This document shows positions 1-27,471 of a DNA stretch of 27,471 nt, piece by piece; within the stretch, counting starts at the first letter, position 1; every line of letters begins with the position of its first letter. Location: the IMG/VR virus record IMGVR_UViG_3300005356_000330, positions 1 through 27,471 of that record, one strand, 5' to 3'. Source of the DNA: a virus. Position numbers and translations under genes: made by a program. Below the pieces are notes generated by a model that saw only the letters and a list, made by a program, of their open reading frames with translations, had not been told where the DNA came from and did no database searches.

Positions 1-287
1 TCGTGACCTTGCGCTGGCCCGAGTACTTCGCGCCCACCGCGCAGGACGTGAAGGATGCGGTGGCGACGGCCCAGACGGCGAGCGGCGGTAAGCCCGTGAT
101 CGCGCACAAGACGGCCGTCGACTACACCTCGCGGCTGTTCGGCGTCGCCGACGTCGACGAGGAGATCGCGCAGATCGCCAACGAGGCCGACGAGGAGGCC
201 GAGCGCGCCGCCGAGACCATGGAGCGCGAGGCGCAGGCCTTCGCCAAGGCGCCCGAGCGCGAGGCCCTCGGCGCCGACGTTGAGTAA
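1..287 (+). CDS. Portal protein, C-terminal fragment (5' end outside window)
   Basis: The reading frame is open from the first bases of the window (codons in phase with position 3) and ends in TAA at 285-287, so only about the last 95 residues are present. The visible part has an aspartate/asparagine- and glutamate-rich helical end with a segment like TAVDYTSRLFGVADVDEE, followed by an alanine/glutamate-rich coiled tail. This is typical of the C-terminus of SPP1 gp6/Mu gp29-type portal proteins, which form the dodecameric DNA gate at a capsid vertex. Position supports this: the next gene, six bases downstream, is a gp7/Mu-F-like head morphogenesis protein, which classically follows the portal gene. 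The GTG at position 3 is probably internal, not a start. The call is inferred from context and composition; no catalytic motif can confirm it. Confidence 0.6.
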   Translation, partial: VTLRWPEYFAPTAQDVKDAVATAQTASGGKPVIAHKTAVDYTSRLFGVADVDEEIAQIANEADEEAERAAETMEREAQAFAKAPEREALGADVE

Positions 288-293
288 GGCGCC

Positions 294-3167
294 ATGGCCA
301 CCAAGCAGGCTCTGGCGCGCGCTGAGGAGTCGATCACCGCTACCCTCGCGCAGTCCGATCAGATCCTGCGCCTGGCCGACGGCGACGGCAGGGCCGCGCA
401 GAAGGACCTCCTGAGCGTGCTCGAGGCGGCCGACGCCGAGGTCGCCAAGCGGCTCGCGAAGATCAGCCCCAAGCCGAACGGCGACATGAAGTTCACCGCG
501 GCGCAGGCGATCGCGTACCGGGCGCAGATCGCGGTCGTGATCGAGAAGGTCAAGTACAAGCTCGACCCCGTGGCGACCGACGTCGCAGAGGCGGCGATGC
601 AGAAGTCGGTCAAGCAGGGCGCCTCGCTGCTCGCCAAGCTCGAGCAGAGCTTCAAGGGGGTATCGACCTCGCCGAACATCTTGGCGGCGATGCAACAGTC
701 GCAGGTGGTGCGCGGGCCCAACGCCTCGCTGGTGACGCGCGTGGCGACGAGCCTCGATCGCTACGGGTACGAGATGGGCGGGCAGTTTTCGCGGATCCTA
801 CAGGTGGGGCTGCTCAGCGGCGCGACCCAGGACCAGATGGTGGCGACGCTGGTCGGGCACGGCGGGCCGAAAGGCAAGGTCAGCCTGGCGGCCAAGGAGG
901 TCGCGCCGGGCGTGGTGCAGCGCGTGCGCGAGGGCGATATCCCCGAGGGCCTGTTTGTCCGACACCGCTACTGGGCCGAGCGCATCGTGCGCACTGAGCT
1001 CGCGTATGCCTTCAACGGGGTGAAGCTCGAGCAGATGCGCACCATGCGCGCCGAGGGGCTCGAGGTAAAAAAGAAGATCGTTGCGCACTTCGACTCGCGC
1101 ACGGCGCCCGACTCAGTAGCGGTACACGGCCAGGTGCGCGAGCTCGAGCAGTCCTTCCTCGATGGCGCGGGGCGCTCGTACTTGCAGCCGCCGGGGCGGC
1201 CCAACGACCGCGAGACGATCATCCCGTGGTTTGGCGACTGGGAGGAGACCCCGTCGACCAAGGCGCCCAACCCCGAGGAGGTGGCCAAGGCTGAGGAGCT
1301 GGCGCAGCCCGCCCCAGCGCCCAAGGGCGCCCCGCTGGTGCCGCGCTCGACCGAGGAGCTGCACCAGCTCGAGCAGGAGGCGCGCGGGGCCGTCGAGCTC
1401 GAGCGCGCGCGGCAAGAGGCCCGGGCGCACCAGGAGCTCGCCAACCTCGGCGACGACGTGCAGCACGCCGAGACGCTCGCGGCCAAGGTGCTCGAGCGCA
1501 TCGAGCAGGAAACCAAGGCCAAGCAGCACGCGCTCCAGAAGCTGGCCGAGGAGCAAGCCAAGAAGGCCGCCAAGGCCGCCGAGAAAAAGGCCGCCAAGGC
1601 GATCAAGGCGACCGACGCATCGGTCGGCACCAAGGCGCTCAAGGGCGAGGCGCACCTCGCGCACCTCGAGCTGATCCAGCTCAGCTGGGAGAAGCCGGAG
1701 CACTTCGCCGAGTTCGTCAACATGACCAAGCTCGACGACAAGCTGCCGATCGCGTCGATCACGGGCGCGGTCAAGGTCTCGCCGCCAGTGACCGAGCAGC
1801 TGATCAAGGATGCGCTCAGCGGCTACAACGACGCCGCGGGCAACCCCGTCGCCAACGCGCTCGCCGAGTTCAAGAAGAGCGACAAGTACCCGGCGTTCGT
1901 CGACGAGCTCGCCAAGGGCAAGAGCGCCAAGGCGCAGAAGCTGTTCGCGGCGCTGATCGCCAGCGAGGGCGAGCTCTACGACAAGGCGCTGAGCATGGCC
2001 AAGGGCCTGCCCAAGCTGACTGCCAAGCAGCTCAAGGCCAAGTACAAGCCCGCGCCGCCCCCGGTGCCGCTCGCGCCGCCGCCGGTGGCGAAGGACTACG
2101 TCTTCAAGTCGGGCGGCTCGAGCTACATCGACGTGTACGAGGGCGAGAAGAAGGTCGCGCTCTTTTTCGAGAAGACGCCGGGGGTGTACACGGTCGAGCC
2201 GCCGCCGAAGCTCGCGTCGCACCAGGCCAAGACCTTCAGCACCAAGGAGGAGGCCGCGGTGTACGCGGTCGAGGTCAGCAAGGCGATCCAGGCGCTGCCG
2301 CCAGCGCCCAAGCCCGCGGCGGCCGCGTACTCGTACTCGAGCGAGCCCAAGACCTCGCGCTTCAACCACGCGCCCGAGAAGGTCCCGACCGTGCTCAAGC
2401 CGATCAAGATCGCGGCCGGTGCGCAGAAGGACATCGACAAGCACCGCAAGACGGCGCGCGCGCACTTCGCCAAGCATGGCGTCGTCAAGGTCAAGGAGGA
2501 CCGCGCCTCGATTCGTGGTGGCGTCGACCAGGTGCTCGAGAAGGCCGAGCTGTGGCACCAACAGAAGAAATGGTCCGACGGGATCGGCGGCTGCTGGTAC
2601 TCGAGCTCGGCGGGAGCGAAGTCGATGGCTGGCAAGCTGGTCGCGCACGACCTCAGCCCCGATCACGGCGAAGGCAAGCAGGTCGCCGAGGACATGGCCA
2701 AGCAGGTCGACGATGAGCGCAGCAAGGGCGATCACGAGAAGTATTTCCATTACTCGCGCCTCAAGTACGCCGCGACGCAGGAGGCGATCGAGATCAGGCG
2801 CAAGGCGGGCGAGTTTGCCGAGCACATCGACGATGAAGGGTACGTGCTGCTGTACCGGGGGATCAGAGACGATCAGGCCGCGCACCTACGCAAGGCGCGC
2901 GAGCTCGGCGAGCACACCGAGGTCGCCTTTCGCACCGTCTCGAGCTGGTCGGTCCTGCGTGGCACCGCCGTCAGATTCGCGACGAGCTCGGGCGTCGTGA
3001 TCCGCGCGAGGGTGCATATCAGCCGGATCTTCAGCCAGTTCGAGCAGGAGCGCATCGCGATGGACCGCTTCGGCCACGGCGAATCCGAGTGGATCGTGAT
3101 CAACGAGGATCACAAAGGCACGCAAACGATCAAATCCGAGGACGTGCAGAACCCCCACAACGAGTGA
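294..3167 (+). CDS. Phage head morphogenesis protein (SPP1 gp7/Mu F-like) fused to C-terminal ADP-ribosyltransferase-like domain
   Basis: 957 residues, far longer than a typical 300-400 aa gp7/Mu-F protein. ATG at 294 follows an AAGGCG Shine-Dalgarno-like stretch. Domains in order: an alpha-helical head-morphogenesis part, about residues 1-330, carrying the family signature around 220-320 (RIVRTELAYAFN, then HFDSRTAPDS, VHGQVRELE and a PPGRPNDRE segment); a long Ala/Lys/Glu-rich coiled region with KKAAKAAEKKAAK, about 340-450; helical and proline-rich linkers; a small beta-rich segment, about 600-670; and a C-terminal domain, about 720-957, resembling arginine-type mono-ADP-ribosyltransferases. 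The ART signs are YRG with R855, an SSWS strand motif at 883-886, and E930-S931-E932, giving the R-S-ExE triad. Known: gp7-type proteins sit inside the capsid and can be injected. Inferred: the ART acts on a host or virion target after entry. The fusion is convincing by motif; activity is unproven. Confidence 0.82.
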   Translation: MATKQALARAEESITATLAQSDQILRLADGDGRAAQKDLLSVLEAADAEVAKRLAKISPKPNGDMKFTAAQAIAYRAQIAVVIEKVKYKLDPVATDVAEAAMQKSVKQGASLLAKLEQSFKGVSTSPNILAAMQQSQVVRGPNASLVTRVATSLDRYGYEMGGQFSRILQVGLLSGATQDQMVATLVGHGGPKGKVSLAAKEVAPGVVQRVREGDIPEGLFVRHRYWAERIVRTELAYAFNGVKLEQMRTMRAEGLEVKKKIVAHFDSRTAPDSVAVHGQVRELEQSFLDGAGRSYLQPPGRPNDRETIIPWFGDWEETPSTKAPNPEEVAKAEELAQPAPAPKGAPLVPRSTEELHQLEQEARGAVELERARQEARAHQELANLGDDVQHAETLAAKVLERIEQETKAKQHALQKLAEEQAKKAAKAAEKKAAKAIKATDASVGTKALKGEAHLAHLELIQLSWEKPEHFAEFVNMTKLDDKLPIASITGAVKVSPPVTEQLIKDALSGYNDAAGNPVANALAEFKKSDKYPAFVDELAKGKSAKAQKLFAALIASEGELYDKALSMAKGLPKLTAKQLKAKYKPAPPPVPLAPPPVAKDYVFKSGGSSYIDVYEGEKKVALFFEKTPGVYTVEPPPKLASHQAKTFSTKEEAAVYAVEVSKAIQALPPAPKPAAAAYSYSSEPKTSRFNHAPEKVPTVLKPIKIAAGAQKDIDKHRKTARAHFAKHGVVKVKEDRASIRGGVDQVLEKAELWHQQKKWSDGIGGCWYSSSAGAKSMAGKLVAHDLSPDHGEGKQVAEDMAKQVDDERSKGDHEKYFHYSRLKYAATQEAIEIRRKAGEFAEHIDDEGYVLLYRGIRDDQAAHLRKARELGEHTEVAFRTVSSWSVLRGTAVRFATSSGVVIRARVHISRIFSQFEQERIAMDRFGHGESEWIVINEDHKGTQTIKSEDVQNPHNE

Positions 3168-3193
3168 ACCCGCTTACGTAATGCGGAACCATT

Positions 3194-3227
3194 TTGAGAA
3201 ACGCCGTTTCCAAACTAAGATCGTCTC
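3194..3227 (+). promoter_or_regulatory. Sigma70-like promoter immediately upstream of ATG 3228
   Basis: TTGAGA at 3194-3199, a 16-bp spacer and TAAGAT at 3216-3221. Five of six and four of six bases match the TTGACA/TATAAT consensus. The promoter lies in a 60-bp AT-richer gap after the ART fusion gene, where most neighbouring genes abut. The expected transcription start falls at or next to ATG 3228, and no Shine-Dalgarno sequence precedes that ATG, so the transcript could be leaderless. It would let the small ORF and macro-domain gene be expressed apart from the late operon. Confidence 0.45.
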
Positions 3228-3246
3228 ATGACGAAGAAAGCGCGCA

Positions 3247-3525
3247 GTGCCAGTGCCACCAAGGGATCCGCCGCCGCCGTGGCCGGGCGCGTACGAGCGG
3301 GGGCTCGAGGACCTGCCCGACGTAAGCCCGCTCAAGGGCGACCTCACGGGGCCGCTCGAGCAGTGTTGGATGAACCTCGACGCGGCGGCGCAGGAAAAGG
3401 GCGCGCCGCTCAGCAAGGTCGAGGAAAGGCGGATCCTGCGCGGCAGGCCGTGGCGCAGCCGAAGGGCGCGCGAGGCGCTGGCAAGGGCGCAGGGAAGGCC
3501 GCCGCCGTTCCGGCCCGACGAGTGA
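3247..3525 (+). CDS. Small protein of unknown function overlapping the macro-domain gene
   Basis: A 92-residue ORF from GTG 3247 (GTG 3253 is an alternative) to TGA 3523-3525. I do not recognise a family. It starts with a proline-rich stretch, then a segment with a normal mix of acidic and hydrophobic residues (GLEDLPDVSPLKGDLTGPLE), and ends Arg-rich. Third codon positions are strongly G/C between about 3295 and 3450, whereas the competing frame (from ATG 3228) there has many A/T third positions and gives a low-complexity Arg/Ala/Gly/Lys string. That favours this frame as the coding one. The stop overlaps a GTG at 3522 (GTGA), a typical coupled start for the macro-domain gene. Alternatively, this stretch is the N-terminal part of one longer protein split by two compensating frame changes. 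Confidence 0.5.
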   Translation: MPVPPRDPPPPWPGAYERGLEDLPDVSPLKGDLTGPLEQCWMNLDAAAQEKGAPLSKVEERRILRGRPWRSRRAREALARAQGRPPPFRPDE

Positions 3526-4172
3526 GCGACCCGCACAAGGGCGCCAAGCTCAGCAAGGCGACCAGTCGGATCAAGCTCGCCGAGGGCGACCTGTGGGATT
3601 GGTACGAGAAGGGGCACCGCGTGGTCGTGACCACGAACATCGGCTGGCACCCCGAGACCGGGCGCAACAACATGGGCGCCGGCATGGCCTTGCAGGCGGC
3701 GCTCCGGTTCCCGGGGCTACGGGCGAAGCGCGGGTCGCAGGCGCTCGAGGCTGCGCCGCTCGAGGGCTTCCTCGAACCCGAGGGCCTGGACGTCTGGTAC
3801 GGCTCGCTCTGCGAGCAGATCGGCGAGGAGATGCCCGTGGTGGCGTACCCGCTCGAGCCGCGGATCATCCTGCTGCCGGTCAAGCCGCTGCTGTTCGCCG
3901 ACAACCCCGAGCGCTCATGGGATCAGAAGGGCTCGTACACGCTGATCATGCGGAGCCTGCTCCAGCTGCGCAGCTACCCGGGCAAGATCGCGCTGAGCTA
4001 CCCGGGCTGCGGCAACGGCGGGCTCGACGAGGAGAAGATGGGGCGGCTGGTCGAGAACATCCTCGGGCAGGACCCCGACCCTGCGCGCTTCACGCTGGTG
4101 CGGTTCAAGTCGAAGCTCGCGGAATCGACGCAGGGCGAGAGCTTGTTTCAGCACTGGACGCGCCCGGTGTAA
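3522..4172 (+). CDS. Macro-domain (ADP-ribose-binding / ADP-ribosyl hydrolase-like) protein
   Basis: From the coupled GTG at 3522 the product is 216 aa; the same frame stays open to ATG 3228 (314 aa), but that extension is low-complexity with atypical codon use until about 3450. Macro-domain signs: an initial strand with GDLWDW; a strand and loop VVVTTNIGW followed by N49-N50-M51-G52-A53-G54-M55-A56 then LQAALRFPGL, which is the ADP-ribose-binding asparagine/MGxGxA loop; and a second glycine-rich phosphate-binding loop, YPGCGNGGL, with G162-C163-G164-N165-G166-G167, as in DarG/Poa1p-like macro proteins. Such domains bind ADP-ribose and many remove it from proteins or nucleic acids. The gene lies directly downstream of a head protein with a putative ART domain, so the pair may write and erase ADP-ribose. 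The fold call is confident; the substrate is unknown. Confidence 0.8.
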   Translation: MSDPHKGAKLSKATSRIKLAEGDLWDWYEKGHRVVVTTNIGWHPETGRNNMGAGMALQAALRFPGLRAKRGSQALEAAPLEGFLEPEGLDVWYGSLCEQIGEEMPVVAYPLEPRIILLPVKPLLFADNPERSWDQKGSYTLIMRSLLQLRSYPGKIALSYPGCGNGGLDEEKMGRLVENILGQDPDPARFTLVRFKSKLAESTQGESLFQHWTRPV

Positions 4173-4203
4173 GCTTCGCCCCGGTACCACCCGGGGGGGC
4201 CGT

Positions 4204-4890
4204 GTGCAGATTCAATCCAAGGGCTATCTGAGCTCCGGCTCGAGCGTGTGCGGCGACTGCGGCTCGAAAGCTCAGATCGCCCCCTTCGAGCTCGGGTTCC
4301 GGTACGGCGTCGAGACCTACGCCCAGTGCCGCTCCGGCGAGGTCACCGTCGCGACCCAGCCGCTCGAGTACGTCGCACTCGCGCCCACCGAGCAGATCGA
4401 GGCGATCGAGCTGCTCGCGCTGCGCACGTCGGGCCCGGTGGCGCTACGCCTCGAGGGCGCGCCTGCCTCGGTCTCGACCGCGGCCATCTACCCGGTCGCC
4501 GCGCTCGACGGGCTCACCCTGGCGTTCGGCGTCGACGGCCAGGCCGTCAATGTGGAGTTCCTGCTGGGCGATGCCACCGCGAACGACGTGGCCCGGCGGA
4601 TCAACAGCGCCGCGGCGCTGGTAGGCGTGCCCTTTCAGCCTGCCAAGGTGGGCCAGCTCGGGCAGGTGGAGATCGGCGGGGTCAGGACGGGCGCGCAGGG
4701 CGTGCTGAGCGCCTTTACGGGCACGGCGGTCGCAGCGCTCGGGCTCAGCACGTGGCTCGGGGGGGTGGGCAAGGGCAGCGACGTCGACGTCGACGGGCTG
4801 GTCGTGATGCAGTTTGGCCGCTCGGGCAGCGTCGGCCGAGTGGAAGTGAGCGGGCAGGCCACCGTCGAGGTGCTTGTCGCAGGCGCGTAA
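4204..4890 (+). CDS. Putative head-associated (decoration-type) protein with flagellin-IN-like module
   Basis: 228 residues starting at GTG 4204 behind a GGGGGG run. The N-terminus has CGDCGS (Cys17-x2-Cys20). The C-terminal half, about residues 100-186, follows a recognisable pattern: a beta strand pair (LTLAFGVDGQAVNVEF), GDATANDVARRINSA, then GGVRTGAQGVLSAFTG and VAALGLS. This resembles the flagellin/hook IN-type insertion. A similar pattern occurs twice in the tail sheath protein of this phage at about residues 183-333. The gene lies between the macro-domain gene and the scaffold/capsid genes, so a head surface or accessory virion role is likely but inferred. No enzymatic motif is visible. 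The structured beta-rich composition argues against its being a shadow ORF. Confidence 0.6.
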   Translation: MQIQSKGYLSSGSSVCGDCGSKAQIAPFELGFRYGVETYAQCRSGEVTVATQPLEYVALAPTEQIEAIELLALRTSGPVALRLEGAPASVSTAAIYPVAALDGLTLAFGVDGQAVNVEFLLGDATANDVARRINSAAALVGVPFQPAKVGQLGQVEIGGVRTGAQGVLSAFTGTAVAALGLSTWLGGVGKGSDVDVDGLVVMQFGRSGSVGRVEVSGQATVEVLVAGA

Positions 4891-4918
4891 CACGCAAGCG
4901 ATGGAAGGGAGCGGCCCC

Positions 4919-5569
4919 ATGCCGACAGTTCGCGAAGGTCTCAACAACGGAAATCCCAACTCGATCCCGCACCTGCTCCAGATGGCAGGCGCGGGCGAGG
5001 CCCTGGCGCTGATCCCCCGCACGGTGCGCGGTGCCGTGGCGTCGCACAAGCTCACGCTGCCGGAGAAGGCCAAGGCTGCGCGCGTGCTGATCGCGTACGG
5101 CATGGGCACGACCTCGGGCTACAAGTCGGCGCTCGCGGCCGGCTCGTCGGCGGCGCCTGCGACCGGAGAGGTCACGGTCAACGCGCAGGGCGATATCGTG
5201 TTCGCGACGGCCGACGCGATCACGTCGGCGACCGTGACGTACGTGGCGGTCGAGGGCGAGGTCTTCGAGGAGACCGTCGACGTCGTCGCCAACGAGGGCG
5301 TTCTGCTCGGCACCCGCCGCGCGACGCTCTTGCTCGGCGCGACGCGCACCGCCGGCGGCGCACTCGGCGCGTGCACCATCGTGCAGCGCCCGGGCGTGCC
5401 CGCGGCGGGCCAGGCCGCGATCGGCGCCGCCGATGACAGCAAGGTCGCCTTCGCGGCGGCCGACGCGGTCACGCGCGCGACCGTTCGCTACCTCGCCGTT
5501 CCGGGTATCGGCAACGTGCAGCGCAAGGGCGTCGGCGAGGCGCTCGAGCTCACCGTCGGCGGCGTCTAA
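4919..5569 (+). CDS. Putative capsid decoration/stabilisation protein with internal duplication
   Basis: ATG 4919 is preferred over an earlier in-frame start because GAAGGGAG lies just upstream at good spacing. The 216-aa product has a helical N-terminus (about 1-75) followed by Ala/Gly/Val-rich beta segments. Two related halves are visible: residues about 79-111 (GEVTVNAQGDIVFATADAI then TSATVTYVAVEG) and about 160-197 (GQAAIGAADDSKVAFAAADAV then TRATVRYLAVPG). They are joined by a segment rich in Val, Thr and Leu. Duplicated beta domains of this type are common in head decoration or fibre proteins, and the gene directly precedes the scaffold and major capsid genes. I do not recognise a named family. 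The stop is TAA at 5567-5569; a 92-bp gap follows. Confidence 0.6.
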   Translation: MPTVREGLNNGNPNSIPHLLQMAGAGEALALIPRTVRGAVASHKLTLPEKAKAARVLIAYGMGTTSGYKSALAAGSSAAPATGEVTVNAQGDIVFATADAITSATVTYVAVEGEVFEETVDVVANEGVLLGTRRATLLLGATRTAGGALGACTIVQRPGVPAAGQAAIGAADDSKVAFAAADAVTRATVRYLAVPGIGNVQRKGVGEALELTVGGV

Positions 5570-5646
5570 AAAACACCCGGCTCCTTTGACCAGGCGCTCC
5601 CCGGCTCGCGCAGGGGGGCGCAACGCCCGTTGACCCCAGCCCCACC

Positions 5647-5661
5647 CATGAGGACCTGACC
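5647..5661 (+). promoter_or_regulatory. Translation-initiation leader element, copy 1 (CATGAGGACCTGACC)
   Basis: CATGAGGACCTGACC lies directly in front of the scaffold gene ATG at 5662. The identical 15-mer occurs at 14342-14356 before the tail assembly chaperone gene. It contains a Shine-Dalgarno-like GAGGA and also spells a three-codon minicistron (ATG AGG ACC TGA) ending just before the gene start. Confidence 0.5.
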
Positions 5662-6381
5662 ATGCCGCCCGAGACCAGCCCCGCGGCCCCGCCGCCGCCC
5701 GCTGCCCCTGCCATGCCGCCGCCTACGCCCACGGCGGCCACGCCCCCAGTAACCCCGCCAGCGGCCCCTCCAGGAGCCGCAACGCCGCCTGCCGGCGACG
5801 CGCCCGCCCCCGAGGGGGGCAAGGAGCCGAGCTGGCTCAAGGAGCGGCTCGAGCGCGAGCGCCGCACGGCCATGAAGGCCCTCGGGTTCGACACGCCCGA
5901 GGCGGCGCAGGCCGCGATCGCGCGCGCCAAGGACCTCGAGACGGCTGCCGAGGTCGCGCGCCTGGCGCAGCTGAGCGACCTCGAGCGCGAGAAGGAGCGC
6001 GCCAGCAAGGCCGAGCGCGAGCTCGCCACCGAGCGCGCGCGCGCCACCAAGCTTGAGCAGCAGGGGCAGCTCTCGGCCGCGTGCGCCGAGCTCGGGCTCA
6101 AGAACACCTCGTACGCCGGCTTCCTGTTCGAGCAGGCCCGCCAGGCCGACCCGAACATCACCGCCGACGCCGCGCTCAAGGCCGCGATCGCCGACGAGAC
6201 GCAGCGCGCCGCGCTCGGGGCCGCCCCCGTGCCGACGCGGCAGGTCCCCGCGGGCGGGGCGACGCCGCCCGGCACGCCCCCGAGCCCCGGGGCACAGGGG
6301 CAGGGGCAGACCTTCGACGCGAGCAAGGCCACGGCCGACGAGTGGCAGACCTATAAACGCTCGATCGGCCTGCCGGTCTGA
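5662..6381 (+). CDS. Probable capsid scaffolding protein
   Basis: 239 residues. The N-terminus (1-55) is almost pure Pro/Ala/Thr and likely disordered. It is followed by EPSWLKERLERERR and a long charged coiled-coil (about 60-150, rich in Glu, Arg, Lys, Ala), then a helical part with AELGLKNTSYAGFLFEQAR, and a Pro/Gly-rich hinge (about 190-215). The C-terminus (ASKATADEWQTYKRSIGLPV) is a short helix of the kind that contacts coat protein in scaffolds. Length, coiled coil, disordered ends and position directly before the major capsid gene fit a GPO/DUF4355-type scaffold that directs procapsid assembly and is then lost. ATG 5662 is chosen because a GAGGA element sits eight bases upstream. No protease motif is visible, so fusion to a head protease is unlikely. 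Confidence 0.75.
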   Translation: MPPETSPAAPPPPAAPAMPPPTPTAATPPVTPPAAPPGAATPPAGDAPAPEGGKEPSWLKERLERERRTAMKALGFDTPEAAQAAIARAKDLETAAEVARLAQLSDLEREKERASKAERELATERARATKLEQQGQLSAACAELGLKNTSYAGFLFEQARQADPNITADAALKAAIADETQRAALGAAPVPTRQVPAGGATPPGTPPSPGAQGQGQTFDASKATADEWQTYKRSIGLPV

Positions 6382-6533
6382 TCTCGGCGCCTTGGCGCCG
6401 CTTGGGATAGAGTCACCGCTACGAACTACGCCGCCGACGGCGGCACCCTGCAACACGCGACGCCGAGCGGACAGAACGGGCGATTCAGCGGGGCCAACAC
6501 CAACCCAACCGATACACACGGTCGGAGTGCCCC
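6382..6533 (+). promoter_or_regulatory. Leader region of the major capsid gene with two GC hairpins and a possible -10 box
   Basis: This 152-bp gap between scaffold and capsid genes contains two perfect inverted repeats: CGGCGCC/GGCGCCG (6385-6391 with 6394-6400) and GCCGCCG/CGGCGGC (6430-6436 with 6438-6444). Between them is TAGAGT (6408-6413), a weak -10-like box. No T-tract follows either repeat, so they are not intrinsic terminators. They could stabilise or modulate the capsid mRNA. The CGGAGTG before ATG 6534 is a plausible ribosome binding site. Confidence 0.35.
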
Positions 6534-7934
6534 ATGACAGTCACCCTTCAGGGCTTTGACCCCTCAGTCGTCAACATGATTCAGCAGGGCATCCTTCAGC
6601 GCGGCTTCCAAGAGGCGCTCATGCCGAAGCAGCTTTTCCGCGCCGAGGCCACGCCCGAGCGCTGGGAGGCCAACATCGGCGATGTGAAAATCATCACGCG
6701 CGCCGGCACCATGCCGATCAGCACCAAGCCGCTGCCGCCGGCGCAAGATCCGACGCCCAAGACCTACGCGACCGAGCAGTTTCGCGTCGAGGCCAAGCCC
6801 TACGGCGACCGGCTCCAGACCCACATGCCGACCTCGCGGGCGATGATCGGTAACAAGTTCTTCCTCGACACGCAGAAGCTCGGCGAGAACGCGGGCATCA
6901 CGATCAATCGCTGCACGCGGGACAAGCTCTTTTCGGCGTACCTGAGCGCCGACACGGTCACGATCACGGCGGCGACCACGGGCGCGAGCGCGTTGCGCGT
7001 GGCCAACCTGAACGGCTTCCTCGACCGCCTGGTCTCGGGCGGCATTCAGGGCGTCTCGCCGGCGGCGCCGATCTCGATCCAGCTCGGCGCGAGCAACATC
7101 GCCAACAGCGTGATCGCGGCAGTGCCCGACCAGGCGGGCGAGCCCCAGGGGCCCGGGACGATCATGCTCGGCACGCCGCTCGGCGCCAACCTCGCCGTCC
7201 GCTCGCGCGTGCGCGCGCTGCACCGCTCGCGCATCCTGCGCGCCGGCGGCGCCGGTACGATCGACGGGCTCACCGGCTCGAGCATGCTCACGATCGATAT
7301 GATCATTGCGGCGGTGCAGCTCATGCGCGGCCAGAGCGTGCCCCCACACCCCGACGGCACCTACCACATCCACCTGTCCACCGACGGCGTGACGCAGCTC
7401 TTCTCGGATCCTCGCTTCGCGTCGATCAACAACAGCCTGGGCAACACCGCCGGAATCAACTCCGGCGTCTACGCGGGGCTGATCATCGGCCGAGGCCTCG
7501 GCTGCACCTGGTACACGAACAACGAGACGCCGACCCAGTATAACGTCGAGGCGCTCTACGCGACGGGCAGCAACGCGCTGAGCTCGCCCAACGTCGGCGC
7601 CGAGGTCGTCAACGAGACCGGCGTGCCGGTCGCGCGCACGATCATCACGGGCGGCGGCGCCCTGTACGAGCTGTGGATCCCCGAGGAAGAGTACGAGACC
7701 GAGGTGGGCCTCCTGGGCGTCGCCAAGACGTTCAACGTGACCAACGCCGGCGTCGTGATCAACACCGACCGGATCCGCCACTTGATTCGCAAGCCGCTCG
7801 ACGTGCTCCAGCGCATCGTCGATCAGGCGTGGAGCTTCTCAGGCGACTGGGCGGTTCCGACGGATGTCCTGACGGGCAACGGCGCCAAGTACAAGCGCGC
7901 CGTGGTGCTCGAGCACGCGGGCAGCCTCGCATAA
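6534..7934 (+). CDS. Major capsid protein (HK97-fold; N4-gp56/P22 coat-like)
   Basis: 466 residues starting at ATG 6534. It follows the scaffold gene and is followed by a strong terminator, as expected for the most abundant virion protein. The sequence has a helical N-arm, a segment GDVKIITRAGTMPISTKPL and a region HIHLSTDGVTQLFSDPRF, similar to the helix and strand in N4-gp56-type coat proteins. The end is beta-rich with YELWIPEEEYE, SFSGDWAVPTDVL and KYKRAVVLEHAG. This pattern and size fit HK97-fold coat proteins without a cleaved delta domain; the separate scaffold gene agrees. It would form the icosahedral shell. No insertion or frame problem is seen. The exact family needs a structure or profile comparison; the major-capsid role is well supported by context and length. 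Confidence 0.82.
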   Translation: MTVTLQGFDPSVVNMIQQGILQRGFQEALMPKQLFRAEATPERWEANIGDVKIITRAGTMPISTKPLPPAQDPTPKTYATEQFRVEAKPYGDRLQTHMPTSRAMIGNKFFLDTQKLGENAGITINRCTRDKLFSAYLSADTVTITAATTGASALRVANLNGFLDRLVSGGIQGVSPAAPISIQLGASNIANSVIAAVPDQAGEPQGPGTIMLGTPLGANLAVRSRVRALHRSRILRAGGAGTIDGLTGSSMLTIDMIIAAVQLMRGQSVPPHPDGTYHIHLSTDGVTQLFSDPRFASINNSLGNTAGINSGVYAGLIIGRGLGCTWYTNNETPTQYNVEALYATGSNALSSPNVGAEVVNETGVPVARTIITGGGALYELWIPEEEYETEVGLLGVAKTFNVTNAGVVINTDRIRHLIRKPLDVLQRIVDQAWSFSGDWAVPTDVLTGNGAKYKRAVVLEHAGSLA

Positions 7935-8043
7935 GGAGCACGGTGCTCACCTGGGCGCCGGGCTTGTTCCTCATGCGAGTCGGGCGACCGTGATCACCTC
8001 GCCAGTCGAAGGGGCATCCCCACATAAAGGTTTCGCGCGGGAT

Positions 8044-8074
8044 GCCGAGGGGGTGCCCCCTCGGCTGTTTTTTT
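8044..8074 (+). terminator. Strong intrinsic terminator after the major capsid gene
   Basis: A perfect 10-bp stem, GCCGAGGGGG (8044-8053) with CCCCCTCGGC (8056-8065), minimal 2-nt gap, is followed by TG and seven T residues (8068-8074). It lies 110 bp downstream of the capsid stop, inside a 184-bp gap. This is the only clear rho-independent terminator in the window. It likely separates or attenuates transcription between capsid and neck genes. Confidence 0.88.
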
Positions 8075-8118
8075 GGCACCCAGGGTAGCGTGCGGATCTA
8101 AGCAGTTAGGGGGGCCCA

Positions 8119-9096
8119 ATGGGCATCTTCTCGAGGAACAAGGGGGACGATGTGAGCAAGAAAAAGCGCACGAGCGGCGAGGACGAGACCTCGATCAACG
8201 CGGGCGTCGAGCACGCGGGCGACCCCGAGGAAGCGGACGACGCTGAGCCCGGATCGGGCGAGGACGAAACGTCGATCAACTCGGGCGTCGACCACGCCCC
8301 GAGCGACACGCAGGCGCAGCTCGAGGGCGCCGTGCGCGCCGCGGTGCCGCAAGAGGAGGGCGAGTCGAGCGAGGACTATCAGCGGCGGCTGGCGATCCTC
8401 GCAGGGCACCCCGACACGCCCACGTCGGGCGCGCTGCCGGGAAACCCCGAGCGCAGCTCGCACACGGGCAACACGCAGGCCGACGAGATCGTGCCCCCGG
8501 GCGCGGCCGGCGAGGGCCTCCCGAAGGACGACTTCTCGAGCGAGACGCGGCTCGCGCGGCAGCGCCAGTATGTAATCGAGCGCGGGCTTCTGCCCCAGGG
8601 CGAGGTCCTCAACCTCAGCGACGAGGAGCTTCAGGCGGTCTACGACAAGTCGATCGGCACGGTGGGCACGGCCGAGCCGAAGACGGAGGTCGCAGTCAGG
8701 CCCTCGCAACAAGCGCAGGCGATCCTGTTTTCCGGCTCGCGCGCGGACAAGGTCGCGCTCGTCACGGCCAAGTCAAACCTCACCGCGCTTCAGGCCGAGG
8801 GGCTCGCGCCCGAGGACCTCGATGCGCAGGTGCGCGCGGTCGTGGCCGCTGAGCTCACGCTCGAGCGCGCCAAGGAGGACCGCGAGATCGAGAAGGTCAA
8901 GCCGATCACCGATGCGCCGTACGGCGGCGACCTGCCGAAGTACTACGCGGTCACCAAGGGGATCACGTTCGCGGCCGAAGGCTCAGTCGTGCAGATCCGC
9001 GACGGCATGGTGATCAACGACCGCTCCCACAACATCGACGATCTGCGCGCGCGTGGGGCGCAGCTGATCGAGACGGTCGCACCCACCCCGCAGTAA
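8119..9096 (+). CDS. Virion-associated protein with acidic repeat N-terminus, unknown function
   Basis: 325 residues; ATG 8119 follows a strong AGGGGGG ribosome binding site. The N-terminal 150 residues are acidic, rich in Glu, Asp, Ser, Gly and Pro, and likely disordered. They hold two near-identical 15-residue units, SGEDETSINAGVEHA (19-33) and SGEDETSINSGVDHA (46-60). The middle (about 150-260) is helical, with RLARQRQYVIERGLL and LDAQVRAVVAAELTLERAKEDREIE. The C-terminus (about 270-325) is a compact beta-rich piece (KYYAVTKGITFAAEGSVVQ, IRDGMVINDRSHNIDDLRARG). I recognise no family. It is the first gene after the capsid terminator and precedes the neck genes, so a head accessory or head-tail role is likely. 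The repeat may be a binding motif; this is inference. Confidence 0.65.
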   Translation: MGIFSRNKGDDVSKKKRTSGEDETSINAGVEHAGDPEEADDAEPGSGEDETSINSGVDHAPSDTQAQLEGAVRAAVPQEEGESSEDYQRRLAILAGHPDTPTSGALPGNPERSSHTGNTQADEIVPPGAAGEGLPKDDFSSETRLARQRQYVIERGLLPQGEVLNLSDEELQAVYDKSIGTVGTAEPKTEVAVRPSQQAQAILFSGSRADKVALVTAKSNLTALQAEGLAPEDLDAQVRAVVAAELTLERAKEDREIEKVKPITDAPYGGDLPKYYAVTKGITFAAEGSVVQIRDGMVINDRSHNIDDLRARGAQLIETVAPTPQ

Positions 9097-9127
9097 GGTC
9101 GAGGCGCTCAACACAAGGGAGGTCCGC

Positions 9128-9520
9128 GTGGCGCTCAGCGAGGACGAGAAGTCGAGGATCATGCACTACCTCGGCTACCCCAAGCAGTCGGCGCTCGAGC
9201 AGAGCTACGCGACCGGCTACGCGATCACGCACGCCTACTCGCAAAAGTACCTGTTCGACGCTTTCCAGCGCATCGACGCGCACGGCGAGGCGCGTGTGCG
9301 CGAGGACCTCCAGCAGCTAGCGTGCATCGACCAGCAGCTGATCGCACTGCGCGCGAACGCCGGCGTCAAGAGCGCGGGCGAGGTGCAGCTCGACGCCGAG
9401 GCGGGGCGGCGGCTGCTCAAGATGGACAGGGTCGACTACGTGCGGCGGCTCTGCGACGACCTCGGCGTCGAGCTCAACACCCGCAGCCAGCAGTACAGCT
9501 CGCGCGTGAGGCAGACGTGA
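9128..9520 (+). CDS. Small helical protein, probable head-tail connector component
   Basis: 130 residues from GTG 9128, with an excellent AAGGGAGG ribosome binding site six bases upstream. The product is mostly alpha-helical: EDEKSRIMHYLGYPKQSALEQ, then a helix rich in Tyr and Ala, and a last helix with RRLLKMDRVDYVRRLCDDLGV. It has no membrane segment or enzymatic motif. Phage neck adaptors are typically 100-150 aa helical proteins encoded between capsid and tail genes, which is where this one sits. Its stop TGA (9518-9520) overlaps the GTG start of the next gene by four bases, so the two are probably translationally coupled. The connector role is inferred from place and size. Confidence 0.6.
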   Translation: MALSEDEKSRIMHYLGYPKQSALEQSYATGYAITHAYSQKYLFDAFQRIDAHGEARVREDLQQLACIDQQLIALRANAGVKSAGEVQLDAEAGRRLLKMDRVDYVRRLCDDLGVELNTRSQQYSSRVRQT

Positions 9521-9813
9521 GTGTGTGCGTGGAGCGGCGCGACCGCGCGCTCGAGCTCACGACCGAGCTCGCGAACGTGCGCGCGCACTGCATCACCGCC
9601 ATGCTCAGCGCCGACCTTGAGCACTACCTCGATCGCGTACCGCCGCGCCGCGTGCTGGCGCTGCTCGACGAGCTCGAGGAGGAGCGCGAGGCCGAGCTCA
9701 GCCACCTGGGCAAGCAGGTCGCGGTGGTGATCGAGGCGAGCGGGGATCCCGATCGGATCCTCCAGGCCCTGCGCACCGCCCTCGACCAGCACGACCAAGG
9801 CGGCGTCCGATGA
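9517..9813 (+). CDS. Small coiled-coil protein in the neck cluster, unknown function
   Basis: 98 residues from GTG 9517 to TGA 9811-9813. A longer open frame extends upstream, but that part is a shadow of the preceding gene: Arg/Ala-rich with different codon statistics. The GTGA overlap gives a natural coupled start. The product begins MSVCVERRDRALELTTELAN, then forms amphipathic helices with a very acidic stretch, LLDELEEEREAELSHLGKQ, and ends ILQALRTALDQHDQGGVR. I recognise no family. Its ATGA overlap with the following gene places it in one translational unit with the neck genes. It could be a chaperone or a small structural subunit. Confidence 0.55.
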   Translation: MSVCVERRDRALELTTELANVRAHCITAMLSADLEHYLDRVPPRRVLALLDELEEEREAELSHLGKQVAVVIEASGDPDRILQALRTALDQHDQGGVR

Positions 9814-10421
9814 GCTGCGACGCATGCCGCGGACCGGGTGCGAGCTCGAGCTCGAGCAGCGCGTGCCCGAGGTGCGGCGGGAACCCGCGGATCACCCCGC
9901 CGGAGCCGCCCCCGTTCGACCCGGGGCCGTGCTCGCTGGCCGAGCGGCTGGCGGCGACCGTCAACCGGGTGCGCGGCCAGATGACCGAGCTCGGGCTGCG
10001 CCCCTACCGCGTGTTTTCGATCGAGCGCCACTGGACCGGCGGGCAAGTGGGCCGCGGCGATGTGTCGGAGGTGCTAGCGCGCGAGTTTCTGCCGCGCCCG
10101 AAGGTCGAGTTCCGCACCCGCCGCGAGCCCGGCCCTGCCGGCTGGGTCGAGCGGGGCGTCGTGGTGGTGAGCGAGATCAACCCGCAGCTCACCGAGGACG
10201 AGGTGCTCGACCTGGTGCACGTCGTGCGCATGGGTGAGGCCAAGCCCGGCGACGAGCGCTTCCTCGAGATCACCATGGACGCGCGCGACGGGGCGAGCGA
10301 GCGGCGGCGCTTCGTGATGGTCGAGCCGCCGGTGCGGCAGGGCTTTGGCTGGCGCGTCGTGCTGCGCCAGCAGGACAGCGGCCGCTCCCGCGCGGGCGCC
10401 AGCCCCTACCCGGGGCGCTGA
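9810..10421 (+). CDS. Probable neck/head-closure protein with N-terminal zinc-ribbon-like cysteines
   Basis: 203 residues starting at ATG 9810, overlapping the previous stop (ATGA). The first 25 residues hold C3-x2-C6 and C19-x2-C22 separated by a Gly/Ser linker, which looks like a zinc-binding knuckle pair. After a proline-rich spacer (ITPPEPPPFDPGP) comes a helix (LAERLAATVNRVRGQMTEL) and a beta-rich body: RPYRVFSIERHWTG, KVEFRTRRE, GVVVVSEINPQLTEDEV, FLEITMDARDG, RRRFVMVEPPV, GFGWRVVLRQQD. The body resembles small beta-barrel neck proteins that close the head or join it to the tail. The gene precedes a gp10-like tail completion gene, which agrees. Function is inferred; the cysteine arrangement is seen directly. 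Confidence 0.6.
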   Translation: MSCDACRGPGASSSSSSACPRCGGNPRITPPEPPPFDPGPCSLAERLAATVNRVRGQMTELGLRPYRVFSIERHWTGGQVGRGDVSEVLAREFLPRPKVEFRTRREPGPAGWVERGVVVVSEINPQLTEDEVLDLVHVVRMGEAKPGDERFLEITMDARDGASERRRFVMVEPPVRQGFGWRVVLRQQDSGRSRAGASPYPGR

Positions 10422-10422
10422 G

Positions 10423-10905
10423 GTGGGCAAGAAGGTCAAGCTCAAGACGTTCGCGGCGATCATCGAGGCGCTTCCCGACAAGCTCACCGAGGCGACGATC
10501 AACGGGGCGCGCATGGCGGCCGCGCGCCTGGTGGTGCTGGTCGAGCACGAGATCCGCAATGCCTCCCCGTTTCCGCTGGTCGACCGCGGGCGCCTCGTGC
10601 AGCAGACGCAGCTGACCCTCACACCGAACGGCGCGATCGTGCGCAACGACGCGCCGCACGCCGCGCCGCTCGAGTACGGGGCGCGGCCCTTCACGCCGCC
10701 GCGGCAGGTCCTGCTCGAGTGGGCCAAGCGCAAGGGCTTCGAGAACCCCGAGGCCGCCAGCTGGGCGATCTGGCAGAAGTTCCGCAAGGAGGGCATGCCG
10801 CCGCGGAGGTTCTTCGCCAAGGCGCTCGCCAAGTGGCGCGCGGGCGATGAGCTGCCCAAGGCCGTCAAGAAGGCCCTCAAGCAGCTCCCTAGCGGCACCC
10901 CCTGA
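10423..10905 (+). CDS. HK97 gp10-like neck/tail completion protein
   Basis: 160 residues from GTG 10423, one base after the previous stop (TGA 10419-10421). The open frame extends further upstream, but only over the previous gene. The product starts with a basic helix (MGKKVKLKTFAAIIEAL), has a long helix (ATINGARMAAARLVVLVEHE), then SPFPLVDRGRLVQQTQLTL. A segment NDAPHAAPLEYGARPFTPP matches the 'A-P-x-E-Y/F-G-x-x-P' loop common to HK97 gp10/Mu gpG-like proteins, and the C-terminus is a Lys-rich helix. This family sits at the head-tail interface and helps complete or attach the tail. Gene order (neck, then this, then tail terminator, then sheath) matches other myoviruses. The family call is fairly good; the exact step is inferred. 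Confidence 0.68.
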   Translation: MGKKVKLKTFAAIIEALPDKLTEATINGARMAAARLVVLVEHEIRNASPFPLVDRGRLVQQTQLTLTPNGAIVRNDAPHAAPLEYGARPFTPPRQVLLEWAKRKGFENPEAASWAIWQKFRKEGMPPRRFFAKALAKWRAGDELPKAVKKALKQLPSGTP

Positions 10906-10907
10906 GC

Positions 10908-10923
10908 TGGTACCCTCGGGCGT
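10908..10923 (+). promoter_or_regulatory. Repeated promoter-like element TGGTACCCTCG, copy 1
   Basis: TGGTACCCTCG at 10908-10918 is identical to 11585-11595 before the sheath gene. It contains TACCCT (TAnnnT, -10-like) ending seven bases before ATG 10924, and there is no Shine-Dalgarno sequence between. No good -35 is visible. This is a tentative leaderless-promoter or regulatory site. Confidence 0.3.
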
Positions 10924-11571
10924 ATGGCCGCCGGCGACCTGCTCTACAACACCGCTCAGCCTGCGCACCCCGCGCGCGTGCTCCTCCCGCCCGACGATGC
11001 CGCCGCCGAGGCCCTGTGTCGCTACCTCGGGCGCCAGGTCTTCTACGTGCACGAGGGCAGCCCCGCCGTCGACGAGCTCAGCCGCATGCGCTCGTTCTGC
11101 CTCGAGAGCGTGTCGACGAGCTGGCCTGCGGCCGATCAGCCGATGCGCTACCCGAGCGCGACGATCCTCGGCGGCGACGACGTGCAGCACACGGGTGATA
11201 GCCCCGCGCCGATCGAGGATACCTTCGACCCGTTCGACGAGACCGTGGCGTGGTACCTCGGCGAGGCGTCCGGCACCTTACAGGTGGACTTCTGGTGCGA
11301 CTCAGAAGCGACGCGGCAGGCGATCAGCGCGCAGCTCGCGGCGCTGTTTTCCCCGGGCGAGGGCAGGGGGGGCATCCTGCTCGAGCTCGGCCCGCGTTAC
11401 CTCGGGCTAGGAGGGCGCTTTTCGCTGCTGACCCACGGCCGCCAGGACACGCCGGACGCGGTGTGGGCGGGCGAGCGGCGGCTTCGGGCAACGGTGCGCT
11501 GGGAGGTGGCCGACGTGGTCGTGCGCCGCGCCAAGCCGCTGACGGTGCAGGCCAGGGTCGAAACCATCTAG
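10924..11571 (+). CDS. Probable tail terminator / tail completion protein
   Basis: 215 residues from ATG 10924. No ribosome binding site precedes the start, and an 11-bp repeated promoter-like element lies just upstream. The sequence alternates strands and helices: RVLLPPDDAAAEALCRYLGRQVFYVHEG, then MRSFCLESVSTSWPAA, a loop-rich acidic part, TLQVDFWCDSEATRQAISAQL, a Gly-rich turn, and RLRATVRWEVADVVVRRAKPL. The segment 'LQVDFWCDSEATRQAISAQLAALF' in the third quarter has the strand-then-helix pattern of tail terminator proteins (lambda gpU/T4 gp15-like), which cap the tube and sheath. Position just before the sheath gene fits. This is a context- and pattern-based call without a diagnostic motif. 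Confidence 0.55.
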   Translation: MAAGDLLYNTAQPAHPARVLLPPDDAAAEALCRYLGRQVFYVHEGSPAVDELSRMRSFCLESVSTSWPAADQPMRYPSATILGGDDVQHTGDSPAPIEDTFDPFDETVAWYLGEASGTLQVDFWCDSEATRQAISAQLAALFSPGEGRGGILLELGPRYLGLGGRFSLLTHGRQDTPDAVWAGERRLRATVRWEVADVVVRRAKPLTVQARVETI

Positions 11572-11584
11572 CCTCGGGGCCCTG

Positions 11585-11600
11585 TGGTACCCTCGCGTCA
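11585..11600 (+). promoter_or_regulatory. Repeated promoter-like element TGGTACCCTCG, copy 2
   Basis: TGGTACCCTCG at 11585-11595 repeats the site at 10908-10918. TACCCT (11588-11593) could serve as a -10 box for the sheath gene; the implied leader of about 33 nt includes the GAGGGGG ribosome binding site before ATG 11633. The -35 region shows no consensus. Tentative. Confidence 0.3.
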
Positions 11601-11632
11601 CCGCGCGAAGCCAGGATCTCGAGGGGGATCGG

Positions 11633-13819
11633 ATGGCCGGGTTCATTTTTCGTTCGCGCCGGGTTTTCACGCGCGAGGAGCTGGTCGGGCTCGAGGGCGT
11701 CTACGCGGAGGACCTGGACCCGCCGGCCCCCGTGACCGGCGTCGGCTCGGGGACGATCCTGCTGATCGGCGAGTTCGACGACGGCCCGCTCAACGTGCTG
11801 ACCGAGATCGATGGCGGCGACCTGACGCGGCAGTTCGGGGGCCTCGGCTATCCCTACGCCGGCGTCCCGCACAACAACGCCTGCGCGCGCAAGCGCTCGG
11901 GCGAGCTGTGGAACGGCAACGGCTTCTTGTACGCGCGGTTCATCCGCGCGCAGCGCTTCATGGTGGTGCGGGTGGACACGTCCGTCGGCGAGGTGGCGCT
12001 CACGCCGCGCGCGATCCTCAAGGGCGGCAAGGGCCCCTTTGCGCCCAAGGCGGGCGACGTGCTGAGCCTGACGACCTCGACCGGCGGCCCCACGGCGACG
12101 CCGGCGATCGCGGCCGCGGAGGCGATCGCGACCGGCTCGGGCGCCATCGCGGCGACGGGCTTTCTCGGCGGCGAGCGGATCAGCCTCCAGCTCGATGACA
12201 GCGCCGCGCCCCTGGTCGTGACCTTCGCCGCCGGCGATCAGGACGCCGCGGCGGTCGTGACGCGGATCAACGCCGCCGCGGGCGCCGCGGTCGCCTCGCA
12301 GGCGGGCGGCATCCTGAGCCTCAAGGGCCTGCGCAAGGGCTCGGGCGGGCGCCTGACGACGGCCGACGTCACCCCGGGCGCGCTGGCGGCGCTCAAGCTC
12401 ACCGAGGGCACCGAGGAGGGCACTGGCAACGTGGGCAACCTGGCGAGCGTGAGCGCCGCCGAGCTCGCGGCGCTGATCAACAACGCGACCGCGCTCAACA
12501 CGATCGGCGCCAAGGCGCTGGTCGCCGACGACGGCACGCTCAGCGTGTACGACGCCGCCAGCAGCGCCGGCTCGATCACGGTCGAGGAGGGCGCCCTCGC
12601 GACGCTGCTCAAGCTCGCGGCCGACGTGGAGGTCCTGGCGGGCGAGCACGCCGCCGGGGTGATTCCCGCCGGCACGCGCGTGCGCACCGCCGGCGGCGCC
12701 GAGTGGGTCACCATGGAGTCGACCAAGGTCGCGGCCGGCACCAACGATGCGCCCAACATCGGCCCGCATCTGCTCAAGGTGCGGCCGGCGTTCGACGACG
12801 GCACGGCGAAGGGCGCCGCGGCGACCGCGGTCAACGTGCTGGTCGACCAGCCCGCGTTCGCGAGCTTCGGCGTGAGTAACCCTCAAGCGCTCACCGACGC
12901 GCTGACCGAGGGGCAGCTCGACGCGGCCTACATCGCCGCGGTCGAGAAGAGCTGCGAGGCGAGCCCCGAGGCCGTAGACGTCAACTACGCCTACTGCGCG
13001 CGGCGCTCGATCGCGATCGATACCTACGCGGCCGACCGCTTCGAGCAGGTCTCGAACGAAGGCTTCGCGGGTCGCAAGTGGATCCGGTCGGGCGCCATCG
13101 GCATCACCAAGGCGCAGGCCAAGGCCGACCGTGCGCTCATCGCCAGCGATCGCGTCTGGTATGCCTGGCCGGGCTGGCAGCTGGTCGTGCCCGAGATCCT
13201 GCGCCGCGGGGCCGCGGGGGGCCTTGGCTTCAGCGAGGACGGCGTGATCACGCTGCGCAGCGCGGGGCCGCTGGCGAAGATCAGTGCGCTGCTGCCGCCC
13301 GAGGAAAACCCGGGGCAGCAGACGGGGCTGATCGAGAATTTCTTCGCGGTCGAGAAGCTCGAGGCGCCGCTCACCGCGGGCGACTACCGCGACCTTCGCG
13401 CGAATGGGATCTGCGCGCCGCGCCGCGACCCGACGGCGGGCTCGATCTATCAGTCGGGCGTGACGACCGACCTCAACAAGGCGCGCAGCACGCAGGCGCG
13501 CCGCAAGGTCGCGGACTTCGTGCAGGACACCTTGGCGAGGTTGCTCGTCAAGTACAGCAAGAAGATCGCGACCGAGGCGCGCCGCGATTCGGTGGTCGGC
13601 GAGACGGACAGCTTCCTCGGGGGGCTGCTGAGCGCCGAGGACCCCGCGCGCCAGCGCATTCACTCGTACATCATTGACGAGAGCGGCAACACGCCCGAGC
13701 TCGAGGCGGACGGGATCTTCGTGCTGATCGTCAAGGTGCGCTCGCTGAGCTCGCTCGACGCGATCGAGATCCGCACGGAGATCGGCCCGGGCGTCGTCAC
13801 CGTTTCCGAGGCTGCATAA
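11633..13819 (+). CDS. Tail sheath protein
   Basis: 728 residues; ATG 11633 is preceded by GAGGGGG. The sheath polymerises around the tail tube and contracts to drive the tube through the cell envelope. The C-terminal third is sheath-like: RRDPTAGSIYQSGVTTDLNK, RRKVADFVQDTLARLLVKYSK, a helix before ARQRIHSYIIDE, and a final strand-rich part FVLIVKVRSLSSLDAIEIRTEIG. The N-terminus has GSGTILLIGEFDDGPLN, as in other sheath proteins. Residues about 183-333 are an Ala/Thr-rich insertion made of two flagellin-IN-like units (FAAGDQDAAAVVTRINAAAG and SAAELAALINNATALNTIGA), probably exposed on the outside. The next gene is the tube protein. The family call is strong from C-terminal pattern, length and order. 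Confidence 0.9.
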   Translation: MAGFIFRSRRVFTREELVGLEGVYAEDLDPPAPVTGVGSGTILLIGEFDDGPLNVLTEIDGGDLTRQFGGLGYPYAGVPHNNACARKRSGELWNGNGFLYARFIRAQRFMVVRVDTSVGEVALTPRAILKGGKGPFAPKAGDVLSLTTSTGGPTATPAIAAAEAIATGSGAIAATGFLGGERISLQLDDSAAPLVVTFAAGDQDAAAVVTRINAAAGAAVASQAGGILSLKGLRKGSGGRLTTADVTPGALAALKLTEGTEEGTGNVGNLASVSAAELAALINNATALNTIGAKALVADDGTLSVYDAASSAGSITVEEGALATLLKLAADVEVLAGEHAAGVIPAGTRVRTAGGAEWVTMESTKVAAGTNDAPNIGPHLLKVRPAFDDGTAKGAAATAVNVLVDQPAFASFGVSNPQALTDALTEGQLDAAYIAAVEKSCEASPEAVDVNYAYCARRSIAIDTYAADRFEQVSNEGFAGRKWIRSGAIGITKAQAKADRALIASDRVWYAWPGWQLVVPEILRRGAAGGLGFSEDGVITLRSAGPLAKISALLPPEENPGQQTGLIENFFAVEKLEAPLTAGDYRDLRANGICAPRRDPTAGSIYQSGVTTDLNKARSTQARRKVADFVQDTLARLLVKYSKKIATEARRDSVVGETDSFLGGLLSAEDPARQRIHSYIIDESGNTPELEADGIFVLIVKVRSLSSLDAIEIRTEIGPGVVTVSEAA

Positions 13820-13852
13820 CGGAAGGCCTCCAGGGCCGAGGGGGTCAACGTC

Positions 13853-14290
13853 ATGAGCAACGAACTACCGATCAAGGGTCAGGAGACCCGCTTTACGCTG
13901 ACCTCGCCCAAGGGGCAGGAAACCAGCGTCACCAAGATCAAGGACAGCACCTTCACGTTCGACATGGAGATCATCACCGAGCAGTACCTCGGCGAGACGG
14001 CCGACCAGTTCGACGACATCTTTCGGGGCGTCACGGTCGAGCTGACCTTCGACCTGACGGATCCAAAGACCTACGACCTGGTGCAGCAGATCGTCGACCG
14101 CGCTGCGCGGCGCACCCCCGCGGCGGGCAAGTTCAGCGTGATCAGCGTGCTCAACTTCCCGAGCGGCGAGCGCCGCCGGATCCTGTTCCCTGATCTCAAG
14201 TTCGGCGAGATCCCCACCGGCTTTGGCGGCCGCGACGAGTACGGCGAGGTCAAACTCACGGCCAAGTGCTCGACGTTCCGCAAGCTCTGA
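13853..14290 (+). CDS. Tail tube protein
   Basis: 145 residues from ATG 13853, directly after the sheath gene, with a GAGGGGG stretch about ten bases upstream. The product is beta-rich with few helices: GQETRFTLTSPKGQETSV, DSTFTFDMEIITEQYLGE, DDIFRGVTVELTFDLTD, FSVISVLNFPSGERRRILF, DEYGEVKLTAKCSTFRKL. The alternating strands with an internal helix (KTYDLVQQIVDRAARRTP) match the tube fold of contractile-tail phages (P2 gpFII/T4 gp19-like, often 130-170 aa). It would form stacked hexameric rings through which DNA passes. Order sheath, tube, chaperone, tape measure is canonical and supports the call. Confidence 0.85.
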   Translation: MSNELPIKGQETRFTLTSPKGQETSVTKIKDSTFTFDMEIITEQYLGETADQFDDIFRGVTVELTFDLTDPKTYDLVQQIVDRAARRTPAAGKFSVISVLNFPSGERRRILFPDLKFGEIPTGFGGRDEYGEVKLTAKCSTFRKL

Positions 14291-14341
14291 GGCCCGCGCC
14301 TCACCAGGCTTTCATCCCGCGCAACCGATAACCCGATCACT

Positions 14342-14356
14342 CATGAGGACCTGACC
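14342..14356 (+). promoter_or_regulatory. Translation-initiation leader element, copy 2 (CATGAGGACCTGACC)
   Basis: Identical to the 15-mer at 5647-5661. It provides GAGGA ahead of ATG 14359 and again encodes ATG-AGG-ACC-TGA. Its presence before the scaffold gene and the tail chaperone gene, two assembly helpers rather than finished-virion proteins, is notable. Confidence 0.5.
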
Positions 14357-14358
14357 CA

Positions 14359-14841
14359 ATGACCCAAGAGACCGCGATCGAACCCGTCGACGCGCCGCGC
14401 CCCGTCGCCAACGGCAAGCGCAAGGGCGGCGGCGCGCTGACTCGACTCAAGGCCCGCGGCATGACCGACCACGCCGGCAACGGCGGCACGCTGCGCAGGC
14501 GCAAGATGAAGTTCACGATGGACAAGAACGTGTGCGAGCCGGGCGCGTTCGACGAGGACGTGGTGCTGGTGGTCGAGTCGGCGAGCGTCGACGTCGAGCT
14601 CCAGGCGCTCAAGGCGTGCGGCGATAACCCCGCCGGGATCGTGTTCGAGATGTGCAAGCGGTGCCTGGTCGCGTGCGACGGCGAGCCGGTGCTCGATGGC
14701 GACGGCTCGCGCGATCTGCTGTGGGAGGCCCTGGGCATGGGCGGGCGGGGCCTCCTGGTGCGCAAGTGGAACGAGCTCGCTGGCGTGAGCGATGGGGGGG
14801 CCCAAAAAAAAGCGGATGCGTCGACCGAGCTGGTGATCTGA
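14359..14841 (+). CDS. Tail assembly chaperone, short form (G-like)
   Basis: 160 residues from ATG 14359 with a GAGGA leader. It has a basic disordered N-terminus (RPVANGKRKGGGALTRLKARG), then KMKFTMDKNVCEPGAFDEDVVLVVE and a helical domain ending LLVRKWNELAGVSDGGAQKK. Such proteins wrap the tape measure during tail assembly and are absent from the finished virion. The gene lies between tube and tape measure, the canonical place. Near its end the codons GGG GGG GCC CAA AAA AAA GCG give a slippery A-tract; a -1 slip enters an open frame that continues to 15074, giving a longer form of about 238 aa. The zero-frame product stops at TGA 14839-14841. Confidence 0.85.
   Translation: MTQETAIEPVDAPRPVANGKRKGGGALTRLKARGMTDHAGNGGTLRRRKMKFTMDKNVCEPGAFDEDVVLVVESASVDVELQALKACGDNPAGIVFEMCKRCLVACDGEPVLDGDGSRDLLWEALGMGGRGLLVRKWNELAGVSDGGAQKKADASTELVI
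14805..14811 (+). promoter_or_regulatory. -1 programmed ribosomal frameshift slippery site (A AAA AAA)
   Basis: In the phase of the short chaperone ORF the codons are CAA AAA AAA GCG. The last seven A residues (14805-14811) form the heptamer A AAA AAA, a classic tandem tRNA-Lys slip site in bacteria. A run of seven G (14794-14800) lies just upstream and might act as an internal anti-SD contact. A slip of -1 leads directly into the extension frame. Strong match to the lambda G/GT arrangement. Confidence 0.82.
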
Positions 14842-15074
14842 TCCCGAGTCATGTCGAGTACCTCGGGACGGCGCAGTACCTTGCGCGCGACCCGCACCTG
14901 CTCAAGCGATGGCGAGGCAAGGCCTTCGAGAAGCTGGCGTTCGTGGCCCGGTACGCCCACGTCTCGCCCAGTGAATCGGCCGCCTGGGAGCTCGCCGACC
15001 TGAACGACTTTTCCAAGGCGCTCAACGAGATCCTTCGCGAGGAAAACAAGCCGCCGCCACGGGGCCGGCGATAA
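14811..15074 (+). CDS. Tail assembly chaperone, frameshift extension (T-like part of GT)
   Basis: After a -1 slip at 14805-14811 translation continues in the overlapping frame for 87 residues to TAA 15072-15074, giving a fusion of about 238 aa. The extension reads SHVEYLGTAQYLARDPHLLK, then RWRGKAFEKLAFVARYAHVS and a helix ending ALNEILREENKPPPRGRR. It has helical composition and normal high-GC third positions, so it is truly coding. No start codon with a ribosome binding site lies near its beginning, which supports expression only by frameshift. In lambda the GT fusion recruits tail tube protein to the tape measure complex; the same role is inferred here. The stop lies 14 bases before the tape measure start. 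Confidence 0.8.
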   Translation, partial: SGCVDRAGDLIPSHVEYLGTAQYLARDPHLLKRWRGKAFEKLAFVARYAHVSPSESAAWELADLNDFSKALNEILREENKPPPRGRR

Positions 15075-15087
15075 GGGGGCCCTGGGC

Positions 15088-17253
15088 GTGTCGGACGAGT
15101 ACGACGTAGAAGCGAAGATCACCGTCGACGATAAGCCGGCCCGCGCGGCGATCGGGCGCATCGCCGGCGACCTGACCGAGCTGTACCAGCACGCCGCCAA
15201 GACCGGGCAGGAGATCCGCAAGGCGCTCGGCATGGCGCGCCCCGAGGCCAAGGCCTTCGCCGCGACGGTCGGCATCGCCTCGGCGCGCATGAACGCGCTC
15301 GCGGCCAACACGACCAAGGCCACGGCCGCGACCAAGCCGCTCAGCGGCGCGCTCGAGCACGCCGCGCAGAGCTCGGCGCGCCTGGCGTCGCAGGGCGCGC
15401 GCACCGGCAACGTCATGACGGGGGCCTTCCAGCGCGCCGGGAGCGCCGGCTCAGGCCTCGGCGGGATCATGCGATCGGTGCTCGGGTTCGGCGCCGCCTA
15501 CGTCGGGATCAACGCGCTGACGGGGGCCTTCCGCGGGCTCGTCGGCGCGGCCTTCGCTTTCCAGTCGATCAACGACAAGAACGCCGTGTCGATCCAGGCG
15601 GTGCTCGCGGCCAGTCACCAGTTCGGCTCGATCGCGGATCCGGTCGAGCGCATGGCGGCCGCGGGGCGTGTGGGCGCTGCCGTGTTCCGTGAGCTCCAGG
15701 ACGACGCGCTGCGCAGCGTGGCGACGTCGCAGGAGCTCGCGTCGATCTACACGCAGGTCAGCGGCCCCCTGATCGGCGCGGGCGCGCGCCTGAGCGAGGT
15801 CCGTCAGATCACGAACGACACGGTGGCCGCTGCGAGCGTGCTCGGCGTCGACTTCGCGCAGGCCGCGCGCGACGTCAACCTCATGGCCACCGGCGTCGCA
15901 GGCCAGGACACGGCGCTCTTTCGCATGCTCAAGGCCACCAACGCGATCACGCAATCGACTGAGCAGTGGAACGCGATGTTGCCGCAAAAGCGCGTCGAGG
16001 CGATGAAGGAGGCCCTCAGCAAGTTCGGCCCCGCGGGTAAGGAGTTCGAGAAATCGCTGCCTGGGATCACCTCGAGCTTCGTCGACTTCGTGCAGCGCTT
16101 CCGCGGCGCAGTCATGGCAGGTCCACTCGAATCGGTGCGCAAGCTGCTTGTGCGCATGGTGGGCGTCTTTCAGCAGCACCAGACGCGGATCCTGGCGCTG
16201 CTGAGCGTGGTTGGCAGCAAGCTGGCAAGCTGGATGGACCCCGCGGTCGATCGCATCGTGTCGGCCACCGAGTGGTTCGTCATGCACTGGGATGTCGTCG
16301 CCTCGCGCATGGAGGTCGCGTGGAAGCGCCTCCAGGCGCTCGGCAGCATGGCGGCCCACTACGCGCCGAGCCTCGCCGCGGGTGCCAAGACGGGCGGCGC
16401 GGCGATGCTGCTCGGCAAGATCGCGCCGGGCGCCGTCGGCGGCGCGGCGAGCGCTGTTAGCGCAGGCTGGGGCGGCGGCGCCGTGGCAGGCGCGGGTGCC
16501 CTCAGCACAGGGATCAGTCAGATCACGACGCTCATCTCCGTGGTCGCGGCGATGGGCGGCACCTTCACGATCCTGCTGCCGATCCTCGCGGTGGTGATCG
16601 GGCTGGTCGCGCTGTTCGCGGACACGTGGTCGCACTTCGTGCCGATCCTCGGGATCGTGTGGTCGATGGCGCAGCTCTTTTTCGGCGGCCTGTGGGAGAT
16701 CGTGTCGAGCTTGTTCGGGGCGCTCATGCCGCTGCTCAAGATCGTCGGCGTGATCGTGGGCTCCGTGATCGCGCTCGGGGCCGTACTCGCGTTCGTGTTC
16801 CTGCGCGTGTTTTTGGCCGTCTTCGGCGTCGTGGTCGCCATCCTGACGGGCATCTTCAACTTCCTGCGCGACGTCTTCACGTGGATCTATGAGCACATCG
16901 TCGGGCTTTTCACGGGGCTGCTCGACCTGATCGGCTCGGCGCACAAGGACCTCCTGCCGCAAGGGCGCGCGCCCACGGGCTTCGTCGACGACATGCGCAA
17001 GCAGCTCGCGAGCGTCATGGACCGCTTCAGCGGGCAGGCGGCCGAGGACAAGACGATCCTCGGGCAGGCCGACGCCGGCGCCCCTGGCACGCGCAAGACC
17101 ACGATCAACGACTTCCGCGGGTCGAAGATCGAGGTCAAGCAGGACTTCCGCGACGCCAACCCCGATCGCGTGTGGCTCCAGATGCTCGACGGCGTCAACG
17201 CTGCGGCCGATCAGCGGCTCGGCTCGGCGCTCGTGCCTGAGTTCACGAGGTAA
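15088..17253 (+). CDS. Tail tape measure protein
   Basis: 721 residues from GTG 15088, with AAGGGGG nine bases upstream. It is the longest gene of the tail module and follows the frameshifted chaperone pair, the signature position of the tape measure. The N-terminal half is helical and Ala-rich (ARAAIGRIAGDLTELYQHAA, ANTTKATAATKPLSGALEHA). A hydrophobic block at about 475-600 has several potential membrane-spanning stretches (FTILLPILAVVIGLVALFA, VIVGSVIALGAVLAFVFLRV), as in tape measures that may help DNA cross the inner membrane. The C-terminus has a conserved-looking segment TTINDFRGSKIEVKQDFRD. By the known rule of about 0.15 nm per residue the tail would be roughly 100 nm. No muralytic motif is evident. 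Confidence 0.9.
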   Translation: MSDEYDVEAKITVDDKPARAAIGRIAGDLTELYQHAAKTGQEIRKALGMARPEAKAFAATVGIASARMNALAANTTKATAATKPLSGALEHAAQSSARLASQGARTGNVMTGAFQRAGSAGSGLGGIMRSVLGFGAAYVGINALTGAFRGLVGAAFAFQSINDKNAVSIQAVLAASHQFGSIADPVERMAAAGRVGAAVFRELQDDALRSVATSQELASIYTQVSGPLIGAGARLSEVRQITNDTVAAASVLGVDFAQAARDVNLMATGVAGQDTALFRMLKATNAITQSTEQWNAMLPQKRVEAMKEALSKFGPAGKEFEKSLPGITSSFVDFVQRFRGAVMAGPLESVRKLLVRMVGVFQQHQTRILALLSVVGSKLASWMDPAVDRIVSATEWFVMHWDVVASRMEVAWKRLQALGSMAAHYAPSLAAGAKTGGAAMLLGKIAPGAVGGAASAVSAGWGGGAVAGAGALSTGISQITTLISVVAAMGGTFTILLPILAVVIGLVALFADTWSHFVPILGIVWSMAQLFFGGLWEIVSSLFGALMPLLKIVGVIVGSVIALGAVLAFVFLRVFLAVFGVVVAILTGIFNFLRDVFTWIYEHIVGLFTGLLDLIGSAHKDLLPQGRAPTGFVDDMRKQLASVMDRFSGQAAEDKTILGQADAGAPGTRKTTINDFRGSKIEVKQDFRDANPDRVWLQMLDGVNAAADQRLGSALVPEFTR

Positions 17254-17258
17254 GGGCG

Positions 17259-18332
17259 ATGGAGGGCGCGCCGATCACGATCACCGAGCGCAGCGGCCGC
17301 CAGCGCTCGATCACGCTCAGCAGCCGCGCGAGCTCGTTCCGCGGGCAGGCCAGCTTCGCGATCGGCCAGCGCGCGAAGGTCACGTACTACAGCGGTAACC
17401 CCGTCGGCACCATGCAGCTGTTCGGCCCGACCTTCGACTTCCCCACGACGCTGACCGGCATCTGGCGCGATCGCTACCTCGGCGAGGACGGCGCGCAGCT
17501 GGTCACCGTGCAGGGCTTCCCGCCGCCCAAGACCGCCGAGGACCTCGAGGGGTGCTTCGCCGACCTGATCAAGTCGGGCTCCGATCTGGTCGTGCAATAC
17601 AGCCACTGGCGGCGCTACGGGGTGCTCAAGACCTTTACCGCCAAGCCCGACCGCACCGAGGACGTGCATTGGGAAGCGGAGTTCATGTGGTACGCCGACG
17701 GCGTCACCAAGGCGCCGCGCTCGAGCTCGCCGGCGCAGTTCGACCCGGCCAAGGTCAAGGCGCGCATGAGCGAGCTCAGCGACCACGCCACCTTCGACCC
17801 GCTCGACACGCTGGTGGCCTTCCAGGCCAAGGTCTTTCAGGCGATCGCGGACACGGAGGGCCGGGTCAACGACCTGCTCGAGCAGGGGCGCACGCTGGCG
17901 GGCCTTCTGACCCTGCCCGCGCGGGTCGTGCAGGGCGTACGCGCCGCGGCGACCTCGATCGCGTTTTCAGCGGGGCAGCTGATCGAGGAGGTCGCCGGCG
18001 TCCCGTACACCTACGCGCAGGTCGTCGACGACGTCGGCAGCCTGCTCCAGGCCGAGGCCTGGCGGCGCGAGGCGGCGTTTTTGGCGGGGCAGCTACGTGC
18101 GGCCGCGCTCGACGCCGCCCGGGCGCTCGAGAAGCGCCAGGAGCCTGAGGGCGTGCGGGTCGTGACCGTCGACGGCACCGGGTCGCTGCGCGCCGTGGCG
18201 CTGCGCGAGTACGGCTCGGCCGACGCTTGGGGCCAGATCGCCGACGCCAACGGCTTCGACGGCCCCTTCGTCGAGCCCGGGACCGAGGTGTTCGTGCCCC
18301 CTGCGCGGCCCGCCAGCACGGGCTCGACCTAA
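17259..18332 (+). CDS. Baseplate/tail protein with C-terminal LysM-like domain (DNA circularisation/gp53-like)
   Basis: 357 residues from ATG 17259, with TAAGGGCG upstream and five bases after the tape measure stop. The N-terminal part (1-160) is beta-rich (SRASSFRGQASFAIGQRAKV, GNPVGTMQLFGPTFDFPTTL) and resembles tail proteins that bridge tube and baseplate. The middle is helical and Ala-rich (about 165-290). The C-terminus (about 298-349) has a LysM-like pattern: VRVVTVDGTGSLRAVALREY, then GSADAWGQIADANGF and EPGTEVFVPP. LysM folds in this location are known from T4 gp53 and related tail proteins, where they serve as structural or peptidoglycan-contacting modules. Gene order (tape measure, this gene, hub) supports a baseplate role. 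No lytic residues are seen. Confidence 0.72.
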   Translation: MEGAPITITERSGRQRSITLSSRASSFRGQASFAIGQRAKVTYYSGNPVGTMQLFGPTFDFPTTLTGIWRDRYLGEDGAQLVTVQGFPPPKTAEDLEGCFADLIKSGSDLVVQYSHWRRYGVLKTFTAKPDRTEDVHWEAEFMWYADGVTKAPRSSSPAQFDPAKVKARMSELSDHATFDPLDTLVAFQAKVFQAIADTEGRVNDLLEQGRTLAGLLTLPARVVQGVRAAATSIAFSAGQLIEEVAGVPYTYAQVVDDVGSLLQAEAWRREAAFLAGQLRAAALDAARALEKRQEPEGVRVVTVDGTGSLRAVALREYGSADAWGQIADANGFDGPFVEPGTEVFVPPARPASTGST

Positions 18333-20270
18333 GTGCCGGTCTACCGCCCCAGCGCCGCGCTACGGCTGTCTGTACGCCTCGACGAGGGGCGCCAGACCGC
18401 CGAGCTGCTCGCGCGGCTCGAGCCCCCGAGGCAGGCGGACACGAGCGCGATCGGCAAGCCCGAGAGCGGGGTGCAGACCGAGGCGCCGCGGGAGATCCGC
18501 GCCTCAGCCCAGCAGATCAGCACCCTGGCCAAGCTCGACGAGGCCACCGGCGGCGCCGACCCCGCGCTCAAGCGCGAGCTCGAGCGCGTGCTTCAGAAGC
18601 GGCGCGAGCTCGAGCTCATCGCCGCACCGAGCGACCAGCCCGAGGCACTCGCGGGCAGCGCCCCCGACGGGCTCTCGATCACGATCGGCTCGCTGCCGGT
18701 GGTGCGCTGCTCGATCGCGCGCGCCAGCTTCCGCACGGGCGACAAAGCCAGCTTCGAGCTGAGCTACTACGACGCCCCCTTCAACCCGGTGCTCATGCGC
18801 TCGGCGGGCGTCGAGCTCAGCCTCGACGTGATCAGCGCCGAGGAGTTCGACGCCGGCGTGCACGGCATGCGGCGCGAGGACGGCAGCCGCTACAGCACCG
18901 TCGAGGACCTGCCAGGCGTCACGCGCGCGACGCGCTTTCTCGGCTTCGTGTCGAAGTGGAACCTCGAGTTCGGCGACGACGGCCCGCGCGTGATCGCCGA
19001 GGCGCAGGACATGATGAGCCTGCTCCGCGACACGCCGCTGCCGGCGGATCTCGAGATCGACCACGACCTGCCGATCGAGCAGGGGATCAAGGCGATGCTC
19101 GAGAGCTTCCCCGCAACGAGGGGGATCAAGGTCGTCTTCGGCCCGCCAGGCGAGGGGCGCACCGGCCCGATCCCCGACACGGCGGCCGCGCGCCGAAAGA
19201 AGACGGTCAAGAAGGGTAAGCGCCGGGTCCGGCGTAACGCCGAGAATACGAACATCTGGGATCACGTCACCGACGTCTGTGTGGGCGTGGCGTGCATCCC
19301 GTGCGTCGACGGGCTGGTGCTGCGCATCGACTACGCGCGCACGCTGTACGGCACGCAGCCCAAGGTCCCGCGCATGGTTTGGGGTCGTAACCTCGAGAAC
19401 CTGCGCTTTTCGCGGGCGATGGCGGGCGCCAAGACGCCCACCGTCGAGGCGCGCAGCTACTCGAGCGATCTCAAGCGCACGATCGCAGCGCGCTACCCCG
19501 ACCCCGATGGCTTCGGGGTGGCCGTGATCGGCGTGCGCGAGTTCCCCGCCAAGCCGCCGCGCGCGACGCGCGTGCTGCCCTCGGGCAAGCCCGACCAGAC
19601 GATCCGCGTGGTGGGCGTGTCGGGCATCTCGAGCGGCCCGCTGCTGCAAGACATCGCGCGCGGCATCTACGAGGAGACCGCGCGCCAGGAGATCGAGGGC
19701 AGCTTCACAACGAAGGATCCCTCGAGCTACGAGGTCGACTTCGCCGCGGCCAACCTGCTCGACCTCAAGGCGGGGCAGCCGATCCGCATCGAGATCGACG
19801 CGCGCGGGCAGGGCGAGATCGGCGACGCAGTCACGGCGCTCCAGGGCATGACGCTCCCTGAGCGGGTGGCGCGGCTCGAGCAGGCGGGCTTTCGGCGCCA
19901 GGTCGCGAGCGCGTACGCGGTGCTGCTCGACGCGCAGAACCTCCAGACCGTGTTCTGCGTGAGCACGGTCGACCTCGACTTCGACCAGGACGACGGGCTG
20001 AAGGTCGAGGTGAATTTCCAAAACTACATCGTGGTGCGCGAGGAGGCGCAGGCCTCGGCGGCCGCGGCGCCGACCAAGCGCGCCAGCGCCCGCACGGCAG
20101 GCCAGAAGGGGCCCGCGGCGGCGCGCGTGCGCGCCAACAGCGAGCAGCGCGCCAAGGGCGAGCAGAACCCGCAAGCGCCGAAGTACGTCGACCTACGCGA
20201 CCGCGCGCGCGAGGGGGCAGACGCCGACTACTACGACGAGCTTTTCGCGGACCCGCAGACCCGGTTCTGA
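18333..20270 (+). CDS. Baseplate hub protein (gpD/T4 gp27/Mu gp44-like)
   Basis: 645 residues from GTG 18333, immediately after the previous TAA. The N-terminus (1-100) is a helical Glu/Arg-rich extension. The core, about 110-570, has hub features: VVRCSIARASFRTGDKASFE, SYYDAPFNPVLMRSAGVELS, TRFLGFVSKWNLEFGDDG, VIAEAQDMMSLL, DLPIEQGIKAMLESFP, and later WGRNLENLRFSRAMAGAKTP and ARSYSSDLKRTI. This is the two-barrel fold of phage late-control gpD/VgrG-N proteins that form the trimeric hub around the spike. A basic insert RRKKTVKKGKRRVRRN (about 287-303) sits between the barrels, and a cysteine cluster (VCVGVACIPC) follows. The Ala/Lys-rich C-terminus is likely flexible. The next genes encode a spike, in keeping with a hub-spike complex. 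Confidence is high on class, lower on details. Confidence 0.78.
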   Translation: MPVYRPSAALRLSVRLDEGRQTAELLARLEPPRQADTSAIGKPESGVQTEAPREIRASAQQISTLAKLDEATGGADPALKRELERVLQKRRELELIAAPSDQPEALAGSAPDGLSITIGSLPVVRCSIARASFRTGDKASFELSYYDAPFNPVLMRSAGVELSLDVISAEEFDAGVHGMRREDGSRYSTVEDLPGVTRATRFLGFVSKWNLEFGDDGPRVIAEAQDMMSLLRDTPLPADLEIDHDLPIEQGIKAMLESFPATRGIKVVFGPPGEGRTGPIPDTAAARRKKTVKKGKRRVRRNAENTNIWDHVTDVCVGVACIPCVDGLVLRIDYARTLYGTQPKVPRMVWGRNLENLRFSRAMAGAKTPTVEARSYSSDLKRTIAARYPDPDGFGVAVIGVREFPAKPPRATRVLPSGKPDQTIRVVGVSGISSGPLLQDIARGIYEETARQEIEGSFTTKDPSSYEVDFAAANLLDLKAGQPIRIEIDARGQGEIGDAVTALQGMTLPERVARLEQAGFRRQVASAYAVLLDAQNLQTVFCVSTVDLDFDQDDGLKVEVNFQNYIVVREEAQASAAAAPTKRASARTAGQKGPAAARVRANSEQRAKGEQNPQAPKYVDLRDRAREGADADYYDELFADPQTRF

Positions 20271-20283
20271 GAGGATGGCCCTC

Positions 20284-20508
20284 ATGGATCAGCCCAGCCC
20301 CGACACGCCCCAGCCCATCACGCGGGCCCCGCTGAGCGCGGGCTTTCGTCGCGACGAGGTCGAGCTCGCCTGCGTGATCTTCGAGAAGCTCAGCGTGGGC
20401 GCCGACGTGGCGATCATGGCGCGCTCAGCCGCGGGGGTGCGCCTGCATCGCCGGTTCCTCGTCCTGCGCGAGCAGCTGCGCGGCGCCAGCGCCGAGGGCG
20501 GTATCTAA
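20284..20508 (+). CDS. Small conserved-position baseplate-region protein, unknown
   Basis: 74 residues if started at ATG 20284, nine bases after GAGG at 20271-20274; an in-frame ATG at 20275 sits too close to that site. The sequence starts with a Pro-rich tail (MDQPSPDTPQPITRAPLSAG) and continues with FRRDEVELACVIFEKLSVGADVAIMARS and a basic helix HRRFLVLREQLRGA. It has no cysteine pair, membrane span or known motif. The stop TAA (20506-20508) shares one base with the ATG of the spike gene (TAATG). It may be a small tail assembly helper. I do not recognise it. Confidence 0.5.
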   Translation: MDQPSPDTPQPITRAPLSAGFRRDEVELACVIFEKLSVGADVAIMARSAAGVRLHRRFLVLREQLRGASAEGGI

Positions 20509-21251
20509 TGCCAGGGCGCACGGCACGCTCGCTGCGGGGGATCGACGCGACCAGGCTCGGCCAGGCGGCCGCGCGGCCGGGCATCGATCCGCGCACGTGG
20601 GTGGTGCTCGGGCGCGTAGTCGAGGTCGAGCTCGAGGGCGGCGATCAGATCGTGGTCGTGCGTGCCGACGAGGGGGCGCTCGCGGGCGAAACGATCGTGT
20701 GCGAGGTCGGGGTGCACGTGGCGAGCTCGGGCGCATTCGCGAGCTCGCCGATCCGCGTGGGCGACTTCGCCGCCGTGATCGTGCAGGGCGGCGACGCCAA
20801 CAACCTGCCGCTGGTGGTGGCGTTCAGCCACACCGCCGACACGCCACCGCCCAAGGCGGTCAATGGCGTGGCGATCGATGCGGCGCTGCTCGCGGGCTCG
20901 TACGTGCTGGCCGACACGGAGCGCCGGGTCGAGCTCGAGCTCAAGGGCCTGCGCCTGGTCGCGGAGAAGGTCGAGCTCGGGCCCGACCCGACGCCGACGC
21001 AGCCCTTCGTGCGCGGCCAGGCCTTCGCCGATGCCCTCAGCGCGTGGCTCGACGGCTGCGATTCGTTCGGCTCGATCATCGAGATGCAGTTCGGGGTGCT
21101 CTCGCAGGCGGCGATCGGCCCGCTCGCGCCCTTGAAGGTGCCATTCGAGGCGATCAAGGCGGGCGCGACCATGTGGCGCTCGAGCATTGCGACGCTCAAG
21201 AGTCATCTCGTCGCGGGCGACATGCTGTCCACGACCATCACGGGGGAGTAG
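20508..21251 (+). CDS. Baseplate spike protein (gpV/Mu gp45-like)
   Basis: 247 residues from ATG 20508. After a basic N-terminus (MPGRTARSLRGIDATRLG) comes a probable OB-type beta-barrel at about 27-110: RTWVVLGRVVEVELEGGDQI, VVVRADEGALAGETIVCEV, SPIRVGDFAAVIVQGGDANN, LPLVVAFSHTA. This resembles gpV/gp45 spikes that form the membrane-piercing tip. The C-terminal portion (about 130-247) is strand- then helix-rich (RRVELELKGLRLVAEKVELG, then a helix before MQFGVLSQAAIG) and ends GDMLSTTITGE. No HxH iron motif of the P2-type tip is visible, so the apex may be supplied by another protein. Adjacent hub and wedge genes support the assignment. Confidence 0.68.
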   Translation: MPGRTARSLRGIDATRLGQAAARPGIDPRTWVVLGRVVEVELEGGDQIVVVRADEGALAGETIVCEVGVHVASSGAFASSPIRVGDFAAVIVQGGDANNLPLVVAFSHTADTPPPKAVNGVAIDAALLAGSYVLADTERRVELELKGLRLVAEKVELGPDPTPTQPFVRGQAFADALSAWLDGCDSFGSIIEMQFGVLSQAAIGPLAPLKVPFEAIKAGATMWRSSIATLKSHLVAGDMLSTTITGE

Positions 21252-21256
21252 GGCGC

Positions 21257-22324
21257 ATGAGCCTCGTCTTCACGACCAACGTCTTGCTCCCCGCACTCGG
21301 CGACAAGTTCGGGCAGCTCCTGATCGCGCTCAAGACCGCGCTCGTCGCGAGCGGTCGCTGGCGCGTGCGCGGCTCAGGCGATGGCAAGGCGGCGTTTCAG
21401 CTCATGGGGCAGACGGGGGGCATCGCCGGCTCGTTCGACGTGTTCACGGCGAGCCCCGCGTGGTCGCAGGACACGTCCGCCTACAACGCTGCGCGTAACA
21501 ACAGCATCACGCAGCCGCGTGCGTGGCTCCTGCTCGAGGAGATCGCGAGTGGGCGCGTCCTGCTGGCCCAGCGAGTCGCGTACAACGGCGGCGCCAACGA
21601 ATCCATCTCGGGCACCGTCGCGGTTGCTACCGCCGTCGCGAGCAGCGGGGCGACCGCGAACACCCCGCCCGTACTGACGGGCAACTCCGCCTTTCTGGCC
21701 GGCAACGCTTGGAACGATAACGGCAACAACTCGCCGCAGTTCTGCGATGGCGCGTTCGGCGACTTCGCCATCGGCTCGACCCACCAAGGGTGGCTTCAGA
21801 TCGGCGTTGAGACTGCCGCGCGCGCGGGCAACGTGTCGCCGTGGTATTTCGCCGTCTGGAATCGCACCACCGGAACGCGCGCGATGGGCGCGATCTGGGA
21901 GTCGCTGACGGATGTCGACGTCGGGCAGACGCACCCACTGGCGTGCGCCTTCGGCGCCTGGTCGCGCGTGTTCGGCACGATCGGCAACGGCAGCACCGGG
22001 CCTATTCACGCAGGCTCAGCATGGCGCGGTGGCGATACGCTCGCGCTCTGCACGCTCGGCTATCAGCAGCTCGTCGGCATCGGCGCAACGCCGCCCGCCT
22101 ACCAGCAAGCGGGCAACGACGGGAAGTTCAGAACAGAGAGACCCTGGGTGCTCGTGCCGAGCATCGGGAGCCGCCTGCTCGGCCGCCTCGAGCACGCCTA
22201 CCTGAATAAGGTCAGCCGCGAGTACCCGACGACGTACAACGTGCTCGATGCAGAAGCACGGCTCACGCTCGGCCATCTGATCGTGCCGTGGCAGACGGGC
22301 ATCATTCCCTCGAGCTCGCCGTAG
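21257..22324 (+). CDS. Virion/tail surface protein of unknown function (possible host-contact protein)
   Basis: 355 residues from ATG 21257, six bases after the spike stop; the longer upstream open frame is a shadow of the spike gene. The product is unlike its neighbours: rich in Asn, Ser, Thr, Gly and Trp, with many short turns (ASPAWSQDTSAYNAARNNS, AGNAWNDNGNNSPQFCDGAF, STHQGWLQIGVETAARAGN, YFAVWNRTTGTRAMGAIWES). The N-terminus (LPALGDKFGQLLIALKTALV) is helical and may anchor it to the baseplate; the C-terminus ends GHLIVPWQTGIIPSSSP. Third positions are less strictly G/C than in neighbouring genes, a possible sign of recent exchange. This composition is typical of exposed tail proteins that contact the host, and no other fibre is seen in the window. 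The function is inference. Confidence 0.6.
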   Translation: MSLVFTTNVLLPALGDKFGQLLIALKTALVASGRWRVRGSGDGKAAFQLMGQTGGIAGSFDVFTASPAWSQDTSAYNAARNNSITQPRAWLLLEEIASGRVLLAQRVAYNGGANESISGTVAVATAVASSGATANTPPVLTGNSAFLAGNAWNDNGNNSPQFCDGAFGDFAIGSTHQGWLQIGVETAARAGNVSPWYFAVWNRTTGTRAMGAIWESLTDVDVGQTHPLACAFGAWSRVFGTIGNGSTGPIHAGSAWRGGDTLALCTLGYQQLVGIGATPPAYQQAGNDGKFRTERPWVLVPSIGSRLLGRLEHAYLNKVSREYPTTYNVLDAEARLTLGHLIVPWQTGIIPSSSP

Positions 22325-22326
22325 TC

Positions 22327-23493
22327 ATGGCCGACTTTACAGACGCGATCTTCGACGACGTCAGCGACGCGCTGCTGCTCTGGCCAGACGATGCGATGAG
22401 CGGGGCCGATCTTCAGCCGCCGCTGCTTTCGATCTTGCCCGCGAGCGGCGCGCCGCTGCTGGCCGCCGACGCGATCACGATCGAGGCGACCGACGACCGC
22501 GTGATCGCGATCGTGACGATCTACTCGGGCGATCGCGTGGTCTACGACGGCGACCACTTCACCGCGGACTATGCAGGGTCGAGCTCGCGGGCGTACCTGA
22601 CCAACGGCGTGCGCTTGGGCGTGCGCCGGACCGGCGGCTGGGTGGCGGGGCCCCTGATCATCGACTCGGTCGTGATCGATACGGGCGGCAACGTCCAACG
22701 CATCACCGCGCAGTTCGAGGTACCGGCGACGCCGATCGAGCTGCCGCCCCCGATCGAGCCGCCCCCGCCGGGCACGGGCACGTTGCCCGCCAGCGCCATC
22801 GAGCAGATCGCCACCAACGCGATCCGGGTGCGCATCGACGGCGACGTGCCCATCTCGAACCCGGGCGACGTGCACGATGCGCTCTACGATCGCGGCTGGT
22901 GGCTCGATGCGCCCTACGACCCCGAGGCGCATGTGCCGCGCGTCATCTGGGCCCAGCGCGACACGAGCGAGACCGTGATCCTGTACCTCGACGCCGAGCT
23001 CGACGGGCCCGGGTGCCAGTATCGGCTGATCGGCAGCACGGAGGTCTTTGGCCAGGTGCCGATCGAGGCCCGCTCGCGCACCTTCCGCACGTTTGGCCCG
23101 CCGGCGTCGAACGTGGTCGCCAAGCGCAGGCAGCGCAGCTTCGACCTCGCCAACGAGGCGCCCGGGCAGCTCCAGCTCGACGCCGACGGCGACTACCGCA
23201 CCGACGCGGACTTCGAGACACGGCGCAAGCGCGTCGCGCGCCGGCTCAACACCCCTCGGGGCACCTTCGCCCACCTGCCGGACTACGGCTTGGCGCTGCC
23301 GCTCAAGCGCTTGCTCCGGGTGGGCGACTTGCGTCGGCTTCAGGGCGACGCGCTCGAGCAGATCGAGCTCGAGGGCATCGTGGGCGCCGAGGTCTCGATC
23401 CAGCAGCCCGAGGCGGGGATCGTGCGCCTGACGGTGCGCGGCCAGGGCCTCGGGAACGAGGGCGTCACCGTGGAGTGCGAGACAGGCGAGTAG
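22327..23493 (+). CDS. Baseplate wedge protein with C-terminal gp25/gpW-like domain
   Basis: 388 residues if started at ATG 22327, three bases after the previous stop; an in-frame GTG at 22288 would overlap the upstream gene. The N-terminal part is beta-rich (DAITIEATDDRVIAIVTIYS, SRAYLTNGVRLGVRRTGGWV). A proline-rich hinge (about 131-154) leads to a second part, and the last 120 residues fit gp25/gpW wedge proteins: SFDLANEAPGQLQLDADGDY, ETRRKRVARRLNTPRGTF, AHLPDYGLALPLKRLL, and a final helix-strand unit ending EGIVGAEVSIQQPEAGIVRL. The 'R-L-x-TPRGx-F-x-H-x-PDYG' run is the key family sign. Gp25 proteins form the baseplate inner ring and touch the sheath. Fusion with a 250-residue N-terminal part is unusual, as gp25 alone is about 130 aa. 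Confidence 0.76.
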   Translation: MADFTDAIFDDVSDALLLWPDDAMSGADLQPPLLSILPASGAPLLAADAITIEATDDRVIAIVTIYSGDRVVYDGDHFTADYAGSSSRAYLTNGVRLGVRRTGGWVAGPLIIDSVVIDTGGNVQRITAQFEVPATPIELPPPIEPPPPGTGTLPASAIEQIATNAIRVRIDGDVPISNPGDVHDALYDRGWWLDAPYDPEAHVPRVIWAQRDTSETVILYLDAELDGPGCQYRLIGSTEVFGQVPIEARSRTFRTFGPPASNVVAKRRQRSFDLANEAPGQLQLDADGDYRTDADFETRRKRVARRLNTPRGTFAHLPDYGLALPLKRLLRVGDLRRLQGDALEQIELEGIVGAEVSIQQPEAGIVRLTVRGQGLGNEGVTVECETGE

Positions 23494-23503
23494 GATTGAG
23501 CGC

Positions 23504-24634
23504 ATGGACCTGCCGACCCGAAATGACCTGTTCGACGCGGCCGCGCGCGAGGTGATCGCCCGCTCGGAGGCCCGCGCGCCGGGTAAGCGCATCGCCCCGG
23601 CGGCGATCTACACCGAGGGCTCCGACGTCAACGTGCTGCTGGCCGGCGGCTCGGCGATGGCCGAGGAGGTGCTGCGCCAGGCCGCCAAGGCCGATGCCGA
23701 CAAGTGGCTCGACTCAGCCCGCGGCGAGGCGCTCGACCGGCTCGTGCTCGACCGGACCAGCCGCGAGGTGATCCGCAAGGGGGCCGCTCCCGCCTACGTG
23801 GTGGTCAGCCTCGAGCGGCACGCCGGCCCGCTCGAGGCGATCACGCTCCCCGCCGGCAAGCGCCTGCGCACGGCGGGGCAGATCGAGTTCGAGCTCCTGA
23901 CGCAGGTCTCACTAGGCGCCGGCGTCACGGGGCCGCTCTCGGCGACGGCGAGGGCGGTCCTGGCCGGCACCGCGGCCAACATCGCCCCGGGCACGCTGGT
24001 CGAGATCGTCGCCACGCCCGATCGCGAGCTCACCGTGCAGAACCCCGGGCCGGCGACGGGCGGCTACGACCGCGAGCCGGACGCGGCCTACCGCGGCCGC
24101 GCGCGGGCCTTTTACCGCACTGCCCGGCGGGGCACGATCCCCGCGATCGAGTTCGGGGCCATCTCGACGCCGGGGGTGGCGTTCGCGACGGTCGAGGAGG
24201 GCCTCGACGAGCTCGGCGACCCGAACGGGTTTGTGTACGTGTACGTCGGCGACGTGACGGGGCAGGCGAACGCCCCGCTCGTGTCGCGGGTCAAGCAGGA
24301 GCTACGCGAGTACCGCTGCGGCGGCATCCCGCCCGTAATCGTCGGGGCGACGCCCGAGTACATCGAGGTCCGCTACCGCCCGAGCGTGCTCGCGGGCTAC
24401 GACCCCGAGACCGTGCTCGAGCAGCTGCGCTTCGCGACGGTGGCGCTCGTGAACCAGGTGGCGCCGAACAAGCCGCTCGAGCGCTCGCTGCTCTACTCGA
24501 TCGCGCGCCGGGTACCGGGCCTCATCGTGCGCGATGAGCTGATCGCCTCGCCCACGGGCGACATCTACCCAAGCGCACCGGGGCGGGTGCTGCGCACGAC
24601 GCCCGATCGGGTGCAGCTCGAGGCGAGCGCGTGA
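23504..24634 (+). CDS. Baseplate J-like wedge protein (gpJ/Mu gp47/T4 gp6-like)
   Basis: 376 residues from ATG 23504, with AGGA eight bases upstream. It shows the J-family plan: an N-terminal helical part (FDAAAREVIARSEARAPGKR, AEEVLRQAAKADADKWLDSA), a beta part with LEAITLPAGKRLRTAGQIEF, GTAANIAPGTLVEIVATPDR, and NPGPATGGYDREPDAAYRGR, which matches the conserved 'N...A..GG.D.E.D..yR.R' signature. A C-terminal part has VAFATVEEGLDELGDPNGFV, YVYVGDVTGQANAPLVSRVK and later LVNQVAPNKPLERSLLYSIA. J-like proteins dimerise to make the wedge of contractile baseplates. The preceding gp25-like gene and following genes give the canonical wedge order. This is one of the more certain calls. Confidence 0.88.
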   Translation: MDLPTRNDLFDAAAREVIARSEARAPGKRIAPAAIYTEGSDVNVLLAGGSAMAEEVLRQAAKADADKWLDSARGEALDRLVLDRTSREVIRKGAAPAYVVVSLERHAGPLEAITLPAGKRLRTAGQIEFELLTQVSLGAGVTGPLSATARAVLAGTAANIAPGTLVEIVATPDRELTVQNPGPATGGYDREPDAAYRGRARAFYRTARRGTIPAIEFGAISTPGVAFATVEEGLDELGDPNGFVYVYVGDVTGQANAPLVSRVKQELREYRCGGIPPVIVGATPEYIEVRYRPSVLAGYDPETVLEQLRFATVALVNQVAPNKPLERSLLYSIARRVPGLIVRDELIASPTGDIYPSAPGRVLRTTPDRVQLEASA

Positions 24635-24906
24635 CCAAGGTCATCGACCTTGAGCGCGCGCGCAATCGGCGCCTGCCGCTGCGCCAGTGCGCGATCGTGT
24701 CGCAAGTGCCCGGCGACGCCTTTGTCGACGTGAATGAGATCTTCGACCGCGAGGGCAACCCGGTCGCGGGGCGCGTGCTGACCTTCCACTTCGATCGCGA
24801 GGACTGGAATCAAGCGGTCCCGCCCATCGTGATCAGCGGCGCGCAGCTGCGCCTTCTGGCCGACGCACTGCTCAAGGCCGCGCTGCCCGAGCCCGAGGAC
24901 CCATGA
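24631..24906 (+). CDS. Small protein between wedge genes, unknown function
   Basis: 91 residues from GTG 24631, overlapping the J-like stop by four bases (GTGA), with GAGGCG upstream. The sequence begins TKVIDLERARNRRLPLRQC, then FVDVNEIFDREGNPVAGRVL, TFHFDREDWNQAVPPIVIS, and a helix ISGAQLRLLADALLKAALPE. It is a compact mixed alpha/beta composition with no motif I recognise. Translational coupling on both sides (GTGA and ATGA overlaps) shows that it belongs to the wedge operon. It might be a small assembly factor. Confidence 0.55.
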   Translation: MTKVIDLERARNRRLPLRQCAIVSQVPGDAFVDVNEIFDREGNPVAGRVLTFHFDREDWNQAVPPIVISGAQLRLLADALLKAALPEPEDP

Positions 24907-25124
24907 GAGCCCCGCTGCGGCAGTTCATCGACGACGTCAAGGCATGGTGCGCTGAGCATGACGCCGATTTCGTGAGCGCCGGCCAGGTGCTCTGGCATGA
25001 CGAGCCGAGCTATCAGGCCGAGATCCAGTTCGCCAACGGGCGCAGCTTCTCAGCGCTCGCGCCGACCCCGAAGGAGGCCCTCGAGGACCTGGCGCGGCTC
25101 GGTCCGATCGTAGGTGGCACATGA
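24903..25124 (+). CDS. Small protein between wedge genes, unknown function
   Basis: 73 residues from ATG 24903, which overlaps the previous stop (ATGA) and is preceded by GAGGACCC. It contains a helix (RQFIDDVKAWCAEHDADFVS), then GQVLWHDEPSYQAEIQFANG and a C-terminal helix APTPKEALEDLARLGPIVGG. The pattern 'helix, three strands, helix' could be a small alpha/beta domain; residue mix and codon use are normal for real genes here. The family is not recognised. It lies in a coupled chain with the second J-like gene, again with an ATGA overlap. Confidence 0.55.
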   Translation: MRAPLRQFIDDVKAWCAEHDADFVSAGQVLWHDEPSYQAEIQFANGRSFSALAPTPKEALEDLARLGPIVGGT

Positions 25125-26671
25125 GCGACGCAGCCAAGACCCAGGGCGAGCTCGAGCGCACCTTCCGCGACGTCACGGACCCCGGCTATCACCTGCCGCT
25201 CGAGGAGGACCCGCTCAGCTGGGATCCGATCGCGGCGATGGCCACGACGGCCGCACGCGCCTCGCGCGCCGTGCACACCAACAGCCAGTCCTTCTACCTG
25301 CTGCCGCACTCGCGCCAGACCGGCGAGAGCGCCAGCGGGGCGCGCCGCGCCGAGGCCTGGCACCAGGTGCGGCGCCGCGGGCACGCGGGGCAGGCGCTCT
25401 TTGTCCCCGCGGGGAAGCGGGTCGAGTACTTCCTGCGCGACTCACGCGGGCAGCCCGCGCGGCTCGAGGCCTACGAGCTGGCCGAAGACGTCGTCTTCGC
25501 GGCCGGCGAGGTGGGCCCTGTGGCGGTGCGCGTGCGTGCGGTGCGGCCCGGCGATCAAGCCAACCTGCCGATCGCCGATCGCGCTGCGCTGGTGGCCGAG
25601 GGCGTGCGCACGGTCGCGCTCAGCGCGTACGGCGGCGTCTCGCTGACCGACACGGGTAACCCCGACGTCTTCACGGCGGCGGATGTGGGACGCTACCTGC
25701 GCCTTCAGGGCGAGGCGCCGCGGCGGGTGAAGGCCTACTCGCAGGACGCGCTCGGGCGGGGCCAGGTCGAGCTCGAGGGCGACTCGATCACCGGCACGGG
25801 GCCGGCGGTGCTGCTCGAGTGGAGCGAGCTCGGCGTCGAGCTCGAGCAGCTCGAGGCCTTCAGCGGCGGCCGGCACGCGATGCTCGACCAGATCGGGCTC
25901 GAGCGCGACATGCCGCGGGGCCCGGGCGAGGGCGACGAGGACTTCGCGTATCGGATCTCGAGCCTGCCCGACGTGATCACGCCGGCGGCGCTCGAGCGGA
26001 TCTGCGCGCGCATCCTGAGCCCGCTCGGGATCTCGTACGCGCTGCACGAGGTGCGCGACCCGGAGCTGCGGGGCTTCGTGCTCGACCTGACCCCGCTCGA
26101 CGCCGGCGGCATGTGCTCAGACAGCTCCTGGGCGGGTGGGGTGCTGCTCAGCGATAGCGCGAGCAAGCGCCTGTTCGTGGTCTGCATCGAGCGCGCGATC
26201 AACGTCGGCTACGAGGGCGGCCTCGCGTTCGACTCGATGAGCTCAGGGGTCAACGCCTACGACGTCGGCTCGAGCTCGGGCGACGGGCGGCCGACGGGCT
26301 ACCTCAACGCGCTGCGCGCGCTGCTGGTCGACCTCAACGCGGCGCGGGGCGGTGGCACCGCGTTCCGGGTGGTCGAGCGCACCGCCGTCGAGCCCTACGG
26401 GCTGCACGCGGTCACGCTCGAGGTGGGGATAGCTGCCGGTACGCCCGAGTACCTGGCGGCCCGGGACGAGGCGCTGGCGGCGCTGGTGCAGCAGCTCAGG
26501 CCTGGCGAGCGCACCAGCGAGGTCGAGCTCGCCGAGGCGATCGCCGGCCAGCTGCTCATGCGGGGCCTCGACGCGACCGGCGTAACCGTGCTCGTCACCG
26601 GGGGCGACCTGGTGCCCGGCCCGCTCGAGGTGCTCAACATCGCGCCCCTGGGCGGCGGCGGTGGCAGCTAA
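25121..26671 (+). CDS. Second baseplate J-like/wedge protein
   Basis: 516 residues from ATG 25121 (ATGA overlap; AGGTGG upstream). After an N-terminal helical part it has a J-like middle: HAGQALFVPAGKRVEYFLRD, EAYELAEDVVFAAGEVGPVA, VRVRAVRPGDQANLPIADR. This matches the 'PAG...fe...d....aG...v.v.a...G...N' pattern of J proteins. A beta insertion follows (DVGRYLRLQGEAPRRVKAYS), then MPRGPGEGDEDFAYRISSLP and a helical turn ITPAALERICARILSPLGIS. The C-terminus is also J-like (EYLAARDEALAALVQQLRPG, VELAEAIAGQLLMRGLDATG) and ends in a Gly-rich tail. It may partner the upstream J-like protein in a hetero-oligomeric wedge, or carry peripheral parts. The gene is last in the structural run. Moderately confident. 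Confidence 0.65.
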   Translation: MSDAAKTQGELERTFRDVTDPGYHLPLEEDPLSWDPIAAMATTAARASRAVHTNSQSFYLLPHSRQTGESASGARRAEAWHQVRRRGHAGQALFVPAGKRVEYFLRDSRGQPARLEAYELAEDVVFAAGEVGPVAVRVRAVRPGDQANLPIADRAALVAEGVRTVALSAYGGVSLTDTGNPDVFTAADVGRYLRLQGEAPRRVKAYSQDALGRGQVELEGDSITGTGPAVLLEWSELGVELEQLEAFSGGRHAMLDQIGLERDMPRGPGEGDEDFAYRISSLPDVITPAALERICARILSPLGISYALHEVRDPELRGFVLDLTPLDAGGMCSDSSWAGGVLLSDSASKRLFVVCIERAINVGYEGGLAFDSMSSGVNAYDVGSSSGDGRPTGYLNALRALLVDLNAARGGGTAFRVVERTAVEPYGLHAVTLEVGIAAGTPEYLAARDEALAALVQQLRPGERTSEVELAEAIAGQLLMRGLDATGVTVLVTGGDLVPGPLEVLNIAPLGGGGGS

Positions 26672-27074
26672 GGGCAGGGGGGGCCTTCCCTGAGAACACG
26701 GGCTCTTAGGGGGATCCCCACCTGGTAGATCGCGCCCCCGGGGCATGTCAGCAGGTGTCCGTCGCCGGATTCGCCTGTGACTCCGTGTGCGACGGGGTAG
26801 GTACGACTCCCGTCAGGGCGCAAGGACTTGCGCAGATAGTGCTGTCTGTCTTACAGACGGATCACATCAAGCAGCAGACAAGCAACAAATAGCACGAAGC
26901 CCCAGCATCGCGGTCAAAGGTCCTGCAAGACCTACGCGACACAAGGGCTTCGGATCGAGCACCAATGTTCGAGGAATCTAACGCGTTTCTGCGCCGCAAG
27001 CAAGCATGCGGCGCAGAAAGCGGTAACGTACGGATCTCATTTAGGTATACGGCGAAACGGCAAGGCGGTGTGCC
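26672..27074 (+). other. 403-bp non-coding region between structural genes and wHTH gene
   Basis: This gap follows the last baseplate gene and shows no convincing ORF. Its first part has short G/C palindromes (CAGGG/CCCTG at 26675-26692, GGGGATCCCC at 26710-26719, GCCCC/GGGGC at 26734-26744). From about 26780 the G+C content falls clearly and five inverted repeats follow in sequence (listed separately as a candidate structured element). A weak -10-like TATACG (27046-27051) precedes the wHTH gene. No T-rich terminator was found. It probably separates transcription units. Confidence 0.7.
26791..27019 (+). ncRNA. Candidate structured RNA or regulatory/origin element: array of five inverted repeats
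   Basis: Five consecutive hairpin-forming repeats are seen. (1) GACGGG/CCCGTC, 26791-26796 with 26809-26814. (2) GCGCAAG/CTTGCGC, 26818-26824 with 26827-26833. (3) GTCTGT/ACAGAC, 26844-26849 with 26853-26858. (4) A nested stem: CGAAGCCC/GGGCTTCG (26895-26902, 26945-26952), then TCGCG/CGCGA (26908-26912, 26935-26939) across a symmetric 5x5 internal loop, then AGGTC/GACCT (26918-26922, 26929-26933) with a six-base loop. (5) TTTCTGCGCCGCA/TGCGGCGCAGAAA, 26986-26998 with 27007-27019, 8-nt loop. Strand is uncertain, since inverted repeats fold on both. Fold quality was judged by eye only. Function is unknown; a structured RNA, protein-binding operator array or replication origin are all possible. 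Confidence 0.45.
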
Positions 27075-27471
27075 TTGTTGAGATCCAGCTGTCCACGGTC
27101 GGACAACGACAACGCCGCCCCGCCGCCGGCGTTCGACGCGAAAGAGCTGCGCGCGGCCCGCGCCGCCTGGCGCCTGAAGGCTCGCCAGCGGCGCCTGTCA
27201 CCGAGGGCGAGGCTGCTCGTCGACTACCTCGCGACGCTGAAGAGCTTCCCCCACGCATTCTTTCGCGTGAGCAAGCTGGCTGAGGAGCTCTGCTGCTCGT
27301 CGGCGCAGGCGAGGCGCACGGTGCGCGAGGTCGAGCGTGCGGGCCTTCTGGCGCATGCCCCGTACTACGGCTCGATCGGCGAGCAGCGGGCCAACGACTA
27401 CCTAGCGTGCGACGGCGAGCGCTGGTGCTGGCGGCTGCTCGGCGGCGACGAGCTCGGGCGAGCCGAGGGCC
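27075..27471 (+). CDS. Winged-helix DNA-binding protein, 3' end outside window
   Basis: An open frame from TTG 27075 (or TTG 27078) to the window end, at least 132 residues, no stop reached. The start is supported by AAGGCGG at 27062-27068, six bases upstream, and by a TAG in frame at 27042-27044. The N-terminus is Asn/Ala/Pro-rich, then basic (ARAAWRLKARQRRLSPRARL). A winged helix-turn-helix follows: LLVDYLATLKSFPHAFFRVS, KLAEELCCSSAQARRTVREV, ERAGLLAHAPYYGSIGEQRA. The 'LAEEL-x-x-SSAQARRTVREVERAGLL' run is a helix-turn-helix plus the wing start, like phage replication initiators and regulators. It begins a new functional module after the structural genes. Whether it is an initiator or a regulator cannot be told from the fragment. 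Confidence 0.7.
   Translation, partial: MLRSSCPRSDNDNAAPPPAFDAKELRAARAAWRLKARQRRLSPRARLLVDYLATLKSFPHAFFRVSKLAEELCCSSAQARRTVREVERAGLLAHAPYYGSIGEQRANDYLACDGERWCWRLLGGDELGRAEG

What the first reader, a model, noticed from the sequence alone, without database searches (positions are those of the whole stretch)
2450..3167. ADP-ribosyltransferase-like domain fused to the C-terminus of a 957-aa head morphogenesis protein
Seen: R855 in YRG, SSWS at 883-886 and E930-S931-E932 occur in the right order and spacing for an R-S-ExE mono-ADP-ribosyltransferase, at the end of a gp7/Mu-F-like head protein about 600 residues longer than usual. Known: phage T4 packages ARTs (Alt) in the head and injects them to modify host RNA polymerase; gp7-type proteins are minor internal head proteins, and some Firmicute phages carry gp7-ART fusions. 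Inferred: this phage delivers an ART as part of a structural protein, with an arginine-type ExE motif, possibly after cleavage in the Ala/Lys-rich linker.
Basis: partly seen in the sequence, partly recalled or inferred. Interest (0 to 1): 0.82.

Follow-up and report, generated by a model that had tools for sequence, protein, structure and literature searches.

The report
Phage head enzyme with eraser gene
A phage head protein carries a probable host-modifying ADP-ribosyltransferase at its tail end, and the next genes look like its antidotes: a small protein and an ADP-ribose-removing enzyme of the DarG type.

Summary
In detail: P0001 (294-3167, 957 aa) has R855, SSWS 883-886 and E930-S-E932. 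Its N-terminal third is a MuF/gp7-type head protein; tail-less relatives have about 330-390 residues. The ART reading rests on motif and context: no family or PDB sequence match, a leave-one-out profile misses it, AlphaFold2 was uninformative. For it: homologous carriers hold R-S-E ARTs at the same place, one passing Pfam PF01129 and PF03496, and the motif pattern matches only these proteins among 4187 ORFs.

Next come a 92-aa ORF (3247-3525) and a macro domain gene (about 3522-4172) whose family matches DarG structures. Such a macro gene follows 6 of 10 ART-tailed MuF genes and 0 of 58 others. The small ORF's family follows the ART type. One such cassette sits on a different MuF scaffold.

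MuF-ART fusions are known; the macro partner was not found in print by my searches. A new variant of MuF polymorphic toxins; activity, packaging, cleavage and lysogeny remain open.

The parts
3..287 (+). C-terminal end of a portal-like protein, upstream neighbour
   Evidence: phrog_64 portal, E 0.0035
294..1247 (+). MuF/gp7-type head-protein part (residues 1-318) of the 957-aa protein
   Evidence: phrog_595 E 4.6e-13, phrog_4728, phrog_115, phrog_2468; TIGR01641 E 5.5e-5 below cut-off; aligned relatives L041 29.5 bits (cut-off 29.6) and L088 31.7 bits for PF04233
1248..2105 (+). Ala/Lys/Glu-rich linker (residues 319-604)
   Evidence: sequence
2106..2297 (+). short segment YIDVY...EVSKAIQAL (residues 605-668) shared with L002
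   Evidence: BLASTP 31% over 116 aa, E 4e-8
2451..3167 (+). C-terminal probable R-S-E-type ADP-ribosyltransferase domain; core 2823-3164; R855 at 2856-2858, SSWS at 2940-2951, ExE at 3081-3089
   Evidence: motif, same place as accepted ARTs in homologous carriers; not found by profiles, fold not predicted
3194..3221 (+). promoter-like site (9 of 12 consensus) before the two downstream ORFs
   Evidence: 1 found, 0.1 expected; weak
3247..3525 (+). small ORF, 92 aa, candidate cognate immunity/inhibitor protein
   Evidence: GC3 0.87 against 0.60 in the overlapping frame of ORF 3228; position as in L002, L010, L012, L024
3522..4172 (+). macro domain gene (probable start GTG 3522, overlapping the small ORF's stop; the mechanical ORF starts at 3228), candidate ADP-ribosyl hydrolase
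   Evidence: phrog_335; profile A12 to PDB 5m3i E 6e-6, 5m31 3e-5, 7omu 0.004; TTN, NNMGAG, PVKP, GCGNGG motifs
4204..4890 (+). conserved gene that bounds the cassette downstream
   Evidence: HMM scan across loci, found downstream of MuF in most carriers

Best explanation
294-4172 is a capsid-borne effector cassette of the MuF polymorphic-toxin kind. The MuF part puts the protein into the head during assembly (proposed for the family, not shown here). The C-terminal domain is an R-S-E-type mono-ADP-ribosyltransferase that goes into the next cell with the DNA and modifies host protein there (inferred). In the producing cell its activity is held down twice: by a small protein specific for the ART type, and by a DarG-like macro domain enzyme that removes ADP-ribose from the targets (inferred from gene association). 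Only the writer is tied to the head protein, so a newly entered cell would meet the writer before the erasers are made. Shown: architecture, motif, macro family, association of macro with ART tails, tracking of small-ORF family with ART type, one occurrence of the cassette on another MuF scaffold. Not shown: any activity, packaging, target, immunity.
For: MuF part. ART: motif; L010, L012, L041 and L042 (phage A1432) recover each other in leave-one-out profiles, E 1e-4 to 4e-16, and L042 passes PF01129 (46.9 against 22.3 bits) and PF03496 (46.3 against 23.4). Macro; the lysine of the PVKP motif (invariant lysine, 7 of 7 aligned) aligns with the FPTK lysine of DarG 5m3i, which I equate with K80 of Taq DarG, needed for activity (PMC5179494, passages). 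Association: macro directly downstream in 6 of 10 ART carriers, 0 of 58 others, Fisher 1.9e-6; a seventh, L017, has it about 8.3 kb downstream, still before the conserved gene. Small ORFs: one family in L002, L017, L024 (seeds) and L005 at E 5e-4; another in L010 and L012; neither elsewhere in the frames searched. L128, found by macro alone, has another MuF (PF04233 66.8 bits) with the same C-terminal half as L002 (32% over 559 aa), the same small family and macro. Precedent: Bxa, a MuF-ART with an ADP-ribosyl hydrolase and a binding immunity protein (PMC11699363, passages).
Against: The window's ART is not recovered by a profile of the other five, hhalign finds nothing, no Pfam/NCBIfam/PADLOC/PDB sequence match, and the AlphaFold2 models are too poor to use. 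4 of the 10 ART carriers have no such macro gene next door (L005, L017, L041, L042); Pan1 (L004), outside the count, has none in its 16.6-kb stretch. The window's small ORF has no relative found (only the other small families were used as queries) and its frame call rests on GC3. The loci are related to each other, so Fisher's p is too small. The macro profile was built from MuF-ART neighbours, so other hydrolases elsewhere would be missed.
Confidence: 0.66

Rival explanations
1. The macro protein is counter-defence: it erases ADP-ribose that host systems such as DarTG put on DNA or protein, and its place behind the MuF-ART gene is a matter of a shared accessory slot.
For: Phages do counter DarTG (PMC11481870, passages); macro domains occur in 41% of myoviruses surveyed and are read there as countering host signals (PMC9503650, passages); the nearest solved relatives are DarG; in L017 the gene lies in a long accessory stretch.
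Against: 0 of 58 MuF loci without ART tail have it, against 6 of 10 with one; L128 carries ART tail, small ORF and macro together on another scaffold.
Confidence: 0.2
2. The C-terminal domain is an Alt-like hijacking enzyme (host RNA polymerase or translation) that helps this phage; macro and small protein only tune it, and no toxin function exists.
For: T4 Alt is packaged and modifies RNA polymerase; many phage ARTs of the Alt/VIP2 class are fused to MuF (PMC9503650, section 27; PMC5512222, passages). No integrase or resolvase family match in 9 related records.
Against: An ADP-ribose eraser and a type-specific small protein next door are not part of the T4 Alt setting as described in the passages read; the records are fragments, so lifestyle is open.
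Confidence: 0.3
3. The C-terminal domain is not an ART; the motif is a coincidence in a structural or DNA-binding extension.
For: No profile or fold evidence for this very sequence.
Against: Motif order, spacing and place equal those of accepted ARTs in homologous carriers, and the macro partner is seen only with ART tails.
Confidence: 0.13

Closest known systems
MuF polymorphic toxins of temperate phages (Jamet 2017, PMC5576092)
   Same: MuF N-terminus, variable C-terminal enzyme, small ORF right behind; 14% of their 191 were putative ARTs (passages)
   Different: theirs were found in temperate phages and prophages; here fragments of uncultured, contractile-tailed phages with lifestyle unknown, with a macro domain gene as extra partner
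Bxa / BAH / Bsi of a Bacteroides prophage (PMC11699363)
   Same: MuF-ART with an enzyme that removes ADP-ribose and a second, non-enzymatic small immunity protein (passages)
   Different: the eraser there is ARH1-like, here a DarG-like macro domain; no sequence link of the ARTs was tested
DarTG toxin-antitoxin system
   Same: writer/eraser pair; macro family matches DarG structures and keeps the key lysine
   Different: the writer here is tied to a head protein and has the R-S-ExE motif (another, H-type, tail in L002, L024, L128); no DarT match
Alt/VIP2 and N4-type ARTs fused to MuF (Iyer 2022, PMC9503650)
   Same: head-delivered ART as MuF fusion
   Different: the passages and section 27 read name no MuF-ART plus macro pair
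Imm-ARG with R-S-E toxins (Zhang 2012, PMC3482391)
   Same: enzymatic immunity by removal of ADP-ribose, for R-S-E ARTs (passages)
   Different: ADP-ribosylglycohydrolase domain; 'Macro' as a whole word does not occur in the held text

Membership tests
R-S-E clade ADP-ribosyltransferase | R, S-T-S-type and ExE motifs in order | tested here: met
R-S-E clade ADP-ribosyltransferase | match to a family profile (PF01129, PF03496) or to the carriers' ART profile | tested here: not met
   met by L042
R-S-E clade ADP-ribosyltransferase | split NAD-binding ART fold | tested here: inconclusive
   pLDDT 37 and 46
R-S-E clade ADP-ribosyltransferase | NAD-dependent transfer | not testable with these tools
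   needs assay
MuF polymorphic toxin | MuF domain at the N-terminus | tested here: met
   PHROG head families, PF04233 reached by relative L088 and nearly by L041; P0001 itself has no PF04233 match
MuF polymorphic toxin | same N-terminus with different C-terminal domains in relatives | tested here: met
MuF polymorphic toxin | small ORF (<150 aa) right downstream | tested here: met
   3247-3525, GC3 0.87
MuF polymorphic toxin | temperate phage | tested here: inconclusive
   no PF00589 or PF00239 match in 9 of 9 fragments
MuF polymorphic toxin | toxicity relieved by neighbour | not testable with these tools
   needs expression test
DarG-type macro domain | sequence match to DarG macrodomains | tested here: met
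   profile A12, E 6e-6 and 3e-5; NCBIfam DarG model E 0.062, below cut-off; no Pfam match
DarG-type macro domain | catalytic lysine K80 | tested here: met
   lysine of PVKP invariant in 7 of 7, aligned; residue role from PMC5179494 (passages)
DarTG system | DarT-type writer next to it | tested here: not met
   no DarT/DUF4433 match for the window protein in Pfam, NCBIfam or PADLOC; motif is R-S-ExE

The most novel reading that the evidence does not exclude
A portable writer/eraser cassette for capsid delivery: an ART of either of two kinds fused to a head protein, an inhibitor specific for that ART, and one DarG-like macro eraser common to all, which moves as a unit between unrelated MuF scaffolds. 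Because only the writer is tied to the head, it would tell producing cells (protected) from newly entered ones (hit): a toxin-antitoxin logic split between virion and factory.
Probability: 0.42. Interest if true: 0.78.

Novelty: new variant of a known kind. Interest (0 to 1): 0.6.

Why it matters
It would extend MuF toxins to contractile-tailed environmental phages and add a second enzymatic antidote fold (macro) beside the known ARH/ARG type. It offers a clean test of a standing question, namely what capsid-delivered ADP-ribosyltransferases are for: with writer, eraser and small protein in one stretch, toxicity, rescue and target can be measured in laboratory strains.

Tried and rejected
Searches for relatives of the window's C-terminal domain found none: viral contigs, phages, plasmids (one weak hit E 0.07, annotated GIY-YIG, not followed), 398 genomes of the phylum of G021, and G020 alone. 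The single-protein scan with the N-terminal third found none; only the alignment-based scans did. AlphaFold2 with one sequence and with five failed; a Foldseek run on the second model gave no match under E 0.001 and is meaningless at that confidence. hhalign of A7 against the window: nothing. BLASTP did not list the N-terminal similarity of P0001 and P0003; a Smith-Waterman alignment showed it. Alignments A4 and A10 misplaced the ART motifs and were not used further. Rejected: 3228 as the true start of the macro gene (3228-3521 in that frame has GC3 0.60). Rejected: macro genes of L030, L031, L033, L034, L035, L036, L039, L127 and L134 as part of this system; they lie in other surroundings.

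Rows dropped before the 6 of 10 / 0 of 58 count: duplicates by the last 150 residues, and the carriers with less than 1 kb downstream (L014, L016, L046, L047, L100, L114). L046 is ART-tailed but cut at the contig end. Of 227 confirmed relatives the tool returned 80. Pan1 (L004) and L128 are not in the count, as the A9 profile did not match them at the cut-off used. The class of a tail was set by profiles A6 and A8 (built from members) or by a HExxH pattern, so 'other-long' (12) is a mixed class; some of it also holds HExxH by eye.

Full report
Observation. The ORF 294-3167 encodes 957 aa. The window is a 27,471-base virus record. Neighbours by PHROG: portal end upstream, scaffold-like, major-head-like, tail sheath (E 4e-8) and tape measure proteins downstream, so a contractile-tailed phage fragment.

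The carrier. The N-terminal part matches PHROG head families, best E 4.6e-13; TIGR01641 (SPP1 gp7) is below its cut-off. A two-row alignment of the window with L002 brought 18 loci from IMG/VR, and a 17-row alignment brought 80 of 227 confirmed ones. In this family the N-terminal part is conserved (RYWAERIVRTE, PPxRPNDRE) and the rest is not: some members stop after about 330-390 residues, the closest relative found, L043 (64% identity), after 417 with only a charged end, and others carry long tails. By reading and by Pfam the tails include HExxH peptidase-like domains, a C39 peptidase (L115, PF03412 28 bits against 22), a weak PI3/4-kinase-like match (L055, below cut-off), and two kinds of ART.

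The ART. Tails of L010, L011, L012, L041 and L042 show the R-S-ExE order. Leave-one-out profiles recover L010, L012, L041 and L042 (E 1e-4 to 4e-16), L011 at E 12 with the core profile and not with the longer one, and not the window. L042, from Stenotrophomonas phage A1432 (annotated 'hypothetical protein' behind the portal), passes PF04233, PF01129 and PF03496. So the class is secure for those carriers and only motif-deep for the window and L011. The motif pattern matched 15 of 4187 frames, all of them MuF-ART copies, and 5 of 200,000 shuffles, with the caveat that it was widened to admit the window. AlphaFold2 gave pLDDT 37 and 46. L002, L005, L017, L024 and Pan1 (L004) carry another tail with conserved H, TGGxD and NE; I call it H-type and take it for an ART of the H-Y-E clade by resemblance only, since no ART profile match was obtained.

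The neighbours. P0002 (3228-4172) matches phrog_335 'phosphatase'. With seven relatives aligned the profile finds three PDB sequences up to E 1: 5m3i, 5m31/5m3e and 7omu. PMC5179494 (passages) names the first entries as DarG macrodomains of M. tuberculosis and T. aquaticus and shows that K80A is inactive; H82 and W83 in that text place K80 as the first lysine of PTKKHW, and the 5m3i alignment pairs the same FPTK lysine with our PVKP lysine. Pfam gives no match for this gene. The frame from 3228 to 3521 has GC3 0.60, whereas the overlapping ORF 3247-3525 has 0.87 and 3522-4172 has 0.95. I therefore read three genes: MuF-ART, a 92-aa ORF, and macro from GTG 3522. A promoter-like site lies at 3194-3221.

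The association. Among 68 distinct carriers with at least 1 kb downstream, a macro gene is within the stretch held for 6 of 10 ART carriers (window, L002, L010, L011, L012, L024; 55-373 bases after the MuF stop) and 0 of 58 others (35 short, 23 with other tails) (Fisher 1.9e-6). Record-wide, 8 of 21 records have the macro family, among them that of L017, about 8.3 kb downstream. L005 and L041 have none in the record or genome held. A1432 has none in the 10.5 kb fetched but an annotated COG3236 gene (NADAR-type by recall), the third ORF on. Small ORFs sit behind the ART tail: L002, L017 and L024 share a family (43% and 25% identity), L005 matches its profile at E 5e-4; L010 and L012 share another (44%). 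L011 also has an open frame there. L128 and L129, found through macro alone, have a MuF protein that the A9 profile does not match but which passes PF04233 at 66.8 bits behind a PF06381 portal; its C-terminal half is 32% identical to that of L002 over 559 residues, with nothing but short chance stretches elsewhere, and the small ORF (E 8e-27) and macro follow. This is the best evidence that tail, small ORF and macro travel together, and it concerns the H-type tail, not the window's.

Known ground. MuF toxins and their small downstream ORFs: PMC5576092 (passages). MuF-ART fusions in phages: PMC9503650 (passages and section 27) and PMC5512222 (passages). Bxa with an ARH1-like hydrolase and a second immunity protein: PMC11699363 (passages). 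Imm-ARG with R-S-E ARTs: PMC3482391 (passages). Searches for MuF with macrodomain, and for polymorphic toxin with macro domain, listed two papers each; PMC9503650 is in both, the others were seen only as listings. None of what I read describes a MuF-ART with a macro partner; most subscription papers are not in that library. That a macrodomain can act on arginine-linked ADP-ribose is stated in the title of PMC10951314 (listing only), so an R-S-ExE writer and a macro eraser are compatible.

Verdict. A new variant of a known kind: MuF polymorphic effector with a probable R-S-E ART, a candidate inhibitor and a DarG-like eraser. The ART step for this sequence, the toxin role, packaging and immunity are inferences. 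Lifestyle is open: no integrase or resolvase family in 9 of 9 fragments, which shows little.

Noticed in passing
L051, L054, L065, L066, L068, L073, L084, L087, L088, L108, L117, L120: MuF carriers of the same family with HExxH zinc-peptidase-like C-terminal tails, the commonest cargo seen.
   Followed up: partly
L115 6902-8242: MuF carrier with a C39-type cysteine peptidase tail (PF03412 28 bits, cut-off 22).
   Followed up: partly
L012 7851-10682, L041 6782-10036, L055 6833-9544: Kinase-like stretch (HipA_C in L012 and PI3/4-kinase in L055, both below cut-off; L041 by eye) in the head protein, in L012 and L041 followed by an ART.
   Followed up: partly
L042 6763-7260 (phage A1432): A COG3236 gene, the third ORF behind the MuF-ART gene, opposite strand; perhaps another ADP-ribose-processing partner in place of macro.
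   Followed up: no
L030, L031, L033, L034, L036, L134: A related macro gene in large phage records lies among glycosyltransferase- and sulfotransferase-like ORFs (named by eye), with no MuF match nearby.
   Followed up: partly
window 2451-3167: GC3 is 0.87 in the ART end against 0.92-0.96 in the earlier 600-base sections of the gene, as if the ART end were a later acquisition.
   Followed up: no
window 11324-13663 (-) and similar: Very long open frames on the minus strand mirror high-GC coding on the plus strand and need not be genes.
   Followed up: no

What the first reader, a model, noticed from the sequence alone, without database searches (positions are those of the whole stretch)
2841..4172. 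Adjacent ART and macro-domain genes: a possible ADP-ribose writer/eraser pair inside a virion operon
Seen: the ART-bearing head gene is followed directly by a macro-domain gene with both glycine-rich ADP-ribose loops (NNMGAGMA and GCGNGGL). The macro gene has its own promoter-like sequence while nearby genes are operonic. Known: macro domains of the DarG/Poa1p/ALC1-like groups remove ADP-ribose added by partner enzymes such as DarT. Inferred: the macro protein may protect the producing cell or the assembling capsid from ART self-modification until virions form, may shape host modification, or may counter host ADP-ribosylation-based defence. I know of no described system with a head-fused ART guarded by an adjacent macro hydrolase.
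Basis: partly seen in the sequence, partly recalled or inferred. Interest (0 to 1): 0.85.

Follow-up and report, generated by a model that had tools for sequence, protein, structure and literature searches.

The report
Phage head toxin with DarG-like eraser
A bacterial virus seems to carry a swappable ADP-ribosylating toxin on one of its head proteins and, next to it, a DarG-like enzyme that could undo the toxin's mark; relatives keep or lack the two together, so they probably work as a toxin and its antidote, but no enzyme activity has been shown.

Summary
The layout is real but needs correcting. The long MuF-type head protein (294-3167) is followed by a small gene (3247-3525) and then a macro-domain gene whose likely start is GTG 3522, overlapping the small gene by four bases, not ATG 3228. 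The only sigma70-like site in the window (3194-3221) precedes the pair. The macro family's closest solved relatives are DarG macro domains. In related viral contigs, MuF proteins with a toxin-like C-terminus have such a macro gene (8 of 9 records, 7 adjacent); short MuF proteins do not (0 of 9). The C-terminus is swapped: R-S-E ARTs in three relatives, a DarT-like fold (by prediction) in six. A distinct MuF backbone carries the same toxin, small gene and macro, so the cassette moves as a unit. The window's own ART call rests only on ordered R-G / S-x-S / E-x-E motifs. Best reading: a virion-borne MuF polymorphic toxin with two-part immunity, a small toxin-specific protein plus an enzymatic macro eraser. 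Head-fused ART plus adjacent hydrolase is already known (Bxa/BAH/Bsi, ARH1-type). New here are the DarG-like macro and the DarT-like domain fused to a head protein. New variant of a known kind; activity untested.

The parts
294..3167 (+). MuF/SPP1 gp7-type minor head protein, 957 aa, with long C-terminal extension (polymorphic-toxin layout)
   Evidence: phrog_595 4.6e-13, phrog_4728, phrog_115, phrog_2468; N-terminal 330 aa 45% identical to L002 MuF
2088..2297 (+). conserved linker module (SGGSSYIDVYEGEKKVALFFE...), shared with sibling MuF toxins
   Evidence: BLASTP 1e-8 with L002; the corresponding module is shared between the unrelated L022 MuF backbone and L002/L010/L025
2853..3095 (+). putative R-S-E ADP-ribosyltransferase motif region: YRGI (2853), SSWS, AVRFA, ESE (3081-3089)
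   Evidence: motif order only; no profile support; AF2 failed, pLDDT 39.8
3194..3221 (+). sigma70-like promoter TTGAGA-16-TAAGAT
   Evidence: only match in the window
3198..3210 (.). palindrome GAAACG-C-CGTTTC between the promoter hexamers, possible operator (inference)
3247..3525 (+). small gene, 92 aa, candidate toxin-specific (structural) immunity protein; its stop overlaps the macro start (GTGA)
   Evidence: GC by codon position; same position as toxin-type-specific small ORFs in siblings; no family hit
3522..4172 (+). macro-domain protein, 216 aa, DarG/ALC1-like
   Evidence: family profile vs PDB 5m3i 2.9e-8 and 5m31 9.4e-6 (DarG macro domains), 7omu 0.016; phrog_335 1.9e-10; NCBIfam DarG 0.024 for the window protein, 2.4e-5 for L002 homologue
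3666..3683 (+). macro loop 1, NNMGAG
   Evidence: invariant in six family members
3882..3884 (+). Lys121 of the LPVKP motif, aligned with the Lys of DarG FPTKKHW (DarG Lys80 is the catalytic Lys in PMC10951314; that it is this Lys is inferred from numbering)
   Evidence: invariant; aligned with DarG
4005..4025 (+). macro loop 2, GCGNGGL

Best explanation
This is a phage-borne MuF polymorphic toxin with a two-part immunity set. The MuF domain puts the protein in the phage head (inferred from homology). The C-terminal cargo, an ADP-ribosyltransferase, is exchanged between phages and is probably carried in the virion and delivered with the DNA (inferred from MuF toxins and T4 Alt). The small gene 3247-3525 and the macro gene 3522-4172 form a translationally coupled pair behind their own promoter. 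The small protein would block this particular toxin by binding; the macro protein would remove ADP-ribose from whatever the toxin has modified, protecting the cell that makes the virions and any resident host. Supported by comparative data here: toxin-bearing MuF and macro occur together, move together, and are absent together. Inferred: catalysis, substrate, delivery, and who is protected.
For: (1) In contigs related by MuF, toxin-bearing MuF genes have the macro gene in 8 of 9 records (7 adjacent, 1 about 8 kb downstream but before the next conserved head gene) versus 0 of 9 short MuF records; Fisher p 4e-4 overall, 0.002 for the MuF-found records without the window. (2) L022 has an N-terminal MuF part with no BLAST match to the others, yet the same linker, C-terminal toxin (33-40% identity), small gene and macro: the cassette moves as a unit. 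(3) Sister MuFs L009 (toxin + macro) and L014 (neither) are joined at 100/99 support. (4) Macros next to toxin MuFs form one clade (95/88) apart from macros in other phage contexts. (5) The small gene tracks the toxin type: one family with the DarT-like toxins of L002, L010, L022, L025, another with the R-S-E toxins of L008 and L011 (translations). (6) The toxins are ARTs: the R-S-E profile's best PDB hits are Vis 7e-4, C3larvin, Tre1, HopU1, Vip2; the second type folds like DarT (8baq Z 8.2, 7omu 6.9; the rows listed are ART-fold enzymes). (7) Macro closest to DarG. (8) The same logic is proved for Bxa/BAH/Bsi and described for Apk2 (PMC11699363).
Against: The window's own ART domain has only motif support. 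L003 has a DarT-like toxin without macro in 58 kb, and L010's macro is about 8 kb away. Counting only adjacent genes in MuF-found records (4/6 vs 0/5) gives p 0.06. Samples are small, partly truncated and related. ALC1-like macrodomains are not known to remove ADP-ribose from arginine (PMC10951314), the usual target of E-x-E ARTs. Macro relatives occur in other phages without an adjacent ART (L028, L032, L034, L035). No integrase was found in four toxin-bearing records of 58-68 kb, so the temperate setting typical of MuF toxins is unproven.
Confidence: 0.62

Rival explanations
1. Counter-defence: the macro is a free-standing anti-DarT/anti-ADP-ribosylation gene that cleans ADP-ribose put on phage DNA or proteins by host defence; its place beside the ART is incidental.
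For: Closest solved relatives are DarG macro domains, which remove ADP-ribose from DNA; the gene has its own promoter-like site; related macros occur in other phages without ART neighbours.
Against: Co-occurrence with toxin-bearing MuF and absence with short MuF; co-transfer with toxin and small gene onto another MuF backbone; position inside the late head module.
Confidence: 0.17
2. Housekeeping macro: an ADP-ribose-1''-phosphate phosphatase or scavenger of ADP-ribose in RNA repair or NAD metabolism, as the phrog_335 name 'phosphatase' suggests.
For: phrog_335 hit 1.9e-10; phage macros are widespread and many are thought to act on small ADP-ribose derivatives (PMC9503650).
Against: In this phage family it sits only with toxin-bearing MuF genes, and the linked macros form a clade of their own.
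Confidence: 0.1
3. The window's C-terminus is no longer, or never was, an ART; the macro and small gene are leftovers of a swapped-out cassette.
For: No database or profile match for the window domain and AF2 failed; the motif pattern was loosened to fit.
Against: Ordered R-G / S-x-S / A-x-x-F-A / E-x-E motifs not seen in any non-MuF ORF or in 100,000 shuffles; same place in the protein as the ARTs of three siblings.
Confidence: 0.11

Closest known systems
Bxa / BAH / Bsi of Bacteroides prophage PhiBxa (PMC11699363)
   Same: MuF-fused ART toxin; adjacent enzymatic hydrolase immunity plus a small structural immunity protein; head-module location
   Different: BAH is an ARH1-type hydrolase acting on arginine-ADP-ribose; here the hydrolase is a DarG-like macro domain, and some siblings carry a DarT-like toxin
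DarT-DarG toxin-antitoxin systems
   Same: ADP-ribosyltransferase paired with a macro-domain eraser; macro nearest to DarG; sibling toxins DarT-like by predicted fold
   Different: toxin fused to a phage head protein; the macro protein (216 aa) is shorter than the 329-338 position DarG models and matches only their macro part; window toxin looks R-S-E, not DarT
MuF polymorphic toxins of temperate phages (PMC5576092)
   Same: conserved MuF N-terminus, swapped C-terminal toxin, small ORF downstream when a toxin is present
   Different: a second, enzymatic macro gene; temperate lifestyle not shown here
Apk2 / Aph1 / Tis1 MuF toxin sets (as described in PMC11699363)
   Same: MuF toxin plus an enzymatic antidote plus a binding antidote
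   Different: alarmone chemistry, not ADP-ribose
Sirtuin-Macro pair of Streptomyces phage Moab (PMC9503650)
   Same: phage-encoded ADP-ribose writer and macro eraser
   Different: free-standing sirtuin, not a head-fused ART

Membership tests
MuF polymorphic toxin | MuF/SPP1 gp7-like N-terminal domain in the head gene cluster | tested here: met
   PHROG head hits; Phage_Mu_F below cut-off in homologues L008 1.8e-4, L002 0.0017; followed by scaffold and major head genes
MuF polymorphic toxin | variable C-terminal toxin domain with a conserved N-terminus | tested here: met
   R-S-E, DarT-like and short forms interleave on the MuF tree
MuF polymorphic toxin | small immunity-like ORF downstream of the toxin | tested here: met
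   3247-3525 and counterparts; immunity function untested
MuF polymorphic toxin | encoded by temperate phages | tested here: inconclusive
   integrase or resolvase only in L022 and L019 records; window is a 27-kb fragment
R-S-E ADP-ribosyltransferase (window domain) | R, S-x-S, E-x-E catalytic motifs in order | tested here: met
   YRGI / SSWS / ESE
R-S-E ADP-ribosyltransferase (window domain) | profile or fold similarity to known R-S-E ARTs | tested here: inconclusive
   none found by sequence; AF2 model unusable
Macro domain, DarG/ALC1-like class | sequence similarity to DarG macro and a Lys at the catalytic position | tested here: met
   5m3i 2.9e-8 for the family profile; invariant PVKP Lys
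DarG antitoxin (equivalog) | NCBIfam NF048014 score at or above cut-off 250 bits | tested here: not met
   13.9 bits for the window, 23.8 for L002
DarTG system | DarT toxin next to the macro | tested here: inconclusive
   DarT-like fold in siblings (model pLDDT 66.6, Z up to 8.2) but no sequence match to DarT; window toxin differs
ADP-ribosylhydrolase acting on the neighbouring ART's product | removal of ADP-ribose added by the neighbouring ART | not testable with these tools
   needs purified proteins
MavL-type Arg-specific macrodomain (DUF4804) | WDxx[S/A]xPGN[D/E] catalytic loop | tested here: not met
   catalytic-loop position reads YPGCGNGGLDEE; no DUF4804 Pfam hit

The most novel reading that the evidence does not exclude
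These phages carry capsid-loaded writer/eraser sets in which one DarG-like macro lineage acts as a general antidote to two unrelated head-fused ART classes, DarT-like and R-S-E. That would be a virion-borne relative of DarTG, and for the R-S-E members an ALC1-class macro acting on a linkage (perhaps arginine) this class is not known to cleave.
Probability: 0.3. Interest if true: 0.8.

Novelty: new variant of a known kind. Interest (0 to 1): 0.6.

Why it matters
It extends MuF toxin-immunity sets from ARH-type to macro-type erasers, suggests DarT-like toxins are built into phage heads, and offers a compact test of which ADP-ribose linkages DarG-like macros can cut. It also gives a simple way to find such sets: look in the variable slot between the MuF gene and the next head gene.

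Tried and rejected
Reading 3228-3521 as an N-terminal part of the macro protein (wrong codon-position GC). Pfam, NCBIfam and PADLOC for the window ART (no relevant hits). tblastn of the window ART against phages and plasmids (no match; two weak unrelated hits). Viral scans with the window ART, the major head protein and the full MuF protein alone (no relatives); alignments were needed. Genome-contig scans with MuF and macro alignments found no cellular or prophage relatives, so the host is unknown. AF2 of the window ART from four sequences failed. A strict R-S-E pattern missed the window. Profile comparison of the two toxin types showed no similarity. Mu transposase model rang nowhere, controls included, so it says nothing; rve found nothing. 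Macro as Poa1p/MacroD class was not pursued, since DarG-like hits dominate.
Full report
What the window is. The window is an entire IMG/VR virus record of 27,471 bases, a fragment with no named host. Its order is portal end (3-287), MuF-type head protein (294-3167), small gene, macro gene, two head-module genes (4204-4890, 4874-5569), scaffold (5662-6381), major head protein (6534-7934), then tail genes including a contractile sheath and a tape measure.

Checking the observation. The MuF protein is 957 aa and hits head-morphogenesis PHROGs. Its C-terminus reads YRGI-(...)-SSWS-(...)-AVRFA-(...)-GESEWI. The macro protein has NNMGAG and GCGNGGL and hits phrog_335 at 1.9e-10. Two corrections are needed. 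First, 3228-3521 read in the macro frame has codon-position GC 0.84/0.74/0.60, unlike this genome's genes (MuF 0.67/0.42/0.93), whereas the ORF 3247-3525 in another frame has 0.76/0.59/0.88. The small ORF is therefore probably real, its stop overlaps GTG 3522, and the macro protein has 216 aa. Second, the promoter-like site at 3194-3221 is the only sigma70-type match in the window and lies in the window's lowest-GC 60-mers, but it precedes the small gene. A 6-bp inverted repeat sits between the hexamers. L009 has TTGACT-16-TATACT 40 bases before its macro; the other siblings show no such site between MuF and macro.

What the macro is. Six family members share invariant NNMGAG, PVKP and the GGL loop. 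Their profile finds DarG macro domains in the PDB, 5m3i at 2.9e-8 and 5m31 at 9.4e-6, then a DarTG fusion, 7omu, at 0.016. The molecule names in that table are 'RNase III inhibitor' and 'Appr-1-p processing domain protein'; that 5M3E (same sequence as 5m31) is DarG is stated in PMC10951314, and for 5m3i it is my own knowledge. NCBIfam and PADLOC DarG models give 2.4e-5 and 3.3e-5 for the L002 macro, but far below the equivalog cut-off. The invariant PVKP lysine aligns with the lysine of DarG FPTKKHW. It is thus DarG/ALC1-like, not a DarG orthologue, and matches only the macro part of the DarG models.

What the C-terminal domain is. Three siblings (L008, L009, L011) carry R-S-E motifs, and the profile built with them finds Vis (7e-4), C3larvin, Tre1, HopU1 and Vip2. 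The window's own domain does not score against that family and AF2 failed on it (pLDDT 39.8). Its support is the ordered motifs: a pattern matched only the MuF-ART ORFs and the window among 3298 ORFs (606,838 aa) and none of 100,000 shuffles. This pattern was loosened after a stricter one missed the window, so the number is optimistic. A second type of C-terminus, in L002, L003, L010, L022, L025 and (cut) L048, has no sequence match, but its AF2 model (pLDDT 66.6, pTM 0.67) has E. coli DarT1 as best structural match (Z 8.2, 156 residues, 4.3 A), with DarT or DarTG entries taking seven of the top eight rows, and the rows below are ART-fold or related NAD-using enzymes too. Foldseek alone was weak (best E 0.018, again DarTG). 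So two unrelated ART-like cargoes use the same slot.

Co-conservation. A MuF alignment found 18 viral loci, macro alignments found more, and a scan with the DarT-like domain found essentially the same set. Whole records were then searched with the macro profile. Toxin-bearing MuF records: window, L008, L009, L011, L002, L025, L022 (macro adjacent behind one or two small ORFs), L010 (macro about 8 kb downstream, still before the next conserved head gene), L003 (none). Short MuF records L004, L005, L006, L014, L016, L017, L018, L019, L020: none. Fisher p is 4e-4 for all, 0.002 for MuF-found records without the window, 0.015 without the distant MuF clade, and 0.06 if only adjacent genes count. 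Records are related and some truncated, so these are guides. On the MuF tree the cargo types interleave, and L009 (toxin and macro) is sister to L014 (neither) with 100/99 support. The linked macros form one clade (95/88), separate from L028 and from macros of other phages. L022 has an N-terminus without BLAST similarity to this MuF family, yet carries the linker, the DarT-like toxin, the same small-gene family and the macro. This argues most strongly that toxin, small gene and macro are a functional unit.

The small gene. With DarT-like toxins it is one family (L002, L010, L022, L025; best BLAST 6e-23). In L008 and L011, whose R-S-E toxins resemble each other, another family appears (GYLxARH...PEAFPxD...AAFxHYVR; translations, judged by eye). 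The window's is unique. This is what toxin-specific immunity proteins look like, while the macro stays the same: the same split as Bsi (binding) and BAH (hydrolase) for Bxa (PMC11699363).

Mechanism and limits. Shown by comparison: a swappable ART-like cargo on a head protein, and a linked DarG-like macro with a coupled small gene. Inferred: head packaging and injection, toxicity, hydrolysis, and protection of the producing cell. A chemical puzzle remains: E-x-E ARTs usually modify arginine (my knowledge), and ALC1-like macros are not known to cleave arginine-ADP-ribose (PMC10951314). Either the toxin targets something else, or the macro has a new specificity. Precedent for macro enzymes as toxin antidotes exists for PARG-type macros against RhsP2 (PMC11833690).

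Comparison with the known. In the open-access library I found no report of a MuF-ART with a macro antidote or of a DarT-like domain fused to MuF; this is not proof of absence. Verdict: a new variant of a known kind, worth a bench test.

Noticed in passing
L011:9929-12757 (same phage L012): This MuF protein has a HipA-like kinase-looking segment (about residues 480-640; Pfam HipA_C only 0.039) ahead of its R-S-E ART, so it may carry two effector domains.
   Followed up: partly
window:2088-2297; L002, L010, L022, L025 MuF proteins: A conserved linker domain (YIDVYEGEKKVALFFE...) of unknown function travels with the toxins across different MuF backbones.
   Followed up: partly
L032, L034, L035 near 7.6-10.5 kb: A second clade of these macros (NPMGAG loop) sits in other phages near sulfotransferase-like and glycosyltransferase-like genes (names by eye), with no ART seen beside it.
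   Followed up: no
L014:4347-5256: Sister of the toxin-bearing L009 has about 900 bases without a clear gene right after its short MuF, possibly the scar of a lost toxin and macro cassette.
   Followed up: no
L009:12562-13347: A pentapeptide-repeat-like ORF (repeated A-N-L-R/C) lies just after the macro gene.
   Followed up: no
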